From NCBI RefSeq assembly GCF_002975435.1, contig NZ_PCPT01000004.1, positions 248,001 to 312,000 of the forward strand: a stretch of DNA of 64,000 nt, in the 5' to 3' direction. A model generated the notes under the pieces. The model was given only the letters and a program-made list of their open reading frames with translations. It made no database searches and was not told the origin of the DNA. The position numbers and the translations under genes were made by a program. This document shows, in pieces, positions 1-64,000 of the stretch (position 1 is its first letter; each line of letters opens with the position of its first letter). This stretch comes from Arthrobacter sp. MYb227. GTDB taxonomy: Bacteria > Actinomycetota > Actinomycetes > Actinomycetales > Micrococcaceae.

Positions 1-1222
1 CAAGTTTCACGGTTCCCTCGTGCGGAACTTCGGCGATCTGCACATCGGAGACCGGCAGGTGCTCGCGCTCCGGATCGGTGCCACCTGCGGCCAGCAAGCG
101 CAGGAAGTGCGATTTTCCCGAACCATTAGAACCCAAGATGGCAACCCGGTCACCAAACCAGATTTCATTGCTGAAGGGTTTCATCAGCCCCGTGAGCTCC
201 AGCTTGTCCGCAACAACTGCGCGTTTTGCGGTGCGCCCACCCTTCAGGCGCATATTGACGTTCTGTTCAAGCGGGATGGCCTGGGGTGGGCCCGCCTCGA
301 GGAACTTAGCAAGCCGCGTCTGGGCCGCGTGATAGCGGTTTGCCATGTCCGAGCGGAAGGCTGCCTTGTTCTTATACATGTTGACAAGTTCTTTGAGCTT
401 GGCGTGCTCTTCATCCCAACGTTTGCGCAGCTCTTCAAAGCGTTCGTTGCGTTCGCGGCGGGCATCGACATACGAACCGAAGGCTCCGCCGTGGATCCAA
501 GCTGTGGCACCGGAGAGCCCTGGTTCGAGGGTGACAATGCGACTTGCGGCATTATTGAGCAACTCGCGGTCGTGACTAATGAACAGCACGGTCTTTGAGG
601 ATTCATTCAGCGTCGCCTCTAGCCAGCGTTTTCCGGGCACGTCTAGGTAGTTATCCGGTTCGTCGAGGAGTAGTAACTCATCGGGACCTTCAAAGAGGGC
701 CTCGAGTACCAAGCGTTTTTGCTCACCACCGGAAAGGGTTGAGGCTAGTCGGTGGGCAGCACGTTCAAAAGGAACTCCGAGGGCCGCCATACAGACCTTG
801 TCCCAGGCCGTTTCTAGCTCATACCCTCCGGCGTCTCCCCAATCGATGATTGCCTGTGCATAACGCATCTGGACTTTCTCATCATCGGATTCCATCATGA
901 GCAGTTCGGTCTCATCAATGGATTTGGCGGCCGCGGCAAGATCGGCGGAGGCCGTAGAGACCAACAAATCGCGCACCGTTGATTCGTCACGCACTTGGCC
1001 GACAAACTGGCGCATGATTCCCATGCCACCGGATCTGGATATGGCTCCCTCATCGGCTTTCAAATCCCCGGCAATAATCTTGAAGAGCGTAGTTTTACCC
1101 GCGCCGTTGGGGCCGATCAATGCGGTCTTAGAGCCGCTAGTGACCTTGAAGGTGACACCGCCTAGGAGCTGGGTGCCGTCGGATAGGAAGTACTGGATGT
1201 CGGATACGTCAATATGAGCCAC
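1..1222 (-). CDS. ABC-F family ATPase, C-terminus cut off by the window edge
   Basis: Soluble tandem-ATPase protein of the ABC-F family, whose members act on ribosomes (translation factors or antibiotic-resistance proteins). About 407 codons are visible from a GTG start at 1222 (V-A-H-I-D-V). The first Walker A is GPNGAGKT, followed by signature LSGGEQKR, Walker B LLLLDEPDNYLD and switch FISHDRELL. A charged linker rich in Lys/Arg/Glu follows (around residues 230-300), then the second Walker A GSNGSGKS. There are no membrane segments, which excludes an ABC exporter. The second signature and Walker B lie beyond base 1. The subfamily cannot be set without the C-terminus. It is tail-to-head with the membrane protein at 1310-2734. 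Confidence 0.93.
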   Translation of the reverse strand, partial: MAHIDVSDIQYFLSDGTQLLGGVTFKVTSGSKTALIGPNGAGKTTLFKIIAGDLKADEGAISRSGGMGIMRQFVGQVRDESTVRDLLVSTASADLAAAAKSIDETELLMMESDDEKVQMRYAQAIIDWGDAGGYELETAWDKVCMAALGVPFERAAHRLASTLSGGEQKRLVLEALFEGPDELLLLDEPDNYLDVPGKRWLEATLNESSKTVLFISHDRELLNNAASRIVTLEPGLSGATAWIHGGAFGSYVDARRERNERFEELRKRWDEEHAKLKELVNMYKNKAAFRSDMANRYHAAQTRLAKFLEAGPPQAIPLEQNVNMRLKGGRTAKRAVVADKLELTGLMKPFSNEIWFGDRVAILGSNGSGKSHFLRLLAAGGTDPEREHLPVSDVQIAEVPHEGTVKL

Positions 1223-1309
1223 CGTCCTATCCTACTGAGTCATGCTGTTAGAAAGCTCATGCTCTTCGCCAGTCCGTGCGGAAGAGGACAGCTCCATGGA
1301 TTGTTGCAG

Positions 1310-2734
1310 TCAGTTCAGCGCGACGGGTCCAAGCAACAATATTCGTTGATCCCTCACCCAAATATCCCCACTTTGTCGGTGTTGTATGCGGGTGGTAAAG
1401 CGGTATCTATAACTGAGCACCCTCACATAATGCGGTGATCGACCGGAAAATGGTTCCTCTGCCAGCAGTGCCAATGTCCCTTGATCGGCTTGCAATAGCT
1501 TTTCCACGAAGACGCGGAACCAGCGTTGGTTGATGGATTCCAGCGGAAGGAACCACATCATCCAATCAAGGCGTAGGTGGTAAGGCGCGCATTGGCCGGG
1601 TTTTCTTGCCACATTCCCCGGTTTGCCTTTGAAGGAATATTCTTGCCAATGAGCGCCGATCAGGTTCTCATCCTCGGTGCCCTCAATAACAATCTCGATC
1701 CGCACCCGGGTCACCGAACCAAAGGCACCATAGGCGTTGACGAGTTGCCATTTATTGAACGCTGCGTTCATGAGTTGGTGAGCGGAAAATAGATTACGTA
1801 GTGCGGGGAACGAAAGAGAAATAAGAAGTACCGTGACCGCCAAAACCAGTACAGTCCACCAGCTGGGTGATTCGATGTGCACTGTTCCTGCTGAGCGAAT
1901 CCACGGAAAAATCCAGCCCCAAGCCGAATCGCTAATCCGGGAGCCTGCCAACACAATCGTGAGCCAATTGAGCCACGCAAAATTCCCCGTAGCCACCAAC
2001 CAGAGTTGGGTTGCAATAATGATGCCGGCAGCAATTGAAGCAACGGGTTGCGGAGCAAACAACAGGAATGGAATAACCAACTGGGCACCATGATTCCCTG
2101 CTGCTTCGCAGCGATGCCACCACTTCGGTGCCAAATGCGCGGATCGGCTCAAGGGCCCGGGCATAGGCTGAGTTTGGTGGTGGTAGTACATGGCTGTGAG
2201 ATTTCGCCAGGCCGGATCTCCTCGCCATTTGATCATTCCTGCACCGAATTCGAGCCGGAACACCAGCCAGGCAACCAATAGCAACAGGCTCTGAGATGGT
2301 GGGACTTGTTGAGACCCCAGAAAGCCCACGGTGAACCCCGCCTCCAGCAGCAGCATTTCCCAGCCGAAACCGTAGAAAACCTGGCCCACATTCACTATCG
2401 ACATATACAGACCCCACAGCACCAAGAATCCGGCCAGAGGAAGCCACGGTGGACCAGTTTGAGGAATGCCCATGATGAGGACCGAGGAAATGCTGATCCC
2501 CAGAACACAGACGGCCACGAGCTTTCGGTCCGAATATCCAATTCTGCTGAACAACGATGGACCGCGTGCGCCCGAGGTTTCAAGATAGTGCGGCGCTGGA
2601 AGTAATCCGTGCTCACCAGCCAACGCGCGGAACTGGTTGAGCGTTGATATGAAGGCAAGCAGATACATCAACGCAACACCGCGTTGGACGATTTCGCGAG
2701 CTATGCCGTAATCGTTGGCCGCCAACCACTCCAT
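1310..2734 (-). CDS. Lipase maturation factor family (LMF1-like) membrane protein
   Basis: 474-residue integral membrane protein resembling the bacterial relatives of vertebrate lipase maturation factor 1. The N-terminal two thirds hold several hydrophobic helices (for example around residues 20-35, 75-120 and 215-260). The family-like motifs WRGDPAWRNLTAMYYHHQTQP and a soluble C-terminal region with WFLPLESINQRWFRVFVEKL are present. The vertebrate protein is an ER chaperone for lipases. The bacterial role is not established, so only the family is asserted. The ATG at 2734 begins MEWLAANDYG. The next gene on this strand is the ABC-F gene, with an 87-bp gap. No lipase gene lies next to it. Confidence 0.82.
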   Translation of the reverse strand: MEWLAANDYGIAREIVQRGVALMYLLAFISTLNQFRALAGEHGLLPAPHYLETSGARGPSLFSRIGYSDRKLVAVCVLGISISSVLIMGIPQTGPPWLPLAGFLVLWGLYMSIVNVGQVFYGFGWEMLLLEAGFTVGFLGSQQVPPSQSLLLLVAWLVFRLEFGAGMIKWRGDPAWRNLTAMYYHHQTQPMPGPLSRSAHLAPKWWHRCEAAGNHGAQLVIPFLLFAPQPVASIAAGIIIATQLWLVATGNFAWLNWLTIVLAGSRISDSAWGWIFPWIRSAGTVHIESPSWWTVLVLAVTVLLISLSFPALRNLFSAHQLMNAAFNKWQLVNAYGAFGSVTRVRIEIVIEGTEDENLIGAHWQEYSFKGKPGNVARKPGQCAPYHLRLDWMMWFLPLESINQRWFRVFVEKLLQADQGTLALLAEEPFSGRSPHYVRVLSYRYRFTTRIQHRQSGDIWVRDQRILLLGPVALN

Positions 2735-2853
2735 GCGCTCAGCGTAGGCCCGGAACAGGCCTCAGTGCCACGTTTTGTAACGTCACAAGAGCCCCGGTTA
2801 AACATGGGAGCGAAGTGAGCAGTATTGCGGGCGCCCTACGTGTCAGGGTTGAA

Positions 2854-2863
2854 CGGTACCAGC
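2854..2863 (+). repeat. Left terminal inverted repeat core of the IS
   Basis: CGGTACCAGC, repeated in inverted form at 4360-4369. Flanking bases match only partly, giving an imperfect terminal repeat of roughly 20-25 bp. Confidence 0.7.
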
Positions 2864-2918
2864 GCCTCAGAGCAAATCCGCTTGATCGCATAGGGCGAGA
2901 ACCAGGAAACCATTCACT

Positions 2919-3353
2919 GTGTCCAACTTAGCCGTCACTTCCATGGGACAAGATAGTTCTATGACTAACCTCGGACCTCGTGCCGGTGGACCGTCCCGAC
3001 GACGGACGTTCACCCCAGCCGAAAAACTTGAATTACTTGCCGGCTACGAGCAGGCAGCTGCCGATAAGAACGGTGGTGCCTACCTACGTGAAAACGGTTT
3101 GTATTCCTCCCAGATGACTGAATGGCGCAAGCTGCGTGATGCCGGGGCGCTGGAAGGAAAAAGTGCTGGATCTCGGATCGGGAAACTCAGCGCGGAGCAA
3201 CTCGAGATCGCCCGCCTGCGCCGCCAGCTGGAGGTGAGCGAGGGTCAACGTAAGAAGACCGAAGAAGCCCTGGAAATCATGGGAAAACTCTCGGCGTTCT
3301 TCGAGAACGCCATCAACGAATCGCAGGACGAACCGAAGTCCACGAAGAAATGA
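2919..3353 (+). CDS. IS3-family transposase OrfA
   Basis: 144-residue DNA-binding subunit. An N-terminal helix-turn-helix region (FTPAEKLELLAGYEQA, then YSSQMTEWRKLRDAG, about residues 30-75) is followed by a leucine-zipper-like helix with ARLRRQLEVSEGQRKKTEEAL near 95-120, typical of IS3 OrfA. The longest frame begins with GTG 2919. ATG codons at 2943 and 2961 are equally possible starts. Its stop overlaps the OrfB start as ATGA at 3350-3353, so production of OrfB probably relies on translational coupling. I saw no obvious A-rich slippery heptamer at the junction, so a fused OrfAB by frameshift is less certain here than in classical IS3 elements. Confidence 0.9.
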   Translation: MSNLAVTSMGQDSSMTNLGPRAGGPSRRRTFTPAEKLELLAGYEQAAADKNGGAYLRENGLYSSQMTEWRKLRDAGALEGKSAGSRIGKLSAEQLEIARLRRQLEVSEGQRKKTEEALEIMGKLSAFFENAINESQDEPKSTKK

Positions 3354-4342
3354 AAGCCGCCTATCACCGGTTGTTGGCCGTGCAGATTCCCTCCAGGAAA
3401 GCCGCCACTTTGATCGGGGTTTCACGCACCACCATGAATCGCAAACCTGTCCCACCGAGGTCTCTGCCCCGTGCGGCTCCACCGAACAAACTCAGTGACG
3501 CCGAACGCGCCGAGATCCTTTCGGTACTCAATAGTCCTGCATGCGTGGATCTGGCTCCGATGCAGATCTATGCCAAGCTGTTGGATGAGGGCACATATAT
3601 TGGTTCGTTATCCACGTTTTACCGGGTGCTGAACGAGAACCGGTTGGTCAAGGAACGTCGCAGGCTAGCCACGCATAAACCACGGACCATTCCCGAGCTG
3701 GTGGCCACCGCCCCGGGCCAGGTGTTTTCGTGGGATATTACCAAGCTGTCTGGCCCCGTGAAAGGCAAGTACTACGACTGCTATCTGATGCTGGATATCT
3801 ACTCACGCTACATCGTTGGTGCCCACGTGCATGCCACCGAATCCGGGGAACTGGCGGTGGAGATGATGAAAGAAATCTTCGGCGTGCACGGGATTCCACT
3901 GGTAGTGCATGCGGATCGAGGCACGTCGATGACGTCGAAGACCGTGGCCGCGTTACTGTCGGATTTGGAGGTTACCCGTTCGCATTCTCGGCCCCGGGTG
4001 AGCAACGATAACCCATTTTCGGAGAGCTTGTTCAAGACCATGAAATATGCTCCTGTGTTCCCCGAACGCTTCACGTCCTTGGGGGAAGCCCGAGTGTTTA
4101 TCGGTGATTTCGTGCAGTGGTACAACCATGATCATCAGCACTCCGGCCTTGGGCTGCACACCCCGGCCAACATGCACTTTGGGTTAGCCGATCTCCTCGC
4201 GGCCAAGCGGACCCAAACACTCGCCGCAGCCCGCGCTAGACATCCAGAACGCTTCAGCACCACGAATGACCCAAAAATCCTCGCCATGCCAGAAGCAGCC
4301 TGGATCAACAACCCACAACAAAGAACATCATTGGCCGCTTAA
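3350..4342 (+). CDS. IS3-family transposase OrfB (DDE integrase core)
   Basis: 330-residue catalytic subunit with a retroviral-integrase-type rve domain in its C-terminal two thirds. Catalytic acidic residues are visible in FSWDITKL (first Asp), HADRGTSM (second Asp) and SNDNPFSESLFKTMKY (Glu), followed by the WYNHDHQHSGLGLHTPA block characteristic of IS3 transposases. An HTH_21-like segment lies near residues 50-90. The frame is uninterrupted and ends 18 bp before the inverted terminal core. It starts with an ATG overlapping the OrfA stop. Confidence 0.93.
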   Translation: MKAAYHRLLAVQIPSRKAATLIGVSRTTMNRKPVPPRSLPRAAPPNKLSDAERAEILSVLNSPACVDLAPMQIYAKLLDEGTYIGSLSTFYRVLNENRLVKERRRLATHKPRTIPELVATAPGQVFSWDITKLSGPVKGKYYDCYLMLDIYSRYIVGAHVHATESGELAVEMMKEIFGVHGIPLVVHADRGTSMTSKTVAALLSDLEVTRSHSRPRVSNDNPFSESLFKTMKYAPVFPERFTSLGEARVFIGDFVQWYNHDHQHSGLGLHTPANMHFGLADLLAAKRTQTLAAARARHPERFSTTNDPKILAMPEAAWINNPQQRTSLAA

Positions 4343-4359
4343 CCACTCATTAAACTCGT

Positions 4360-4369
4360 GCTGGTACCG
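4360..4369 (-). repeat. Right terminal inverted repeat core of the IS
   Basis: GCTGGTACCG on the plus strand, the reverse complement of the left core at 2854-2863. Confidence 0.7.
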
Positions 4370-4444
4370 CTTGACTTGAAAAATTCCGGCGCGGTAACTT
4401 CGACTCCGAATCCGGTTCCGCAGGCGTCACCCACGAAAACAAAA

Positions 4445-4478
4445 GAATCCGTATTCTCACTAATGAGAATACGGATTC
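4445..4478. terminator. Bidirectional hairpin terminator after tRNA-Asn
   Basis: A perfect 15-bp stem (GAATCCGTATTCTCA and its complement) closes a 4-base loop. T-rich sequence follows on the plus side (CCTTTTCTTT) and on the minus side (CTTTTGTTTTC). It is placed 8 bp after the tRNA CCA end, so it most likely ends the tRNA transcript. It would also stop transcription leaving the IS. Confidence 0.85.
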
Positions 4479-4486
4479 CTTTTCTT

Positions 4487-4562
4487 TGGCTCCCCCGAAT
4501 GGACTTGAACCAGTAACCTTCCGATTAACAGTCGGACGCTCTGCCAATTGAGCTACGGGGGA
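4487..4562 (-). tRNA. tRNA-Asn (GTT anticodon)
   Basis: Read on the minus strand, the 76-nt sequence folds into a full cloverleaf. The acceptor stem TCCCCCG pairs with CGGGGGA, the D arm contains AGCTCAATTGGCAGAGC, the anticodon loop is ACTGTTAAT with anticodon GTT, and the T loop is GGTTCAAGTCC. The discriminator is G and the CCA end is encoded. It is followed by a strong hairpin terminator. Confidence 0.97.
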
Positions 4563-4629
4563 ATGCAACGAGAAATACTCTACACATGATTTCGGCAAAA
4601 CAAAAATCGGCACCCTCGTTGACCAATGA

Positions 4630-6519
4630 CTACTCTTGTCGAAGAGCCCTTCGGCGCAATTCCAGCTCCAATAGTTCCCTATTGATCCGTTGGAATCCCT
4701 CGGGATCACCTTCCGGATCCATACGTTGAAGTTGCCCCATCTTCTCCGCTTTCAGATGCGTGATCTGAAGCTCGAAAAGTCTATTGATAATGTCGTTGCA
4801 ATAGCGAAGCAATGCCTCGTTGGTGCTAGCCGGAAGCGGTGTCACGGCAAGTTCGGAGACGAATGAGCGCAACGGTTCGGGCACCTCCTGCCGAATCGCC
4901 TCAACCCATTGCGAAGGCGTCGCCCCGGCCATGCCTGCGGCACGCACCCCATCATGAACTGCCGCGTGCGCTGGTGCTAGGAAACGAGCATCGTAGAACG
5001 CCTGCCATTGTTCGGGGCTCAGCTGCGCTGGTTGTTGTAGAACTACCTCTAAGGCCTCGCGTTCCATGCGAGCCACCGGGTCACGGGGGTCGGGTCGGGT
5101 AAAGACCTGTGCCGCGGGCTGCTCAGGGCTCTGCGCGGCTGCTGTACGGCGCTCCTCTTGGGAGTTCTCCCCCTTGGGCATCCTGTTGCGCCGCACAGCG
5201 GCACCCACGGCACGGTTGACATCTTCGTTATCCATGCCAAGCCAGCCGGCGAGCTCGCGGGCATAGGCGGGCCTAATTGCTGCATCCCGAATATCGGCAA
5301 TGATCGGCGCGCTGACACGCAGGGCCTGCACGCGCCCCTCAACGGTATTGAGGTTGAAGTTTTTCAGCCCGGCCTTAATGGCGAATTCGAAGAGTGGGCG
5401 CTTGGAATTGATCAGCTCACGTACCGCTTCCGGACCACGGCTCATGCGCAGATCACAGGGGTCGGCACCCGTGGGTTCGACGGCAACATAGGTTTGGGCG
5501 ATGAATCGCTGGTCTTCCTCGAAGGCGCGCAGTGCTGCCTTCTGACCCGCTGAATCACCGTCAAAGGTGAATACCACTTCGCCGCCGGAGCCATCATCGC
5601 GTAGCAGCCGACGCGCAATCTTAATATGATCGGTGCCAAAGGCGGTGCCGCAGGTTGCCACCGCTGTACCAATACCCGAAAGGTGACAGGCCATTACGTC
5701 TGTGTACCCTTCGACCACGACGATCTGGCGTTCTTTGGTGATTTCACGCTTGGCAAGATCTACCCCGTAGAGCACCTGGGATTTCTTGTATAACTGAGTT
5801 TCTGGGGTGTTGAGGTATTTGGGACCTTGGTCATCCTCGTAGAGTTTGCGGGCGCCAAAGCCGATAGTTGCGCCGGTCAGATCGCGGATAGGCCAGATGA
5901 GCCGGCCACGGAAGCGGTCATAAATTCCGCGGTTACCCTCGGAAAACATGCCGGTGAGTTTGAGCTCTTCGTCTTGGAAACCGCGCGCGTGTAGGTGCTT
6001 GAGCAGCGCATCCCAACCTTGGGGTGCGTAGCCAACACCAAATTGGGCCGCGGCATCTTGATCGAATCCGCGCCCAGTCAAAAACTCTTGACCTGCCGCG
6101 GCACCGGGGGTAGCGAGCTGTTCGCGGAAGAATTCCTCGGCAACTTTGTGGGCATCGAGCAGGCGTTGGCGTCGACCTATTTCTTCGCGGCGCGGTCCGG
6201 TGCCACCATCCTCGTAGTGCAATTCGACGCCAACGCGAGCGGCAAGGGTTTCAACGGTTTCGGAGAACGTGCTGTGGTCCATTTTTTGGATGAACGCGAT
6301 GACATCGCCCGATTCACCACAACCGAAGCAGTGGAAGGTGCCAACCTGCGGGCGAACATGGAACGAGGGTGAACGCTCATCGTGGAAGGGGCATAGACCC
6401 TTCCACGAGCCCACGCCGGCAGATTTCAGAGTCACATACCCGTCGATGACCTCTTTAATGTCAGTACGGTTGCGAACTTCTTCAATATCTTCACGTTTAA
6501 TCAGGCCGGCCATACTCAC
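4630..6519 (-). CDS. dnaG: DNA primase
   Basis: 629-residue primase that makes RNA primers for replication. The N-terminal CHC2 zinc ribbon is complete (Cys43, His46, Cys64 and Cys67, in LCPFHDERSPSFH and FHCFGCGESGD). The primase core follows (GFDQDAAAQFGVGYAPQGW, FRGRLIWPIRD, FGARKL), then the TOPRIM domain with VVVEGYTDVMA and FTFDGDSAGQKAALRA. The C-terminal 160 residues are the helicase-binding region. The length is usual for actinobacteria. It is the last gene of the dusB-dgt-dnaG block, with a 92-bp gap to dgt. The ATG at 6519 starts MSMAGLIKRED, and a second ATG two codons on is possible. Confidence 0.97.
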   Translation of the reverse strand: MSMAGLIKREDIEEVRNRTDIKEVIDGYVTLKSAGVGSWKGLCPFHDERSPSFHVRPQVGTFHCFGCGESGDVIAFIQKMDHSTFSETVETLAARVGVELHYEDGGTGPRREEIGRRQRLLDAHKVAEEFFREQLATPGAAAGQEFLTGRGFDQDAAAQFGVGYAPQGWDALLKHLHARGFQDEELKLTGMFSEGNRGIYDRFRGRLIWPIRDLTGATIGFGARKLYEDDQGPKYLNTPETQLYKKSQVLYGVDLAKREITKERQIVVVEGYTDVMACHLSGIGTAVATCGTAFGTDHIKIARRLLRDDGSGGEVVFTFDGDSAGQKAALRAFEEDQRFIAQTYVAVEPTGADPCDLRMSRGPEAVRELINSKRPLFEFAIKAGLKNFNLNTVEGRVQALRVSAPIIADIRDAAIRPAYARELAGWLGMDNEDVNRAVGAAVRRNRMPKGENSQEERRTAAAQSPEQPAAQVFTRPDPRDPVARMEREALEVVLQQPAQLSPEQWQAFYDARFLAPAHAAVHDGVRAAGMAGATPSQWVEAIRQEVPEPLRSFVSELAVTPLPASTNEALLRYCNDIINRLFELQITHLKAEKMGQLQRMDPEGDPEGFQRINRELLELELRRRALRQE

Positions 6520-6611
6520 TAGTCTAGTGACCGGTGCAAGGACTAGGGTCCATTATGCGCAAGGCTGTGGATGAACTCACCAAGCACCAAAACTATGCCG
6601 CAAAGATGGCT

Positions 6612-7898
6612 TTAGAACAGGCGATCAGTTGGACTGCGTCCCTCAACCATTGTTGCGTGCCATTCTATTGCCGAGCCGTCGGTGAGCGAGGCTACCTGGT
6701 CAACAATAATGCGTAGTTTTTGCCCATCGTCGGCGGCAAGACGCCAATCATCGGCAAAGAGTGGTTCCAGATATTGGTCGCCGGTTTCATGCAAGAGGTT
6801 CACAAGTTCGGTGAGGATTTGTGTTTGCCGTGCATAAATTGGTTGGCGGTCTTCGCTGGTCATCACATATGCGGTGGCCAGACCCTTCATTGCCGCGATC
6901 TCATGTTCGGTCGATTCGGGGACTATGAGTTTTGCATTAAAGCGGGTGAGCGGTCCATCGCCATATTGTTCGCGTGTTGCATCGATCGCTGACTGACAGA
7001 AACGGCCAATGAACTGACTTGTCATATCCTTCAGCGCTGCCATTGAACGACGTGAGCCATCGGCCTCCGGCACCCACTCGGTTGTCGCTTCAAGCCTGCG
7101 GAATGCCGCATCAATGGTTTCCTCCTCGACATGGGGTAGATACCACTGCTTGGTGAAACGAATCACCTTTTCACGCTGTTCAGCGAGCTTGATCCAACTG
7201 AGCTGGAATCGTCCGGTGTTGATTGCATCTTCAACGTCATGCACCGAGTAGGAAATATCATCGGCTAGGTCCATGACCTGGGCTTCGATACACGTCTGGT
7301 GTGCCTCGGCAGCAGAGGTTGCACGCAACCACGTGAAGACCGGCAGGTCATCCTCGTAGACCCCAAATTTTGCTGTGGTCTTGCCATTGATCTGCGGTGC
7401 ATCGGCACGCAACCATGGATATTTACATGCAGCATCCAACGATGCTCGGGTCAGGTTCAGACCCGCAGAGGCTCCCGTGTGCCTGAAAGTTTTGGTTTCG
7501 AGCCGGGTGAGCAGGCGCAGTGTTTGCGCGTTGCCTTCAAAGCCACCGATGTCTTTGGTCAGCGCGTTGAGGGCTTTTTCCCCGTTGTGTCCAAAGGGTG
7601 GGTGGCCTAGGTCGTGCGCCAGACACGCGGTGTCTACGACATCGGGATCACACCCGAGTGTTGCACCAAGTTCACGGCCTACCTGGGCTACCTCGAGCGA
7701 GTGGGTGAGTCGGGTACGCACAAAGTCGTCGGAGGAGGGTGCCACCACTTGGGTTTTCGCACCCAGACGGCGCAGCGCGGAGGAATGCAGAACACGCGCC
7801 CGGTCGCGTTCATACGCGGTGCGGTAGGCCTTTTTGGGCGGTTCGGGAACCCAACGTTCCTCGTCTGCCGCCGTGTACCCCGAGTTCTGCGCGAGCAA
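6612..7898 (-). CDS. dgt: Deoxyguanosinetriphosphate triphosphohydrolase (HD domain)
   Basis: 428-residue HD-superfamily enzyme that splits dNTPs, typically dGTP, into nucleoside and triphosphate. The metal-binding motif is visible as H66 (THSLEV), H95-D96 (AHDLGHPPFGHNGE) and the later D in DLADDISYSVHDVEDA. The start is TTG at 7898, chosen because GGAGG lies 8-9 nt upstream, inside the end of dusB. The dusB stop is only 5 bp away, so the two are cotranscribed. Genes in this order (dusB, dgt, dnaG) are a recurrent actinobacterial arrangement. Confidence 0.94.
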   Translation of the reverse strand: MLAQNSGYTAADEERWVPEPPKKAYRTAYERDRARVLHSSALRRLGAKTQVVAPSSDDFVRTRLTHSLEVAQVGRELGATLGCDPDVVDTACLAHDLGHPPFGHNGEKALNALTKDIGGFEGNAQTLRLLTRLETKTFRHTGASAGLNLTRASLDAACKYPWLRADAPQINGKTTAKFGVYEDDLPVFTWLRATSAAEAHQTCIEAQVMDLADDISYSVHDVEDAINTGRFQLSWIKLAEQREKVIRFTKQWYLPHVEEETIDAAFRRLEATTEWVPEADGSRRSMAALKDMTSQFIGRFCQSAIDATREQYGDGPLTRFNAKLIVPESTEHEIAAMKGLATAYVMTSEDRQPIYARQTQILTELVNLLHETGDQYLEPLFADDWRLAADDGQKLRIIVDQVASLTDGSAIEWHATMVEGRSPTDRLF

Positions 7899-7903
7899 CT
7901 GTT

Positions 7904-9100
7904 TTAGCCTCCGGAAATATCTAGTTCGGCCAAGGAAATCATGGCCTTATGTTTGTCATTGAGTTCACGTGAATCCAACCAACCATCGGGCAGGTGGGTG
8001 CGCTTGGGGTTTCCGGCACGGCCGCGCTGCCCCTCGGCGTCGACGCCCGGGTAGGGAAGTTCGAGGTCTAGCTGGTCGAGCAGTTCGCGCAACACCTCAA
8101 GGGTTGGCACCTGGGCCAGCTGGGAGCGGATGTCTCCGCCCACTGGGTAGCCCTTGAAGTACCAGGCCATGTGCTTGCGAATATCGCGGAGGCCCTTGAA
8201 TTCGTCTTCAAAGTATTCGGTGAGCAATTCTGCGTGGCGGTAGACGGTGTCGGCCACCTTGCGCAGGCCCGGCTTGAACCGCACGTCGGTGCCGTCGAAT
8301 GCTGCCTGTAGATCGCCAAAGAGCCAAGGGCGGCCCTGGCAGCCGCGCCCCACCACGATGCCGTCGACACCTGTTTGCTGGACCATGGCCACCGCGTCCT
8401 CAGCACTCCAAATATCACCGTTTCCAAGTACCGGGATATCGGGCAGGGATTCGCGTAGTTGTGCAATTGAGTCCCAGTCCGCCTTGCCAGAGTAGTGCTG
8501 GCTTGCGGTGCGGCCATGCAGGGCAACCGCTGCTACACCGTGATCCCGGGCGATCTTACCCGATTCGATGTAGGTGAGGTGATCGGCGTCGATACCCTTA
8601 CGCATTTTAATGGTCAGCGGCACATCGCCGCGGGCTGCCTCCGTGGTGGCTGCCTTGATGATTGCAGTGAATAGATCGGTCTTCCAGGGTAGCGCGGAGC
8701 CGCCACCACGGCGGGTGACCTTGGGAACCGGGCAACCAAAGTTCAAATCGATATGATCTGCCCGGTCTTCCTCAACGATCAAACGCACTGCCGCGCCCAC
8801 GGTTTTGGGGTCAACTCCGTAGAGCTGTACCGAACGTAACTCTTCGTCGGCATCGTGGGAGATGATGCGCATGGATTCTGGGTTGCGTTCGACCAAGGCC
8901 CGGGAGGTGACCATTTCGGTCACGTAGACGCCTCCCCCATACTCTCGGCAGAGTCGGCGGAAGGCCTTGTTTGTAATACCGGCCATGGGGGCAAGAACTA
9001 CCGGGGTTTGTACGGTGTGCTTACCCAGCTGCAGCGGGGGCAGCTCGAGTTTTACGCTCGACGGGGCGGGGCTTACTGAGGAATCGGCAATTGCAGTCAC
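7904..9100 (-). CDS. dusB: tRNA-dihydrouridine synthase B
   Basis: 398-residue FMN-dependent TIM-barrel enzyme that reduces uridines in the D loop of tRNA. Diagnostic segments are VVLAPMAGITNKAFRRLCRE, the substrate-site LNFGCPVPKVTRRGGGSAL (catalytic Cys within), IKMRKGID, ALHGRTASQHYSG and VLGNGDIWSAEDA, then GVDGIVVGRGCQGRPWLFGD at the phosphate-binding end. The start is GTG at 9100 (TAGG just upstream). It is the first gene of the block leading to dgt and dnaG. Confidence 0.96.
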   Translation of the reverse strand: MTAIADSSVSPAPSSVKLELPPLQLGKHTVQTPVVLAPMAGITNKAFRRLCREYGGGVYVTEMVTSRALVERNPESMRIISHDADEELRSVQLYGVDPKTVGAAVRLIVEEDRADHIDLNFGCPVPKVTRRGGGSALPWKTDLFTAIIKAATTEAARGDVPLTIKMRKGIDADHLTYIESGKIARDHGVAAVALHGRTASQHYSGKADWDSIAQLRESLPDIPVLGNGDIWSAEDAVAMVQQTGVDGIVVGRGCQGRPWLFGDLQAAFDGTDVRFKPGLRKVADTVYRHAELLTEYFEDEFKGLRDIRKHMAWYFKGYPVGGDIRSQLAQVPTLEVLRELLDQLDLELPYPGVDAEGQRGRAGNPKRTHLPDGWLDSRELNDKHKAMISLAELDISGG

Positions 9101-9180
9101 TAACCTATTCTCTCAAACACATGCAAATCGTGAAGAGGTTTTGCACAAGGAGTGCATCACATTTCACGATCTCCCGAAAG

Positions 9181-9744
9181 CTACGACTTTGGTGCAACTT
9201 CCTTAATGGCAGAAATCTCGAATTCCAACAGGATTCGTTCGGAGACCAGTACTCCCCCGGAATCCAACGCTAGGTTCCAGTTAACCCCGTATTCTCGGCG
9301 GTCAATGCGCCGGCTTCCCTCGAATCCGGCCCGCAGATTTCCCGAAGGATCTGTCTCAACCCCCATGAACTCAATGGGAATTGCTACCTCACGAGTGGTT
9401 TCTTTGATGGTCAGGTTGCCGTTGACGATGAAGCTATTTTCTTCAACCTGATCAATGCGTGAGGACTTGAAGGTGATATTCGGGTATTTGGGGGCGTCAA
9501 AGAAATCGTTGGTTCGCAGGTGCTGATCACGGTCGGCATTGCGGGTATCGACGCTGGCAACCTTGACCACTAGTTCAACGCTACTCTTGGCGATGTCATC
9601 AGCATCCACAATGATGGTTCCGGAAACTTCATTGAAGGCACCGCGTACCTTTGTCACCATGGCGTGGCGCGCATTAAAGCCGATGCGGGTGTGTGTCGAA
9701 TCCAGTTTCCACGTTCCGGTGTAGGACGACTCGAGTGCTGACAT
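9181..9744 (-). CDS. YceI family protein
   Basis: 187-residue lipocalin-like beta-barrel protein of the YceI family, members of which bind isoprenoid-type lipids. Typical motifs are GTWKLDSTHTRIGFNARHAMVTKVRG at the N-terminus (split by family strands), FFDAPKYPNITFKS in the middle and VNWNLALDSGGVLVSERI near the end. There is no signal peptide, which is common among actinobacterial members and suggests a cytoplasmic location. The ATG at 9744 is preceded by AGGGGGAA. It is separated from dusB by 80 bp and probably transcribed on its own. The physiological ligand cannot be inferred. Confidence 0.92.
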   Translation of the reverse strand: MSALESSYTGTWKLDSTHTRIGFNARHAMVTKVRGAFNEVSGTIIVDADDIAKSSVELVVKVASVDTRNADRDQHLRTNDFFDAPKYPNITFKSSRIDQVEENSFIVNGNLTIKETTREVAIPIEFMGVETDPSGNLRAGFEGSRRIDRREYGVNWNLALDSGGVLVSERILLEFEISAIKEVAPKS

Positions 9745-9967
9745 GTTTCCCCCTGCTAGTTATCTTGCTAATGGACGGTGGTCCCCAAGTAAATTTCACC
9801 CTACCAACGCATAGGCTTTTGGTAACTGGTTTTCAAAACTTTTCTTTACGCGTTCAGCATACGTTTCTCACCCCAATCTATACAGTGTGGATCACAACGG
9901 GAATAGGCCGAGCCATCTCATTGCTGTACCCGCTGATACATACGTTTGCATATATAGAAGGTGGATC

Positions 9968-10981
9968 GTGAAGAAGATTGGCTTTTTGACTTTTGGCCAC
10001 TCCGGCGGGTCAAGCAACTCACCGGTACCAACGGGTGCCGACGCCGTGCGTCAAATGGTTGATTTGGCAGTAGCCGCCGAAGAATCAGGTTTTGATGGTG
10101 CCTGGATGCGCGTGCATCACTTTGGGAACTCACTATCAACGCCGTTCCCGCTCATGGCCGCCATGGCGGCTAAGACCACGACGCTCGAAGTAGGTACCGG
10201 CGTAGTGGACTTAAGATATGAAAATCCTTTATACATGGCCGAGCAGGCGGGGGCCGTCGATGCAATAAGTAGCGGCCGACTACAGCTAGGCGTAAGCCGC
10301 GGTTCACCCGAACCAGCACGCGATGGCCAACACCAATTTGGCTATGATTTAGAACCCGGAAATACCTGGGCCAATGAGACACGTGAACGTATTGCGCTGT
10401 TCCGTAGGGCCATCGCGGGCGAAGGGATCGCCCACCCGATGCCCGGTGGGCACCACTCACAGGATCAATTGCTGCCGATCAACCCGATTTCTCCGGGGCT
10501 GGAGAATCGGATCTGGTGGGGTGCCGCAACCATTGCTTCTGGCCTATGGACAGGGGAGGTTGGCATGAATCTGCTCTCCTCAACGCTCCTGCTAGAAGAT
10601 GATGGGCGCCCATTCCATGTGTTGCAGGCCGACCAGTTGCGTCAGTACAAGGCAGTCTATGCGGCAAGTGGACACACCACCGGTGGCATGACAGCGGTGA
10701 CCCGTAGCGCCTTCCCTATCACTACCCAGATGGACGAGATTTATTTTGGCCGTCGTGAACGCGGTGACTCGGTAGGCATCCTCGATGGTTCGGTGGCCCG
10801 CTCCGGTCCAACATATTCGGGTTCGCCCGAAGAAGTTGCCGAGCAGTTCATGGCCGATGAGGCTATCGGCGAGGCCGACTATGTTCTTTTCGCGCTGCCG
10901 AACCAATTGGGTGTGGACTACAACGCTCATGTGATGACGGAGATTGCAAAGATCGCTCGCGAACTGGGCTGGAAAAAGTAG
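9968..10981 (+). CDS. LLM-class flavin-dependent oxidoreductase
   Basis: Luciferase-like monooxygenase-fold protein of about 337 residues. It shows KKIGFLTFGH at the start, VDLAVAAEESGFDGAWMRVHHFG, TTLEVGTGVVDLRYENPLYMAEQAGAVDAISSGR (typical of the bacterial luciferase alpha-type barrel, given in pieces) and a C-terminal FALPNQLGVDYNAHVMTEIAK. I chose the GTG at 9968 because AGAAGGTGG lies 5 nt upstream. The longer frame from 9887 adds 27 residues with no family likeness. Such enzymes use reduced F420 or FMNH2, and the sequence alone does not decide which. A hairpin terminator follows at 11053-11100. Confidence 0.9.
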   Translation: MKKIGFLTFGHSGGSSNSPVPTGADAVRQMVDLAVAAEESGFDGAWMRVHHFGNSLSTPFPLMAAMAAKTTTLEVGTGVVDLRYENPLYMAEQAGAVDAISSGRLQLGVSRGSPEPARDGQHQFGYDLEPGNTWANETRERIALFRRAIAGEGIAHPMPGGHHSQDQLLPINPISPGLENRIWWGAATIASGLWTGEVGMNLLSSTLLLEDDGRPFHVLQADQLRQYKAVYAASGHTTGGMTAVTRSAFPITTQMDEIYFGRRERGDSVGILDGSVARSGPTYSGSPEEVAEQFMADEAIGEADYVLFALPNQLGVDYNAHVMTEIAKIARELGWKK

Positions 10982-11052
10982 GCGAGTCTCCCTCGACCTG
11001 CGCGAGCCGCGGTCTCAGTAAACCGGCATTGAGGTGTCGATGCTGCAGGGGG

Positions 11053-11100
11053 GGGTGAAGGTGTTAAGTATCCGCAAAGCGGGAAAACACCTTCAACCCC
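11053..11100. terminator. Hairpin between convergent genes
   Basis: TGAAGGTGTT (11056-11065) pairs with AACACCTTCA (11086-11095), extended by G/C pairs with one bulged A. It lies between the oxidoreductase stop (10981) and the carbonic anhydrase stop (11125) and could serve both. Confidence 0.7.
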
Positions 11101-11124
11101 TTGGGTGTGCAACAAACGACTAAA

Positions 11125-11790
11125 TCACTGAATATCGAGTTCTACTTGACCTACCGCAACGATCGGGGCAACCTTGCCGTCTTCGAGTCGGTACTGGCAT
11201 CCAACGATGCTCAGCTCACCCTTGGCTACTGCATCGCTAATTACCCGTGAACTACGGGTCAAGGCATTGATGGTCTCGGCCAGGTGGCGCTGTCCCACCG
11301 CATCGGCATCAATGAGTGCCGGATCCACGTATGGGGTCTGCTTACGCTCGCTCATCCATTCCTGTTGGACGGCGGGCTGGATGTGCTCGAGTTCTGCTTT
11401 AATCGCCGGGGTTACCGGGTCAGGGTTCGCACTGCTCTGGTTAATGGCCGCCGCCACGGCACCGCAGGATCCGTGAGCCAGCACCACGATGACGGCAACG
11501 CCTAGTTCTGCCACAGCAAATTCCATCGTTGCCGTGGTGTTAGCGTTGGCGATTTGCCCAATATTGCGGGCAACGAAGAGATCGCCAAGTCCACAGTCAA
11601 AGAGGATCTCGGCGGCCACGCGTGAGTCCGAACAGCCAAGGAACGCCGCGTCCGGTGCTTGGCTTGCATAGAGCTCATTGCGGCGGGCGGCGTTCTGCTG
11701 CGGATGTAGCAAGGTGCCCGTCATAAATCGCTCGTTGCCTTGGACCAAGGCATCCCACGCCGCTTGCGGTGTTACCCGAGATATTCCCAT
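11125..11790 (-). CDS. Beta-class carbonic anhydrase
   Basis: 221-residue zinc enzyme converting CO2 and bicarbonate. Zinc ligands are seen in LGCSDSRVAAE (Cys with the Asp-Arg dyad) and in VLAHGSCGAVAAA (His and Cys). The N-terminal ALVQGNERFMTGTLLHPQQ is typical of the family. There is no signal peptide, so it is cytoplasmic. The start is ATG 11790 with AAGGAAG about 10 nt upstream. It is monocistronic, with a long empty region upstream. Confidence 0.95.
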   Translation of the reverse strand: MGISRVTPQAAWDALVQGNERFMTGTLLHPQQNAARRNELYASQAPDAAFLGCSDSRVAAEILFDCGLGDLFVARNIGQIANANTTATMEFAVAELGVAVIVVLAHGSCGAVAAAINQSSANPDPVTPAIKAELEHIQPAVQQEWMSERKQTPYVDPALIDADAVGQRHLAETINALTRSSRVISDAVAKGELSIVGCQYRLEDGKVAPIVAVGQVELDIQ

Positions 11791-12522
11791 AAAATACTTT
11801 CTTCCTTTTCATCAGGTCGAGCGCGCCAGATTGCACGTCGGTTCACCAGCAAACCCAGCAAACCGTCTAACGCCTATCTCAGGGTACGCCTGGCCACTGT
11901 ACACATTATTACTCTGACAGTTATACCGGTTATCAGCAGGTAAGGCTTTGGCGAACATTCCCTTCCCGCTCGCGCCGTTGGCACGCTCCCTTGCACCGAG
12001 CGAGTCACGGGCCAGAGGGTGGCACCCATCATTAATATGAAGGTCGGGCTACCCCCCTGATCTTAACGCGTTGAGTCGAAGATCTCCGAGAAGAACCCTT
12101 GTTTCGCCGAGCTTCGAATGGAGCTCGACCATTTCTTCATTTACTGTGCAGATGCCCGCTCATGGGAGAAGAAGTTGATGTCAGGATCAGGCAGCCCACT
12201 CCCTTGACGCGTTTCGACATGACAGCGCGTAAACACGATCCATGACGGCTCTCGCACTCGAGGCTTGCTCCGCAGCGAGAAACCAGAAATTTTATTCCAC
12301 CAGCCGCACTAACCTAGTGACGATAGATGGATACGGGTATATATTGCCTCACCATCGCTGCCGCTGACATCCCTTGATCTCTTGATTCCTACTGCTTCAA
12401 CGGCATCTATCCCACCGATAAATGTCCTTGCCAAAGCGTAGATACCGGCCATAGATGAGCAAAATAGCTACGTTCAGAATTCTGCGCCCAAAAATTGGTA
12501 CTTCCATTGCATAATTAGAGAC
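11791..12522. other. 732-bp stretch with no convincing gene
   Basis: No frame here has a plausible start, ribosome-binding site and protein-like sequence on either strand. It holds the upstream region of the carbonic anhydrase and, at its right end, the promoter of the 12523 gene. It is one of the longest non-coding stretches in the window. Confidence 0.6.
12509..12514 (+). promoter_or_regulatory. -10 element of a probably leaderless transcript
   Basis: CATAAT lies 8 nt before the ATG at 12523, the spacing expected if transcription starts at or next to the A of the start codon. No Shine-Dalgarno sequence is present. Leaderless mRNAs are common in actinobacteria. Confidence 0.5.
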
Positions 12523-12990
12523 ATGGGACATCGAACGGCGGTGAAGAACCGCACTCCACTGATCATTTTGGGCATCACGGTGCTACTGGTATTAACAGCA
12601 CTGGTACTGGTGCTGGTTCGGGGTGCTGTTGCCACCCCAGACCCGCGGTCCCCCGAAGGGGTAGTGCAAAGCTACCTCACGGCCGCACTAGCGGGAGACC
12701 AGAAACAGGCAACAGCGCTGCTGACACCACAGACATCCAAGGATTGCCCCGTTGGTAATGTCATCAACCCGGAAAGCATGCGCGTCGTACTTGTCTCAAG
12801 TATCACTGCGGGAAACACGGCTACCGTCGAAGTCTCAATCACGAACACTTCGGCAAGCAGTCCACTAGATCTGGGCAACAGCGGCTATACGGACACCTTC
12901 ACCTTGGTGAAGCAACAAGATAGTTGGTCCATCAAAACGCTGCCGTGGTCCTTGCTCGCCTGTGAAACCGAAACGGAAGTGCAGCCATGA
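12523..12990 (+). CDS. Membrane-anchored protein of unknown function
   Basis: 155 residues. One hydrophobic helix (about residues 14-34, PLIILGITVLLVLTALVLVL) is preceded by Arg/Lys, so the rest is expected outside the cell. The outer part begins RSPEGVVQSYLTAALAGDQKQA, reminiscent of small SnoaL/DUF4878-like domains that start with a helix followed by a curved sheet. It has cysteines at DCPVGN and LLACETE that could form a disulphide. It overlaps the next gene by 4 bp (ATGA), so the two are translationally coupled. The function is not recognised. Confidence 0.8.
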   Translation: MGHRTAVKNRTPLIILGITVLLVLTALVLVLVRGAVATPDPRSPEGVVQSYLTAALAGDQKQATALLTPQTSKDCPVGNVINPESMRVVLVSSITAGNTATVEVSITNTSASSPLDLGNSGYTDTFTLVKQQDSWSIKTLPWSLLACETETEVQP

Positions 12991-14603
12991 GCGGATACAC
13001 CCAAACTCGTGGTGCCCTACCCACGGTTCGTCGACTGATTCTCTATATCCTGCTTTTCGCGCTGGTATCCATAGCCGCCTCGGGCACCTCCCAACTCCTT
13101 GGTCTGATCATTACCCCGGCCAGTGGAAACGATTCAGGACGCACCACTGGATTGGCACTTGCCTTGGCATTCGTACTGATCGCTGGGCCCCTGACCTTCG
13201 TGCTCTGGCGTTCGCTGGCCAAACGTTTGCTAGATAGCGAAGAGAACTCGGCCCCGGCCTGGGCTCTGTATATGGCAGCCATGTACGTGACGTCCTTGAT
13301 TGTTGCCAGCACCGCGATGTTTTCTCTGCTGGGCAATTTGCTCCTCGACCACACCGACGGCTGGCAATCCAAGCTCTCCACGGCCCTGATCTGGGCTGGA
13401 GTGTGGTGGTGGCAGGTTCGGATCATCAAAGATTCCCGTCGTACCCCACGTACTCTGCCGCAACTTTCCGGGATTCTCAGTAGCTGGTATGGCCTCGTAC
13501 TGGCTGCTGTGGCAACAGTTTCGGCACTGACAGCACTATTTTCCGCCACTGTTGGGTTGCTGATTCCGAATGCGTGGGTCGGTACCCCGTGGTGGCTTGA
13601 GGTGTTATCCCAGCTCCCATGGATTCTGGGCGGATTATTACTGTGGTGGTGGCATTGGATCCAACAACGGGTCGCTAAAATACACGGTGGTTTCTCCGAT
13701 GTCGCATACATCCTCATGGGTATCCTTGCCGCCGGAGCCATGATGCTTGGTGGAACCGGATACCTGTTGTATTTGGTCATCAGGCTTCTCTGGCATCAGC
13801 CCACCGCACCATTACTCACTCCCATCCCGTTGGCTCTGGCCGGGGCGCTGGTTGGCTCCGTCATCTTCACCTATAGCTGGTCTGCACTGAGCCAGCGCTC
13901 GGCAGAAACCAAGAATGCCGCACGGTTGGTCACCTCCGGGCTGGGTCTGGCTGCCGGAGCCTCGGGACTTGGTGTTTGTGTCAATGCACTTTTGGCCGCA
14001 CTCGTACCCCCGCTGGCGGGAGATCGCGGTGGAGACTTACTACTAGCTGGCGTGGTTTGGCTCCTCTGGGGTGCCGGATTATGGGTTTGGGCATGGCAAC
14101 CGGGCAGGAAAGCCGATGCCCACGACCGTCGAGTCTATTTGGTAGTGGTCTTTGGTCTGAGCGCGGTAGTTGCCTTGGTCGCGTTGCTGATCATTGGCTT
14201 TAAGGTCTTTACCTTCTTGTTGGAAAGTAATGGCCTCTTCAGCGGGCTAATTGATGCTATACGTGCACCATTTGGGCTACTGGTCGCCACCGCGCTGGTA
14301 TCTATTTATCACTTTGTCATCTGGCGTGCTGATCGTGAAGTACTTGAAACTACTACTTCACCAACGGGCAAGAGCCATACAAAGATCCTGCTGGTAGCTA
14401 GCGGAGACACCAGTGAACTCCGCACGGTGTTGGCCAAGGCTACGGGTGCCAAGGTTCAGGTGATACCCCGCTCAGGTGAAGAATACATGGCCACATCCGA
14501 AGGGCTATTAGCAGCTATCGGCTCAATCCCCGAGGATAGCAGACACATTATGCTGCTTGTGGAGGGGCCAGGTTCCATCCGCGTCATCGAACTCGCCGAA
14601 TAG
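12987..14603 (+). CDS. Polytopic membrane protein (DUF5671-like)
   Basis: 538-residue protein with about a dozen hydrophobic segments arranged in four-helix units. The units repeat features such as LILYILLFALVSIAASGTSQ and LVTSGLGLAAGASG, resembling actinobacterial DUF5671 proteins (which pair a Tyr-Ile-Leu-Leu helix with a W-R-x-D-R-E loop, here IWRADREVLE). The last 75 residues are soluble (KILLVASGDTSELRTVLAK and RHIMLLVEGPGSIRVIELAE). It overlaps the upstream anchored protein by ATGA. A strong hairpin follows. The function is unknown. Confidence 0.8.
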   Translation: MSGYTQTRGALPTVRRLILYILLFALVSIAASGTSQLLGLIITPASGNDSGRTTGLALALAFVLIAGPLTFVLWRSLAKRLLDSEENSAPAWALYMAAMYVTSLIVASTAMFSLLGNLLLDHTDGWQSKLSTALIWAGVWWWQVRIIKDSRRTPRTLPQLSGILSSWYGLVLAAVATVSALTALFSATVGLLIPNAWVGTPWWLEVLSQLPWILGGLLLWWWHWIQQRVAKIHGGFSDVAYILMGILAAGAMMLGGTGYLLYLVIRLLWHQPTAPLLTPIPLALAGALVGSVIFTYSWSALSQRSAETKNAARLVTSGLGLAAGASGLGVCVNALLAALVPPLAGDRGGDLLLAGVVWLLWGAGLWVWAWQPGRKADAHDRRVYLVVVFGLSAVVALVALLIIGFKVFTFLLESNGLFSGLIDAIRAPFGLLVATALVSIYHFVIWRADREVLETTTSPTGKSHTKILLVASGDTSELRTVLAKATGAKVQVIPRSGEEYMATSEGLLAAIGSIPEDSRHIMLLVEGPGSIRVIELAE

Positions 14604-14629
14604 GCGACCCACCAAGATCAACGTAGAAC

Positions 14630-14674
14630 GGCGCCGCTCACAGTTCCTCAATGAGAGGATCAGCGAGCGGCGCC
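14630..14674. terminator. Hairpin between convergent genes
   Basis: GGCGCCGCTC (14630-14639) pairs exactly with GAGCGGCGCC (14665-14674), and a smaller TCCTC/GAGGA stem forms inside. It is situated between the plus-strand membrane gene and the minus-strand acetyltransferase. Confidence 0.75.
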
Positions 14675-14708
14675 GAACTTGTCAGTGTCAAAAACACCGA
14701 GTACTTAT

Positions 14709-15626
14709 TTATGCCGTGGCAACAATAGTTGTTGTGGAAATGATCGTTGCTTGTTTAGCCGTAGCCAACACATCAATCAGCGATGAAAGCACGACCATCG
14801 AATCATCGACCTCAAGCTTCACCGGGTGTTGGTGCGCCAACATGGCAAGCATGCCGCGAATCGGTTCCGCCGATTCTTCCTCACTCAGCTCAGGATTCCA
14901 GCCCAGCAAAACATCTGCTGGCGCATCAATACGTGCCGGGGTGTAGCTGATGGCGAAGGACAGGATCTTTCCACCACGAGCCTTGGGCTTATCGCGCAAG
15001 ACGATCACACCCTTGGCCCCGGTCCCATCATCGAGCAGCATCTTCTGCGCGCTGCCCAGTGTCATCTGGGCCGGATCCCACTGGTGCGTGGCGTTATAGA
15101 AATCAACAACCAGCTTAGTCAATTCGACCGAACCGGTGGCAATATCATCAAGGGTCAACCCATCATCATGGAAGATGGGCAACGCCAAACCACCGGGCTC
15201 GATGATTGCATCGCGCGATTCCTGAATCTGCTTCATCCCCAGAGAGGCACAGAAACCGGCGGCTGCCGCGGCATCGGTACCGGCGGTCCGCGTGTAGCGG
15301 GCCTTCAGCTCCGTGGTTTCACCGGCAGGAATCATTTCACGTAGACGATTGACCAGCTCGGTGCCCAGGCCGTTACGTCGGTGATCGCGGGCGACCTCCA
15401 CGTAAAGCCAGAGCCGGGTCGGGTGTAGCGAGGAGGCAAAGATGACTCCCGCAGCAATGGCAATGCCTTGATCCGTGGCGACCAGTGAACGCACAAATGG
15501 TGTATCCGAGTTCGCCCGGAACATGGTCCGGTCCTGGTGGGCATGCGGCGATGACGGGTCGCCGAAAATTTCCAGCAACGCCAGATCATCCCCGTCTGAC
15601 CAGGGGCGGAATTCGAGTTCAGCCAT
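14709..15626 (-). CDS. GNAT-family N-acetyltransferase
   Basis: 305-residue protein with an N-terminal GNAT domain (about residues 1-150). The acetyl-CoA-binding motif A is visible as VEVARDHRRNGLGTELVNRLRE. The second half looks like a degenerate second GNAT unit (LTKLVVDFYNATHQWDP, GVIVLRDKPKARGGKILSFAISY), an arrangement known in mycothiol synthase and related double-GNAT proteins, but the mycothiol synthase motifs are not evident. The substrate is unknown. The ATG at 15626 is 6 bp after the glyS stop, with GGAG in the glyS end, so it is cotranscribed with glyS. Confidence 0.88.
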   Translation of the reverse strand: MAELEFRPWSDGDDLALLEIFGDPSSPHAHQDRTMFRANSDTPFVRSLVATDQGIAIAAGVIFASSLHPTRLWLYVEVARDHRRNGLGTELVNRLREMIPAGETTELKARYTRTAGTDAAAAAGFCASLGMKQIQESRDAIIEPGGLALPIFHDDGLTLDDIATGSVELTKLVVDFYNATHQWDPAQMTLGSAQKMLLDDGTGAKGVIVLRDKPKARGGKILSFAISYTPARIDAPADVLLGWNPELSEEESAEPIRGMLAMLAHQHPVKLEVDDSMVVLSSLIDVLATAKQATIISTTTIVATA

Positions 15627-15632
15627 CGGTGC

Positions 15633-17018
15633 TTAGGCTCCGTTGAGACGCTCGGAGAGGTACGCGCGCACCTGATCAAGTGCCACGCGTTCCTGGGTCA
15701 TTGAATCGCGCTCACGGATGGTCACTGCCTGATCTTCGAGGGTATCGAAGTCAACGGTGATACAGAACGGGGTACCGATCTCATCCTGACGGCGGTAACG
15801 ACGCCCAATGGCCCCGGCATCGTCAAAGTCGATATTCCAGTGCTTACGCAGCTCCGCGGCAAGCGCCTTGGCCTTCGGGGACAGATCCTCATTACGCGAA
15901 AGCGGCAAGACCGCTGCCTTGACCGGAGCCAGGCGCGGATCAAGCTTCAGTACCGTGCGCTTGTCTACCCCACCCTTGGCGTTCGGGGCTTCGTCTTCAA
16001 CGTAGGCGTCAACCAGGAAGGCCATCATCGAACGGGTCAGGCCGAAGGACGGCTCGATCACGTACGGGGTGTAGCGTTCGCCGGTGGCCTGGTTGAAGTA
16101 AGAAAGCTCGGTGCCCGAGGCCTTCGAGTGCGACGAGAGGTCATAGTCGGTGCGGTTTGCAACGCCCATCAGCTCGCCCCATTCCGAACCCTGGAAACCA
16201 AAGCGGTATTCGAAGTCGATGGTCGCCTCGGAGTAGTGCGCGCGCTCGTCATCCGGCACGTCGAAGCGGCGCAGGTTTTCCTCGTTGATACCCAGGTCTA
16301 GGAACCAGGCCCAGCAGTCCTCTACCCACTTGTCGAAGAATGCCGGGGCGTCCTCGGGTGCTGTAAAGAACTCGATTTCCATCTGTTCGAACTCGCGGGT
16401 GCGGAAGATGAAGTTGCCCGGGGTGATCTCGTTGCGGAACGCCTTGCCGATCTGGCCGATGCCGAACGGAGGCTTCTTACGCGATGCGGTGAGCACGTTG
16501 TTGAAGTTCACGAAGATGCCCTGGGCGGTTTCCGGGCGCATGTAGGCCATGCCGGCGGCGGTGTCGACCGGGCCCAGGAAGGTCTTCATGAGGCCGGAGA
16601 ACATCTGCGGTTCGGTGAACTGACCCTTGGTGCCACAATCGGGGCAGGCGATTTCGCTCATGCCGTCAACCGGCTGGCGCTTCTTCTTGGTGACGAAGTT
16701 TTCTACCAGGTGGTCGGCGCGGTGGCGCTTGTGGCAGGAGGTGCACTCGACCAGCGGGTCGGTGAAGGTTGCCACGTGGCCGGAGGCTTCCCAGACGGCC
16801 TTGGGCAGGATGATGGAGGAATCAAGGCCCACCATGTCCTCGCGTCCGCGGACAAAGGTCTGCCACCATTCGCGCTTGATGTTTTCTTTCAGCTCGGTAC
16901 CCAGGGGTCCGTAGTCCCATGCTGAACGGGAACCGCCGTAGATTTCACCGGCCTGGAAGACGAAGCCGCGCCGTTTGGCGAGGGAGATGACTTGATCGAG
17001 CTTGGACTGAGGCGCCAT
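15633..17018 (-). CDS. glyS: Glycyl-tRNA synthetase (alpha2 type)
   Basis: 461-residue class II synthetase charging tRNA-Gly. Class II motifs include [18 protein letters not shown] near the start, motif 2 [21 protein letters not shown], and motif 3 [17 protein letters not shown]. An insertion with [13 protein letters not shown] and CPDCGTKG probably binds zinc. The C-terminal anticodon-binding domain contains [14 protein letters not shown] and [14 protein letters not shown]. The single-chain eukaryote/actinobacterium-like form fits the length. The ATG at 17018 has GGAG 7 nt upstream. I saw no T-box leader upstream. Confidence 0.97.
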
Positions 17019-17389
17019 AACAACTCCAATGGTTCACGAGGCCGCTGGTTGCGGTCCGTTTGGGCGAAAACATACCCACTAAGCCTAACGTGTTTAGGCA
17101 CAGCTCACAGAGTGTTTCGTTGCAACGTCAATCGTGACGTTAAACGCGCTGCCCACGTGCGGGTTCTTCGGTGCAAGTCAATTTTCTTTCGCTACGCGGT
17201 TGAGGTGTCAAGGTGCAACTTGACAGGAACGGTCAAAGATCACCCACAACGTGCGCAGCTGACGAGTATTGAGCATCTGAGAAGACAGTGGAAGAAACCA
17301 ATTGATTCGCTTACACCCCTTTACATTGAGTAAGCGCTGCCCGGAAGCTGGCTAATAGCAAACTCCGAGTAGCACTTACCGATTTTTCC
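17019..17389. other. 371-bp intergenic stretch
   Basis: It holds the promoter region of glyS (minus strand) and no convincing gene. One perfect palindrome is present at 17124-17141 (AACGTCA, 4-base spacer, TGACGTT), which might be an operator. Confidence 0.5.
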
Positions 17390-17629
17390 TTAGCGTTCTG
17401 GAATCCACGTCGGGGCGCTGGTTCCAGCCCCGGTGAGCGTGTCGCAACGGATCAGCTGTGTGCCGATTCGCTCCAACAAACACGACCGCGTGTCAGGACT
17501 CTGGTGAGTATCAATGTGCAACCCTCCAGGATCTGGCTTGGCCAGTGCCGGTGAGGAACCGGCAAGTGCCAAAACCAAGGCGGCAGCGGCGAGCCCTGCA
17601 AAGCGTGGTGATTTGTGTAGAAAAATCAT
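17390..17629 (-). CDS. Small secreted protein with two cysteines
   Basis: 79 residues starting MIFLHKSPRF. The ATG at 17629 was chosen because GGGAGG precedes it by about 7 nt. The longer frame from 17704 adds residues upstream of this site. A Sec signal peptide is clear: Lys/Arg region, hydrophobic core FAGLAAAALVLALAGSS, and cleavage motif SPALA-KP. The mature part is about 49 residues with only two Cys (RSCLLERI and IRCDTL), spaced to allow one disulphide. It shares a 146-bp divergent intergenic region with the LuxR-type regulator at 17776. No family is recognised. Confidence 0.72.
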   Translation of the reverse strand: MIFLHKSPRFAGLAAAALVLALAGSSPALAKPDPGGLHIDTHQSPDTRSCLLERIGTQLIRCDTLTGAGTSAPTWIPER

Positions 17630-17775
17630 TTTATTGCCTCCCTTACTGTAGTTTCTGATAGTGCAACGATGCGCTGACTCACCGGGGCAACGCATCGGGA
17701 TCATCCCCTCAAAAAACCCGACAAAACCCTCAGATTTCCGCGGCTGCTACACCGGGTTGGTGGCACACTAGTTTT

Positions 17776-20706
17776 GTGGCGCACTTAGTGATGGCAACGG
17801 AGCCGGAGCTGGTGGGGCGGGGCACCGAACTGGCCGAAGTCCAAGCGCAGCTGAACGGCATGGTCGCGGGCAGCGCTAACTGCTTGGTGGTCTCCGGAGA
17901 TCCAGGAATCGGAAAAACGGCGTTAGTGCATCATGCCTGCGCTTCAATGGCACCCTCACTCTTGGTGCTCTCCGGGGCATGCCTGCCATTGACCTCATTG
18001 AAGATCCCATTTATTGCCTTACGCACTGCCCTCCGGGCCGCACCACAGCTTGATGGGCTCGACGCCCCCTTGCTAGGCACCGGCACTTCGGGTGCCACCG
18101 ATGCGGTAATTATCGATCTTGATAACTGGCTCAGCCGCATGTGCAGGATTCAACCCGTGGTGATAATCGTTGATGACCTGCAGTGGGCTGATCAAGGAAC
18201 CCTGGATGCCTTGATGTTCCTCATTGCCGGGCCGGGCGATCGGCGGCTTTCCATCCTTGCCACCTTGCGCAGCGGGGAGCTGGGCGAAACTCATCTCTTG
18301 CGCCGTTGGCTAGCTGATATCCGCAGGATGCCGCGAGTCTTCTGGCTCAGGCTCGGCCCGCTGGATCGGCAGGCCACGGGTGCGCAGATGGCAGAAATTT
18401 TGGGGGCCTCCCCGCATCAGTCTCTGGTGCAGCAGGTCTTTTCACACACCGCGGGAAATGCCTATCTCACGCGGTTGATCATCGCCGGGTTAAGGTCCGA
18501 TACCCGGGCCTTGCCAGCACAACTTCCGGAGGATTTACGTGCGGCCGTCCTACGTTCTTGGCATGGGCTCTCCACCGGTGCACGGGCACTCACCGAGCTC
18601 ATGGCTGCCGGTGGCCGTCCCATCCGGGCCGAAGATCTAAACGGTCTGGCACGCCAGGCCGGCGCAGCTGATGACACCCTTGGCATCCTGCACGAGGCCA
18701 GCGCGGCAGGACTCGTGGAGACCAACCCCGAGGGGAGCCATTGGTGGTTTCGCCACCCGATTATTTCCGAGGTCCTGGAACAATCCATGGAAAGCGGGCA
18801 ACGGCAGGAGCTGCATTCACTTTTTGCCGCCTACGCCGAAAACTTGGTGAAGCTCTCGGTGGCTCCTGGTCTTGAGTTGCTGACCTCGTTGGCGCATCAC
18901 CACGACGCGGCCGGGCATCTACCCCAGGCCTATCGCTGGACGTTGCGTGCCGCGGCGGTGGCAACCCCAGGAACCGGTGAATTATTGCGTCTGTTGACCC
19001 GTGCGCTGACCTTGCGTGAGTTCCTTCCGGAAGCCAAGGAAAATCGGGAAGAGCTGCTGGCTCTTGTCCGCTCGGCAGCCGAGGACGCGGGAGCCATGGA
19101 AGAAGAGTTGGAAGCGGTACAGAGCCTGCTTGAAGTGGTTGATGAGTCACGGCGGCCCTTGGATGCTGCCGAATTATTGGTTCGCGGCACCTTACTGCGT
19201 TTTTCCGCGGGCCACGAGTTTCTCTCCGAGGGCACTTTGCGCCGTGCGGTCCGGCTTGCCCAGGTGTCTCCCGAAAGCTGGCAATATGCCTATGCCTTGG
19301 CTGAGCTTGCTCACGTAGGGATCTGGAAGGACGATCCCGAGGCCCCCACCCGGGCAGCCCGAGCCCTAGACATTGCCCTGCGGGCAGGAAATCCGCGAGC
19401 TCTCTCCTATGCCCTGAGTGCTAATGCCATGGCGGCTTTGATCGGCGAGCGCCCCGCCGAGGCACGAGTACTCGCCGGTCGGGCCGCGCTTGCGGCAACT
19501 CAGGCCAAGGACTTTTGGGCCATGGTGCATGCCACGCTCTGGCAGGCCAATGCTACCGAGACGTGGCTTAGCCGGTCCTTTGCCGATCTGATGCTTTCGG
19601 GTAGACAGCAACTCATGGTGCTGGGTGCGCCCCATGTGTATATCGCCAAGCTGGCGGCCGATGAAGCGGCCAGCTATCTTGCCGTAGGTCTTTGGCGCGA
19701 ATGTGCAAGCGCTTTGCGGGTGGTTCTTGGCTCGGATCCCGGTCCTTTGGGAGATGTTTCTGCCCGGTTGACGGCAGGTCGTTTGGCGGCGTTGCAGGGC
19801 AGGATCGAAGAAGCACAGGCACATTTGGAACGTGCCGAGGAACTTTTCGCCTATCAGAGTGGCTACAACAACTTTGATTTTGATGCCATCCGTGCAGAGG
19901 TGTTTCTTGCTTCCGGGAATCCGGCTGCTGCATATGCGGCGGCCATGGCAGGAGCTACCAAGGAAGGTCAGCCACCGACAATGTGCGAGTGGCTGCTCCC
20001 ACTTGCCGCAAGGGCTCTTGCGGATCTGGCTCAGTTGGCCAGCGACGAGGGTCAAGAGACCACGGAGGCTCGGGCGCTAACCGAGACTCTGTTGACTCAG
20101 TTTCCGGCCGTCATTCGAGATACTGGCAATGATACGGAGCTCTATGCTGCTCACATTGTTGCATTTACGCTGCTCTATCAAGCGGAAATTGGCAGGGCTC
20201 AAGCCCTTAGCAATAACGCGGCGCAGTGGATTGAGACGTGCGATGCGTGCCGCTCTACCTCCCTACGGTGGGAGGAAGCTTACGCGTGTTGGCGCTCGGT
20301 ACAGGCGCTACTGCTACATGGTCATACCGGTCGGGCTCCGGCTACCGTCTTGCTTCGCCGGGGAATCGCGCTTGCCAATGAACTGCAGGCGGTACAGCTT
20401 CAGTCGGCACTTCGTGAAATCGCCATTCGGGCCAGAATCACCACCGATCAGCCAGTCATTGGAAAATTGGTCGGCGGGGCAAACGGGCTACAGGGACTTA
20501 CGGTGCGCGAATTGGAGATTCTCGAGCATGTGGTTGCCGGACGTACCTATGCGCAGATCGCTAGTTCTCTGGTGATTAGCGAAAAAACTGTGAGTTCGCA
20601 TATTTCAAATATGTTGCGCAAGACCGGTACCGCTAATCGTCTAGATCTTTCACGTTTTGCTACCCGTCGTGGAGCCGATCCTGTCATAAGCGTGGATGAT
20701 GACTAA
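17776..20706 (+). CDS. LuxR-family regulator of the large ATP-binding (LAL) type
   Basis: 976-residue one-component regulator. The N-terminal AAA-type ATPase has Walker A GDPGIGKTA (residues 41-49) and Walker B VVIIVDDLQWAD (near 130). A long helical TPR-like middle (about 300-890, many AL..A.LA repeats) follows, and a C-terminal LuxR helix-turn-helix (LTVRELEILEHVVAGRTYAQIA...SEKTVSSHISNML) ends about 25 residues before the stop. The start is GTG 17776 without a Shine-Dalgarno. CACACT 6 nt upstream could be the -10 of a leaderless message, and ATG 17791 is an alternative. LAL proteins activate catabolic or secondary-metabolite genes on binding a small ligand. The target is unknown here, and the divergent secreted protein is the nearest candidate. 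Confidence 0.92.
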   Translation: MAHLVMATEPELVGRGTELAEVQAQLNGMVAGSANCLVVSGDPGIGKTALVHHACASMAPSLLVLSGACLPLTSLKIPFIALRTALRAAPQLDGLDAPLLGTGTSGATDAVIIDLDNWLSRMCRIQPVVIIVDDLQWADQGTLDALMFLIAGPGDRRLSILATLRSGELGETHLLRRWLADIRRMPRVFWLRLGPLDRQATGAQMAEILGASPHQSLVQQVFSHTAGNAYLTRLIIAGLRSDTRALPAQLPEDLRAAVLRSWHGLSTGARALTELMAAGGRPIRAEDLNGLARQAGAADDTLGILHEASAAGLVETNPEGSHWWFRHPIISEVLEQSMESGQRQELHSLFAAYAENLVKLSVAPGLELLTSLAHHHDAAGHLPQAYRWTLRAAAVATPGTGELLRLLTRALTLREFLPEAKENREELLALVRSAAEDAGAMEEELEAVQSLLEVVDESRRPLDAAELLVRGTLLRFSAGHEFLSEGTLRRAVRLAQVSPESWQYAYALAELAHVGIWKDDPEAPTRAARALDIALRAGNPRALSYALSANAMAALIGERPAEARVLAGRAALAATQAKDFWAMVHATLWQANATETWLSRSFADLMLSGRQQLMVLGAPHVYIAKLAADEAASYLAVGLWRECASALRVVLGSDPGPLGDVSARLTAGRLAALQGRIEEAQAHLERAEELFAYQSGYNNFDFDAIRAEVFLASGNPAAAYAAAMAGATKEGQPPTMCEWLLPLAARALADLAQLASDEGQETTEARALTETLLTQFPAVIRDTGNDTELYAAHIVAFTLLYQAEIGRAQALSNNAAQWIETCDACRSTSLRWEEAYACWRSVQALLLHGHTGRAPATVLLRRGIALANELQAVQLQSALREIAIRARITTDQPVIGKLVGGANGLQGLTVRELEILEHVVAGRTYAQIASSLVISEKTVSSHISNMLRKTGTANRLDLSRFATRRGADPVISVDDD

Positions 20707-20757
20707 AACATCATGTCAGCATCCTGATCGAAAGCTTTAGTGCGCGACAGTAGATCC

Positions 20758-21351
20758 TCACGCGGAATTAGCTCCCGAGGAAGCTAATGGGTCTAGAAGT
20801 GCGGCCCGCATTTCTTCACTGAGCTGTGGGGGTACATCAATATCCACTGCCAGTGCCTGTAGGATCCTGCTGAGATAGTTTCTGGCGGCCGCAGCAAGAG
20901 CGATATCAACGATCTCTCGGTCATTGAATCCCACATCTCGCAGGATCTGGCTATCGGCTTCACTCATGTTTAGCGAGTCGGTGCTCAGTTTCACGGCGAA
21001 ATCCATCATCGCTACCTCCGATTGATCCAACCCAGCATCGTGGTAGTTTGCGGCGATAGGAACGAGTTTTTCTTCGTCAATGTATTTCAAGGTTTTTTGG
21101 CCGTGGGCCAATCGACAATGCTTTGATCCGATTCCCAGCGCCGCGGCTAAAGTGACTAGTTCATACCGGCGCATTCCCATGGACTTGGCAATCGTGGACT
21201 GCAGGGCCTTCCAGGCTTCGAAGGCTTCTGGATTCATTGCAAGAACCCTCGTATGGCTTGGTATGTACCCAAATGCTGCACGATCCGCAGCATAGGCGCC
21301 CGCTATTGCTCCGGTGGCTTCGGCTTCACTTGATGTATGAAGAATGCTCAT
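20758..21351 (-). CDS. Carboxymuconolactone decarboxylase/AhpD-like protein
   Basis: 197-residue all-helical protein of the AhpD/CMD superfamily (peroxidase-related type). The active-site helix reads YELVTLAAALGIGSKHCRLAHG. Compared with the AhpD pattern Cys-x2-Cys-x3-His, the first Cys is Ser here, while the second Cys and the His remain. A second conserved region is FAVKLSTDSLNMSEADSQIL and FNDREIVDIALAAAARNYLSRI. Alkylhydroperoxidase activity by the CxxC route is therefore doubtful, and another thiol or lyase chemistry is possible. It probably forms oligomers like its relatives. It is monocistronic, convergent with the LAL regulator gene. Confidence 0.85.
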   Translation of the reverse strand: MSILHTSSEAEATGAIAGAYAADRAAFGYIPSHTRVLAMNPEAFEAWKALQSTIAKSMGMRRYELVTLAAALGIGSKHCRLAHGQKTLKYIDEEKLVPIAANYHDAGLDQSEVAMMDFAVKLSTDSLNMSEADSQILRDVGFNDREIVDIALAAAARNYLSRILQALAVDIDVPPQLSEEMRAALLDPLASSGANSA

Positions 21352-21781
21352 TGAGATCTCCCCCGTTGCTGCGCGTTGGAATCAACTGCGGGGGGGCAGT
21401 GTCCCCACCGTTCACTCGCGTGGGCCTAGTTCCCCTTGCTGTGGTGATCCAATGATTTGTTGATTCTCGACTCGTTTGGCTTTACTTGCTAGAGGAATTC
21501 TAGATCCAATGTGCGGTAGGGTGCATGAGTCAAAAGACCCACCTTCGGTAGCAATTTTTCTGGCTCGTAATGCATCTTGGATTTAGGTTTTGTTGATGGA
21601 GCCACAGGTGCATGCACAGGTATCCCCCCAAGCCTTTCAAACCGGACCGTGGAAGCAGGAAAATATTCCGGCTGAACCAATCAATAGTTTCAGCACGCGT
21701 TGTTGCTATTTTTCGTTGGGACCCGGTGGAGTGCCATGCGCAAAGCTATGCCTAGCACCTGAAATTCGCTGCTGTTTGTCT
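21352..21781. other. 430-bp intergenic stretch
   Basis: It lies between the AhpD-like gene and the transporter pair. A 63-codon frame on the minus strand (21489-21680) lacks a ribosome-binding site and protein-like composition. I see nothing else definable. Confidence 0.45.
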
Positions 21782-22813
21782 TTAATGGGGCTTCGGGTTC
21801 TTACTTCCCGCCATCGATGCCAGCCCAACGGCCCCCAGAGTCAACAAGGTTCCGCCGATGGTTGCAGTATTGACCAGAGCACCGGGTGCCGGAACTACGA
21901 GGTCAATGAGCAGCGAACCGACCAGCTGACCACCGATCATGCCAAGACCTGTCAGCAAGACTCCCAGATGTTTGACCAAATATGCCGATAATCCAATGAA
22001 AATGCAGCCCAGCGGACCACCCAGGTAGTACCACCATTGAGTCGGTAATTCTTGGGGTGGACCAGTAAACGGAAGCCTTACCAGCAGCAAAAGCACCAAT
22101 AAAACTGCACCGACGCTGAAGTTCACAAGAGTTGCTGCAATTGGGGTCCCATAGACCTGAGATTGCACTCCGTTCATGGCGGCTTGAAAGCCCATCAGAA
22201 AACCGACGGTCACCGGAATTAAGAGTGGAAGGATGAGTGATGCTACAGATTCGCGGCCCTCGAGCCGTGGGCTTACGGCCCAAAGCACCCCGACAATCGT
22301 CAGCAGCGCGCCGGATGCCCGCACTACGTTGATTTTTCTGCGTCCTGCAGGGCCAAAACCAATGCGGTCCACAAGCATTGAGCCTATGGTCTGGCCGGTA
22401 ACTATTGACACGGTGAACAACGCGACACCCACGAGCGGAACGGTGAGGGTTTGCGAAAAGACCACGAGTGCACCAACACCGCCGGCTGACAGATACCAGC
22501 GCGGAAAACGTTTCTCACGCAATGCTAGCGGGATCATTTTGGCTCCGGCCCGGGCGCTGGGCAGAAAGATTGACAGAAAGACCAAAAGAATCAGGCCCGT
22601 AGCGAAGCTGACTAATGATGCTGCAACCGGGTCTGCAAGCTTGGTGCCCAACGCTCCGTTGACGCGGCTTTGAATCGGCATGACTAATCCTGCAAGCACC
22701 GCCAATATTAGGTACAACCAGCCGAAGCGTACCGCTTTCGTGTTCGCGGTGATCGTTTCGGTAGAGTTCAAGGTTTCGTAACTTTCCATCGTGGACGCCC
22801 GTTGGTGCGCCAT
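21782..22813 (-). CDS. DMT-superfamily transporter, YdcZ/DUF606 type (second of pair)
   Basis: 343-residue membrane protein with about ten hydrophobic helices built from two DUF606-like halves. In the first half, LILAVLAGLVMPIQSRVNGALG opens the unit and RWYLSAGGVGALVVFSQTLTVPLVGVALFTV and GQTIGSMLVDRIGF follow. The second half repeats GFLMGFQAAMNGVQSQVYGTP, WWYYLGGPLGCIFIGLSAYL and GGQLVGSLLIDLV. The substrate is unknown. It overlaps the end of the upstream paralogue by 46 bp if ATG 22813 is used, or by 22 bp from ATG 22789. Confidence 0.88.
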   Translation of the reverse strand: MAHQRASTMESYETLNSTETITANTKAVRFGWLYLILAVLAGLVMPIQSRVNGALGTKLADPVAASLVSFATGLILLVFLSIFLPSARAGAKMIPLALREKRFPRWYLSAGGVGALVVFSQTLTVPLVGVALFTVSIVTGQTIGSMLVDRIGFGPAGRRKINVVRASGALLTIVGVLWAVSPRLEGRESVASLILPLLIPVTVGFLMGFQAAMNGVQSQVYGTPIAATLVNFSVGAVLLVLLLLVRLPFTGPPQELPTQWWYYLGGPLGCIFIGLSAYLVKHLGVLLTGLGMIGGQLVGSLLIDLVVPAPGALVNTATIGGTLLTLGAVGLASMAGSKNPKPH

Positions 22814-23745
22814 GCGGTGACAAATACAGCAAGGAGAGTCACCAGTGTTCCTATGATTTCGCTGGTTCCAACCTTTTGCGGTTCAAGTAAAAGATCCATC
22901 AGCAGCGAGCCAACGAGTTGGCCAGTAACCAATCCTATTCCCAGTACCAAGGATCCAAGCTTCGGAACGAGACTCACTCCGGTGACAACAAAGAGGATGC
23001 CCAACGGACCGGCGAAATACATCCACCATTCTGGGTTGCTGGCAAACCCAAAGGATTCAATCCCCAACCCAGCAAAAACACTCATGGCTACCAGCAATCC
23101 TGCAATCGACGCTAGATAGTTGATCGTGGTTGCGGTTGCCGTTGATTCGTAGGCTTGCCCGGCCCGACCATTCATCGATTGCTGGAAACTAACCAATAGC
23201 CCGGCCCCGATAGCCACACCTAGGGCAATCGGTGCCATAGGATCTTCGGCAGCCCTCGCCCCGGTCCCCCACGCGGCAATCGAAGCACCGATAACCAAGA
23301 GAACTGCCCCGAGCATTCGTTGTCGGGTGATGGGTTGGCGTCCGGCGGGGCTGAAACCGATCACATCGATCAGGATGCTTGAGAGGGTTCTGGCACCAAC
23401 TACCGCCACCGCAAAGAGCGCTAGCCCAATGCTTCCCACGCTCATGGCCTGGGCAACCATGTAATAAGCGCCTATCAAACCGGCGAAGATGAACCAGCGC
23501 GGAATGATCCGTTCCCGCCATACCAGCCCAAAATGTTTCCAGCCCCTGCGAGCTGCTGGAATGCACAGACTCGCAATGGCCATACATAGCAGAGAGGTCA
23601 GTCCGCTGAGCATCGCTGCAGGCAAGTAACCGCCCAAGGGCGCCGCGGCACTTGACGTGATAAGCGCCTGAATCGGCATGAGCATTCCGGCAGATCCGGC
23701 CATCGCAAGTGCACCTGCATGCCCTCGTGATTGATTGCCCACCAC
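22768..23745 (-). CDS. DMT-superfamily transporter, YdcZ/DUF606 type (first of pair)
   Basis: 325 residues with the same two-fold DUF606 plan as its neighbour: MLMPIQALITSSAAAPLGGY, RWFIFAGLIGAYYMVAQAMSVGSIGLALF, GARTLSSILIDVIGFSPAGR, then LVSFQQSMNGRAGQAYEST, WWMYFAGPLGILFVVTG and GQLVGSLLMDLL. The two genes are diverged tandem paralogues that overlap and are cotranscribed, and might work as a heteromeric pair. YdcZ-type proteins are predicted small-molecule exporters, but none of the motifs here fixes a substrate. Confidence 0.88.
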   Translation of the reverse strand: MVGNQSRGHAGALAMAGSAGMLMPIQALITSSAAAPLGGYLPAAMLSGLTSLLCMAIASLCIPAARRGWKHFGLVWRERIIPRWFIFAGLIGAYYMVAQAMSVGSIGLALFAVAVVGARTLSSILIDVIGFSPAGRQPITRQRMLGAVLLVIGASIAAWGTGARAAEDPMAPIALGVAIGAGLLVSFQQSMNGRAGQAYESTATATTINYLASIAGLLVAMSVFAGLGIESFGFASNPEWWMYFAGPLGILFVVTGVSLVPKLGSLVLGIGLVTGQLVGSLLMDLLLEPQKVGTSEIIGTLVTLLAVFVTAWRTNGRPRWKVTKP

Positions 23746-23889
23746 TGCGCTCCTTGTTTTCTTCCCTGCTTACAGCAACTTACTCCCCCGCTGTCTTCGT
23801 CTGGGCATTATGTCGCATCCAACACAAAAACTGGCCTCAAACGCTATTTTTGGGTGCATCAGTGCTCGTTGATGCGCGATGATGGATGC

Positions 23890-24117
23890 ATGGCTAATTC
23901 CGAGGTATTCCCAATTCAGATCCGTGACGAATCAATTCGACTGGGCCAGCTGCTGAAGCTTGCCTCGTTTGCCGAGGACGGCTTTCATGCCAAGCAAATG
24001 ATCGAAGACGGCTTGGTGACGGTCAACGGCAACGTCGAGACTCGGCGTGGCGCACAGATCCGCAATGGCGATACCGTGAGCGTGAACGGTGAATCCGTAA
24101 CCGTCGAAACCGCATAG
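23890..24117 (+). CDS. Small S4-domain RNA-binding protein
   Basis: 75-residue protein consisting of a single S4 domain (IRLGQLLKLASFAEDGFHAKQMIEDGLVTVNGNVETRRG, given by its span, residues 15-53) of the YbcJ/YaaA kind found near ribosome-related functions. The ATG at 23890 (MANSEVFPIQIRDESI) was chosen because family members begin just before the S4 helix. ATG 23872 is the only close alternative and neither has a strong Shine-Dalgarno. It probably binds structured RNA such as rRNA. It is followed by a terminator whose right arm lies within the end of the convergent GntR gene. Confidence 0.85.
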   Translation: MANSEVFPIQIRDESIRLGQLLKLASFAEDGFHAKQMIEDGLVTVNGNVETRRGAQIRNGDTVSVNGESVTVETA

Positions 24118-24141
24118 TTCTATCTACTGCACCAAACACTT

Positions 24142-24185
24142 TTGTGGCGGCACCTAGTTTTTCCAGGTGGCCGCCACAAGTTTTT
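24142..24185 (+). terminator. Rho-independent terminator of the S4 gene, overlapping gntR
   Basis: TTGTGGCGGC (24142-24151) pairs with GCCGCCACAA (24170-24179), with an inner ACCT/AGGT extension, followed by G and five T (24181-24185). The right arm and T-run are also the last codons of the minus-strand regulator gene. Confidence 0.8.
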
Positions 24186-24504
24186 GCAGCTCATCGAGAC
24201 TCAACCCCGCCGCTTGGGCATGGCGTGCCAGTGCGCGTACCTCGTTCATCAGTGGGGCTTGAAGAACCTGCCCGGCATTTACCCGTGTGCCATTGGCCCG
24301 CCCGGTACGCACGAGCCCTTCAGCCTCTAATTCTTTGTAGGCCTTAGCCACGGTTCCCGCTGCCACGCGTAGATCGCCGGCGAGTTGGCGAACTGTTGGC
24401 AACTTGGTTTCAGCTTCCAATTCCCCGCCTTGAATCAGCGCGGTGAGCTGTGCCCTAATCTGTTCGGCAGGTCCGCTGGGATCAAGTGGATCAATGGTGA
24501 TCAT
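24154..24504 (-). CDS. GntR-family regulator, YtrA subfamily
   Basis: 116-residue repressor. The winged helix lies at residues 5-75 (EQIRAQLTALIQGGELEAETKLPTVRQLAGDLRV, TVAKAYKELEAEGLVRT) with a very short C-terminal tail (about 40 residues), the mark of the YtrA subfamily, which lacks a large effector domain. Such regulators usually control a membrane protein or ABC transporter encoded beside them. Here the membrane-protein gene overlaps by 4 bp (24501-24504). It probably represses its own promoter at 25602-25661, where two palindromes flank the -35 and -10. Confidence 0.93.
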   Translation of the reverse strand: MITIDPLDPSGPAEQIRAQLTALIQGGELEAETKLPTVRQLAGDLRVAAGTVAKAYKELEAEGLVRTGRANGTRVNAGQVLQAPLMNEVRALARHAQAAGLSLDELQKLVAATWKN

Positions 24505-25562
24505 GCCGACGCCGATTCATTGGATTTTTGCTCGAGCGAACCGAACGTCGAGCCAACCCAGCCAAAGAGCTTTACCAGCAAGGCGACACCAGTGAAAATG
24601 AGCAACAAAGCGATGATTCCCAATGTTGCAGACAACGCGGCTAAGCCGGTGTCCACCGCTGATGGGACAGGGATACCGGGTTCAACAGTCATCCCGATTT
24701 CGTATGCTGCAGACACGGCACCACTGTAGAGGGACATAGCGGCCATGAACAGCAGTAAGACCGATTGAAAACACAACAGCATGCTGACTCCGGTGCTGAT
24801 GACATATCCTTCGTGGTTGCGCGCCGCTGTATCGAATTCTTGTAGCCCGGCACTGTGTAGGGATGGACGCCGGGTATTTGTGTGCAACGCCCACAACGTA
24901 AGAATTCCTACGATTACGAGCAACCCCATGATCGGCACTCCGTAGTACCAACCAGGAAACGGTCCTGTCGAACCAGTGGTCGCGCTGATCTCCGTGACCA
25001 CCATATTTTCATCAAGAGTGGCACCGCTAAAGGATGTAAGCGGAAGGTTTCGGAACAATCCGCGCTCATCTGGACCCGAGAAAAACCCAGCAATAAGCAA
25101 TCCCAACAGCAGGCTACCCGCAAAAAGCCCTGGCACCAGAATCCCCCAGGCTGGACCAAACATTCCCGTAGAGCGTGGAATGAGACCCGCGCTGATTCGT
25201 TTATCTGCCGATCTGGCGTCGGCTTTAAGATTCGTCGGGAGTTTCCAAAAAGCATAGATGCCCATGGCTAGAGTCGCGGCGACGAGTGGTGAGCCAAGCA
25301 GAAAAATCCCAAAAGACTTGGGAAAAAACCCTTGCAGCATAAACATGCCGAAGGCCCCGAGCAACGCCACACCTATTGCAAGCAGGTGCCTAGCTCGCAT
25401 CACACGCATCAGTTTCCCCGCTACAACAACGTCTGCAGCGTTGCCCCGATGTGCTGCAATGGCAAGATCTTCACGACGCTGCGCTATGACACCACGTCTG
25501 ACAATGAGCAGAATCCCGATGCATAGCCCAATGACCAAAAGTGACGGCAGAAGGTTGATCAT
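24501..25562 (-). CDS. Multi-pass membrane protein in a GntR operon
   Basis: About 353 residues from the ATG at 25562 (MINLLPSLLVIG, with AAAGG 8 nt upstream). The frame extends to 25610 but the extra residues overlap the promoter. Hydrophobic helices are at roughly residues 5-20, 55-75, 80-105, 135-160, 220-240, 270-295 and 315-345, and a soluble loop follows the fourth helix. I do not recognise the family with certainty. It resembles DUF1648-type membrane proteins that often accompany YtrA-like regulators, without their exact motif. It is translationally coupled to gntR by ATGA, so the regulator probably senses the same signal. Confidence 0.8.
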   Translation of the reverse strand: MINLLPSLLVIGLCIGILLIVRRGVIAQRREDLAIAAHRGNAADVVVAGKLMRVMRARHLLAIGVALLGAFGMFMLQGFFPKSFGIFLLGSPLVAATLAMGIYAFWKLPTNLKADARSADKRISAGLIPRSTGMFGPAWGILVPGLFAGSLLLGLLIAGFFSGPDERGLFRNLPLTSFSGATLDENMVVTEISATTGSTGPFPGWYYGVPIMGLLVIVGILTLWALHTNTRRPSLHSAGLQEFDTAARNHEGYVISTGVSMLLCFQSVLLLFMAAMSLYSGAVSAAYEIGMTVEPGIPVPSAVDTGLAALSATLGIIALLLIFTGVALLVKLFGWVGSTFGSLEQKSNESASA

Positions 25563-25601
25563 GTGCGTACCTTTGATTTGTGGAAGCACAAAGCCTCCTG
25601 C

Positions 25602-25661
25602 TTGTATCAATGAAACAATACAATCAGGAGGCGGTCCCTTGTGTCAATTGAATGACACAAG
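25602..25661 (-). promoter_or_regulatory. Promoter with two operator palindromes (GntR operon)
   Basis: On the minus strand, -35 TTGACA (25647-25642) and -10 TTGTAT (25623-25618) are 18 bp apart, upstream of the membrane-protein gene. The -35 lies inside a perfect 9-bp palindrome CTTGTGTCA-6-TGACACAAG (25638-25661). The -10 lies inside TTGTAT...ATACAA (25602-25623), which is itself enclosed by GCCTCCTG (25593-25600) and CAGGAGGC (25625-25632). The two palindromes share the half-site TTGTRTCA. This is the arrangement expected for autorepression by the operon's GntR protein. Confidence 0.75.
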
Positions 25662-25665
25662 AAAG

Positions 25666-26334
25666 TTAGACGTTGGCGCCCTTGAGCACCACGTGTGTGA
25701 GAAATTCATGAACATGAGCCATCTCCTGCGCATTGACCGAGTGCAACATATTCGAATAAAGAACCTTTGTTACGTGCACATCGGCAGTGGCCCACGCATG
25801 GGTGTATTCAATCTTTTCCTGGGTGATCACCGGGTCAGCCTGATCGCGTCCCCAAAAGATTGGCTTACGCATTTCACGCAGCTCTTCATCCCTGAAGAAG
25901 CCGGCCCCCTCTTCGGGAACCGCAAAACCCGAGAGTCCAACAACCGTTGAGAATGCCTGCGGCTGATGACGCAAGAGCGAGGTAGCAACGGCCATACCCA
26001 TCGAGAAGCCCAGCAGGCTCACCGAGGAGTGCTGCCTAGCAATGGGCTCAAGCCAGCCCCAGAGGTCGGCAATTGCCGACTTGACCGCATCAAATGAGTA
26101 ATCAAGGTCTTGCATGAGCGGGAACCAAGTAAATCCTGGACCCAGCGCTTGGGGCGCGCGAACCGAAACAATGGTGAACTCTTCGGGCAGCATGGGAGCC
26201 AATCCCATGAGGTCTTCCTCATTTGAAAGATAGCCATGAAGCAGCACTAGCAGGGGCGTACCCGCACGCTCAGTTTCGGGGCGGGACCAGATGACGGTGG
26301 GGTTCCAAGTATTTTCACTCACCCATCCAGTCAA
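25666..26334 (-). CDS. Alpha/beta hydrolase (phospholipase/carboxylesterase type)
   Basis: 222-residue serine hydrolase. LVLLHGYLSNEEDL forms the oxyanion region, the nucleophile is in SLLGFSMGMAVATS, the acid is probably the Asp in FWGRDQADPVI, and the histidine is in YSNMLHSVNAQEM. The size and order match dienelactone-hydrolase/carboxylesterase-like enzymes that hydrolyse short acyl esters in the cytoplasm. The start is TTG 26334 (GGGGG about 9 nt upstream) or GTG 26322. It is divergent from the SGNH hydrolase, with a 77-bp intergenic region that carries a palindrome. Confidence 0.9.
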   Translation of the reverse strand: MTGWVSENTWNPTVIWSRPETERAGTPLLVLLHGYLSNEEDLMGLAPMLPEEFTIVSVRAPQALGPGFTWFPLMQDLDYSFDAVKSAIADLWGWLEPIARQHSSVSLLGFSMGMAVATSLLRHQPQAFSTVVGLSGFAVPEEGAGFFRDEELREMRKPIFWGRDQADPVITQEKIEYTHAWATADVHVTKVLYSNMLHSVNAQEMAHVHEFLTHVVLKGANV

Positions 26335-26387
26335 CCAGAAATACCCCCGGCAGACTCAATACACAAACCTACGCTTGGGTAACTTAT

Positions 26388-26407
26388 GTATTCTTTGGTA
26401 AGAATAC
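26388..26407. promoter_or_regulatory. Perfect palindrome in a divergent promoter
   Basis: GTATTCTT, spacer TGGT, AAGAATAC. It lies 4 bp before the GTG start of the SGNH hydrolase and 54 bp from the divergent esterase start. Its right arm overlaps AAGAATACTT, a possible -10. It is a likely operator for an unidentified regulator. Confidence 0.5.
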
Positions 26408-26411
26408 TTAG

Positions 26412-27272
26412 GTGAACAACATCCCGGATACGACGAGTGAAGATTCCTCCACCCCAAGCAGGCTTGTGCACCCGTGGCGGCGCTACGTTGCACTTGGTGA
26501 TTCCTTTACCGAAGGTATCGGCGATGTAGATCCACATAGCCCCGGTGGGTTCCGTGGTTGGGCAGATCGTGTCGCCGAGCAGCTGAGCCTTGGAGTCGAT
26601 GACTTTGCCTACGCAAACCTCGCAATTCGCGGACGACTCATCACCCAAATCTTCGATGAGCAGGCCGGACCAGCCCTCGAACTAAAACCTGATCTCATCA
26701 GTCTGTGTGCAGGTGGCAACGACGTTATTCGTCCCGGCGGTGACCCCGACGCCATTGCCGACAAACTTGACGCATTAGTACGCGTGCTGGCCACATCCGG
26801 GGCCACGATCCTGCTCTTCACCGGCCCCGACATTCGCGATACCCCGGTTTTGGGCGGAATTCGCGGCAAGGTGGCCATCTATAACGAGAATGTTCGCACC
26901 ATTGCCGCGCGCTATGATGCGGTGGTTGCCGATATGTGGTCACTTCGCGAGCTCCATCTGCCACAGATGTGGGCACCGGATAGACTGCACTTTTCGCCTT
27001 TAGGCCACCGCACCATTGCCGCGATGGCACTGGATGCACTCAACGTGCCACACAATTTGCAGCACGTTGAACCCGAAGAAGTAGAAACCAAGAATTGGCG
27101 CGAGGCACGCCGGGATGACCTCATCTGGGCCCGCACACATCTAGCCCCGTGGGTTCTGCGACGCATCCGTCACCAGTCTTCGGGAGACGGCATCTCACCT
27201 AAGCGCCCCCTTGCGGCTCCGTTCAGCGAGAATGCGCAGAACAATTCGTTGGGTAACGGACCGGCGACGTAG
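26412..27272 (+). CDS. SGNH/GDSL-family hydrolase
   Basis: 286-residue esterase. Block I is ALGDSFTEGIGD (catalytic Ser), block III is LCAGGNDVI (Gly and Asn of the oxyanion hole), and block V is APDRLHFSPLGHRTIA (Asp and His). There is no signal peptide, so it is intracellular. The C-terminal 70 residues (EEVETKNWREARRDDLIWARTHLAPWVLRRI) are typical of actinobacterial members and rich in Arg/Trp. The GTG start at 26412 has weak ribosome-binding support and could be read as leaderless. The natural substrate is unknown. Confidence 0.92.
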   Translation: MNNIPDTTSEDSSTPSRLVHPWRRYVALGDSFTEGIGDVDPHSPGGFRGWADRVAEQLSLGVDDFAYANLAIRGRLITQIFDEQAGPALELKPDLISLCAGGNDVIRPGGDPDAIADKLDALVRVLATSGATILLFTGPDIRDTPVLGGIRGKVAIYNENVRTIAARYDAVVADMWSLRELHLPQMWAPDRLHFSPLGHRTIAAMALDALNVPHNLQHVEPEEVETKNWREARRDDLIWARTHLAPWVLRRIRHQSSGDGISPKRPLAAPFSENAQNNSLGNGPAT

Positions 27273-27436
27273 CGTTGATGAGACCTTCTGACCTCAGAAC
27301 CGTACGCTTGATTACAAATCAACTACGCTTTCGGCGTTTACTCGCTATGCGAGATATTGAGTGCTTGACTAGTAATTCAGAGTGAAAGTCCTGCAAGCTA
27401 GCACCAGCAGGAATTATCGACAAGGCAGACCGACCC

Positions 27437-27880
27437 ATGATTTTTGCTGGCACCACCGATCAAATTCCACAAGAAGTCCTCAACCTCATGAACTCGGAAG
27501 ATGTCGTCGATTTTGGCTTCGTGGGTCAAGATCCCAGTGATCTGCCCGCTGGCTTTGGCGGAGTCTTCGATGCCATGCCGGTTTTCATGGGGATCTTTGC
27601 GGTAATTTTTGTAGCTGCCGTCATCTTCTCCATCTTCATTTGGGTCAGAAACTACAACGCCGCGAAGAAGGCCGGTCTTGATCCATTCACGTTGCAAACC
27701 GAGCTTGCGGTTCGGGCAGCAAATTCAAAACTGCTGGCTCCTGAACAAAACTCTCCTGGACAATACGTCCCCCAAAAAAGCATCGAACAAAAACTTGCCG
27801 AACTGGACCGTCTGCTGGCCAAAGGAACAATCACCGCCGAGGAACACAAGACAGCCCGACTAAAGCTGCTAAGTGAGTAG
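27437..27880 (+). CDS. SHOCT-domain membrane protein
   Basis: 147 residues. One transmembrane helix (MPVFMGIFAVIFVAAVIFSIFI, about residues 55-77) is followed by a basic stop-transfer stretch. The C-terminal SHOCT motif is at residues 115-145 (IEQKLAELDRLLAKGTITAEE followed by HKTARLKLL). SHOCT domains are short C-terminal oligomerisation modules of unknown biochemical role. The ATG at 27437 is preceded by AAGG. It is monocistronic, ended by the hairpin at 27895-27928. Confidence 0.88.
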   Translation: MIFAGTTDQIPQEVLNLMNSEDVVDFGFVGQDPSDLPAGFGGVFDAMPVFMGIFAVIFVAAVIFSIFIWVRNYNAAKKAGLDPFTLQTELAVRAANSKLLAPEQNSPGQYVPQKSIEQKLAELDRLLAKGTITAEEHKTARLKLLSE

Positions 27881-27894
27881 TTATTACACCATAA

Positions 27895-27928
27895 AAGATG
27901 CCCGGTTTCCTGGGAAACCGAGCATCTT
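27895..27928. terminator. Hairpin between the SHOCT gene and metX
   Basis: AAGATGC-CGGTTTC pairs with GAAACCG-GCATCTT around a short loop, with one mismatch. It is located between two convergent stop codons (27880 and 27952). Confidence 0.75.
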
Positions 27929-27951
27929 GTGGCCGTAGTGAAAAAGGGATC

Positions 27952-29100
27952 CTAGGAGAAAATCTCTTCACTCAAGGCTTCACCAAGCTGCTCAATATCG
28001 GTCAGAAACCCATCATGACCAATCGGTGAGGTGATATAACGAACCGCCACCGGCTTCGGCAACCCCTGAGCCAAGCGTTCGGATTGCTCGGGCCAGTACA
28101 ACCTGTCGGTATCGACCGCCGAAACAAAGAAGTTCACCGGTGCCAAGCGGGCCAAGGCATTTTCGACCGAACCGTACCCACGTCCAACATCGTGGCTCAT
28201 CAGAGCCTCGGTGAGAATCAAGTAACTATTGGCGTCGAAACGGCTGATCAGCTTGTTTGCCTGATGATCAAGGTAGCTTTCTACCTGATAGCGGCCACGC
28301 TCCAAGCTTGCCGAGCCAACAGGTGTCTCGGTACCCTGGGCCGAGCGACCAAAACGCACCTCAAGTTCGGTCTCCGTGCGGTAGGTAATGTGCGCGATCC
28401 GGCGCGCAATTCCCAAACCAGCCGACGGGATCAGCTCGTTGCTGTAGTAGTCTCCCCCGGAATAGTCCGGGTCCAATCGGATGGCCGAGGACTGCGCTTG
28501 GGCAAAGGCAATTTGTTCCGCAGAGGATTGCGCGGTGGAGGCAACCACAACACAGTTTTTGACCCGTTCGGGGAACTCAACGGCCCATTCTAGTGCGCGC
28601 GCCCCACCCATCGATCCGCCAAGGACCGTGTGCCACACCTTGATACCCAATGCATCGGCAAGACGCGCCTCAAGGCGCACCGAATCCTTAATGGTGGTGA
28701 AAGGGAAGCGTGAACCCCACGGCACACCATTCGGGTCCAAGCTAGCAGGACCCGTGGTGCCAGAGCAGCCGCCAATCATGTTCGCCGAAACCACAAAGAA
28801 ACGGTTGGTGTCGATGGTTCTCCCCGGACCCACAAAGCCATCCCACCAGCCGGGCTCGGTGGACGCGCCACGTGCCACGTGAGAGTCCCCGGTCAACGCA
28901 TGAGCTACATACACGGCGTTGGAAGCATCGGCGTTTAAGGTGCCCCAGGTTTCGAACCCTAGGACCACATCGGGCAGATATCCGCCGGTTTCAAAGGTGT
29001 ATTCTCCGGTGCTCAGATGGCGCAGAATACCGTCCGGGGCATGATCTAGTCCCCGAGCAGTTTCTGCATCATGAAGTACCACGTTGCTCACCACGCTCAA
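27952..29100 (-). CDS. metX: Homoserine O-acetyltransferase
   Basis: 382-residue alpha/beta-hydrolase-fold enzyme that activates L-homoserine with acetyl-CoA, the first committed step to methionine. Family marks are LGFETWGTLNADASNAVYVAHALTGDSH (start of core), the nucleophile in VLGGSMGGARALEWA, NPDYSGGDYY-like DPDYSGGDYYSNE, Asp in SAVDTDRLYWPEQ and His in SPIGHDGFL. The frame begins TTG at 29100, overlapping the metY stop as TTGA. In-frame GTG codons 6 and 9 nt later are alternatives. It is cotranscribed behind metY under the SAM riboswitch. Confidence 0.95.
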   Translation of the reverse strand: MSVVSNVVLHDAETARGLDHAPDGILRHLSTGEYTFETGGYLPDVVLGFETWGTLNADASNAVYVAHALTGDSHVARGASTEPGWWDGFVGPGRTIDTNRFFVVSANMIGGCSGTTGPASLDPNGVPWGSRFPFTTIKDSVRLEARLADALGIKVWHTVLGGSMGGARALEWAVEFPERVKNCVVVASTAQSSAEQIAFAQAQSSAIRLDPDYSGGDYYSNELIPSAGLGIARRIAHITYRTETELEVRFGRSAQGTETPVGSASLERGRYQVESYLDHQANKLISRFDANSYLILTEALMSHDVGRGYGSVENALARLAPVNFFVSAVDTDRLYWPEQSERLAQGLPKPVAVRYITSPIGHDGFLTDIEQLGEALSEEIFS

Positions 29101-30443
29101 CGAGCAACACCCTGCAGTTCACCCTCGGCCAGTGAAGCCACTGCTTCAAACCCTGCCTGCAGGTCTGCAATGATGTCCACAACGTTTTCAATACCAACGC
29201 TCAAACGCACCAATCCCGGTGATACGCCTGCGGCAACCTGCTCGGCCTCGGTCAACTGCGAGTGAGTGGTGGAAGCCGGGTGGACCACCAGCGAACGCAC
29301 ATCACCAAGGTTCGCCACGTGGGAGTGGAGCTTCAGGGCATCGACAAAGCCCTGACCTGCTTCGCGACCACCGGAGATCTCGAAGGATACAATCGCCCCG
29401 GTGCCCTGCGGACCGTATTTGCGGCCACGCTCAAACCACGGGCTGGATTCAAGGCCAGCGTAAGTAACGCTCTTAACCTGCTCCTGGGTTTCTAGCCATT
29501 TGGCAACGACCACTGCATTGGAGACATGGCGTTCCATGCGCAGTGAAAGAGTCTCAAGACCCTGCGCAATCAGGAAGGCGTTGAACGGTGCAATGGCAGA
29601 ACCCAGGTCACGCAAGAGCTGGACGCGGGCCTTGAGCACGTAGGCAAGGTTTGCACCAAGGATGCCGTTGACCCCGAGATCACGGGCGAACACCAGACCG
29701 TTGTAGGACTCATCCGGGGTGTTGAAGCCCGGGAATTTTTCTGGACTTGCCGCAAAATCAAAGTTGCCCGAGTCCACGATCACGCCGGCGCTTGCCGTGC
29801 CATGCCCACCGAGGTATTTGGTTGCCGAGTGCACCACAATGTCTGCACCCCATTCGATGGGACGGATCAGGTACGGGGTGGACAGGGTGTTATCAACGAT
29901 CAGCGGTACGCCTGCCTCGTGAGCGATTCCAGAGATACCTTCGATGTCCAGCACGTCCTGGCGCGGGTTGGAAACCACCTCGCCAAAGAAAGCCTTGGTG
30001 TTCGGCTTGATGGCGGCCTTCCAGCCCTCGAGGTCATCGGGGTCTGCAACAAAGGTAACTTCAATGCCAAGCTTGCGTAGCGTGTGCTTAAACAGGTTCT
30101 GGGTTCCACCGTAGAGGCTTGGGCTTGCCACGATGTGGTCGCCTGCCTCGGCAAGGTTCAGGATGGAGAAGGTTGTTGCTGCCTGGCCGGAGGCTAACAG
30201 CAGCGCGCCCACGCCACCTTCGAGGTTTGCAATGCGGTCTTCAACAGCACCCTGAGTTGGGTTGCCAATGCGGGTGTAGATCGGGCCAAGATCGGAAAGA
30301 GCAAAGCGGTTTGCTGCGCTCTCGGCACTTGGGAAGACAAAAGCTGTTGTTTGATAGATCGGTAGGGCACGGGCGCCGGTGGTGGCGTCGGGCTCCTGAC
30401 CTACGTGGATCTGACGAGTTTCAAATGACCAGTCGTTAGACAT
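29097..30443 (-). CDS. metY: O-acetylhomoserine sulfhydrylase
   Basis: 448-residue PLP enzyme of the Cys/Met-metabolism family making homocysteine from O-acetylhomoserine and sulfide. The start at ATG 30443 ([13 protein letters not shown]) is fixed by GAAGGGG 6 nt upstream. Hallmarks are [59 protein letters not shown], and the PLP lysine in [12 protein letters not shown]. It is the first gene of metY-metX, with the next start overlapping its stop. Expression is expected to fall when SAM binds the leader. Confidence 0.96.
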
Positions 30444-30510
30444 TTTTCCCCTTCGAGGATTCAAGGGGTATGCCCGTAGTCGACACCTGTGGCGTCGTTC
30501 TGTACGTAGG

Positions 30511-30632
30511 GGCATGCCCGCGCTTGTCCTGCGTCCTGGTGACGCAGGGCCTGGTCTTCACCCGGGGCACCCCACCGCGGTGGAGGGTTGCCGTCCAGTA
30601 AGCCGGGGCTTGTTACTGGAACTCATGACCTT
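30511..30632 (-). promoter_or_regulatory. SAM riboswitch (SAM-IV-like) ahead of metY-metX
   Basis: On the minus strand the leader contains the SAM-I/SAM-IV core in order: GGTCATGAG, CAAGCCCCGGCTTACTGG, GGCAACCCTCC, GGTGGGGTGCCCCGGGTGA, closing GACC, followed by a GC hairpin (CCTGCGTC/GACGCAGG) and AAGCGCGGGCAT. This layout, with the extra 3' helix, is that of SAM-IV, described from actinomycetes upstream of methionine genes. About 70 nt separate it from the metY start codon, room for an expression platform. Confidence 0.9.
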
Positions 30633-30800
30633 GAGAAATAGTCTGGCTCAAATGCCTATGCGTACGCAAGCCCGTCTCAAATTATGACAATTTGCAACGC
30701 TGCGGCTATCACCCCGAAAAGTCCTCACTAAGACCCACGTCAGATTCAAGTAAGGCAATCCTAAGTCGAGAGCCAGATCACAAAGTGACATGATAGGCCC

Positions 30801-31445
30801 ATGATGAGGTTGGACCATGTAACTTACGCTTGTGGACCCGACGGCCTCGCGGCAACTGCCGCTCGGATCGGCGCGGCCCTTGGACTCGAATCAGTGAAGG
30901 GTGGTGTGCACCCACGTTTTGGTACACGCAATGTCATCTTCCCTCTGAAGAACGACCAGTACCTTGAAGTTGTTGAAGTACTCAACCACCCGGCATCGGA
31001 TAAGGCACCGTTCGGCCAGGCCGTTCGGGCTCGCTCCGAACTCGGTGGTGGCTGGATGGGTTGGTGCGTCGCAGTTGATGACCTAGCCCCGGCCGAAGAA
31101 CGCTTGGGCCGGGGTTCGGTTCCAGGGAACCGAAAGTTCCCCGATGGACAGGAACTGACCTGGCGCCAGATTGGCATCAATGGCCTGATCGCAGACCCAC
31201 AGGTTCCATACCTGCTGCGCTGGGATGACGGAACAACAGAGTTGCACCCGTCAAAGGCTCTTGATCCGGTTGGCAAGATTTCTTCGATCAGTATTGCAGG
31301 TTCCTCTGATCGTGTTTCCGATTGGCTCGGCCAGCCGGAAGAAGACCCGCTCGGTGAGGTAGTCGTGGATTGGCAGGCTCCCAATGGAACCCCTGGCATT
31401 CTCTCGGTGACCTTCGAAACTCCTAAGGGTTCAATCACTCTCTAA
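30801..31445 (+). CDS. VOC-superfamily (glyoxalase-like) protein
   Basis: 214 residues beginning MMRLDHVTYACGPDG, a typical first beta-alpha unit of the vicinal-oxygen-chelate fold with a possible metal-ligand His6. FPLKNDQYLEVVEVLNHPAS supplies the Glu-containing strand, and a second half contains LTWRQIGINGL and FIPFLLRW-like VPYLLRWDDGT. It matches the 'glyoxalase-like domain' proteins of actinobacteria whose reactions are unknown. Two ATGs (30801, 30804) follow TGATAG at -10 spacing, with no Shine-Dalgarno, suggesting a leaderless message. A very strong terminator follows. Confidence 0.88.
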   Translation: MMRLDHVTYACGPDGLAATAARIGAALGLESVKGGVHPRFGTRNVIFPLKNDQYLEVVEVLNHPASDKAPFGQAVRARSELGGGWMGWCVAVDDLAPAEERLGRGSVPGNRKFPDGQELTWRQIGINGLIADPQVPYLLRWDDGTTELHPSKALDPVGKISSISIAGSSDRVSDWLGQPEEDPLGEVVVDWQAPNGTPGILSVTFETPKGSITL

Positions 31446-31471
31446 GACGAGAGTGCATGTGAACTAACAAA

Positions 31472-31519
31472 CCGTGGGCGGTGAGCTGCAACTATTGCAG
31501 CTCACCGCCCACGGTTTTT
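31472..31519 (+). terminator. Strong rho-independent terminator
   Basis: A perfect 20-bp stem (31472-31491 with 31495-31514) around a CTA loop is followed directly by TTTTT. It is 27 bp after the VOC gene stop. Confidence 0.93.
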
Positions 31520-31592
31520 AACGTTTCTTTACGTCCTTGCCGAAGCCTTCAACAACGCTTGAACGCGAATCAACTAGCCCTCCGGATACCAT

Positions 31593-31847
31593 TCAGAGCC
31601 TTTCTTGGATCGTTTGCTCGAGCTCTTCGAGGTGGCGTACCACCCATGAGCCACACAGCATAGCTAATCCGCCGATAAACGCTATGCGTTGTAGCGCTGC
31701 GACCGCCAGAATTAGCATCTGGGAGTAGCCAGATACCCCGTCAATGATGCGCGGGCTCCAGAAACTTGCGGTGAGCGCAAGCAGCAAACCGATCAGCGTA
31801 AGTACTAGTCCCCATCGAAGCATGTGCGGTGAGCTGATTTTCGGCAT
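31593..31847 (-). CDS. Small two-helix membrane protein
   Basis: 84 residues. Helices are near residues 11-28 (RWGLVLTLIGLLLALTASF) and 44-70 (LILAVAALQRIAFIGGLAML), with a charged C-terminal tail (RHLEELEQTIQERL). It resembles its upstream neighbour at 31853-32143 in order and position of motifs (G-L-x-L-T-x-I-G, then a G-S-x-x-x-R end of the second helix), so the two appear to be tandem paralogues. There is a 5-bp gap between them. The function is unknown. Confidence 0.7.
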   Translation of the reverse strand: MPKISSPHMLRWGLVLTLIGLLLALTASFWSPRIIDGVSGYSQMLILAVAALQRIAFIGGLAMLCGSWVVRHLEELEQTIQERL

Positions 31848-31852
31848 GATAC

Positions 31853-32143
31853 TCAGCGCCCACCAAGGTCTTCTGGCGCCGGCTGCTCATGATTCAGACT
31901 CGACACTGCATCTTCTGCGGCTCGGGCGATAAAGGAACCTACCATCAAGAAAACTCCGCTAAAGAGTGCACCTTGTTGGATCGCAGATGTCAGTCCGACC
32001 AGCAAACCGATGGGAAGAGAATAACCGAATTCGTTGAGCAAGGCATCGAGCAGTGGTGAACCAACGATATACGCGATCACCCCAATAATTGTTAGCCACA
32101 ATCCGATCTTGAACATTTTCTGCGAACTGACTAATGCTGGCAT
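31853..32143 (-). CDS. Small two-helix membrane protein, paralogue of its neighbour
   Basis: 96 residues. FKIGLWLTIIGVIAYIVGSPL forms the first helix, LPIGLLVGLTSAIQQGALFSGVFLMVGSFIAR spans the second hydrophobic region, and the tail is charged. It is the first gene of a two-gene unit with 31593-31847. No family is recognised. Confidence 0.7.
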   Translation of the reverse strand: MPALVSSQKMFKIGLWLTIIGVIAYIVGSPLLDALLNEFGYSLPIGLLVGLTSAIQQGALFSGVFLMVGSFIARAAEDAVSSLNHEQPAPEDLGGR

Positions 32144-32280
32144 TTCGATCCACCTTCACGTCATCAACATTGCTGGAATTGCTGGGCATGATGCGGCTCC
32201 GCGTAGCCCCCTGACGCCAATCCTAGCCATCGCATGCTCTTCCCAGCGGGAATTTGAAAAACTGTAGTCAAAGTGTGATT

Positions 32281-33099
32281 TTACGTTCCTAAACCAATGG
32301 CAGAACCCAGTAGCGCATACCCAACAAAGCCAGCAATGTCCAAGAATGCGTGGGCGATAACCAACGGCATGACCCGGCCGCGCTTCGAATATACATAACC
32401 AAAGACAACCCCCATCGCGACGTTGCCAATGAACGGCCCAAAGCCCTGGTAGAGGTGATAGCTTCCACGCAAAACCGCGCTTGCAACAATGATCTGCCAT
32501 TTGCCCCAGCCAAGTCGGGCTAAGCGTTCAAAGAGGTATCCAACAACGATGACCTCCTCAAGGATCCCGTGCCGAATCGCGGAGAAGATCAACACCGGAA
32601 TGGTCCACCAATACTCATCGAGGGCCGCCGGAACTATCACAGTGGTAATCCCCAGTGCCCTGCCCACCGCATAAACCCCGAGGGTGCCAAGTCCCATGGC
32701 AAGGAAAAGCCCGGCACCCCAGCCAAGGTCGGCAAGCGGCTTCTTGAGGTTGAATCCTAGCCGGGCGAAGGGATCGCCGCCGGGCAAACGCCACAGCAGG
32801 TAGAGCACCAGCATCACGGGTACCAGGGTGAAGAAAATATCCAGCAGCTGGTAGGTCAGATCGAAGTATTCGCGTTGGTTCAGCGTGTTATTCAGCGATG
32901 TGGTCTGTGATCCCAGTGGGGCCCGAGTCATTTTGTCGATCAAATTCACTATTGCGTACACACCGGATCTACCCAGTGAAAGACCCAGAACTATCAGTAG
33001 CTCAATTTTCAGTGCCTTGCGCGAGCCAAAATCCCACTGGGTAGAAGCCACCTCGGGGTTTTGGTCTGATTCGTTAGGTTGCACCGATCTTGAACTCAT
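32281..33099 (-). CDS. CPBP-family intramembrane metalloprotease
   Basis: 272 residues from the ATG at 33099 (MSSRSVQPNE), chosen because TAGGA lies 8 nt upstream. The longer frame to 33171 overlaps the divergent gene's start. About eight hydrophobic helices are present. Motif 1 is GILEEVIVVGYLFERLAR (Glu-Glu and Arg), motif 2 is RGSYHLYQGF (His), and a later His in VIAHAFLDIAGF completes the set of the Abi/CAAX-protease-related family. All expected catalytic residues are present. The substrate is unknown: relatives process peptides or serve in bacteriocin self-immunity. Confidence 0.92.
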   Translation of the reverse strand: MSSRSVQPNESDQNPEVASTQWDFGSRKALKIELLIVLGLSLGRSGVYAIVNLIDKMTRAPLGSQTTSLNNTLNQREYFDLTYQLLDIFFTLVPVMLVLYLLWRLPGGDPFARLGFNLKKPLADLGWGAGLFLAMGLGTLGVYAVGRALGITTVIVPAALDEYWWTIPVLIFSAIRHGILEEVIVVGYLFERLARLGWGKWQIIVASAVLRGSYHLYQGFGPFIGNVAMGVVFGYVYSKRGRVMPLVIAHAFLDIAGFVGYALLGSAIGLGT

Positions 33100-33163
33100 A
33101 AATTCGATCCTACGTGCCACCAGCTGTTCAACACATCGATCGTGACCTGCGAGGATTAGATCT

Positions 33164-34012
33164 ATGTTCACCCGTCCCGCACATCTTCATGAGATCGATC
33201 TGGCCGAATCCATGTACCCGGGTCCGTCGTGGAAAACCGCGCGGGTCAATGAGGGCGGCCAATTCCATGTGGTTTTGGTGGCGCCGGGCGAAGCAGTACT
33301 GCGTATGAGCCGAACCCCCGAGGCCGCCGATCAACTACAGCGCCGGGTGGATCTTATTGCCGCACTTGAACCACAATTGACCTTTCAGCTCCCCACTGCC
33401 CTGACAACGGTGCTGCGGCAGGAAGGTTTTGCGGCAGTGGTCCAACGTTTTATCCCCGGTTCAGCGCACCCTCCGCTGACCGGAGACCCGCATCGGTTGC
33501 GTGCCCTGGTCACCGAGCTTGCGCAGGTTGATGTGCACGCGCTGAGCGGATTCCTGGCGCAACCATTTGCCTATGGCGGTGTGTGGAGTGACGAACGAAT
33601 CGACTCACTACTTCAGATGCTGCCCATTGATCTGATCCCGCCGGCTAAGACGGTGTTAGCGCGGATTGCCTCATTTGATTCGATCACGCCGTCGTTGGTC
33701 CACGGTGATCTGACGGGACACAATCTACATTGGCAGGATTCAAATTTGGTGGGGGTGCTGGACTGGGATCTGGCAGCCGCCTGGGATCCTGCCCTGAACA
33801 GCGCTTACCTGGGGCTCTGGCATGGCGAAGAAATGATCGAGCAGATCGCTGCAACACCTCAGGAAGCGTGGCGAGCACGCATCTGGCTTGGCACCATGAG
33901 CCTGGAAAGCATTTATCAGGTGGGGCTCGGTGAAAATCCGCAGGGCTTAGCGGTGATGGTTGAAAAGGTTTCGGTTCGGCTGCATCGGGCCGCAAGCGCG
34001 GCTCGTCTCTAG
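33164..34012 (+). CDS. Aminoglycoside-phosphotransferase-fold kinase
   Basis: 282 residues of the APH/choline-kinase fold. The Brenner motif is VHGDLTGHNLHW (catalytic Asp, Asn metal ligand), and the DFG-like VGVLDWDLAAAWDPALN follows. An N-lobe segment has FHVVLVAPGEAVLRMSRT with a weak glycine loop. Members phosphorylate small hydroxyl compounds such as antibiotics or sugars, and the substrate here is not predictable. The start is ATG 33164. It is divergent from the CPBP gene (64 bp), and its stop codon overlaps that of the convergent deoR gene by 3 bases (CTA/TAG). Confidence 0.86.
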   Translation: MFTRPAHLHEIDLAESMYPGPSWKTARVNEGGQFHVVLVAPGEAVLRMSRTPEAADQLQRRVDLIAALEPQLTFQLPTALTTVLRQEGFAAVVQRFIPGSAHPPLTGDPHRLRALVTELAQVDVHALSGFLAQPFAYGGVWSDERIDSLLQMLPIDLIPPAKTVLARIASFDSITPSLVHGDLTGHNLHWQDSNLVGVLDWDLAAAWDPALNSAYLGLWHGEEMIEQIAATPQEAWRARIWLGTMSLESIYQVGLGENPQGLAVMVEKVSVRLHRAASAARL

Positions 34013-34812
34013 CGAGCTATGCGTAGCGCTGGAGCAATAATCACCGGGATACCGGCAGATTCAAGTTCCAGTTTTTGCTCGGGCGTTATTCCGTCATCGG
34101 TAATCAACGCGTTGAAGGCGGCCCGAGTCAGTGCCGCAAAGGCACTATGCCCAATCTTTGACGAGTCACAGACCAAGTAACTGCGCCGGGCGCGGCGAAT
34201 CATCAGGTCATTGATCGATGCCTCGAACTCGTCGGACACCGTTGGACCGATGTGCGCCTCGAGACCGTTGATTCCCACAAATGCCATGTCCAATGTGACT
34301 TTTTCCAGTGCCTGTTCGGCAAAGGGACCCACCAGCTCGTAGGAACGTGGGTTCAGCACCCCGCCGGTGACCATGACCTTCACATGGGTGCGCACCGCCA
34401 ACGCCGAGGCAATATTTACCGCGTTGGTGACAACCGTGAAGGTGGTCCGTCCCGATTCATTGACGAGGTCTCGGCGCATACCCAATTGGGTAGCAATCGC
34501 GCTTGAGGTGGTGCCCCCGGAAAGTCCCACCACCATGTCCGGTTTCACCAAGGAGGCCGCAAGCACAGCGATTGCATGTTTCTGCGCAGCAGCTTCCTCT
34601 TTTTGGTAGCGTGCCGGAAGATCATAGGCCACGGTGCTACTCACGGCACCACCGTGGGTGCGCGAGAGCAGCGAGGCCGCGGCCAGCGAGTCGAGGTCAC
34701 GGCGTGCCGTGGCAGGAGAAACTCCGAGCCTGCGGACGATTTCCTCGACCTCGATCTGACCAAATTCAGAGAGGAGCTCCAAGATGGTGCTCTGTCGTTC
34801 TTCGCGTTTCAT
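34009..34812 (-). CDS. DeoR/GlpR-family sugar regulator
   Basis: 267-residue repressor. The N-terminal DeoR helix-turn-helix is at residues 5-57 (ERQSTILELLSEFGQIEVEEIVRRL, SPATARRDLDSLAA, LLSRTHGGAV). The C-terminal isomerase-like DeoRC sensor has VGLSGGTTSSAIA and TNAVNIASAL with the phosphosugar-binding Gly/Thr loop. These proteins usually respond to a phosphorylated sugar intermediate. It is the last gene after cutC (41-bp gap) in the ABC operon, so it very probably controls this sugar cluster through the repeats at 38844-38883 and 42850-42881. Confidence 0.93.
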   Translation of the reverse strand: MKREERQSTILELLSEFGQIEVEEIVRRLGVSPATARRDLDSLAAASLLSRTHGGAVSSTVAYDLPARYQKEEAAAQKHAIAVLAASLVKPDMVVGLSGGTTSSAIATQLGMRRDLVNESGRTTFTVVTNAVNIASALAVRTHVKVMVTGGVLNPRSYELVGPFAEQALEKVTLDMAFVGINGLEAHIGPTVSDEFEASINDLMIRRARRSYLVCDSSKIGHSAFAALTRAAFNALITDDGITPEQKLELESAGIPVIIAPALRIAR

Positions 34813-34853
34813 ATCTTCTTCCCTTGCCTCCTCTCGATTTTTGCCCGCTTGTG

Positions 34854-35588
34854 TTAAATGTTGTTGTGGCCCGCGGAGTCCAAAAACTTATCAAGGGTGG
34901 AGCGTAGCAATGATACGTTGTGCGCGCCGGTGATCCAGTAGCTACCATCGGGAGCTTGGGCCTTGGCTGAGAAGTGCACAGCGTTGACCCCGGCCTCAAG
35001 CACCGCTGAAATGGTTTGTGGTTGCATGCCGCCACCGGCCATGATCTGGATCTTGCCGTTGGCAGCGGATGCCATGGCGGCTAGTGTTTGCACACCGTCC
35101 GGGGCGGCTGTGGCTCCCCCGCTGGAAAGCACGCGGGTGAAGTCCAGCTCGATGAGCTGCCCAACGACCGCAACGGGGTCTGCCGAGGCATCGATGGCCC
35201 GGTGAAAGGTCAATTCAATGTCCGGATTAGCTTCACGCGCCGCGGCAATGAGCTCCAGCATGCACGGCACATCAACGTCCCCCTGGGCATCGAGCGCACC
35301 GATGACAAGCCCTGCAATGCCCTGGCCGGCGGTGCGTCGGGCCTGCTCAACCATCAGCTTGATCTCGGCGGGCGAATACACAAAGTTTCCACCGCGCGGT
35401 CGAATCAGGGCGTGAACACCCACGGAACCGGCAACCTCGAGGGTCGCCTGAATAGTTTCCGGGTTGGAAGTGATGCCACCGATTTCCAGGGCTTCACAGA
35501 TTTCCAGCCGATCCGCACCGGCGTTGACTGCGACGAGAGCGCCTTCGGAACCGGTGACCGCAATTTCCAACAAAACAGGTGTGGGCAT
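34854..35588 (-). CDS. cutC: CutC family protein
   Basis: 244-residue TIM-barrel protein. Conserved blocks are LEIAVTGSEGALVAVNAGADRLEICEAL, GVHALIRPRGGNFVYSP, ELTFHRAIDASADP, RVLSSGGATAAPDG and IQIMAGGGM. CutC was named for copper tolerance in E. coli, but the fold and active-site residues look enzymatic and the copper role is disputed. Here it sits between the ABC permeases (6 bp upstream) and the DeoR regulator of a carbohydrate cluster, so a role with the imported sugar is more likely. Confidence 0.93.
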   Translation of the reverse strand: MPTPVLLEIAVTGSEGALVAVNAGADRLEICEALEIGGITSNPETIQATLEVAGSVGVHALIRPRGGNFVYSPAEIKLMVEQARRTAGQGIAGLVIGALDAQGDVDVPCMLELIAAAREANPDIELTFHRAIDASADPVAVVGQLIELDFTRVLSSGGATAAPDGVQTLAAMASAANGKIQIMAGGGMQPQTISAVLEAGVNAVHFSAKAQAPDGSYWITGAHNVSLLRSTLDKFLDSAGHNNI

Positions 35589-35594
35589 GGGGTT

Positions 35595-36452
35595 TTACTT
35601 TACAGCTCCGGCGGTCAAACCGCCGATTAGACGCTTCTCAATGAGCATGAACAGGGCAATCACCGGCACGATGGCAACGATCGAGACACCGAATACGTAC
35701 TGCCACGCGGTTGAGTACTGGCCAACAAACTTGGTAAGTGCCACCGAGAGCGGCTGGTTTTCGGCGGTCGAGAGGATCACCAGCGAGGCGGCGAATTCGT
35801 TCCAGCAGGCGACAAAGGTGAAGATCACTGCCGTAACAATGCCCGGCCAGACCAACGGAAGGCTGACCTTGAAGAGTACGCGAAGCTTGCCCGCGCCATC
35901 GATCTGGGCGGCTTCCTCAACTTCCTTGGGGATTGAAGCAAAGAATGAGTGCATGATCCATACGGCAAAGGCCAGGTTGAAGGCGGCGTTGATCAGGATC
36001 ATGGCCAGCCAGGTGTCATATAGATCCATGGCGAGCATTTGTTTGAACAGACCCGCGGTCAGCACCGCCGGTTGCAGCATTTGGGTGACAATGACAAGGA
36101 ACATGAAGGCTAGCTTGCCCGGGAATTTGAAGCGTGCGGTGTAGTACGCGGCGGGGGTTGCCACCAGCAGCACCAGTAGCGTTGCACACAGCGAGATCAC
36201 AATCGTAGAAATAAGGTTGTAGGCAACCGGGGTTTCGGGGGTGTCCCACATGGTCAGGTAGTTGGACCATTGGGCGCCTTCGCGCGGCATGTAGTTTGGT
36301 GGCACCGAGAGAATCTCGGAACGGGTCTTCAGCGAGCCAATGAACATCACGGCGTACGGGATCAGGAAGAGTGCTGCGACGCCAAGTCCGGCAATCATGC
36401 GCCAGATGACAGTTTTTTGGGAGGCGCGGTCTTCGGTAGTCAGGAATGACAT
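35595..36452 (-). CDS. Sugar ABC transporter permease (MalG type)
   Basis: 285-residue inner-membrane permease with six predicted helices and the EAA loop EEAAQIDGAGKLRVLFKVSLP preceding LVWPG, which docks the ATPase. The extracytoplasmic loop after the first helix is long, as in MalG-type subunits. It follows the MalF-type gene with a 4-bp gap. No ATPase gene is in the operon, so a shared MsiK-type ATPase encoded elsewhere is expected, as is usual in actinobacteria. Confidence 0.95.
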   Translation of the reverse strand: MSFLTTEDRASQKTVIWRMIAGLGVAALFLIPYAVMFIGSLKTRSEILSVPPNYMPREGAQWSNYLTMWDTPETPVAYNLISTIVISLCATLLVLLVATPAAYYTARFKFPGKLAFMFLVIVTQMLQPAVLTAGLFKQMLAMDLYDTWLAMILINAAFNLAFAVWIMHSFFASIPKEVEEAAQIDGAGKLRVLFKVSLPLVWPGIVTAVIFTFVACWNEFAASLVILSTAENQPLSVALTKFVGQYSTAWQYVFGVSIVAIVPVIALFMLIEKRLIGGLTAGAVK

Positions 36453-36456
36453 GTTC

Positions 36457-37380
36457 CTAGACCTCCTTCATGGGCTTGACGGTTTTGACGTAGATGGCGA
36501 CGATGACAAGCACGATCGCGAAGTTGACTACCGAGAGCGCCGAGGAAATATCCAGCCGGCGGTCGAATTGTAGGACCTTGAAGATGTAGGTCATGAGCGT
36601 GTCTGCGCTGTATCCGGGGATGGAGCCGGTGATGATTTTCAGGATTGGCAGGTTGTTGAACACGTTGATGATGTTGATCAATACGGCGACCGCCAGTGCA
36701 CCGCGTAGCTGCGGCAGGATCACCGAGATATAGGTGCGCCATCGCCCCGCGCCATCGACGCGTGCTGCTTCAAGTGTTTCGCCGGGGATTGCCTGCAAAC
36801 CGGCCAAGATGGTGTAGGTGGTGAACGGAATCGAGACGAACACGGCGATGACGATTGCTACGGCCATGGCCGGGACCGCGTTTTTGGTGAAGCCAAAGCC
36901 TTCGTCAAGGAGCCCAATGTCGGTGAGGAACTTGTTGAAGATTCCGTAGTTGGGGTCCATCGCGTAATAGAACACGGTGGTGGTCATGACCACCGAGGCC
37001 GCCCAGGGCACGATGACTGCCATGCGCACCAGCGTGCGGCCGGGGAATGGCTTGTTCAAGAACTGTGCCAGGGCCAGCGAGATGACGACTGTCAGGGTGA
37101 CGACTACGACAACCCAGACAACGGTGTTCAGCAGAATACGTGGCAGGTTGGGGTCTGCGAAGACCTTGGCGAAGTTATCGAATCCAACGCCCTTCAGGTC
37201 GGTGCCGACCTGGGAGATTTTGCGGGTTGAGTTGTAAATCATGTACCCGGCTGGGAACACCACAATGGTGAAAATCAGCAGGAGCGCTGGGCCAATCCAG
37301 GGTAGCGCAGCAAGGAATGATGCACCTTCCCGGGCAGATTTGCGCTTGGCGGGGCGCTTCTGTGCTGTTGAGACGCTCAT
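36457..37380 (-). CDS. Sugar ABC transporter permease (MalF type)
   Basis: 307 residues from the ATG at 37380 (MSVSTAQKRPAKRKS). The longer frame to 37473 runs through a hairpin between genes. Six helices are predicted and the EAA loop reads LEAARVDGAGRWRTYISVILP. A positively charged N-terminus precedes the first helix. It is the partner of the MalG-type gene directly downstream and of the binding protein upstream. The sugar is inferred from neighbouring enzymes (amino sugar), not from the permease itself. Confidence 0.95.
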   Translation of the reverse strand: MSVSTAQKRPAKRKSAREGASFLAALPWIGPALLLIFTIVVFPAGYMIYNSTRKISQVGTDLKGVGFDNFAKVFADPNLPRILLNTVVWVVVVVTLTVVISLALAQFLNKPFPGRTLVRMAVIVPWAASVVMTTTVFYYAMDPNYGIFNKFLTDIGLLDEGFGFTKNAVPAMAVAIVIAVFVSIPFTTYTILAGLQAIPGETLEAARVDGAGRWRTYISVILPQLRGALAVAVLINIINVFNNLPILKIITGSIPGYSADTLMTYIFKVLQFDRRLDISSALSVVNFAIVLVIVAIYVKTVKPMKEV

Positions 37381-37436
37381 GGTTTTACTGCTCCTGCGTA
37401 AGGGATGTGGCGTGCGAGTGAGGATGTGTAAAACGG

Positions 37437-37472
37437 TGAAGGGGTCCACGATCTTGGTGGTGGACCCCTTCA
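37437..37472 (-). promoter_or_regulatory. Intercistronic hairpin between binding protein and permeases
   Basis: A perfect 13-bp stem (TGAAGGGGTCCAC, 37437-37449, with its complement 37460-37472) around a 10-base loop. No T-run follows. This position is typical for stem-loops that protect the binding-protein message so that it is made in excess over the permeases. Confidence 0.7.
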
Positions 37473-37511
37473 ACGTGAGTTACTTTGGTTTGAGCGAAGG
37501 TTGGCTATTGC

Positions 37512-38780
37512 CTACTTTGCTGCGTCGGCCTTGGCCTGGATTTCCTTCAGGACATCTGCTGCGGACTTGCCGGTAGCGATCTGACCCATGAGGGACTTGA
37601 AGGCACCATCGGTGGCGTTCCATGCCGGGTTGGTGGTCGGGTAGAACACCGCGCTTGGCAGCATGTCCAAGAATGGCTTGAGGGTCTCGTCGCCCGCCAG
37701 CTTTTCGCCGCCCGACTTGGTGGTTGGCAGGAAGCCTTCGGTGGATACCCAGTTGGTGTAAACATCAGCGGAGAAGAAGTAATCCATGAACTTCTTCACC
37801 GAGGCTGCCTTGGAGCCATCGTTCTTGAATGACATCAGGCGGTCTGCAACACCCAGGGTTGCCGGGGTGCCGGTCTTGGTGGCAACCGGTGCAACACCGT
37901 ACTCAAGATCGGGGTTTTCGGTCTTGATCTGGCCAATGGTCTGTGGCAGAGCGTAGGCGAAGCCGAGCTTGCCCTGGATGAAGGTGTTGAGCATCGGGGT
38001 GCGCTGGGTGGCGCCCGGATCCTTCTGGGTTACCCCATCCTTGATCATCTTCTGCATGAAGTCTGCTGCTTCGAGGTTAGCCGGGGTATCAACCTCGATG
38101 GCGGTGCCGGTGCCGAAGTTTCCGCCGTTGCCAGCGAACCAGATCATGGATTCGCCCTGTGCTTCTTCGTTACCCAGCGGCATGCCGTAACCATCGGACT
38201 TGGTCTTGTCGCTGATGGCCTTCGAAGCGGTGTACAGCTCGTCCCAGGTCTTGGGAACGTCGGTGATGCCGGCTTCCTTCATGAGGGTCTTGTTGTAGAA
38301 CAGTGCGCGAGCCGAGGCGATCAGTGGCAGACCGTACTGGGTGCCGTCGACCTTCTCGTTATCGGCGAAGGATGGCTGGAAGTCAGCGACGGTGGCTTCG
38401 GAAGCTACATCGGTGACCGGTGCCAGCAGGCCTTCGGCTGCGAATTCGGCAAATGCTCCACCGTTGTAGATATCAGGTGCCTTGTTGCCCTGGATCTTGG
38501 TCTTCAAAACACCTTCGATGTTTTCCCAAGACTGCATTTCAAGGTTGACCTTGACGTCGCTGTTGGCTGCTTCAAAGTCCTTAATGACCTTTTCCCACAG
38601 TGCCTTGGTGCCGTCCGAGTAGCTGGGGACAAGCATGTCAAGTGTTGTCACCGCTCCTGCGGAACCCGATGACCCGCCGTCGGACGTGCCACCTCCCCCA
38701 CCAAATCCGCAGGAGGTAAGCAGGAGGGCTGCGGCTGCCGCGCCGGCGACGACCGCACCCCGGAGATTGCGCTTCTTCAT
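37512..38780 (-). CDS. Sugar ABC transporter substrate-binding lipoprotein
   Basis: 422 residues from the ATG at 38780 (MKKRNLRGAVV). The lipoprotein signal peptide is clear: basic start, hydrophobic core, lipobox LLLTSC with the Cys to be acylated, then a Gly/Ser-rich linker. The mature part is a type-1 extracellular solute-binding protein (TLDMLVPSYSDGTKALWEKVIKDFE, YGLPLIASARALFYNKTLM, GKLGFAYALP). It captures the sugar at the membrane surface and passes it to the two permeases downstream. The first 36 residues of the longer frame (from 38888) overlap the operator-like repeat and are not protein-like. Confidence 0.95.
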   Translation of the reverse strand: MKKRNLRGAVVAGAAAAALLLTSCGFGGGGGTSDGGSSGSAGAVTTLDMLVPSYSDGTKALWEKVIKDFEAANSDVKVNLEMQSWENIEGVLKTKIQGNKAPDIYNGGAFAEFAAEGLLAPVTDVASEATVADFQPSFADNEKVDGTQYGLPLIASARALFYNKTLMKEAGITDVPKTWDELYTASKAISDKTKSDGYGMPLGNEEAQGESMIWFAGNGGNFGTGTAIEVDTPANLEAADFMQKMIKDGVTQKDPGATQRTPMLNTFIQGKLGFAYALPQTIGQIKTENPDLEYGVAPVATKTGTPATLGVADRLMSFKNDGSKAASVKKFMDYFFSADVYTNWVSTEGFLPTTKSGGEKLAGDETLKPFLDMLPSAVFYPTTNPAWNATDGAFKSLMGQIATGKSAADVLKEIQAKADAAK

Positions 38781-38843
38781 TGGTCCTCGTTCCAAATGGT
38801 CCGTCGCGACGTTCTGCACGTACCGACGACTATGAGTGATGTT

Positions 38844-38883
38844 ATGTGCTTTATTTGCATCAAGAACGAGCAATAAAGAACAT
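38844..38883. promoter_or_regulatory. Candidate DeoR operator upstream of the ABC operon
   Basis: ATGTGCTTTATTTGC (38844-38858) and GCAATAAAGAACAT (38870-38883) form an inverted repeat with two differences and an 11-bp spacer, 63 bp upstream of the binding-protein start. DeoR/GlpR-type repressors bind such A/T-rich inverted repeats. Confidence 0.5.
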
Positions 38884-39024
38884 GTCACTTTGATTATGCT
38901 GTGACCCGTACCACTCGGTCAAGTTGTTACGGTCACAAATCGAGCACGTTTTGGCACAAATCAAAAATCACTATCAAAGCTCACGAAATGAGTTATGAAG
39001 CACGTCAGCCACGTATTAACGACG

Positions 39025-39058
39025 AAGTGGAAGGTCGCTCATTGGCAACCTTCCACTT
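39025..39058. terminator. Hairpin after the aldolase gene
   Basis: AAGTGGAAGGT (39025-39035) pairs perfectly with ACCTTCCACTT (39048-39058). It lies 41 bp past the aldolase stop on the minus strand. There is no long T-run, so termination may be partial and the catabolic and transport units could be partly cotranscribed. Confidence 0.5.
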
Positions 39059-39081
39059 CTGGCCTCGCCTCAAGCGAGCTT

Positions 39082-39101
39082 AAACGATCATTTGATCGTT
39101 T
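39082..39101. promoter_or_regulatory. Perfect palindrome overlapping the aldolase stop codon
   Basis: AAACGATCA-TT-TGATCGTTT, a 20-bp site whose right end covers the TAA of the aldolase gene. The core AAACGATCA also occurs in the repeat upstream of the SIS gene (42850-42858 with its flank), suggesting a shared regulator. Confidence 0.5.
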
Positions 39102-39942
39102 AGACGCTCTTACCTGCGAAAAGTGCCAACAGGCGTGCGGTCTCACCGGCCATGGCTTCACGACCCTTGGCTAGGTACTTACGTGAGTCAACAACGCTTG
39201 GATTTTGATCAAGGTATTCCCGAATGGCTCGAGTGAAGAAACCATTCAGGTGCGTGGAGACATTAATCTTCGTCATTCCAGCATTGATAGCCGCAACGAT
39301 GTTCTCATCACTGACCCCGGATGAACCATGAAGTACCAAGGGCACCTCAAGAGCTGCCTTGATATTGGCAATCAGTTCAATATCCAGCGCCGCCGAGCGA
39401 TCAAGCATTGCGTGCGAGGAACCCACGGCCACGGCAAGTGCATCAACACCCGTAGCCTCAACGAAGGAGCGGGCTTCCTGCGGGTCGGTGCGTACACCCG
39501 GTGCATGTGCACCGTCCTTGCCACCAATCTTGCCCAGCTCGGCCTCGACGTAAACACCTGCTGCGTGTGCGTATTCGGTGACGCGACGGGTCGCCGCAAC
39601 GTTTTGATCGTAGTCAAGGTGCGCACCATCAAACATGATGGAACCAAAACCCAGATCTACCGCTGCGCGGGCCAAATCTTCGGATTCTGCGTGATCTAGG
39701 TGCACGGCAACGGGAACCGATGCGGCGGCGGCCGCGGCAAGGGTTGCTAGGGCAATAGGTTCTAGACCCCCGTGGTAGCTCACACAGTTCTCGGAAATCT
39801 GCAAGATCACCGGAGTCCTGGCAGCTTCGGCACCGGCGATGAGTGCTTCGGTGCTTTCAAGGTGAATAACGTTGAATGCACCCTGCCCAATATTTGCAGC
39901 GCGGGCCGCATTCATGATTTCTGCTGTACTAACCAAGGTCAC
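39100..39942 (-). CDS. Class II ketose-bisphosphate aldolase (tagatose/fructose type)
   Basis: 280-residue zinc-dependent aldolase of the GatY/KbaY/FbaA family. Metal-ligand regions are AVHLDHAESEDLA (His after the catalytic Asp), VYVEAELGKIGGKDG, and VPLVLHGSSGVSDENI (His and the phosphate-binding Gly-Ser-Ser). NVSTHLNGFF closes the barrel. In this operon, after a PfkB-type kinase and a SIS isomerase, cleavage of tagatose 1,6-bisphosphate into two triose phosphates is the likeliest role, although fructose-1,6-bisphosphate cannot be excluded by sequence. A 32-bp gap separates it from the kinase gene. Confidence 0.92.
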   Translation of the reverse strand: MTLVSTAEIMNAARAANIGQGAFNVIHLESTEALIAGAEAARTPVILQISENCVSYHGGLEPIALATLAAAAAASVPVAVHLDHAESEDLARAAVDLGFGSIMFDGAHLDYDQNVAATRRVTEYAHAAGVYVEAELGKIGGKDGAHAPGVRTDPQEARSFVEATGVDALAVAVGSSHAMLDRSAALDIELIANIKAALEVPLVLHGSSGVSDENIVAAINAGMTKINVSTHLNGFFTRAIREYLDQNPSVVDSRKYLAKGREAMAGETARLLALFAGKSV

Positions 39943-39974
39943 CGTGGGTGTTTCCTTTCAAGGAAATTTAGCGT

Positions 39975-40913
39975 TTAAGAATTTACCGCTGAAGAGTCAA
40001 TTACGAGGGCAACTTGCAGCTGTGGGTGCGAGGGGTGCAATTCACCGGCGGTGGGCATCAGGACCGCCGAGGCAGACCAGGCAGCGGCACGCGGAAGAAT
40101 CTGCGTATCGTGGTCTTCCCCGTTGTGCAGACCGGTAGCGATTGCCGCAACCACCGAGTCTCCGGCGCCTGTGGGGTTGCCGATCAGTGGTTCTGGCAAC
40201 TTAGCGCTAAACCACTGGCCAGGACTAGCCGCAGCAAAGTGTACGAGCCCGTCTTCCCCGGCGCTTGCATACACATGCTGTGCCCCGGCCTCGAGCAAGA
40301 CCTTGGCGCCCGCGGCCAAGGAGTCGGTTCCGGTGACCTCGGCAAGTTCATGATGATTGGGTTTGAGCACCGTGGCCCCGGCGCGGGCCGCGGCAAGCAA
40401 CGCGGCTCCGGAAGTATCGATAATGCTGGGTATGCCGCGGGCCGCTGCCTGGCGCACGCACCAGGGGTAGAAGTCCGGATCCGCGCCTTCGGGAAGGGAG
40501 CCAGAGGCCGCCAACACCGTGACTCCCGAATCGAGCAATTCGATGATGCTTTGACGAATCAAGGCCCACTCATCATCATTGAGCGCCCCGCCACGTTCGT
40601 TCACTACGGTGGTTCGACCGCTGTCTTGCTCAACCATGGCAAAGCTGCGCCGGGTTTCTGCCATCACGGGGATCAGCTCATGCCGAAGGCCGGAGCTGAC
40701 AAGTTCCCGGGCGAAAACTTCACCATTTCCCCCACCGATGGGTGCCAGCGCAATCACGGGTAGTCCTTGGGAATAGGCGACTCGTGCGACGTTGAGCCCC
40801 TTTCCGCCGGCACGCCGCAGCGGAGCATCAACACGGTTGGTGCCACCAACATCGAGCTGGGCCAGGGAATAGGTCTCATCGACGGCCGGGTTGGGGGTGA
40901 TGGTGAGAATCAA
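39975..40913 (-). CDS. PfkB-family hexose-phosphate kinase (tagatose-6-P or 1-phosphofructokinase type)
   Basis: 312-residue ribokinase-fold enzyme. It starts MILTITPNPAVDETY, has RAGGKGLNVARVAY near residue 35-48 and the catalytic-base loop IGNPTGAGDSVVAAIA near the C-terminus. The 1-PFK/LacC subgroup is supported by the NPAxD start and by LKPNHHELAEVTG. Together with the downstream aldolase it would convert tagatose 6-phosphate to the bisphosphate. It is 5 bp downstream of the ROK kinase gene. Confidence 0.92.
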   Translation of the reverse strand: MILTITPNPAVDETYSLAQLDVGGTNRVDAPLRRAGGKGLNVARVAYSQGLPVIALAPIGGGNGEVFARELVSSGLRHELIPVMAETRRSFAMVEQDSGRTTVVNERGGALNDDEWALIRQSIIELLDSGVTVLAASGSLPEGADPDFYPWCVRQAAARGIPSIIDTSGAALLAAARAGATVLKPNHHELAEVTGTDSLAAGAKVLLEAGAQHVYASAGEDGLVHFAAASPGQWFSAKLPEPLIGNPTGAGDSVVAAIATGLHNGEDHDTQILPRAAAWSASAVLMPTAGELHPSHPQLQVALVIDSSAVNS

Positions 40914-40918
40914 GGCAG

Positions 40919-41839
40919 TTACGCCCTCGCTTCCTGAGCTTTGAGGAACGCACCGCGCAAACCAGCATCCTCACCCAATTGGGCGGGGACGATCAATGGT
41001 TCACGGTGGTAAGAAAGTTTGCTGCGTACCGAGCGGCGCAGTGGTTCAAGCAGTGCCTCGCCCGCCTGGGCCAGGCCACCGCCAATAATAATGGTTTCTG
41101 GTGCGATCGAGGCGCAGAGTTGGGCAATCGAGAACGCGATGGCCTCGATGGCCTCATCCCAGATGCGCTTGGCCACCGGATCCCCTGCGTGCATGGCTTC
41201 AAGCACTTCACGGGCTCCACGTACCTGGGTACCGCTTGCCGCCGAGTAACGCTTGGCGATGGCACCTGCGGAACCGATGGTTTCTAGGCAACCATGGGCG
41301 CCACAGGGGCATTTCAGTCCTCCGGGCACCGCCGCGTGACCAAGTTCCCCGGCATACCCGCCGGCCGAGACCGCATGGCCGTCAACAAAGAGGGCAGCTG
41401 CAATGCCGGTGCCGATGACCAGCATGACGGCATTGTTGACCTTGCTTCCAAGCGTGGCTCCGGCACCAAAGTGCAGTTCCGCAGCTCCGGCCATTGAGAC
41501 ATCATGACCAAAACCTACCGGGAGAGAAAATGCCTCGGAGGTCATGTGGCGCAGCGGGGCATCGCGCCATCCAAGGTTTGCCGAGAACACCCCGAGCCCC
41601 TTGTCCTCATCAACAATGCCGCAGACTAGAAGTCCCACAGACTCTGGTGTGGCAAGGGTGGAGCCCGCAATGAGCTCCGTGCCCAGGGTATGCAGCTGAT
41701 CTACCAGCGCCTCGGCCGGGTTTGGAGTGCCACGACGGGTGGGAACCCGACGAATGTCCGAAAGGTTTCCCTCATTATCCGAAAGTGCCGACTTAATATC
41801 GGTACCGCCTACGTCAAAGAGTAGGTATGAAGGATTCAT
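40919..41839 (-). CDS. ROK-family sugar kinase
   Basis: 306 residues from the ATG at 41839 (MNPSYLLFDVGGTD). A GTG at 41851 would add four residues but leaves no space for a ribosome-binding site. ATP-binding LFDVGGTDIKSALSD, catalytic GFGHDVSMAGAAELHFGAG and the zinc motif KCPCGAHGCLETIGS identify the ROK kinase type without an N-terminal helix-turn-helix, so this is an enzyme and not a repressor. In this setting it probably phosphorylates the imported amino sugar at O6. Confidence 0.93.
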   Translation of the reverse strand: MNPSYLLFDVGGTDIKSALSDNEGNLSDIRRVPTRRGTPNPAEALVDQLHTLGTELIAGSTLATPESVGLLVCGIVDEDKGLGVFSANLGWRDAPLRHMTSEAFSLPVGFGHDVSMAGAAELHFGAGATLGSKVNNAVMLVIGTGIAAALFVDGHAVSAGGYAGELGHAAVPGGLKCPCGAHGCLETIGSAGAIAKRYSAASGTQVRGAREVLEAMHAGDPVAKRIWDEAIEAIAFSIAQLCASIAPETIIIGGGLAQAGEALLEPLRRSVRSKLSYHREPLIVPAQLGEDAGLRGAFLKAQEARA

Positions 41840-41866
41840 GATGCGTGGCACCCCGCTTTCTTTTAT

Positions 41867-42775
41867 TTAGGCTTCGTCGGCGAGGATGACCGAGCGCGAA
41901 AGGTTACGCGGGGTATCCGGGTTCATACCGCGTGCGCGGGCACGATCAAGGGTCACGCGGTGAACGCGAGCGAGTTCGGCCAGCGGGTGCACATCGTTAT
42001 TGATGTACAAGGCGCCGGTGCGCACCATGTCGTTGGCCAGGCCTTCGGGCTCTTCACCAATCATCCAGGTCACGCGGTTTGGCGCGGCAATGGAGATGGG
42101 ACCGTGGCGGTATTCCATGCCCGGGTAGGACTCGGTCCAGCCCTGAACCGCTTCACGCATCTTCAGTGCTGCCTCGTGTGCCAGACCGACGGTCCAGCCG
42201 CGACCCAGGAAGGTGAACTGTTCTGCGTCGATCAGTTCTGCCGAGGTTTCGGTAACAACAGCGGTGCGTGCATCGGCAACTGCGGCGGTGAGGTCAACGC
42301 CAACGCTGGTGAGCAGGTAGGTCAGGGCGGTGGTGGCGAAACGGGTCTGCACCACAGACTGTTCATCGGCGTACGGAAGTTCTACAACCGCATCGACCTT
42401 CGAGACGATCGGGGAGCTGGTGTCACCGATGACTGCAACAGTGCGGATCTTCTCATCGAGCGTGCCCAGCAATTCGAGAACCTCGGAGGTGGTGCCCGAA
42501 CGAGTGATGGCTACCAGCACGTCGTAGTCGCGGGAGGAGATGAACGCCTCGGAGGCTGCGAAGGCATCGGTGACGCCCTTGCCTGCGGATTCGCGGGCTG
42601 CTGCATAGGCCTGTGCCATGAACCATGAGGTGCCGCAGCCTACAACTGCAACGCGGAGCCCATCTGCCGGAAGCAGATTCTCGGCCTTGGACTGGGCGAT
42701 GGCGCGTTCCCACACATCTGGCTGCGAGGTGAGTTCGGCATCCATGTGGTGGCCAAGCTGGCTGTTGTCGCTCAA
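41867..42775 (-). CDS. Double-SIS-domain protein, AgaS-like deaminase/isomerase
   Basis: 302 residues with two SIS domains. The first has VVGCGTSWFMAQAYA and VLVAITRSGTTSEVLELL (the Ser-Gly-Thr-Thr sugar-phosphate loop). The second has FTFLGRGWTVGLAHEAALKMRE, YRHGPISIAAPN and the Glu/His region. This matches the isomerase half of GlmS and the AgaS family (galactosamine-6-phosphate deaminase/isomerase giving tagatose 6-phosphate). The start is TTG 42775, with AAGGAG 8 nt upstream. It is the first gene of the catabolic unit; the repeat at 42850-42881 lies in its promoter. Confidence 0.88.
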   Translation of the reverse strand: MSDNSQLGHHMDAELTSQPDVWERAIAQSKAENLLPADGLRVAVVGCGTSWFMAQAYAAARESAGKGVTDAFAASEAFISSRDYDVLVAITRSGTTSEVLELLGTLDEKIRTVAVIGDTSSPIVSKVDAVVELPYADEQSVVQTRFATTALTYLLTSVGVDLTAAVADARTAVVTETSAELIDAEQFTFLGRGWTVGLAHEAALKMREAVQGWTESYPGMEYRHGPISIAAPNRVTWMIGEEPEGLANDMVRTGALYINNDVHPLAELARVHRVTLDRARARGMNPDTPRNLSRSVILADEA

Positions 42776-42849
42776 GACTGTCTCCTTCTAAGACCCCGGG
42801 CAGCTAAGTTGTGCTCGGAAAATGGCAATATCTTCCCTACTATGATTGC

Positions 42850-42881
42850 TTATGATCGTTTGACTTGTCTACCGATCATAA
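42850..42881. promoter_or_regulatory. Candidate operator upstream of the SIS-ROK-PfkB-aldolase unit
   Basis: TTATGATCG (42850-42858) and CGATCATAA (42873-42881) form a perfect 9-bp inverted repeat with 14-bp spacing. The left arm continues into ATGATCGTTT, which is also half of the palindrome at 39082-39101. It is 75 bp upstream of the SIS start codon. Confidence 0.6.
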
Positions 42882-43034
42882 AAAATCGTCATGAGCGTGT
42901 CTTGAAATAGCCCCAAAGGATCGAAACTACTGCTTAAACGACCAAACCCCGATGCCTAGCGGCCCTCATATCGAGGAAAACCAGGTACCGGGGGTTCGGC
43001 GCAGCTGCCGCTCAATCGTGGCGGCAAGAATTAC

Positions 43035-43535
43035 TTAGTTGGACAGAGCTGCAATAGCTGCGTCGTAGTTTGGTTCGGTGGTGATTTCCGGAACGACCTC
43101 ATGGTGCAGAACTACACCATTCTCATCGAGCACAACAACAGCACGAGCCAACAGGCCGCGCAGCGGGCCATCGGTCTGGGTCAGACCGAACTCTGCACCG
43201 AAGTCGGAGCGGAAGCTTGAGGCCGGAACAACGTTGTCGATGCCTTCTGCGCCGCAGAAGCGACCCAGGGCGAATGGCAGGTCCGCCGAGGCACACACAA
43301 CTGCGGTGTTATCTAGGCCAGCTGCAAGTTCGTTGAACTTACGAACCGAGGCTGCACACACGCCGGTGTCGATCGACGGGAAGATATTAAGCACAATGCG
43401 CTTGCCACGCAGCTCGCTGCTGTTTACATCGCCAAGGTCGGCGCCGGTGAGGGCGAACTCTGGAGCGGTAGCGCCAACGGCTGGCAGCTCACCAATAGTC
43501 TGGACGGGGGTACCTTTGAATGCAGTATTAGCCAT
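43035..43535 (-). CDS. tpx: Thiol peroxidase (atypical 2-Cys peroxiredoxin)
   Basis: 166-residue cytoplasmic peroxidase. Peroxidatic Cys60 is in [14 protein letters not shown] (family form SxDTxxC), and resolving Cys94 is in LGRFCGAEG. An additional Cys81 is present. It reduces hydrogen and organic peroxides with thioredoxin. The ATG at 43535 begins [15 protein letters not shown]. It is monocistronic, with 258 bp to the divergent sugar operon promoter side and 270 bp to hutI. Confidence 0.96.
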
Positions 43536-43805
43536 ACTCCTTGTTTATCACGAAGGTGCCCGGCATCACGAAAAGGTTCGCTAGCGGCGTCGCACTCCCA
43601 AGTCAGCGGCTTAATATCCGCTGCTCTTTGAGGATGGCTCGGTACAGCAAGCAGTTTTCCCCATAAACCGACGTCTATTGACGCGTTTGCTCGCCCGAGA
43701 CCTTATGCGGCATCACAGGAGGGGCAACGATAGAGCCGGATAGTGCGTATACCGATCCAAAACGCGCCAAGATTCTCCAGAACCCATTCGACTGGGCGCT
43801 GGCAC

Positions 43806-45005
43806 TTAGATTTTCCCGGCAACAAGCTTTCCGGCCCGAAATACCGGCCCCGAAAGGTTCATCCCCGGACGGTACGCCAAGTGAGCCACGGAAGGAGCAT
43901 TGAGCAGCTGAATATCTGCACGCTTACCAACTTCCAGCGTTCCCACCTGATCTTGCACACCCAGCGCTAAGGCGCCACCGTAGGTGGCCGCAACGATTGC
44001 CTCTTCAATGCTCAGATGCATCTGCAGCACGGCAGTTGTCACACAGAAGGCCATGGACGAGGTGTAGGAGGTTCCCGGATTGCAATTTGAGGCAAGAGCG
44101 ATCTGTACGCCGGCATCAAGGAGTTCGCGACCCGGAGCAAAGGGCATGCGTGTGGAGAGATCGCAGGCCGGCAGGCAGGTAGCAACGGTTCCTACCGCAC
44201 CGCTGCGGGTGGCCGGATCCCAAGCGGTCCAAGAACCTGCGAGAGCCAAGATATCTGCCTCATCCAAGAAGTTCACGTGATCAACGCTCGCGGCACCAAA
44301 TTCGACCGCTAGCTGGGTTCCCGGTCCCGGACCCAGCTGGTTTCCATGAACACGCAGTCCCAGCCCGGCATCGCGTGCCGCGGAAAGCACCTGACGCGTT
44401 TGGGCCTCGTTGAAGGCACCGCGTTCGCAGAAGACATCGGCGTACTGCACGTAGGGGGCCACACGTTGGAGCATTTCTCCGCAGACAAGGTCGGTGTATT
44501 CCTGTGCGTCAAGGCCGGCCGGCACCAGATGCGCTCCGAGGAATGTCACCTGGTCAACCACGGTGGAGGCAATGCGCGCGTGGCGGGCTTCTTCCTCAAC
44601 GGAAAGTCCGTAGCCGGTCTTGGTTTCCAGGTAGGTGGTCCCCCCGGCCAACGCCTCCGCGGCCCGACCCATGACCAAGCGGGTCAGATCATAGTCGCTG
44701 GCGGCGCGCGTTGCCGCGGTGGTCACCGCAATGCCGCCGGCCTCATAGTCTTGCCCGGCCATGCGGGCCACGAATTCGCGACTGCGGTCCCCGGCAAAAA
44801 CCATGTGGCTGTGCGAATCGACCCAGCCCGGCAACGCCGCACGGTAACCGGCTTCGATGACCGTATCTGCTGCTGGAGCATCAGCGCTCTTGCCAATCCA
44901 GGCAATCTTTTCGTCCCGGATGAGGATTGCCGCATCCCGAATCAGGGTGTGGTTACTATCCGAGGTGAAGGCCTCGGAAATATTGGTGATCAACGTGGTG
45001 GTCAT
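43806..45005 (-). CDS. hutI: Imidazolonepropionase
   Basis: 399-residue amidohydrolase that opens imidazolonepropionate to formiminoglutamate, the third step of histidine breakdown. The metal-binding DSHSHMVFAGDRSREF, the RVHGNQLGPGPGTQLAVEFGAASVDHVN region (two His ligands, given as its span in the middle of the protein), ALASNCNPGTSYTSSM and YGGALALGVQDQVGTL are family hallmarks. It is the last gene of the hut operon. Its start overlaps the hutF stop by 4 bp. Confidence 0.96.
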   Translation of the reverse strand: MTTTLITNISEAFTSDSNHTLIRDAAILIRDEKIAWIGKSADAPAADTVIEAGYRAALPGWVDSHSHMVFAGDRSREFVARMAGQDYEAGGIAVTTAATRAASDYDLTRLVMGRAAEALAGGTTYLETKTGYGLSVEEEARHARIASTVVDQVTFLGAHLVPAGLDAQEYTDLVCGEMLQRVAPYVQYADVFCERGAFNEAQTRQVLSAARDAGLGLRVHGNQLGPGPGTQLAVEFGAASVDHVNFLDEADILALAGSWTAWDPATRSGAVGTVATCLPACDLSTRMPFAPGRELLDAGVQIALASNCNPGTSYTSSMAFCVTTAVLQMHLSIEEAIVAATYGGALALGVQDQVGTLEVGKRADIQLLNAPSVAHLAYRPGMNLSGPVFRAGKLVAGKI

Positions 45006-46243
45006 GAAAACTCCGGGTGTTCGGTGAAGAATGCTGTGTACAGATCCGCCGGATCTCCCAGCGTTGTATGGATGCCATCGCGTGCAACACGCTTGCCATT
45101 GATACGTACTTCTGCAATATCCGCGGCGGTAGCCGTCAGCGGCAGTTGAGCGGTACGTGATCCGGAGGTACGCATGCTATCGGTGCGCACCAAGAGGTAA
45201 TCGTCGTTTTCGTCTAGCCCCAGCGAACGAAGGCCTCCTTCGCGGGCGGCAGCAGAAATCTCTGCCGGAGCGAAGCGTCCGCGTTGCCCACTGCGAAGCC
45301 GTTCCCCATATTCGAGGCCACGCTGCTCAAGAAAGGGATCCAGCACCGCATGCTGGTCGCTACCCAAGGAAATCACGGCACCCGCATCGGCAAGTTCGCG
45401 GGCCGGGCCAATTCCATCGCCCAAATCGGCCTCGGTGGTCGGACACATGACGATTCCGGCGCCAGCGGCGCCCAAGGCAGCAGTATCAGCATCGCTCAGG
45501 TGAGTTGCGTGAACCGCCGAAAGCCGGGAGCTCAACAAGCCTGCTCGTTCCAGTAGGCCGGTGGGACTTGTTCCAAAGGCAGCCTGACAGGATTCGTTCT
45601 CCGCGGGTTGCTCGGATAGGTGCACATGTAGTGGCAACGCGAGATCCAGCCCGGCGGCAATTTGTTCCAAAGATGCTGGGGATACTGCACGCACCGAGTG
45701 AATCGCGGCGCCCAAGCGCAAGAGCCCTTCGCCCGCATCAAGATCCGCTAACGCGTCAGCCAGTGACTGATGCCGAGCCAGCCAGCCCGCCACGTTGCCG
45801 TCGGAGAAACGTCGCTGAGTCTCGTTGAGCTCAATCACCTCACCTTGTGCATCAAGACCGCCCTGCAGGTAGCAGGTATCGAGTAGCACCAGACGAATCC
45901 CTGCGGCCTGAGCCGCGCGAGCCAGAGCCAGCTCCATGCCGTGTTTCTGCTCCCCCGTGTAGGGTTTGCCGTCGGTGTTGTGGTGTAGGTAGTGGAATTC
46001 GCCCACCGCGCTATAGCCATTGACGACCATCTCGGCGAACACCGCGGTGGCCAGCTGCTGGTAGCCCTCCGGAGTGAGCCCGGCCGCCGCCTCATACATT
46101 TGCTCGCGCCACGTCCAAAAGTTCCCGGCCCCGCCGTCCGCACCCTGATGGGTGCGGCCACGCAGGATGCGGTGGAAGGCGTGCGAGTGCGCATTGACGG
46201 GAGCCGGGACACGAACGGTTTGCTGGCCCACTGGGCTACTCAC
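45002..46243 (-). CDS. hutF: Formimidoylglutamate deiminase
   Basis: 413-residue amidohydrolase making N-formyl-L-glutamate and ammonia from formimidoylglutamate. Metal ligands are seen in NAHSHAFHRILRGRTH, in LPLHVHLSEQPAENE and in LSAVHATHLSDADT, with the catalytic Asp in ISLGSDQHAVLDPF. Choice of HutF defines the route ending in N-formylglutamate, which then needs a deformylase. Both flanking genes overlap it by ATGA, so hutI, hutF and the M20 hydrolase are translationally coupled. Confidence 0.94.
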   Translation of the reverse strand: MSSPVGQQTVRVPAPVNAHSHAFHRILRGRTHQGADGGAGNFWTWREQMYEAAAGLTPEGYQQLATAVFAEMVVNGYSAVGEFHYLHHNTDGKPYTGEQKHGMELALARAAQAAGIRLVLLDTCYLQGGLDAQGEVIELNETQRRFSDGNVAGWLARHQSLADALADLDAGEGLLRLGAAIHSVRAVSPASLEQIAAGLDLALPLHVHLSEQPAENESCQAAFGTSPTGLLERAGLLSSRLSAVHATHLSDADTAALGAAGAGIVMCPTTEADLGDGIGPARELADAGAVISLGSDQHAVLDPFLEQRGLEYGERLRSGQRGRFAPAEISAAAREGGLRSLGLDENDDYLLVRTDSMRTSGSRTAQLPLTATAADIAEVRINGKRVARDGIHTTLGDPADLYTAFFTEHPEFS

Positions 46244-47511
46244 AGCAGATCCTCCAGTGCATCGGCGAGCGCCAGCACGCCGGCGCTGGCGTCATCGTCT
46301 TCAACGTATTCTTCCGGTGAGTGGCTGATACCGGAGGGGTTACGGACATAGAGCATGCCCGAGGGCACCTCGGCCGCGAGGACTCCCGCATCGTGTCCGG
46401 CACCGGTGGGCAGCAGCGGTGCATCGGGTACCAGACGTTGTACCGAGCTGGATAGCGAGCGGGTAAGAGCCGAATCGAAGTGCACGGTGTTGGAGAAGGA
46501 TTCCTCGGTCAGCAGCACGCGGCAGCCCTCAAAGGCCGCAAGCTTTTGGGCCTGACCGTGGATCTTTTCCACAAGCATTGCGGTGATTGCGTCATCCGGG
46601 TGACGGACATCCAGCCACATATCCACCCGAGAGGCAATCACATTGGTGCCGCCGGGCACCGGCTCCAGGCGTCCCACGGTGGCCCGGGCGCTATCCTGTG
46701 CCGCGGCAATCTGGCGCACCGCAACAATTGTCTGTGCCGCGGCAATCATGGGATCCGCCCGATCGGTCATCAGTGTGGTGCCGGCGTGGTTGCCCTGGCC
46801 GGAGAACGAAAGGCGCCAGCGGCCGTGTCCCAGGATTGAATCGCCCACGGCGATGGCAGGACCGCGGCCGGCATGATCGGTGTATTCCTCCGAGTTCAGC
46901 CCCTTACCCTGCTCCACGTGGAGTTCAATGAAATCGCCAATGCGGGCCAGGGCCACCTCGTCGCGGCCCATGCGTGCCGGGTCCAGTCCGTGTGCCGTTG
47001 CAATATCGGCGAAGGTATTTCCTTGCGCATCACGCAAGTTTAATGCCCGGGCCGGATCAATGGCACCTGTCAAAAGGCGTGAACCCAGGCAGGCCACGCC
47101 AAAACGCGAGCCTTCCTCTTCGGGGAATACCGTCAGTGCCAGGGCACGGTTGCGGAGCAATGCGCCGGATGCTTCACGTTCGGCCAACACATCGTAGGCG
47201 GCAAGCGCACTTGCAACACCCAGTGGTCCGTCAAATGCTCCACCACCGGGTACCGAGTCAAGGTGCGAGCCGGTCACCAGGGCTCCCCGGCGCGAGGCCT
47301 CGTCCTTGGCCGAGCCGGGCATATCCCACCAGGCCCAGATAATTCCATTGGCATCGGTTGAGACTTCCAGACCGCGGGAATTGGCCTCGGCCATGAACCA
47401 TTCACGCAAGGTGATTTCGGCATCCGAGTACACGGGGCGTGAATATCCGCCACGCTTGGCATCACGGCCCTCGTCGCTGATGGCCGCCAATAGGGAATTT
47501 ACCGTGCTCAC
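46240..47511 (-). CDS. M20-family amidohydrolase (allantoate amidohydrolase-like) inside the hut operon
   Basis: 423 residues from GTG 47511 (VSTVNSLLAA), preferred because AAAGGA lies 10 nt upstream. ATG 47538 lacks a site. It belongs to the AllC/N-carbamoyl-amino-acid hydrolase group: TGSHLDSVPGGGAFDGPLGV (His and Asp metal ligands), FPEEEGSRFGVACLGSRL (Glu-Glu), ELHVEQGKGL (His), a dimerisation domain with FSGQGNHAGTTLM, and SGAGHDAGVLA near the end. No allantoin genes are nearby. It overlaps hutF by ATGA. In this place it would supply the missing N-formylglutamate deformylase, which is an inference. Confidence 0.9.
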   Translation of the reverse strand: MSTVNSLLAAISDEGRDAKRGGYSRPVYSDAEITLREWFMAEANSRGLEVSTDANGIIWAWWDMPGSAKDEASRRGALVTGSHLDSVPGGGAFDGPLGVASALAAYDVLAEREASGALLRNRALALTVFPEEEGSRFGVACLGSRLLTGAIDPARALNLRDAQGNTFADIATAHGLDPARMGRDEVALARIGDFIELHVEQGKGLNSEEYTDHAGRGPAIAVGDSILGHGRWRLSFSGQGNHAGTTLMTDRADPMIAAAQTIVAVRQIAAAQDSARATVGRLEPVPGGTNVIASRVDMWLDVRHPDDAITAMLVEKIHGQAQKLAAFEGCRVLLTEESFSNTVHFDSALTRSLSSSVQRLVPDAPLLPTGAGHDAGVLAAEVPSGMLYVRNPSGISHSPEEYVEDDDASAGVLALADALEDLL

Positions 47512-47590
47512 GTCTTGGGTGTCCTTTTCATCTCGCATGCGCTCATGACCCGCATGATGGGGGGGTACTACTTGGTACTGCTAAACATTA

Positions 47591-47602
47591 TTGGCTAGCC
47601 AA
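47591..47602. promoter_or_regulatory. 12-bp perfect palindrome inside the hut operon
   Basis: TTGGCTAGCCAA lies 80 bp upstream of the M20 start. On the minus strand it is followed directly by AATAATG, which could be a -10, so an internal promoter or operator is possible. Confidence 0.4.
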
Positions 47603-47612
47603 AGGGTGTGCC

Positions 47613-47650
47613 GGCAGGTTCTCTGCCCCACTAGATGCATACAACCTGCC
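47613..47650 (-). terminator. Intercistronic hairpin after hutU
   Basis: GGCAGGTT (47613-47620) pairs with AACCTGCC (47643-47650), 34 bp past the hutU stop. The stem is short and no T-run follows, so it is more likely an attenuator or mRNA-stability element than a full stop. Confidence 0.4.
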
Positions 47651-47683
47651 CCACAGGCTTATCCCTTAGCCAACACCCATGAA

Positions 47684-49363
47684 CTACTCGGCCATGGGGA
47701 TGCGCACACCACGCTCGTTGGCAACCTCGATGGCACGCTCGTAGCCGGCATCCACGTGGCGGATCACTCCCATGCCCGGGTCGTTGGTCAGCAATGCCTC
47801 GAGCTTGGCCGCTGCCAGCTCGGTGCCATCGGCCAGCGAAACCTGTCCTGCGTGGATGGAGCGGCCAATGCCAACGCCACCACCGTGGTGGATGGAAACC
47901 CAGGTGGCACCCGAGGACACCGCGGTCATTGCATTGAGCAGCGGCCAGTCGGCAATCGCGTCCGAGCCGTCCAACATGGCCTCGGTCTCGCGGTACGGGG
48001 AGGCCACGGAGCCCGAGTCGAGGTGGTCGCGGCCGATCACGATCGGAGCGGAGACCTTACCCTCGGCGACCAGCTGGTTAAACAGCAGGCCGGCCTTCTG
48101 GCGTTCGCCGTAGCCAAGCCAGCAGATGCGCGCCGGCAGGCCCTCGAACTCGACATGCTTCTGGGCGGCATCGAGCCAGCGGTGCAGGTGCTCGTTTTCC
48201 GGGAAGAGTTTCTTCAGCGCCTCGTCGGTCACGCGGATGTCTTCCGGGTCACCGGAGAGTGCCACCCAGCGGAACGGGCCAAGGCCCTCACAGAACAGCG
48301 GACGGATGTAGGCCGGGACGAAGCCGGGGAATTCGAAGGCGCGTGAGTAGCCACCCTGGCGAGCCTCATCGCGGATCGAGTTGCCATAGTCAAAGACCTC
48401 TGCGCCAATGTCCTGGAAGCCAACCATGGCCTCGACGTGTGCTGCCATGGAGACCTGGGCCTTCTTGGTGAAGCCAGCTTCGTCGGCCTTGGCCTCTGCG
48501 TCCCACTGCTCGATGGTGTATTCAACCGGCAGGTAGCTCAAAGGATCGTGTGCCGAGGTCTGGTCGGTGACGATGTCGATATTGATCTCGCCGGCCTTCT
48601 GGCGGCGCAGCAGCTCCGGGAAAACTTGCGCGGCGTTGCCGACGAAACCTACCGAGAGTGCACGCTTCTCGTTCTTGGCCGCGGTGACCTTCGCGATTGC
48701 CGCATCAAGGTCACGTTCTACGTCGTCCAGGTAGCGCTTGCCCAGACGGCGGCGCAGGCGCTCTTCGGAAACGTCGATGATCAGGCAGGCACCGCCGTTG
48801 AGGGTGACGGCAAGCGGCTGGGCCCCGCCCATGCCGCCGCAACCACCGGTCAGCGTCAGGGTGCCCGCCAGGGTTCCACCGAAGCGCTTGACGCCGATCG
48901 CGGCGAAGGTTTCGTAGGTGCCCTGCAGGATGCCCTGGGTGCCGATGTAGATCCAGGACCCCGCGGTCATCTGGCCATACATCATCAGGCCCTCGGCCTC
49001 GAGCTTGCGGAACTCGGGCCAGGTAGCCCAGTCACCGACCAGGTTCGAGTTGGCGATCAGCACGCGCGGTGCCCACTTGTTGGTACGGAACACACCGACC
49101 GGCTTGCCGGACTGCACCAGCAGGGTCTCATCCTCTTCAAGGTCGGTCAGCGTCTTGATGATCGCGTCGTAGGCCTCCCAGGAGCGGGCCGCGCGGCCGG
49201 TTCCACCGTAGACAACCAGGTCCTCGGGGCGCTCGGCAACCTCTGGATCAAGGTTGTTCATCAACATGCGCAGCGGTGCTTCGGTCTGCCAGCTCTTGGC
49301 CGTCAGCGTGGTGCCACGGGGTGAGCGGATGACGCGTGAGGGATCATGTTGGGTGAAGCTCAT
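47684..49363 (-). CDS. hutU: Urocanate hydratase
   Basis: 559-residue NAD-dependent enzyme converting urocanate to imidazolonepropionate, step two of histidine breakdown. Recognisable parts are the N-terminal [21 protein letters not shown]-like [59 protein letters not shown] (NAD-binding), [14 protein letters not shown] and [19 protein letters not shown]. The length is standard. It overlaps the iclR stop by 4 bp, and 172 bp containing a palindrome and a hairpin separate it from the M20 gene. Confidence 0.98.
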
Positions 49364-50061
49364 GGCTGGTTCTCCTGTTGGTCGGCGGTCAATACGTTGT
49401 GGGCCTCGGCGGCGACTAATTCGCCGATGGCCTTGATCTTTTCGGCATCTATCCGGTAGCTGGGGGCTACCACGCTCAGCGCGGCAATCACCCGGGTTCC
49501 GGTAATGCGTCCGTCGGGGGCGTGGGTGGCCACGGCGATGGGTGCGGCAATGGCCGTGACATCGGATTCCACGCCGCGGTCAACCACCACGTAGCCGGCC
49601 GCGGGTGTCTTGCCGGTCAGCACCGCACCGGAGGCGCTACCTTCGAGTGGGACGGTGCGGCCTACCCATGAGGAGTGACGCACCGAGTGGGTGCCTTCAC
49701 GCATGGCAATGTACAGGCCATGCCCCCCTCCGGGACCGTGGTGGGCCTGGACATTGAGGTAGGCGGATTCTCCGGTGGCATCAACGATGCGTTCGAGGGC
49801 TGGCTCGGCGAGGGAAATGATCGATTCATGGCGCAGCGCTTGGGCGCCAAGCTGCACGATCCGCAGTCCCGGGCGGTAGGCACCGTCTTGGTCTTTGCGA
49901 ACAAACCCGGAGGATTCTAGGGTTCGGAGCAGGCGTAGGGCAGTTGATGCAGAAAGTTCGGTTCCCCGTGCTGCGTCTGCCAGCGTCAGGGATCCGGCAT
50001 CGCAGACGGAACCCAATAGTTGCAGCGCCCGCTCCACTGTGCGGGTCGATGGTTCGGCCAT
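49360..50061 (-). CDS. IclR-family regulator of the hut genes
   Basis: 233 residues from the ATG at 50061, which has GGAG 6 nt upstream. ATG 50073 is less well placed. The N-terminal winged helix-turn-helix is at residues 5-60 ([43 protein letters not shown] by span), followed by an IclR effector domain with [25 protein letters not shown] and [15 protein letters not shown]. It is first in the operon with hutU and divergent from hutH across a 143-bp region that holds TTTCA/TGAAA palindromes, so it probably controls both directions in response to histidine or urocanate. Confidence 0.93.
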
Positions 50062-50127
50062 GGTGCTCTCCATTGCTGGTATTAGGTGCTAAAACCGCCG
50101 TAAGGGGGTTGCCCTTTGGCACTGACT

Positions 50128-50156
50128 GCGTTTCACTTATTGAAACGCGAATTTCA
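50128..50156. promoter_or_regulatory. IclR-type operator in the iclR-hutH divergent promoter
   Basis: GCGTTTCA, 5-bp spacer, TGAAACGC (50128-50148) is a perfect inverted repeat, and TGAAA-CGCGAA-TTTCA (50141-50156) overlaps it, giving three half-sites. TTGGCA (50116-50121) with a poor -10 near 50138-50143 would place the site over the hutH promoter. IclR proteins commonly bind TTTCnnnnnGAAA-like palindromes. Confidence 0.65.
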
Positions 50157-50204
50157 TCCAATGGCAAGCCTTCATCACATGTTGTTCCCGAAAGGACACT
50201 GATT

Positions 50205-51767
50205 ATGACCTCCACCGTGATCGTTTCAACCGGAGCATTGAGCCCCCTTGACGTCGTTGATGTCGCTCGCCACTTGGCCCACGTAGAGCTCTCCAACGAG
50301 TCAATTGAAGCCATGACGCACTCGCGCAGCGTCATCGACGCACTGGTTACCGACACGGTTCCGCACTATGGGGTTTCAACGGGATTCGGGGCACTGGCCA
50401 CCAAACAAATCCCCATCGAACTACGCACTCAGCTACAGCGCTCGCTCATTCGCTCCCATGCTGCGTCTTCCGGTGCCGAGATCGATCGCGAAATCGTCCG
50501 CGGCCTGATGCTCAACCGGCTTTCCACCATGGCCACGGGACGTACCGGAGTCCGCCCGGTCGTCGCCCAGACCTACGCAGCATTACTCAACGCCTCAATC
50601 ACTCCGGTCATTGGCGAATACGGATCTCTGGGCTGCTCGGGGGATCTTGCACCGCTCTCCCATTGCGCGCTAGCCGTCATGGGCGAAGGTAAAGTCCGTG
50701 ATGCCCAAGGTGATCTTCTCGATGCAGCTCGGGCCATGGCGGCGGCGGGCATTGATCCGGTGGTCCTTGCCGAAAAAGAAGGCCTGGCACTGATCAACGG
50801 CACCGACGGAATGCTGGGGATGTTGCTCATGGCCGCTGCCGATCTACACCGTCTAGCCACAACCGCCGATATCTCAGCGGCCATGAGCGTTGAGGGGTTG
50901 CTGGGCACCGATGCCGTCTTCGCTACCGACCTACACGCCCTGCGCCCGCACCCCGGCCAACGCGACTCGGCTGCGAATATCCGCACCGCCCTTGCCGAAT
51001 CAGTGCTGATTGCCGAACAAAAGGCAGGAGCCCACAAATTCACCCGCGTGCAGGACGCCTACTCGTTGCGTTGCGCCCCACAGGTCCACGGCGCAGTGCG
51101 GGCAACTCTCGCCCATGCCGAATCCGTGGCAGCCATCGAATTGGCCTCGGCCATCGATAATCCGGTGGTTACCTTCGATGGTCGGGTCGAATCTAACGGA
51201 AACTTCCATGGTGCCCCGATCGGCTATGTGCTTGATTTCTTGGCCATCGCCGTGGCGGACCTGGCTTCGATCTCCGAACGACGCACCGACCGATTCTTGG
51301 ACACGGCCCGCAATCACGGCCTCAATGCCTTCCTTGCCGATGACCCGGGAGTCGATTCGGGGCACATGATCGCCCAATACACCGCCGCCGGTATTGTCTC
51401 CGAACTCAAGCGTCTTGCCGTACCGGCTTCGGTGGATTCGATCCCGTCCTCGGCCATGCAAGAAGACCACGTCTCCATGGGGTGGCACGCAGGATTGAAG
51501 CTACGCAAGGCAATCGATGGTTTGGAACGAGTGCTCTCCATCGAATTGTTCACCAGCGCCCGTGCCCTTGATATGCGAGATGGTGGCCTTGCCACCTCCA
51601 AGTCTTCGCCGGTGATCACCGCGGTGCGCGAAGTAATCCGCACGAAGGTTCAGGGGCCGGGAACCGACAGATTCCTTGCCCCCGAGATTGAGGCCGTGCG
51701 TTTATTGGTTGCCGATGCGCAGATCCTGAATGCCGCCAACTCGGTACTCAAAACCCCACTTGCCTAA
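50205..51767 (+). CDS. hutH: Histidine ammonia-lyase
   Basis: 520 residues from ATG 50205, set by AAAGGA 8 nt upstream. The longer frame is not homologous. It deaminates L-histidine to urocanate with the self-made MIO cofactor. The cyclising triad is Cys144-Ser145-Gly146 (GSLGCSGDLAPL); the usual first residue is Ala, and the Cys form also occurs in actinobacterial enzymes. Tyr55 (HYGVSTGFG), His85 (SLIRSHAA), the NGT in ALINGTDGM, QDAYSLRCAPQV, NFHGAPIGY and QEDHVSMGW are all retained, so activity is expected. It is transcribed away from the rest of the hut operon. Confidence 0.97.
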   Translation: MTSTVIVSTGALSPLDVVDVARHLAHVELSNESIEAMTHSRSVIDALVTDTVPHYGVSTGFGALATKQIPIELRTQLQRSLIRSHAASSGAEIDREIVRGLMLNRLSTMATGRTGVRPVVAQTYAALLNASITPVIGEYGSLGCSGDLAPLSHCALAVMGEGKVRDAQGDLLDAARAMAAAGIDPVVLAEKEGLALINGTDGMLGMLLMAAADLHRLATTADISAAMSVEGLLGTDAVFATDLHALRPHPGQRDSAANIRTALAESVLIAEQKAGAHKFTRVQDAYSLRCAPQVHGAVRATLAHAESVAAIELASAIDNPVVTFDGRVESNGNFHGAPIGYVLDFLAIAVADLASISERRTDRFLDTARNHGLNAFLADDPGVDSGHMIAQYTAAGIVSELKRLAVPASVDSIPSSAMQEDHVSMGWHAGLKLRKAIDGLERVLSIELFTSARALDMRDGGLATSKSSPVITAVREVIRTKVQGPGTDRFLAPEIEAVRLLVADAQILNAANSVLKTPLA

Positions 51768-52112
51768 CCGAATAACGCAGGTCCGTCGCTTTGCCTCATC
51801 AGCAACCATCGTCTTGCGACATGACGCTGGGATGACCGGACTGCGCTTCACTCGGATTTTGGAGCAAACAGGTGAGCATCTCCTAGCCTCAAACGATGGC
51901 TGTCGCTGTTGAATTGGGATCTTGTTGCGGGCACGGCCCCGCTAGTTGACGGTGCGGGCCGGCAAGATGCGGTGGGGACGGTTTCTTGGCCTCCACGAGG
52001 TGAGGTAACCGGCAGGCAGACCGCTGAATCCAAACCTCCGGTGTTTGGGAAGCTCAGAAGCTTCCCAAACACCGGACATGGTAATTTTCACATTTGGAAA
52101 GTCTGCAGCGAC
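51768..52112. other. 345-bp region between hutH and the HAL-like gene
   Basis: No gene is supported. It contains the strong hairpin described separately at 52038-52075. The 78-codon frame 51909-52145 runs through that hairpin and into the opposite-strand gene, so it is not accepted. Confidence 0.5.
52038..52075. terminator. Strong hairpin between hutH and the HAL-like gene
   Basis: A perfect 17-bp stem (CCGGTGTTTGGGAAGCT with its complement, 52038-52054 and 52059-52075) around a 4-base loop. It lies between two convergent stop codons and is nearer to the HAL-like gene (37 bp). Confidence 0.8.
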
Positions 52113-53552
52113 TCAGGCGCCAAGTATGCGCTGGGCCACCTCTAAATCTAGACGCAGATCCCGATCTTCCATGGCTTCGGGCAGGTCAAGGGCCCGGCTA
52201 AAGAATTCTCGTGTCTCGAGGCTCAGGAAGTGTTCACCGTCTACGCCCAATTGGCGCAGTGCCCGCACCGAGCAGAGCATTTCACAGGCAGTCATCACCC
52301 GTAGCGCATCCACGCTGCCTACCAAGAGTGCTGCTGCCTCGCTAGCAAAGCTTGCATCGTCTTCTACGCCCAACGAGAGCACCACCGACTGTTGACTCAC
52401 CGGCTGGGCATGCGAGCGCAATCGGCTCAGGGCAGCCGCCGCTACATATTCAATGACCATGACCCCTGATTGCCCAAAGCCGTCCTGAGCCAAGAATCGA
52501 TGTAGGCCGGTATACTCCGGATCGCATAGAAACGAGATTCGGCGCAGACAGGTTGCTGCATTGGTGGCCAAGATCTGCCTGACGGTGTCTAGGCGTTTGG
52601 CCAGTCCCAGCATCAGAAAGAGCCCGTGATGGGCAATGTCGTTGTTGCCCTCTGCGACAGTTCCGATGACCAGCGGATTCTCGTGTCTGGACACTACCAA
52701 ACGGGTCAGGCGTTCCTCAGTTGCCGCAAGTTCTTCGGCTACGTTGCCGGTGAGCTGAGCCATGGTGCGCAAGGCAAACGGGTCTTGTAGCCGAACGGGT
52801 GTTCCCGCGTTACGTACCAAATCAAAGATTCTCCGGTATCCCTCGGCGATTGCTCCCGAATCAAGGCATGCTGCTACGGCCGGACTAAACGGTTCGGGAT
52901 TTCCCGATAGTGCAACAAAGCTCAGCGCACTGGTCAATACCGATTGTTCGTTGATAACTTTCAGGTCGTAATAGGCCAGCACCGATCTGGCAATGGTCAG
53001 CGCATTGGAGCTGATAAATGGCAAAGCGTCTTCGGTGGCCCAGTCTTTGAGGCCTTGACTATAAATACTCCCGTCCAGGGTGGGCCGCTCCCCCAAAAGC
53101 GTTAGCGCAGTACCCGCCAGCGCAGGCAAATCTGAGGTACCGATTCCGCCAAATTCGCGCAACTCAGGCAGTGCATTAGCATTCAGCATCGTGGCAAGCG
53201 CCAAAGGGATCTGGGGGTTAATACCAGAGCCTGCAGCAGCCAACTGCGAAAGTCTAATAACCAGCATTGCCCGCACCGTTGGGGCATCGAGCAATTGTCC
53301 GGCATCTGCGGCATGACTGCGTAAGAGATTCAACCCGTGGTTGGAACCGGAGCTTAGATGGACCGAGCGGTTGGCACCTACCCCGGTGGAGAAACCATAG
53401 ACGGGTCGGCTGCGTGCTGTGGCAGCCACCGACTTATGAGCCTGCGTTATGCGCTCGATGGCGCCTAGGGTCAGTTGTACCTCGGTGCGTTGGCGGGCGA
53501 CGCTGATGATGTCTTCAAGACTCAGGTGTAGGCCATCAATGTCAATCACCAT
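52113..53552 (-). CDS. HAL/PAL-fold protein with an altered MIO site
   Basis: 479 residues clearly of the aromatic amino acid lyase fold: VYGFSTGVGANR (Tyr52), LNLLRSHAADAG (His80), QDPFALRTMAQLTGN and SLGVEDDASFAS (Glu). In place of the Ala-Ser-Gly-Asp that forms MIO it has Gly-Thr139-Ser140-Asp141-Leu, one residue shorter. The active-site Asn-Gly is Ser-Asn (FISSNAL), and the Tyr of QDPYSLR is Phe. It may therefore form no MIO and catalyse something else, or be inactive. The start is ATG 53552, with GGAG 5 nt upstream. It is close to hutH but on the opposite strand with its own promoter. Similar TGD-type proteins occur in actinobacteria as far as I recall, unnamed. Confidence 0.85.
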   Translation of the reverse strand: MVIDIDGLHLSLEDIISVARQRTEVQLTLGAIERITQAHKSVAATARSRPVYGFSTGVGANRSVHLSSGSNHGLNLLRSHAADAGQLLDAPTVRAMLVIRLSQLAAAGSGINPQIPLALATMLNANALPELREFGGIGTSDLPALAGTALTLLGERPTLDGSIYSQGLKDWATEDALPFISSNALTIARSVLAYYDLKVINEQSVLTSALSFVALSGNPEPFSPAVAACLDSGAIAEGYRRIFDLVRNAGTPVRLQDPFALRTMAQLTGNVAEELAATEERLTRLVVSRHENPLVIGTVAEGNNDIAHHGLFLMLGLAKRLDTVRQILATNAATCLRRISFLCDPEYTGLHRFLAQDGFGQSGVMVIEYVAAAALSRLRSHAQPVSQQSVVLSLGVEDDASFASEAAALLVGSVDALRVMTACEMLCSVRALRQLGVDGEHFLSLETREFFSRALDLPEAMEDRDLRLDLEVAQRILGA

Positions 53553-54083
53553 TTATGCTCCATCTTTCAAAGTTGTCCTACTGGTAAATGGTCGAACTGC
53601 AGCTACCCACAAGATCACTGGCCTCCGGCTGCCGTCTTCAGAGGGAATGAAAATCACCTGTACATACCTTTTTCGGTACGCCGGTCCTTGACTACTGCAC
53701 CTAACTACCAGCAAATTTTGCCATTCGATCATTCATGGAGATCAGCTCCGGGGGAGATTATTCCCGCAAGATACTAAAGATATTCATCATTGAACATGGC
53801 ACCGGGATGATGACCTCGCGACAACCCAGCGAGATCATTTTTACAACCGCTTTGACAGCTGCGTACATTCTCGACGATACGTCAAAGCCCAGTAGGCACA
53901 GAAATGGCCGGGCCACCTGTTTCCCACATAGTGCTACTAAGTGGTTGTGACTTTGGGATAAGTACCCCCTAAGGACGAAAACTCACAAGTATTTCCAACC
54001 CGCCTCGACGGCCACAATTCTAGAAGTAGCAATAGTTGCAACCCGTTTTTTCGATGTGCGCATGCATCAGGATAATAAGGAGC
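53553..54083. other. 531-bp divergent intergenic region
   Basis: It lies between the HAL-like gene and the LysE gene, both transcribed away from it, so it should hold both promoters. No supported gene is present: the 71-codon frame at 53735-53950 has no site and a non-protein-like sequence. Confidence 0.45.
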
Positions 54084-54743
54084 ATGCTGCTTTCTGCACT
54101 ACTCGGATTTGCCGGGGTCTCGCTCGTTGTTGCGCTCTCCCCCGGCCCAGACACCTTCCTGCTGCTGCGCTATGCCCTGAATAGGCCTCGCAATGGTGTC
54201 GCCGCGGCATCGGGCATGATGGTTTCGATCATGGGCTGGGCAGCGCTTGCGGGGTTGGGGGTCGCGGCATTGCTGCAGACCTATCCGGCAATCCATCAGG
54301 GTATCGCCATTGTTGGTGGACTCTACCTGCTTTATCTCGGGCTTGGTTCGTTGCTCAAGGCGCAGTTTTTGGCCGGTAGCACCGCGGCAACTGCGCGCAC
54401 CACCAGCAGGTCGTTGGACAATGCTGGAGCTACAGAGTTCACCATCTGGCAATCATTACGGGCAGGTGCCCTATCCTCTGCGCTGAATCCCAAACTTGGT
54501 TTGCTCTTCTTGGCGCTCATGCCACCATTTATCCCTGCCGGATCAAATATGTTGGCATCGGCACTGCTCCTTGGCGGGGTCTTTGCCGTCATTGGATTTA
54601 GCTACCTGATGGTGCTGACATTTATGGCTGCTCGCGCCATGGCCTGGTTCAAAAGCCCAACGGTTGGCATTTGGCTTGAGCGCATTTCATCCGGTGCACT
54701 GGCCATCATGGGTCTCATCGTGCTGATTGGTGCGTTTCTCTAA
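54084..54743 (+). CDS. LysE/RhtB-family amino acid exporter
   Basis: 219 residues from ATG 54084. The upstream AGGA at 54069-54072 is the better-spaced site; AAGGAG directly before the ATG is too close. Six hydrophobic helices are predicted. The family start LSALLGFAGVSLVVALSPGPDTFLLLRYAL and the middle segments GVAAASGMMVSIMGWAALAGLG and ALNPKLGLLFLALMPPFIP (with the conserved Asn-Pro-Lys) identify it. It probably exports an amino acid or derivative. Its position beside histidine genes suggests, but does not prove, relief of amino acid excess. Confidence 0.93.
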   Translation: MLLSALLGFAGVSLVVALSPGPDTFLLLRYALNRPRNGVAAASGMMVSIMGWAALAGLGVAALLQTYPAIHQGIAIVGGLYLLYLGLGSLLKAQFLAGSTAATARTTSRSLDNAGATEFTIWQSLRAGALSSALNPKLGLLFLALMPPFIPAGSNMLASALLLGGVFAVIGFSYLMVLTFMAARAMAWFKSPTVGIWLERISSGALAIMGLIVLIGAFL

Positions 54744-54790
54744 CGGACACAGCCAGATCCGCCACATAATTCTTGGAACGCCATTGGAGG

Positions 54791-55036
54791 TTAGGCCCCC
54801 TGCGGTAGCTCCACCATCCGAGGCCGGGCTTTCATTGCGTGAATAACTAGCTCGTTACCGCTGTCGAAAACAAGCACAACGATCTCCAATAACCGGCTAG
54901 ACGTATCAAATCCCAATCGAAGTTGTCGAGCGGGAGAGTCTTCGTCAAGTTCTTCCACCCAGAGTGCCCATGTAGCTGCTTGAAGTGCGTCTTCTTCACA
55001 AATGCCGTGTTTCAAAGCTGAACTATGAACCTTCAT
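54791..55036 (-). CDS. Putative toxin partner of a ribbon-helix-helix antitoxin
   Basis: 81 residues, MKVHSSALKHGICEEDALQAA. The helix-rich start with His-Gly-x-x-Glu-Glu-Asp is followed by strands LGFDTSSRLLEIVVLVFDSG and NELVIHAMKARPRM. The ending with a His-Ala-Met-x-x-Arg motif resembles small RelE/BrnT-like toxins, but I cannot assign a named family. It overlaps the upstream antitoxin-like gene by ATGA (55033-55036), the usual antitoxin-first order. Confidence 0.7.
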   Translation of the reverse strand: MKVHSSALKHGICEEDALQAATWALWVEELDEDSPARQLRLGFDTSSRLLEIVVLVFDSGNELVIHAMKARPRMVELPQGA

Positions 55037-55296
55037 GCCGCATAGGCCGCTAGTGCTTCACGCATGACCTCGGAACGTGTCTTATGCTCTTTCTTCGCCC
55101 GAGCATCAATTGACGCAAGTTCGGCAATGGTCAACCGTACTGGAACCACTTGGGTCGGCTGGGCACCACGTCCCGGTCGCCCACGACCACGCTTTTTGAT
55201 CGCGTCAATGTCGTAGCCTTTTTCGGCTTCCGCAGCCCATCGTTCAATTTGTTCTTCGGTGACAGGAATCCCATCAATCATTTCTCGTTCTTCCAT
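55033..55296 (-). CDS. CopG-like ribbon-helix-helix antitoxin
   Basis: 87 residues. The C-terminal 40 form an RHH DNA-binding unit (VVPVRLTIAELASIDARAKK, then RSEVMREALAAYAA), and the N-terminal half is acidic and would contact the toxin. A basic linker GRGRPGRG lies between. ATG 55296 follows TACGAT by 6 nt, which suggests a leaderless message. The palindrome at 55304-55314 covers that -10, so autorepression is likely. Confidence 0.82.
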   Translation of the reverse strand: MEEREMIDGIPVTEEQIERWAAEAEKGYDIDAIKKRGRGRPGRGAQPTQVVPVRLTIAELASIDARAKKEHKTRSEVMREALAAYAA

Positions 55297-55303
55297 ACCT
55301 ATA

Positions 55304-55314
55304 TCGTATTACGA
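55304..55314 (-). promoter_or_regulatory. Palindromic operator/-10 of the toxin-antitoxin pair
   Basis: TCGTA-T-TACGA is a perfect palindrome 8 bp upstream of the antitoxin ATG. Its minus-strand half TACGAT serves as a possible -10. RHH antitoxins generally bind short palindromes at their own promoter. Confidence 0.5.
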
Positions 55315-55368
55315 AAATAGGACTTTTTGAAGTAGTCCGTGGCACTGGCCCCACCATCAAAAACTCAC

Positions 55369-55524
55369 TCAAAGTAGAAGACTGGTCAGATAAACGCAAC
55401 TACGGATGATGCTGCCATCATGATCGAGCACTATTTGCCACCTGCCATGAGCAGAAGGTCCGAGCACGTAGCAGTCGTGGTGATCGCCACTTACTCGAGC
55501 CACACCGTTGCCAAGTGGTTGCAC
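55369..55524 (-). CDS. Possible 51-residue protein divergent from the PEP/pyruvate-binding gene
   Basis: Read from GTG 55524 (VQPLGNGVARVSG), the frame gives a compact protein with DHHDCYVLGPSAHGRWQIVL and DGSIIRSCVYL, a plausible beta-rich fold with two Cys. TAATTT ends 7 nt before the GTG and could be the -10 of a leaderless message. The palindrome 55532-55560 covers it. An extension to TTG 55587 runs through the palindrome and is unlikely. No family is recognised, and it may also be chance. Confidence 0.4.
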   Translation of the reverse strand: MQPLGNGVARVSGDHHDCYVLGPSAHGRWQIVLDHDGSIIRSCVYLTSLLL

Positions 55525-55531
55525 GGAGACT

Positions 55532-55560
55532 AAATTAGAGAACGCAGAGTTCTCTAATTT
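55532..55560. promoter_or_regulatory. Perfect 12-bp palindrome, probable TetR operator
   Basis: AAATTAGAGAAC, 5-base centre, GTTCTCTAATTT, located 57 bp upstream of the PEP/pyruvate-binding gene. A further partial copy GCAGTTCTCTG lies at about 55563-55575. TetR-family regulators bind inverted repeats of this size, and one is encoded in the same operon (58162). Confidence 0.65.
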
Positions 55561-55616
55561 GTTGCAGTTCTCTGCCTTAGGACACAAAATTTATTGCTTC
55601 CCCGGAGGAGTACCCC

Positions 55617-58145
55617 ATGGACCGGCTACCAGCGACCCATCCCCCACCCGTTGCACCGCTTGCCCAATTCGGGGCCGCGGATATAGCAACTGTTGGCGGT
55701 AAGGTGGCAAACCTCGGTGAAATTTTGCGGGCCGGGCTTCCTGTACCCGCGGGGTTTGTGGTGACCACAGATGCGTATGCCCAGACCGCCCAACGGGCCG
55801 AGCTTTCCAGCCTCTTGGCTGACCCGGTGGTCACACCGCAGACACTACGCAACACCCTGCTAAGCACCCCCATGCCCGCAGAAATTTGCGCCGCGGTAGC
55901 CGCCGCTTATCAAGACCTGGGTGAAAATCTCCCGGTCGCCGTGCGTTCAAGCGCCACTGCTGAAGACCTGCCCGGCTCGGCCTTCGCCGGGCAACAAGAT
56001 ACTTTCCTCAATATAATTGGTATCGACGCATTACTCGAGGCCGTCAACAAATGTTGGGCTTCGCTCTTTACCGATCGTGCCGTCGATTACCGACGCCAGC
56101 GCAATATCTCCCCCGCCGACGTTCGCATCGCGGTGGTTGTTCAGCTGATGGTTTCATCCGATACCGCAGGAGTCATGTTCACCGCCGACCCGGTCAGCGG
56201 AGCCAGAGACCGCATCATCATCGATGCCGGTGCCGGCCTTGGCGAATCTGTGGTCTCCGGCTTGGTCACCCCGGACCACTACGTATTGGACGCATCCGGG
56301 AAACTACTCGAATGGAAACCCGGACGCGGCGAGGTCATTATTCGACCTTCGGCGGGCGGAGGCGTCACCCATCAATCGGTTGCAGACGATCAGTCTCGCG
56401 CGGCAAGCCCAACCTCTTTGGACCCTGCCGATCCGCTATTGGATTCTGCCGACCTTGCCTCGTTGAGTGCTCATGCATCAACTATCGCCGCACATTTTGG
56501 GCGTCCCCAAGATATTGAATGGGCAATTTCGGCTGGGAAAACCTGGATTGTGCAGGCACGTCCCATGACGGCGCTGCCCGAGCCCACCGCCGAGCTCAAT
56601 GCTTTCCGCCGACTCCAGGGTGCGATCCTTGCCGAGTATCTTCCGGTCCGTCCCTACCCACTGGATGTCACAACACAGATCGCCCATGGTCCGGCACATA
56701 TGATGCATGAGATCACCGATTTCTTTGGGCTCAAGGGTGCCTTCGTTGATTTTTTGCGCGAAGAAGACGGTGTGGTCATTGCCCTGGTTCCGCCATCCCC
56801 ACGTCCCACACCACGGGTGCTACTCACCCCGGCAAAATTGCTCTACCGAGCCCTCCGTTTCAAACCATCCCAGTGGTCAGCCGATCCGCGCCAGAGCGCG
56901 TTCCTCGCCGAGGTCGCCGATCTTGAATCCCTTGAACTGAATTCGTTGTCATGGGACAAACTGTTGACGGTTCCGGCCCGGGCCATGGCCACCCAGAGTT
57001 ACTGCAGGGACCTGCGGATCGATTACCTACCCGGTAGCGGATTAGCGCTGGCGCGCATGATAGTTTTCACCACCGTGTTGGGCCGACGCGCGCTGATCCC
57101 CGATCTGCTCGGCGGTGCACAAACACGCACCGAGGATTCCAACCAGGCCTTGGCCAAACTTGCCGATGAGCTTCGTATAGATCCGGCATTACATATTTTG
57201 GTTGCCACGTTAACTGGCGAAGACGCTGCCGAGCAGCTGAGAAACAATCCGCAACTCGCCGGGTTTGGACGCCGGCTACAGGAATTTCTCAAGGAGTACG
57301 GCCGCCGAGAAACCACTTCTCCGCTCTTGGTTTCCGAACCAACACTTGCCGACTCTCCGGGTGTTGCGCTGGGCATGGTGTTGGCCCTTGCCGATGCCCC
57401 GGCCACCGAGAACGGGACACAATCGAAGTCGGCGAGCGCCCACAAACGTCTGCTGGAGCACTGGTTCTTGCGCAGCGCGCGTTTAAGCACCTTTGCGCAG
57501 CGATTGGTGAATTCTGCCCGCGAAGCCGTTGCCTTCCGCGAAGACACCCATTTCTATTTCACCGCGGCCCTTCCGGTGCTGCGTGCGTCTCTGTTACACA
57601 TCGGTGAACGACTTTGGCATGCTGGGATCTTGCAGAATCCCGAAGAAGTCTTCCACCTGCGCTGGAATGAGCTGACAGGGATTAGCGATCCGGCAATGAT
57701 TCCCTCCGGGCAGCTCGAGCGGCTCGGCAGCGCGATCACAACACGTAGCGCTAAGCGCGCCGAACTTGCAGGAGTTCCGATGTTTGATGCCTCGGTATTC
57801 TTCCCTACCCCGGATACCGGTGACGCGCTGGCTTCCGGTACTCCCGCGGGTTCCGGCAGTGCGACAGGTATCGCCAGAATCATTCGTGAGGCCAGCGACT
57901 TCGAGAAGTTGGGGCATGGGGAAATCTTGGTCTGCCCCTATACCAATCCCGCGTGGACTCCCTTGTTCAAGCGAGCTGCTGCGGTAGTTGTCGATACCGG
58001 TTCGGCAGCTTCACACGCAGCAATCGTGGCACGCGAATACGGGATTCCCGCCGTCATGGGCACCGGCACCGGCACCGCGGTGATCACCGATGGGCAGATG
58101 ATCACTGTTGATGGGACGCGCGGGCGTATTACCCGCGCTCTCTAG
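55617..58145 (+). CDS. PEP/pyruvate-binding phosphotransferase, rifampin-phosphotransferase-like
   Basis: 842 residues in three parts. An ATP-grasp PPDK N-domain (about 1-325) has VGGKVANLGEILRAGLPVPAGF, AVRSSATAEDLPGSAFAGQQ, MFTADPVSGA and DIEWAISAGKTWIVQARP. A divergent helical middle (about 335-720) follows. The C-terminal swivelling phosphohistidine domain has GSAASHAAIVAREYGIPAVMG, with His near residue 799. This order (ATP-grasp, substrate domain, His domain) and length match rifampin phosphotransferases and differ from PEP synthase, which has a C-terminal barrel. The substrate may be rifamycin or another compound. The start is ATG 55617 behind GGAGGAG. TetR is 16 bp downstream. Confidence 0.87.
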   Translation: MDRLPATHPPPVAPLAQFGAADIATVGGKVANLGEILRAGLPVPAGFVVTTDAYAQTAQRAELSSLLADPVVTPQTLRNTLLSTPMPAEICAAVAAAYQDLGENLPVAVRSSATAEDLPGSAFAGQQDTFLNIIGIDALLEAVNKCWASLFTDRAVDYRRQRNISPADVRIAVVVQLMVSSDTAGVMFTADPVSGARDRIIIDAGAGLGESVVSGLVTPDHYVLDASGKLLEWKPGRGEVIIRPSAGGGVTHQSVADDQSRAASPTSLDPADPLLDSADLASLSAHASTIAAHFGRPQDIEWAISAGKTWIVQARPMTALPEPTAELNAFRRLQGAILAEYLPVRPYPLDVTTQIAHGPAHMMHEITDFFGLKGAFVDFLREEDGVVIALVPPSPRPTPRVLLTPAKLLYRALRFKPSQWSADPRQSAFLAEVADLESLELNSLSWDKLLTVPARAMATQSYCRDLRIDYLPGSGLALARMIVFTTVLGRRALIPDLLGGAQTRTEDSNQALAKLADELRIDPALHILVATLTGEDAAEQLRNNPQLAGFGRRLQEFLKEYGRRETTSPLLVSEPTLADSPGVALGMVLALADAPATENGTQSKSASAHKRLLEHWFLRSARLSTFAQRLVNSAREAVAFREDTHFYFTAALPVLRASLLHIGERLWHAGILQNPEEVFHLRWNELTGISDPAMIPSGQLERLGSAITTRSAKRAELAGVPMFDASVFFPTPDTGDALASGTPAGSGSATGIARIIREASDFEKLGHGEILVCPYTNPAWTPLFKRAAAVVVDTGSAASHAAIVAREYGIPAVMGTGTGTAVITDGQMITVDGTRGRITRAL

Positions 58146-58161
58146 GACGCGGAGTACACAG

Positions 58162-58788
58162 ATGACTACCCATCAGCAAGATCACCGCACCCTGCCACGG
58201 CGCCGCGGCGCCGAACTTGTTGCGGCGATCCTCGCCGCGGCCCTGGCCGAACTGACCGAGCAGGGTTACGCGGGCCTGAGCATGGAATCCGTGGCCAAAC
58301 GGGCGGGCGCTTCCAAGGCATCGCTTTATCGGCGCTGGGATTCCCGGGCCGCGCTGGTGATGGACGCCGTATATACGCAGAGTCCCTCGGCCAAGGATTT
58401 TGTGGATACCGGAGCCTTACGCACAGATTTACTCGCATTGCTGACCCAAACGGTTCAAACGTTGCGTGGGCCGGCAGGTGAGGCGATGCGTGGCATGCTG
58501 GCCGACGCCTTGCCCGATGCGCGGCGTAGCGTGGCACTTCGTGCTCGGTCGCAGGGCAGAAATCGCGGCCTCATGGAACGGGTCCTAGCACGTGGAATCG
58601 AACGCGGAGAAATCCCGGACGGTGCCAGTACACCCGCTCGTTTGGAGGTCGGAGCCGCACTGGTGCGCAACCATTTCCTATTCCACACCGGGCCGTTGGA
58701 TACGGCCCTGCTCACCACATTTGTTGATGAGGTGCTGCTGCCACTCTTCGGCACCATCCCGCAGGAAGCACCCAAGAACTCCGCGTAG
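58162..58788 (+). CDS. TetR-family regulator
   Basis: 208 residues from ATG 58162 (MTTHQQDHRTLPRRRGAEL). The helix-turn-helix is at residues 15-62 (ILAAALAELTEQGYAGLSMESVAKRAG, KASLYRRWDSRAALV). A TetR_C-type ligand domain follows (LLTQTVQTLRGPAGEAMRGML, LARGIERGEI). It is 16 bp behind the phosphotransferase gene, so cotranscribed, and probably represses the operon by binding the palindrome at 55532-55560 until a ligand is present. Confidence 0.92.
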   Translation: MTTHQQDHRTLPRRRGAELVAAILAAALAELTEQGYAGLSMESVAKRAGASKASLYRRWDSRAALVMDAVYTQSPSAKDFVDTGALRTDLLALLTQTVQTLRGPAGEAMRGMLADALPDARRSVALRARSQGRNRGLMERVLARGIERGEIPDGASTPARLEVGAALVRNHFLFHTGPLDTALLTTFVDEVLLPLFGTIPQEAPKNSA

Positions 58789-58828
58789 GATTGCCCTTTC
58801 ACACTCCGGATCTTGAGGCAGCTAATCC

Positions 58829-59209
58829 ATGGACTACAACGACTTCGAGCTGATTGCGGCAGTGGGGCTGTGTCTCATCGGCCCGTTGGCCGCGGTGACC
58901 AGCGCAGTGCTGCTTCATCGACGTCGACCCGACGGAATTAGTCACTGGTACCTCTTATGCGGCATCCTTGGCTCGATCCTCTACGGATTCTTTGCCGGAT
59001 TGATGCTCATTGAACTATTTCCACCGCCCTATGTTCCAGGTCTTTCCGAAGGCCGGGGACTGGATTTACGCGGCATCATACTCATTCTCGGTTCGTGGGT
59101 TGGCGGACTGCTCGCTGGTCTTGGCACGATGCTGTCCTTCGCTATTTCCCAATCTATCCAGTGGCGCCGAAAGCGCAAAGCACTTCAAGATGGAAAACTA
59201 GTTGCATGA
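58829..59209 (+). CDS. Three-helix membrane protein of unknown function
   Basis: 126 residues with hydrophobic stretches at about 8-28 (FELIAAVGLCLIGPLAAVTSA), 42-63 (YLLCGILGSILYGFFAGLML) and 84-107 (IILILGSWVGGLLAGLGTML), and a basic tail QWRRKRKALQDG. It overlaps the peroxiredoxin gene by ATGA. It is 40 bp after tetR and may belong to the same transcript. No family is recognised. Confidence 0.75.
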   Translation: MDYNDFELIAAVGLCLIGPLAAVTSAVLLHRRRPDGISHWYLLCGILGSILYGFFAGLMLIELFPPPYVPGLSEGRGLDLRGIILILGSWVGGLLAGLGTMLSFAISQSIQWRRKRKALQDGKLVA

Positions 59210-59730
59210 TCAATTCGTGTACCGAGGATGCCAGCTACCTGCTTGGGCAACAGTTCCCGCTATTGGCGTTGCCCGCCAGCACCGGGGACACCATTGGTCC
59301 GATGGACTTTGTCACAGGATCCTTTGTTTTGTTTCTTTACCCACGCACCTCACGGCCCGACGAGGCACAATCCCCCGAGTGGGCCCTGCTGCCCGGGGCT
59401 AAGGGCTGCACGCCCGAAGCCTGCGAATTTCGCGATCTGGCCACCGACTATGGTTCCCTCTGGCATCGCATCTACGGCCTTTCAAGCCAAGACACCGCCT
59501 ACCAGCGCGAGGCGGCTGAACGCCTGCACCTGCCCTATCCGCTGCTCTCGGATCCCGGATTCGTGCTGGCCACTGCCCTGGGTCTGCCAACCTTCGGCTT
59601 CGATGGCGAGCTACTCTATACCCGTAGCACGCTGGTGGTGCGAGAACGGATCATCACCCAGGCGTTCCTTGGCATTACCGATGCTGCTGCCCATCCCCGA
59701 GACCTACTTGCGCATCTGAACCAGGATTAG
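59206..59730 (+). CDS. Peroxiredoxin, BCP/PrxQ-like redoxin
   Basis: 174 residues from ATG 59206, overlapping the preceding stop. The motif PGAKGCTPEACEFRDL holds the peroxidatic Cys (GCT) and, five residues later, a possible resolving Cys (EAC), exactly the BCP spacing, although the usual Pro-Thr before it is replaced by an Ala-Lys-containing insertion. ATALGLPTFGFDGELLYTRSTLVV is the conserved second half. It reduces peroxides in the cytoplasm, with thioredoxin- or mycothiol-type donors possible. Confidence 0.88.
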   Translation: MINSCTEDASYLLGQQFPLLALPASTGDTIGPMDFVTGSFVLFLYPRTSRPDEAQSPEWALLPGAKGCTPEACEFRDLATDYGSLWHRIYGLSSQDTAYQREAAERLHLPYPLLSDPGFVLATALGLPTFGFDGELLYTRSTLVVRERIITQAFLGITDAAAHPRDLLAHLNQD

Positions 59731-59813
59731 CACGGTCAAATATTTAGCTGCTCGTCTGGCTTCGTGCACTCACCGATACCTTTTTGGTCACCATTTCCCA
59801 CTAAGCTCGGATC

Positions 59814-60425
59814 ATGAGCCACTCCAATACCTCACTGGCAACCGGTACCGTGATCCCCCTAGCGTCCCGCCCCAAAAAGTCCTGGGGAGCGGCACAAGGG
59901 CAGGTCCGTGAAATCGCTTCAGGAACACTAGCCGATGATGGGTCGTTGCTACCGGCCACTGACAAGGACTGGGATTGGCGGATTTCGGTTGCTTCCATCG
60001 AAAAAGCAGGAGACTTTACGCCCTACGAAGGGTGCGATCGCACGCTAACGCTCATCATGGGTGAACTCCTGGAGCTCACCATCGATGGAGCAACGCAGGG
60101 AGTAGAGCTTTACCGCCCCCTAAAATTCGCCGGTGCCTCCTCGACGTCGGCTGCGCTTCCCACCGGTGAAGTGCTGGCGCTAAACCTGATCACACGCACC
60201 GGAAAAGTTCGTGGCAATGTACGCATAATCGAACTCTCCAAGAAGCGCGAACAGCATCTTTTCGGATCGCAATTCGGCGTGCTCCTGCAGGGCAAAGCAA
60301 GCGCGTTGCGGCAAGACACCGAAACCCCCTTGGATATCCGCGACACAGTCATTGGTGGCGAAGAAGATTCCCCACGTATTTCCGGACGCGGCTTCATGGC
60401 GGTCATCTCCCTAGATCTTCCCTAA
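59814..60425 (+). CDS. hutD: HutD family protein
   Basis: 203-residue cupin-like protein. WDWRISVASIEKAGDFTPYEGCDRTLTLIMGELLELTIDG (span about residues 57-97) is the HutD/Ves signature, followed by the conserved LKFAGASSTSAALPTGEVLALNLITR. In pseudomonads HutD limits hut expression or urocanate build-up, but the mechanism is not settled. It is placed 8 kb from the hut operon, separated by unrelated genes, with its own promoter region (83 bp). Confidence 0.88.
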   Translation: MSHSNTSLATGTVIPLASRPKKSWGAAQGQVREIASGTLADDGSLLPATDKDWDWRISVASIEKAGDFTPYEGCDRTLTLIMGELLELTIDGATQGVELYRPLKFAGASSTSAALPTGEVLALNLITRTGKVRGNVRIIELSKKREQHLFGSQFGVLLQGKASALRQDTETPLDIRDTVIGGEEDSPRISGRGFMAVISLDLP

Positions 60426-60579
60426 ACTTCGCTTTCGTACAACGTGCTCCCTCCCGGTATCACCGCGATAGCTCAGCATTGCGGAACATTCTGGGCGACT
60501 TATGTGTTGTGCAATATGGTCGTATTTTGTAGACCCACCTAGCTCTTTGAGCTCATCCCTTCGATTTAGGAGACCCACA

Positions 60580-61203
60580 GTGTCAGTAAATACCGCGCCA
60601 ACTACCGAAAAAGCAGATTTTTGGTTTGACCCCGTATGCCCATTCGCCTGGGTCACCTCACGTTGGATGGATGAAGTAACACAGGTCCGTAATGTCAGCG
60701 TCGACTGGCACGTCATGAGCCTGTCAATGCTCAACGAACATGCAGAACTCAACGCCGAGTACCGCGCCAAGATGGATTCCAGCTGGGGTCCGGTGCGTGT
60801 AATCACCGCGGCCAGCACCGCCCACGGCACATCGGTCATCAAGCCGCTCTACGATGCCATGGGCACCGAGATCCACGTCAATGGCAACAAGAGCCTCGAC
60901 GAGGTCATCGCCAAGGCACTGGCCGAGGTTGGCCTTCCGGCAGAACTTGCCGCCGCTGCCAGCACCGACGCCCACGATGCAACAATGCGCATCAGCCACA
61001 ACGAGGGCATCAGCCGTGTGGGACAGGACGTGGGAACCCCCATCGTCGCCGTCAACGGCGTTGCCTTCTTCGGGCCGGTCATGACCCGTATTCCACGTGG
61101 CGAAGAAGCAGGAAAGATCTGGGATGCCTCGGTAACCCTCGCTGCTTACCCACACTTCTTTGAGATCAAGCGCAGCCGCTCCGAAGCTCCGCAGTTCGAC
61201 TAA
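60580..61203 (+). CDS. DsbA-fold mycothiol-dependent reductase (Rv2466c-like)
   Basis: 207 residues from GTG 60580 (TAGGAG 7 nt upstream). The thioredoxin-fold start is KADFWFDPVCPFAWVTSRWM with a single Cys in Cys-Pro-Phe-Ala, where the M. tuberculosis Rv2466c has Cys-Pro-Trp-Cys. The helical insert and the C-terminal GTPIVAVNGVAFFGPVMTRIPRGEEA with the cis-Pro are family typical. A one-Cys site fits a mycothiol-mixed-disulphide mechanism. It lies next to mtr, supporting the mycothiol link. Confidence 0.88.
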   Translation: MSVNTAPTTEKADFWFDPVCPFAWVTSRWMDEVTQVRNVSVDWHVMSLSMLNEHAELNAEYRAKMDSSWGPVRVITAASTAHGTSVIKPLYDAMGTEIHVNGNKSLDEVIAKALAEVGLPAELAAAASTDAHDATMRISHNEGISRVGQDVGTPIVAVNGVAFFGPVMTRIPRGEEAGKIWDASVTLAAYPHFFEIKRSRSEAPQFD

Positions 61204-61248
61204 GTCGATTCCGGCCCACTGAGCTGGGCCAGAGAAAAAGCAAATGGC

Positions 61249-61287
61249 GATGGTGTTACTCCCCCTTTCCTGCGGCGTAACACCATC
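61249..61287 (+). terminator. Hairpin after the DsbA-like gene
   Basis: GATGGTGTTAC (61249-61259) pairs with GTAACACCATC (61277-61287), followed by ACTATTTTC. It separates the DsbA-like gene from mtr. Confidence 0.75.
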
Positions 61288-61394
61288 ACTATTTTCAGCA
61301 ATTTTTTGCCCGCCTCGGGCAGCACGCAGGTAAGGGTCTAGACATATGTCTCTGCATCGCCCTTACACCCAGCAAAAGGATTGAAGCCTCCATC

Positions 61395-62801
61395 ATGACT
61401 CATTTCGACCTCGTCATTATCGGAACCGGTTCCGGTAACTCAATCCCCGGCCCGGAGTTCGACGATCTCTCAATTGCCATCGTCGAGGCCGGTTTGTTCG
61501 GAGGTACCTGCCTCAACGTTGGCTGCATTCCGACCAAGATGTTTGTACACCCGGCAGAGCTGGCAGATGCTGCACGTCATGGTAAAAATTTGGGCGTAGA
61601 TGCAACACTGAATTCAATCGACTGGCCCGGGATCCGTGACCGGATTTTCAACCGTATCGACGCCATCGAAGCCGGCGGACGCGAATACCGCGAAGGCCCG
61701 CAAAACCCAAACGTCACGGTCTTCTCCGGCCACGGGCAGTTCACCGGAACTAAGACCTTGAGCATTGATTTGCACGATGGCAATACAGTGGAAATCACCG
61801 GCGATAAATTCGTGTTGGCAGCAGGAGCCCATGCTGTGGTTCCGGATATCCCGGGTCTGACCGACGGTTCTGTTCCGTTCCATACCTCGGACACCATCAT
61901 GCGCATCGATCAGCTGCCCGCCAGCATCGTGATCCTTGGTGGCGGATACATTGCCGCCGAATTCGCTCACGTATTTTCTTCCTTCGGTGTTCAAGTGACC
62001 CAGATTGCTCGTGGCAATCGCCTACTCAAATCCCAGGACCGCGATGTGTCCGAGCTTTTCACCAGCGAAGCATCGCAGCGCTACACGGTACTGCTCGATA
62101 CCCAGATCTCGAAGGTTCGCGAATCGGGTGCTGGAATTGAAATGAACGTTGACGGCCCCGCCGGATCCTCAATACTGCAAGCAGAAATCTTGCTGGTGGC
62201 CACCGGTCGCCAGTCGAATGCGCAACGCCTTGCCGTCGAAAAGACCGGCGTAGCCCTCGACTCCCATGGACGGGTGAAAGTTGATGAGTACCAGCGCACG
62301 AATGTCGAAGGCATTTTTGCGCTGGGTGACATTTCAGCAAGCCACCAGCTCAAGCACGTTGCCAACCATGAGGCTCGGGTGGTCAAGCACAACTTGGTCA
62401 ATCTCGATTCGATGATCGCTTCGGATCACCGGTTCATTCCCGCCGCGGTGTTTACCGATCCGCAGATCGCTTCGGTGGGAATCACCGAGCACTACGCGAT
62501 CAAGCACAGTATTCCTTACGTTTCCAAGACTCAGAACTACTCGGATATTGCCGCCGGATGGGCACGCGAAGACCACGGGCATTTCCTCAAGGTCTTGGCG
62601 GATCCGGCGACCGGGCTATTGCTCGGTGCCCACGTGATCGGCCCGGAGGCGGCAACCGTGATTCAGCCGCTGATCCAGGCAATGTCCTTTGGACAAACCG
62701 CACACGATATTGCCACTAAACAGTATTGGATCCACCCGGCACTCTCGGAACTTGTTGAGAATGCTCTTTTGGGTCTTCCGGCGCCTACCGAGACCAACTA
62801 A
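61395..62801 (+). CDS. mtr: Mycothione reductase
   Basis: 468-residue FAD-dependent disulphide reductase that returns oxidised mycothiol to the thiol with NADPH. The FAD motif is IIGTGSGNSIPGP, redox Cys39 and Cys44 are in GGTCLNVGCIPTKMF, the NADPH motif is VILGGGYIAAEFAH, ALGDISASHQLKHVAN binds FAD, and the C-terminal catalytic pair is His447-Glu452 (WIHPALSELVE). The start, with GSGNS instead of GxGxxGxxAA, is the mycothione reductase form rather than lipoamide dehydrogenase. It confirms a mycothiol-using host. Confidence 0.96.
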   Translation: MTHFDLVIIGTGSGNSIPGPEFDDLSIAIVEAGLFGGTCLNVGCIPTKMFVHPAELADAARHGKNLGVDATLNSIDWPGIRDRIFNRIDAIEAGGREYREGPQNPNVTVFSGHGQFTGTKTLSIDLHDGNTVEITGDKFVLAAGAHAVVPDIPGLTDGSVPFHTSDTIMRIDQLPASIVILGGGYIAAEFAHVFSSFGVQVTQIARGNRLLKSQDRDVSELFTSEASQRYTVLLDTQISKVRESGAGIEMNVDGPAGSSILQAEILLVATGRQSNAQRLAVEKTGVALDSHGRVKVDEYQRTNVEGIFALGDISASHQLKHVANHEARVVKHNLVNLDSMIASDHRFIPAAVFTDPQIASVGITEHYAIKHSIPYVSKTQNYSDIAAGWAREDHGHFLKVLADPATGLLLGAHVIGPEAATVIQPLIQAMSFGQTAHDIATKQYWIHPALSELVENALLGLPAPTETN

Positions 62802-62816
62802 GAACGGTTATTGCAC

Positions 62817-63470
62817 TTAGCCCGCACGTCGCTTCAGGAACTCATCGGCACCCACGCCGGTGAGTTCCTGCGTGTTAAGTGGCCGGCCGGAAACTGCAAG
62901 CAATAGTGCCAGCACACTACCCTGAACCTGCGGACCCTGGCCGTATTCAAAATCAGCATCGGTAGCCACCAGTTTCCACCCGGCGGCTAGTTCCTTCCCA
63001 CCACCCATTTTCACGCTGGTACGCAGCTGGTAAGACAGCGCCGTACGTAATTGGTGAGTTGGATAATTTCCGTGTATTTCCAGCACTCGACGAATATCTT
63101 CGCCATGTACATAGGCCTCAACAAGTCGTGTGGCACGATCCGCCGGCGGGGTGTTTGTCAGCGTGATGACCTCACCAAAGGCCGCAAGAGTTTCTTCCGG
63201 GTCACTACGTTTTTCTTTAGCAATGCCCCGCGCGTTGTCCTTGTCGAAGTCAAAGCCCGCGGCAATCAGTCTGCTGATAAATCCGAGCCGCGTGGTTTTT
63301 GCGCTATCAATCAAATGTGCCAGCACATCGTGAACATCCCAGCCGGGACATGCCGATGGCTTCATCCATGCGGCCGCGTCCAGGCTCTGGAGATCTTCAA
63401 AAAGTGCCCCACGTTCGAGGTGCACCGCTGACCAAATATCCGCTGCCGTTTGCTTCATGCTGTCACTCAA
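62817..63470 (-). CDS. DinB-fold/maleylpyruvate isomerase-like (mycothiol-dependent type) protein
   Basis: 217 residues. The N-terminal DinB-like four-helix bundle (WSAVHLERGALFEDLQSLDAAAWMKPSACPGWDVHDVLAHLIDS by span) carries the conserved PGWDVHDVLAHL with a metal-ligand His. VEAYVHGEDIRRVLEIHG supplies the later His, and a C-terminal SCP2-like part (GSVLALLLAVSGRPL) follows. This is the TIGR03083-type family containing mycothiol-dependent maleylpyruvate isomerase and mycothiol S-transferases. It is convergent with mtr (15 bp between stops). A detoxifying S-transfer role is probable but the substrate is not known. Confidence 0.9.
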   Translation of the reverse strand: MSDSMKQTAADIWSAVHLERGALFEDLQSLDAAAWMKPSACPGWDVHDVLAHLIDSAKTTRLGFISRLIAAGFDFDKDNARGIAKEKRSDPEETLAAFGEVITLTNTPPADRATRLVEAYVHGEDIRRVLEIHGNYPTHQLRTALSYQLRTSVKMGGGKELAAGWKLVATDADFEYGQGPQVQGSVLALLLAVSGRPLNTQELTGVGADEFLKRRAG

Positions 63471-63681
63471 TCAGCGATGACCGACACTTGACAAGTGAAT
63501 CTCATCAAATGTTCCTTCACCGAAGGTTAGCTTCGCTCGGAGTGTGGCAGCACGCTTGTGCATCGCCGGCAGGGACACAGTTTGCTCGGATCGAAAGGCT
63601 GGTTTCTGGCCGTTGAAGCCGCCCGAAGATCGGGGAGCCTAGGGATGGTCACTACTGGATTCATTCAAAGGGGGGGAAACC

Positions 63682-63972
63682 ATGAATGACAAGAACTCGG
63701 CAGGGCTTTTCGTCACGGGTGTGACTTTTGTGATCGCCGGACCGTTACTGATCATCATCGGGACAACTTTTGGTGCCGGTGCCCTCTTATCTAGTTCAAT
63801 ATCCGATATGGCTGCCCTGATCATCGGAGCAAATGTACTCGGAGGACTGCTGAGCCTGATCGGCATCATCATGCTGATTGGCGCGACCTACCGGGCTTTG
63901 GTCAAGATCGATGCCTTGCAGGTGACGGCGCCCTCGGCACATAGGCAGCATTGGCCAGCAGACCGCGGATAG
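63682..63972 (+). CDS. Small two-helix membrane protein
   Basis: 96 residues, MNDKNSAGLFVTGVTF. The helices are at about 8-30 (LFVTGVTFVIAGPLLIIIG) and 45-70 (ALIIGANVLGGLLSLIGIIMLIGA), and the tail is polar. ATG 63682 has AAAGGGGGG 5-10 nt upstream. The function is unknown; it resembles generic actinobacterial two-helix proteins. It ends 28 bp before the window edge. Confidence 0.72.
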   Translation: MNDKNSAGLFVTGVTFVIAGPLLIIIGTTFGAGALLSSSISDMAALIIGANVLGGLLSLIGIIMLIGATYRALVKIDALQVTAPSAHRQHWPADRG

Positions 63973-64000
63973 CCCCCGAAACAATACAACCGCGCACGTT

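Follow-up and report, generated by a model that had tools for sequence, protein, structure and literature searches.

Histidine ammonia-lyase (HAL) uses its cofactor, MIO, to make ammonia a leaving group; trimethylamine leaves unaided. Actinobacteria degrade ergothioneine oxidatively, through a dioxygenase and a desulfinase that are not known to go beyond hercynine, and a 2024 study reportedly describes a dioxygenase of this type working with a metal-dependent desulfinase to convert ergothioneine to trimethylhistidine (hercynine) and SO2. Ergothionase works without MIO and frees trimethylamine from ergothioneine (PMC13405746). No hercynine lyase yielding urocanate was found among the titles and abstract openings searched; many relevant papers appear in subscription journals, and a prior description is possible. 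Here we describe a gene from a 64,000-nucleotide stretch of DNA of the soil actinobacterium Arthrobacter sp. MYb227 (the window), whose product, a member of a large actinobacterial family of MIO-less HAL-fold lyases, most likely converts hercynine (N-alpha-trimethyl-L-histidine), a betaine of histidine made by fungi and bacteria, to trans-urocanate and trimethylamine. We infer that the protein is an enzyme, the mechanism that it would use and hercynine as its substrate from comparisons of its active site, relatives and gene neighbourhoods.

The gene (hereafter the target) adjoins a normal hutH and the hut operon, as the first-pass annotation of this DNA had recognized, and the locus comprises the following features:

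43806-45005, minus strand: hutI, imidazolonepropionase (NCBIfam scan).
45002-46243, minus strand: hutF, formimidoylglutamate deiminase (NCBIfam scan).
46240-47538, minus strand: M20 hydantoinase/carbamoylase-family amidohydrolase of the hut operon, missing the ErtE cut-off (261 vs 520).
47684-49363, minus strand: hutU, urocanate hydratase (881 bits, cut-off 375), failing both thiourocanate hydratase cut-offs (643 vs 930 and 697 vs 880).
49360-50073, minus strand: IclR-family regulator, homologues of which flank the target in other genomes.
50205-51767, plus strand: hutH, a normal MIO-type histidine ammonia-lyase with a CSGD motif (NF006871, 658 bits vs a cut-off of 524; TIGR01225, 611 vs 539).
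52037-52076, minus strand: hairpin with an 18-bp stem and a 4-nt loop just 3' of the target stop codon, a possible terminator between the convergent target and hutH.
52113-53552, minus strand: the target, encoding a 479-aa MIO-less HAL-fold protein, the proposed hercynine trimethylamine-lyase, with loop G138-T139-S140-D141.
54084-54743, plus strand: LysE-family exporter, outside the claimed pathway.

The hairpin is put forward as a terminator because of its stem length alone, and a terminator consensus scan returned one terminator-like site against 2.5 expected in shuffled sequence. In the window the target is lodged between hutH and lysE. Among the sister genomes, lysE lies within 1.5 kb of hutH without the target in 10 of 14 loci and no lysE falls within that stretch in the other four; the simple reading is that the target is a single gene gained at the hut locus of the window. 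A separate observation is an 842-aa protein of the PEP synthase / rifamycin phosphotransferase superfamily, encoded on the plus strand at 55617-58145, which falls under all curated NCBIfam cut-offs (best 432 bits vs 945; rifamycin-inactivating, 381 vs 999).

The target reading frame is intact, running on the minus strand from an ATG at 53552 to a stop at 52113, and the plus strand opposite it contains many stops; the boundaries given in the first-pass annotation therefore stand, with the gene itself assigned to the minus strand. Its product matches the Pfam family Lyase_aromatic at 271 bits, in agreement with the earlier description of a HAL/PAL-fold protein devoid of the MIO triad, but falls far short of the hutH equivalog TIGR01225 (211 bits, cut-off 539) and exceeded no cut-off in the NCBIfam scans. 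In alignment, the target loop EFGGIG-TSD-LPALAG is one residue shorter than EYGSLGCSGDLAPLSH of the adjacent HutH, so that it reads G-T-S-D where lyases read C/A-S-G-D, and no Ala/Cys-Ser-Gly occurs at the MIO-loop site. The earlier reading of Thr139-Ser140-Asp141 with a deletion is thus borne out, whereas its assignment of Ser-Asn as the counterpart of the HAL Asn-Gly pair was wrong: that pair aligns with Ser181-Ser182, Asn183 being the next residue. The replacement of the catalytic Tyr by Phe was also seen, as Phe259 at the site of Tyr280 in HAL numbering, though 60 of 141 family sequences have Tyr there. Tyr52, His80, Arg262 and Glu397 are retained as first noted, together with Gln256.

Within the genus, only the window genome of 15 carries it, genome searches having returned no target homologue in any of the 14 sister genomes. 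A clear member is present in 25 of 395 Micrococcaceae genomes (42 if HutH matches are counted), and matches at E ≤ 1e-44 were obtained in 23 of 396 genomes at the level of the order and in 21 of 345 at that of the class, the window genome included in each. Queried with a single protein, species-genome contigs and viral sequences gave no match, but an alignment-based scan of species-representative genomes recovered at least 597 stretches, among them at least 594 relatives; the 80 best of these relatives were retained, every one under an actinobacterial title. Two of 72,556 plasmid records match at E ≤ 1e-20. For the new matches, 18 of 20 loci were fetched at order level, two being left out, and 18 of 18 at class level. 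In total 140 loci were fetched, 60 from the genome searches by taxon and 80 from the species-representative scan, in two sets that overlap in part, for example at the Paenarthrobacter aurescens TC1 record, which with the window protein gave 141 aligned sequences, 132 of them distinct.

Across this alignment the loop is one residue short in all 141 sequences, with Thr at position 139 in 140 and Asp at position 141 in every one. Position 140 is Gly in 91, Ala in 42 and Ser in eight, these being the window protein and seven others, and an MIO-type triad (Ala/Cys/Ser/Thr-Ser-Gly) occurs in none. Gln256, Arg262 and Glu397 are invariant, Tyr52 and His80 are found in 140 of the 141, and E291-N292-P293 and Y369 are kept in 140 or 141. 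Because the same short loop recurs in 140 aligned relatives, it does not reflect chance or decay, and MIO cannot form in the 133 sequences that have Gly or Ala in the middle of the loop. The family, as read from its sequences, is one of MIO-less HAL-fold proteins of actinobacteria; it is real, conserved and, by all sequence signs, enzymatic. A decayed hutH copy or pseudogene was also considered and is ruled out by the intact reading frame and the conservation of the family. The suggestion that the target is an ordinary ammonia-lyase with an unusual MIO made from Thr-Ser-Asp draws on Ser140 of the window protein and the seven sequences that share it; it is extremely improbable, as the loop is one residue too short and the Ser that it needs is Gly or Ala in the remaining 133 sequences, including Ala in the closest relatives of the window protein, which are 53-59% identical to it.

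An AlphaFold2 model of the target built with 28 family sequences has the HAL fold, with a mean pLDDT of 92.4 and a pTM of 0.92, residues 131-140 of the loop averaging 79. Foldseek against the PDB placed ergothionase first (6s7j; E 1.4e-25, TM 0.90) with HAL just behind (1gkj; 1.0e-24), a near tie that leaves the fold by itself undecisive, and a sequence-profile search scored ordinary HALs above ergothionase, with 310 bits for 7tqr and 284 for Pseudomonas HAL against 257. A tree of 43 rows, built after masking the loop columns (27 target-family rows, five of a second MIO-less family, one ergothionase and ten MIO enzymes), recovered the target family as monophyletic with support of 100. One branch parts the MIO-less proteins (target family, second family and ergothionase) from the ten MIO enzymes with support of 98, and 96/96 in a repeat, in a tree that has long branches and samples few MIO enzymes. 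A topology joining the target family to actinobacterial HutH was rejected (p-AU 0.02), which rules out a local hutH duplication and, with it, the first-pass term paralogue if taken to mean a copy of the neighbouring gene. Joining the family to ergothionase alone was permitted yet unfavoured (p-AU 0.46), the single ergothionase in the tree sitting on a long branch with support of 43.

The strongest sign of the product comes from the genes that surround the target in its closest relatives. Neighbour counts are tblastn tags with set thresholds over all 140 fetched loci and are lower bounds, because several of these loci end at contig ends. In nine genomes of Arthrobacter and Paenarthrobacter (group g10), which carry the homologues 53-59% identical to the window protein, seven of the nine loci have the order IclR, betaine-type ABC ATPase, two permeases, binding protein, HutU and target on a single strand; the other two are without those tags, one at a contig end just upstream and one with a HutU remnant only. 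A full HutU adjoins the target in six of the nine genomes and a further full HutU lies beside hutH at a separate locus, the two copies being 94.4-99.8% identical over 444-478 aa in the fetched stretches, while the other three genomes show fragments, contig ends or a HutU copy not placed beside hutH. The one target-linked HutU that was scanned (locus L057) passes the hutU cut-off and fails both thiourocanate hydratase cut-offs. A near-identical urocanase beside the target thus points to urocanate as the target's product. In one genome (G377), hutH- and hutU-like fragments with in-frame stops were seen on contig C23 at about 235215-237399, and contig C6 carries a target cluster with an open urocanase and an open target gene.

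Beyond this group, HutU occurs in 47 of the 140 loci and any hut gene in 49, and gene order varies by lineage: hutU-hutF-hutI precede the target in L101, and hutI-hutF-M20-hutU-hutH follow it in L135. The sole baseline for the neighbour counts is rough arithmetic, by which a HutU would lie within 9 kb of a given gene with a chance of about 0.4% (one copy per 4.3 Mb). These neighbourhoods bear on a further option raised in the first-pass annotation, that the target has no catalytic role and serves HutH as a partner or sensor, and equally on such a role towards urocanate. Its position next to hutH in the window and its want of MIO would suit such a role, but active-site residues are conserved over 141 sequences, and six Arthrobacter-type genomes carry hutH at a separate locus, with the urocanase and, in the fetched loci, the transporter beside the target; we regard this option as very unlikely. 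A dedicated urocanase would equally be accounted for if the target were a cis-urocanate isomerase supplying HutU with trans-urocanate, and a bacterial activity of this kind has reportedly been described in Micrococcus. We know of no such isomerase mechanism in an MIO-less HAL fold, and OpuC-type transporters and ergothioneine-dioxygenase homologues near the target would be left unexplained, which makes isomerization very unlikely as well.

At least three of the four components of an OpuC-type transporter were tagged in 78 of the 140 loci. Engineered proteins aside, the best PDB relatives of the target-linked binding protein include EgtUC, and EgtU holds ergothioneine via an aromatic cage (PMC9732360). 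In an alignment-read mapping from EgtUC to the linked protein, the cage aromatics change from F293 to Tyr, Y341 to Asp, Y419 to Phe and Y443 to Gln, Glu or Ala; K242 is replaced by Ala and T296 mostly by Ala, and E375 and R379 are kept in a 12-sequence set, not at every locus. In the binding protein of L057 (11745-12656) and its homologues, Asp140 and Phe221 replace cage tyrosines and are accompanied by a Glu174/Arg178 pair, all four residues being invariant in 12 aligned binding proteins. The quaternary-amine cage thus appears to be kept in part, and its alteration suggests that the ligand may not be a plain betaine; the altered cage would fit a histidine-like ligand, a quaternary one less clearly. 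In the window itself no transporter adjoins the target, and two complete OpuC-type systems are encoded elsewhere in the genome.

Neither hut genes nor an OpuC-type transporter were tagged in 55 of the 140 loci, and 22 loci (for example L184, 7516-8925) have an MFS transporter no more than 6 kb from the target homologue, mainly those that lack hut genes and the ABC transporter. Together these counts suggest that the substrate may vary across the family; an MFS neighbour may mark another substrate, and some members of the family may act on other betaines. For the window protein this raises the prospect of an MIO-less lyase of another modified histidine or aromatic amino acid, such as dimethylhistidine or another aromatic betaine, hypaphorine for instance, with a lineage-dependent substrate, for which the acidic residues in the cage of the binding protein also speak. 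We consider it unlikely, since His80, a ring-selectivity position of HAL and TAL, is kept in 140 of 141 sequences and the repeated urocanase linkage argues for urocanate as the product in several lineages.

A second set of neighbours connects the family with ergothioneine. A small cupin lies near the target in 33 of 140 loci and an amidohydrolase-like protein in 31, both being present in 30, of which 12 also have hut genes. The L210 cupin shares 70-73% identity with PDB entries 8qfl-8qfr, titled 'Ergothioneine dioxygenase from Thermocatellispora tengchongensis' (sequence match E 1.9e-78). A 12-sequence profile of the amidohydrolase-like protein hits ACMSD-type metal-dependent decarboxylases, at best with 45 bits (E 7e-11). 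This ACMSD-like metalloenzyme, seen in L210 (11612-12526) and 30 other loci, with the dioxygenase homologue present in 30 of the 31, is a candidate ergothioneine sulfinic acid desulfinase; no NCBIfam model matched it or the dioxygenase homologue, and the copies scanned gave no Pfam match (1e-5, L073). If the dioxygenase and desulfinase yield hercynine, as is reported, the target lyase would be the next step. A further MIO-less HAL-fold family was noted in L073 (3850-5346), L074, L075, L076, L077, L108, L111-L115 and L150, sharing loci with the target homologue and ergothioneine-dioxygenase homologues. Its loop, GA-AGEIIPLAH in an alignment of eight sequences, lacks the MIO triad, and 12 of the 60 taxon-search loci have a member close to the target, compared with none of the 80 species-scan loci.

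The same evidence weighs on whether the target might itself be an ergothionase, splitting ergothioneine to thiourocanate and trimethylamine. Ergothionase 6s7j is the top Foldseek match, the short loop and motifs are held in common, and EgtUC is among the relatives of the linked binding protein. The partner hydratases scanned, however, are of the urocanase type and not thiourocanate hydratases, the window HutU reaching 643 against a cut-off of 930, and the dioxygenase homologue in 33 loci (30 with the metalloenzyme) indicates that sulfur would be gone before the lyase step. Searches of the window genome found one HutU and neither an ergothioneine dioxygenase nor EgtD, the EgtD model being positive in just one of 14 control genomes, so that a thiourocanate route would be left without a visible next enzyme. 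Taken together, an ergothionase is unlikely. With EgtD and the dioxygenase not found there, exogenous hercynine would be taken up as the direct substrate.

Our preferred reading, a hercynine trimethylamine-lyase, is consistent with the family-wide context of hut genes (49 of 140 loci), transporter (78) and dioxygenase with metalloenzyme (30), of which the window shows the hut link only. From hercynine the target would release trimethylamine, leaving trans-urocanate for conversion to glutamate by HutU, HutI, HutF and the M20 hydrolase. By homology, Tyr52 would be the base that abstracts the beta proton, Arg262 would bind the carboxylate, and His80 and its surroundings would bind the imidazole, roles that we assume carry over from the corresponding HAL residues. 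Trimethylamine would depart without MIO, whose space the T-x-D loop would occupy; trimethylamine, a good leaving group in its own right, would make the electrophilic cofactor unnecessary. The option of a lyase with other chemistry, one of several in the first-pass annotation, is therefore the one that has gained support.

On balance, we also favour the broader proposal that this widespread actinobacterial family is the missing hercynine trimethylamine-lyase, which with ergothioneine dioxygenase and desulfinase would complete an aerobic route that starts from ergothioneine or hercynine and yields urocanate, glutamate, sulfite and trimethylamine, and that the HAL fold can do without MIO wherever a quaternary group leaves. 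The species-representative scan gave at least 594 relatives; the proteins of all 140 loci read are without the MIO triad, yet resemble histidine ammonia-lyases by fold and Pfam. If the proposal is true, the family would consume hercynine and ergothioneine of fungal and actinobacterial origin in soil and be an unrecognized source of trimethylamine, and when the HAL fold can dispense with MIO would become directly testable, the substrate being available.

Among known systems, the MIO-dependent HutH shares with the target its fold, Tyr52, His80, Gln256, Arg262, Glu397 and, as predicted, its urocanate product; the target differs in having no Ala/Cys-Ser-Gly, Ser-Ser in place of Asn-Gly and one residue deleted. 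In the actinobacterial oxidative degradation of ergothioneine (the 8qfl-8qfr dioxygenase and a desulfinase), the dioxygenase homologue and candidate desulfinase that flank the family in 30 of 140 loci would supply hercynine, whereas the dioxygenase was not found in the window genome. The second MIO-less family likewise has the HAL fold without the MIO triad, but forms a separate clade in which the loop Asp is Glu. Ergothionase (Treponema denticola, PDB 6s7j/6s7q; also Burkholderia sp. HME13) differs from the target in phylum, with about 24% identity, in its partner, thiourocanate hydratase rather than urocanase, and in the sulfur that the target's predicted substrate lacks. The two nevertheless have in common the HAL fold, the missing MIO triad, a loop one residue shorter, GVG-x-N and S-x-N-A motifs, the MIO-less side of the tree and, as predicted for the target, a trimethylamine leaving group. 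The target is thus most likely a variant of the kind of MIO-less lyase known from ergothionase, one that would act on hercynine.
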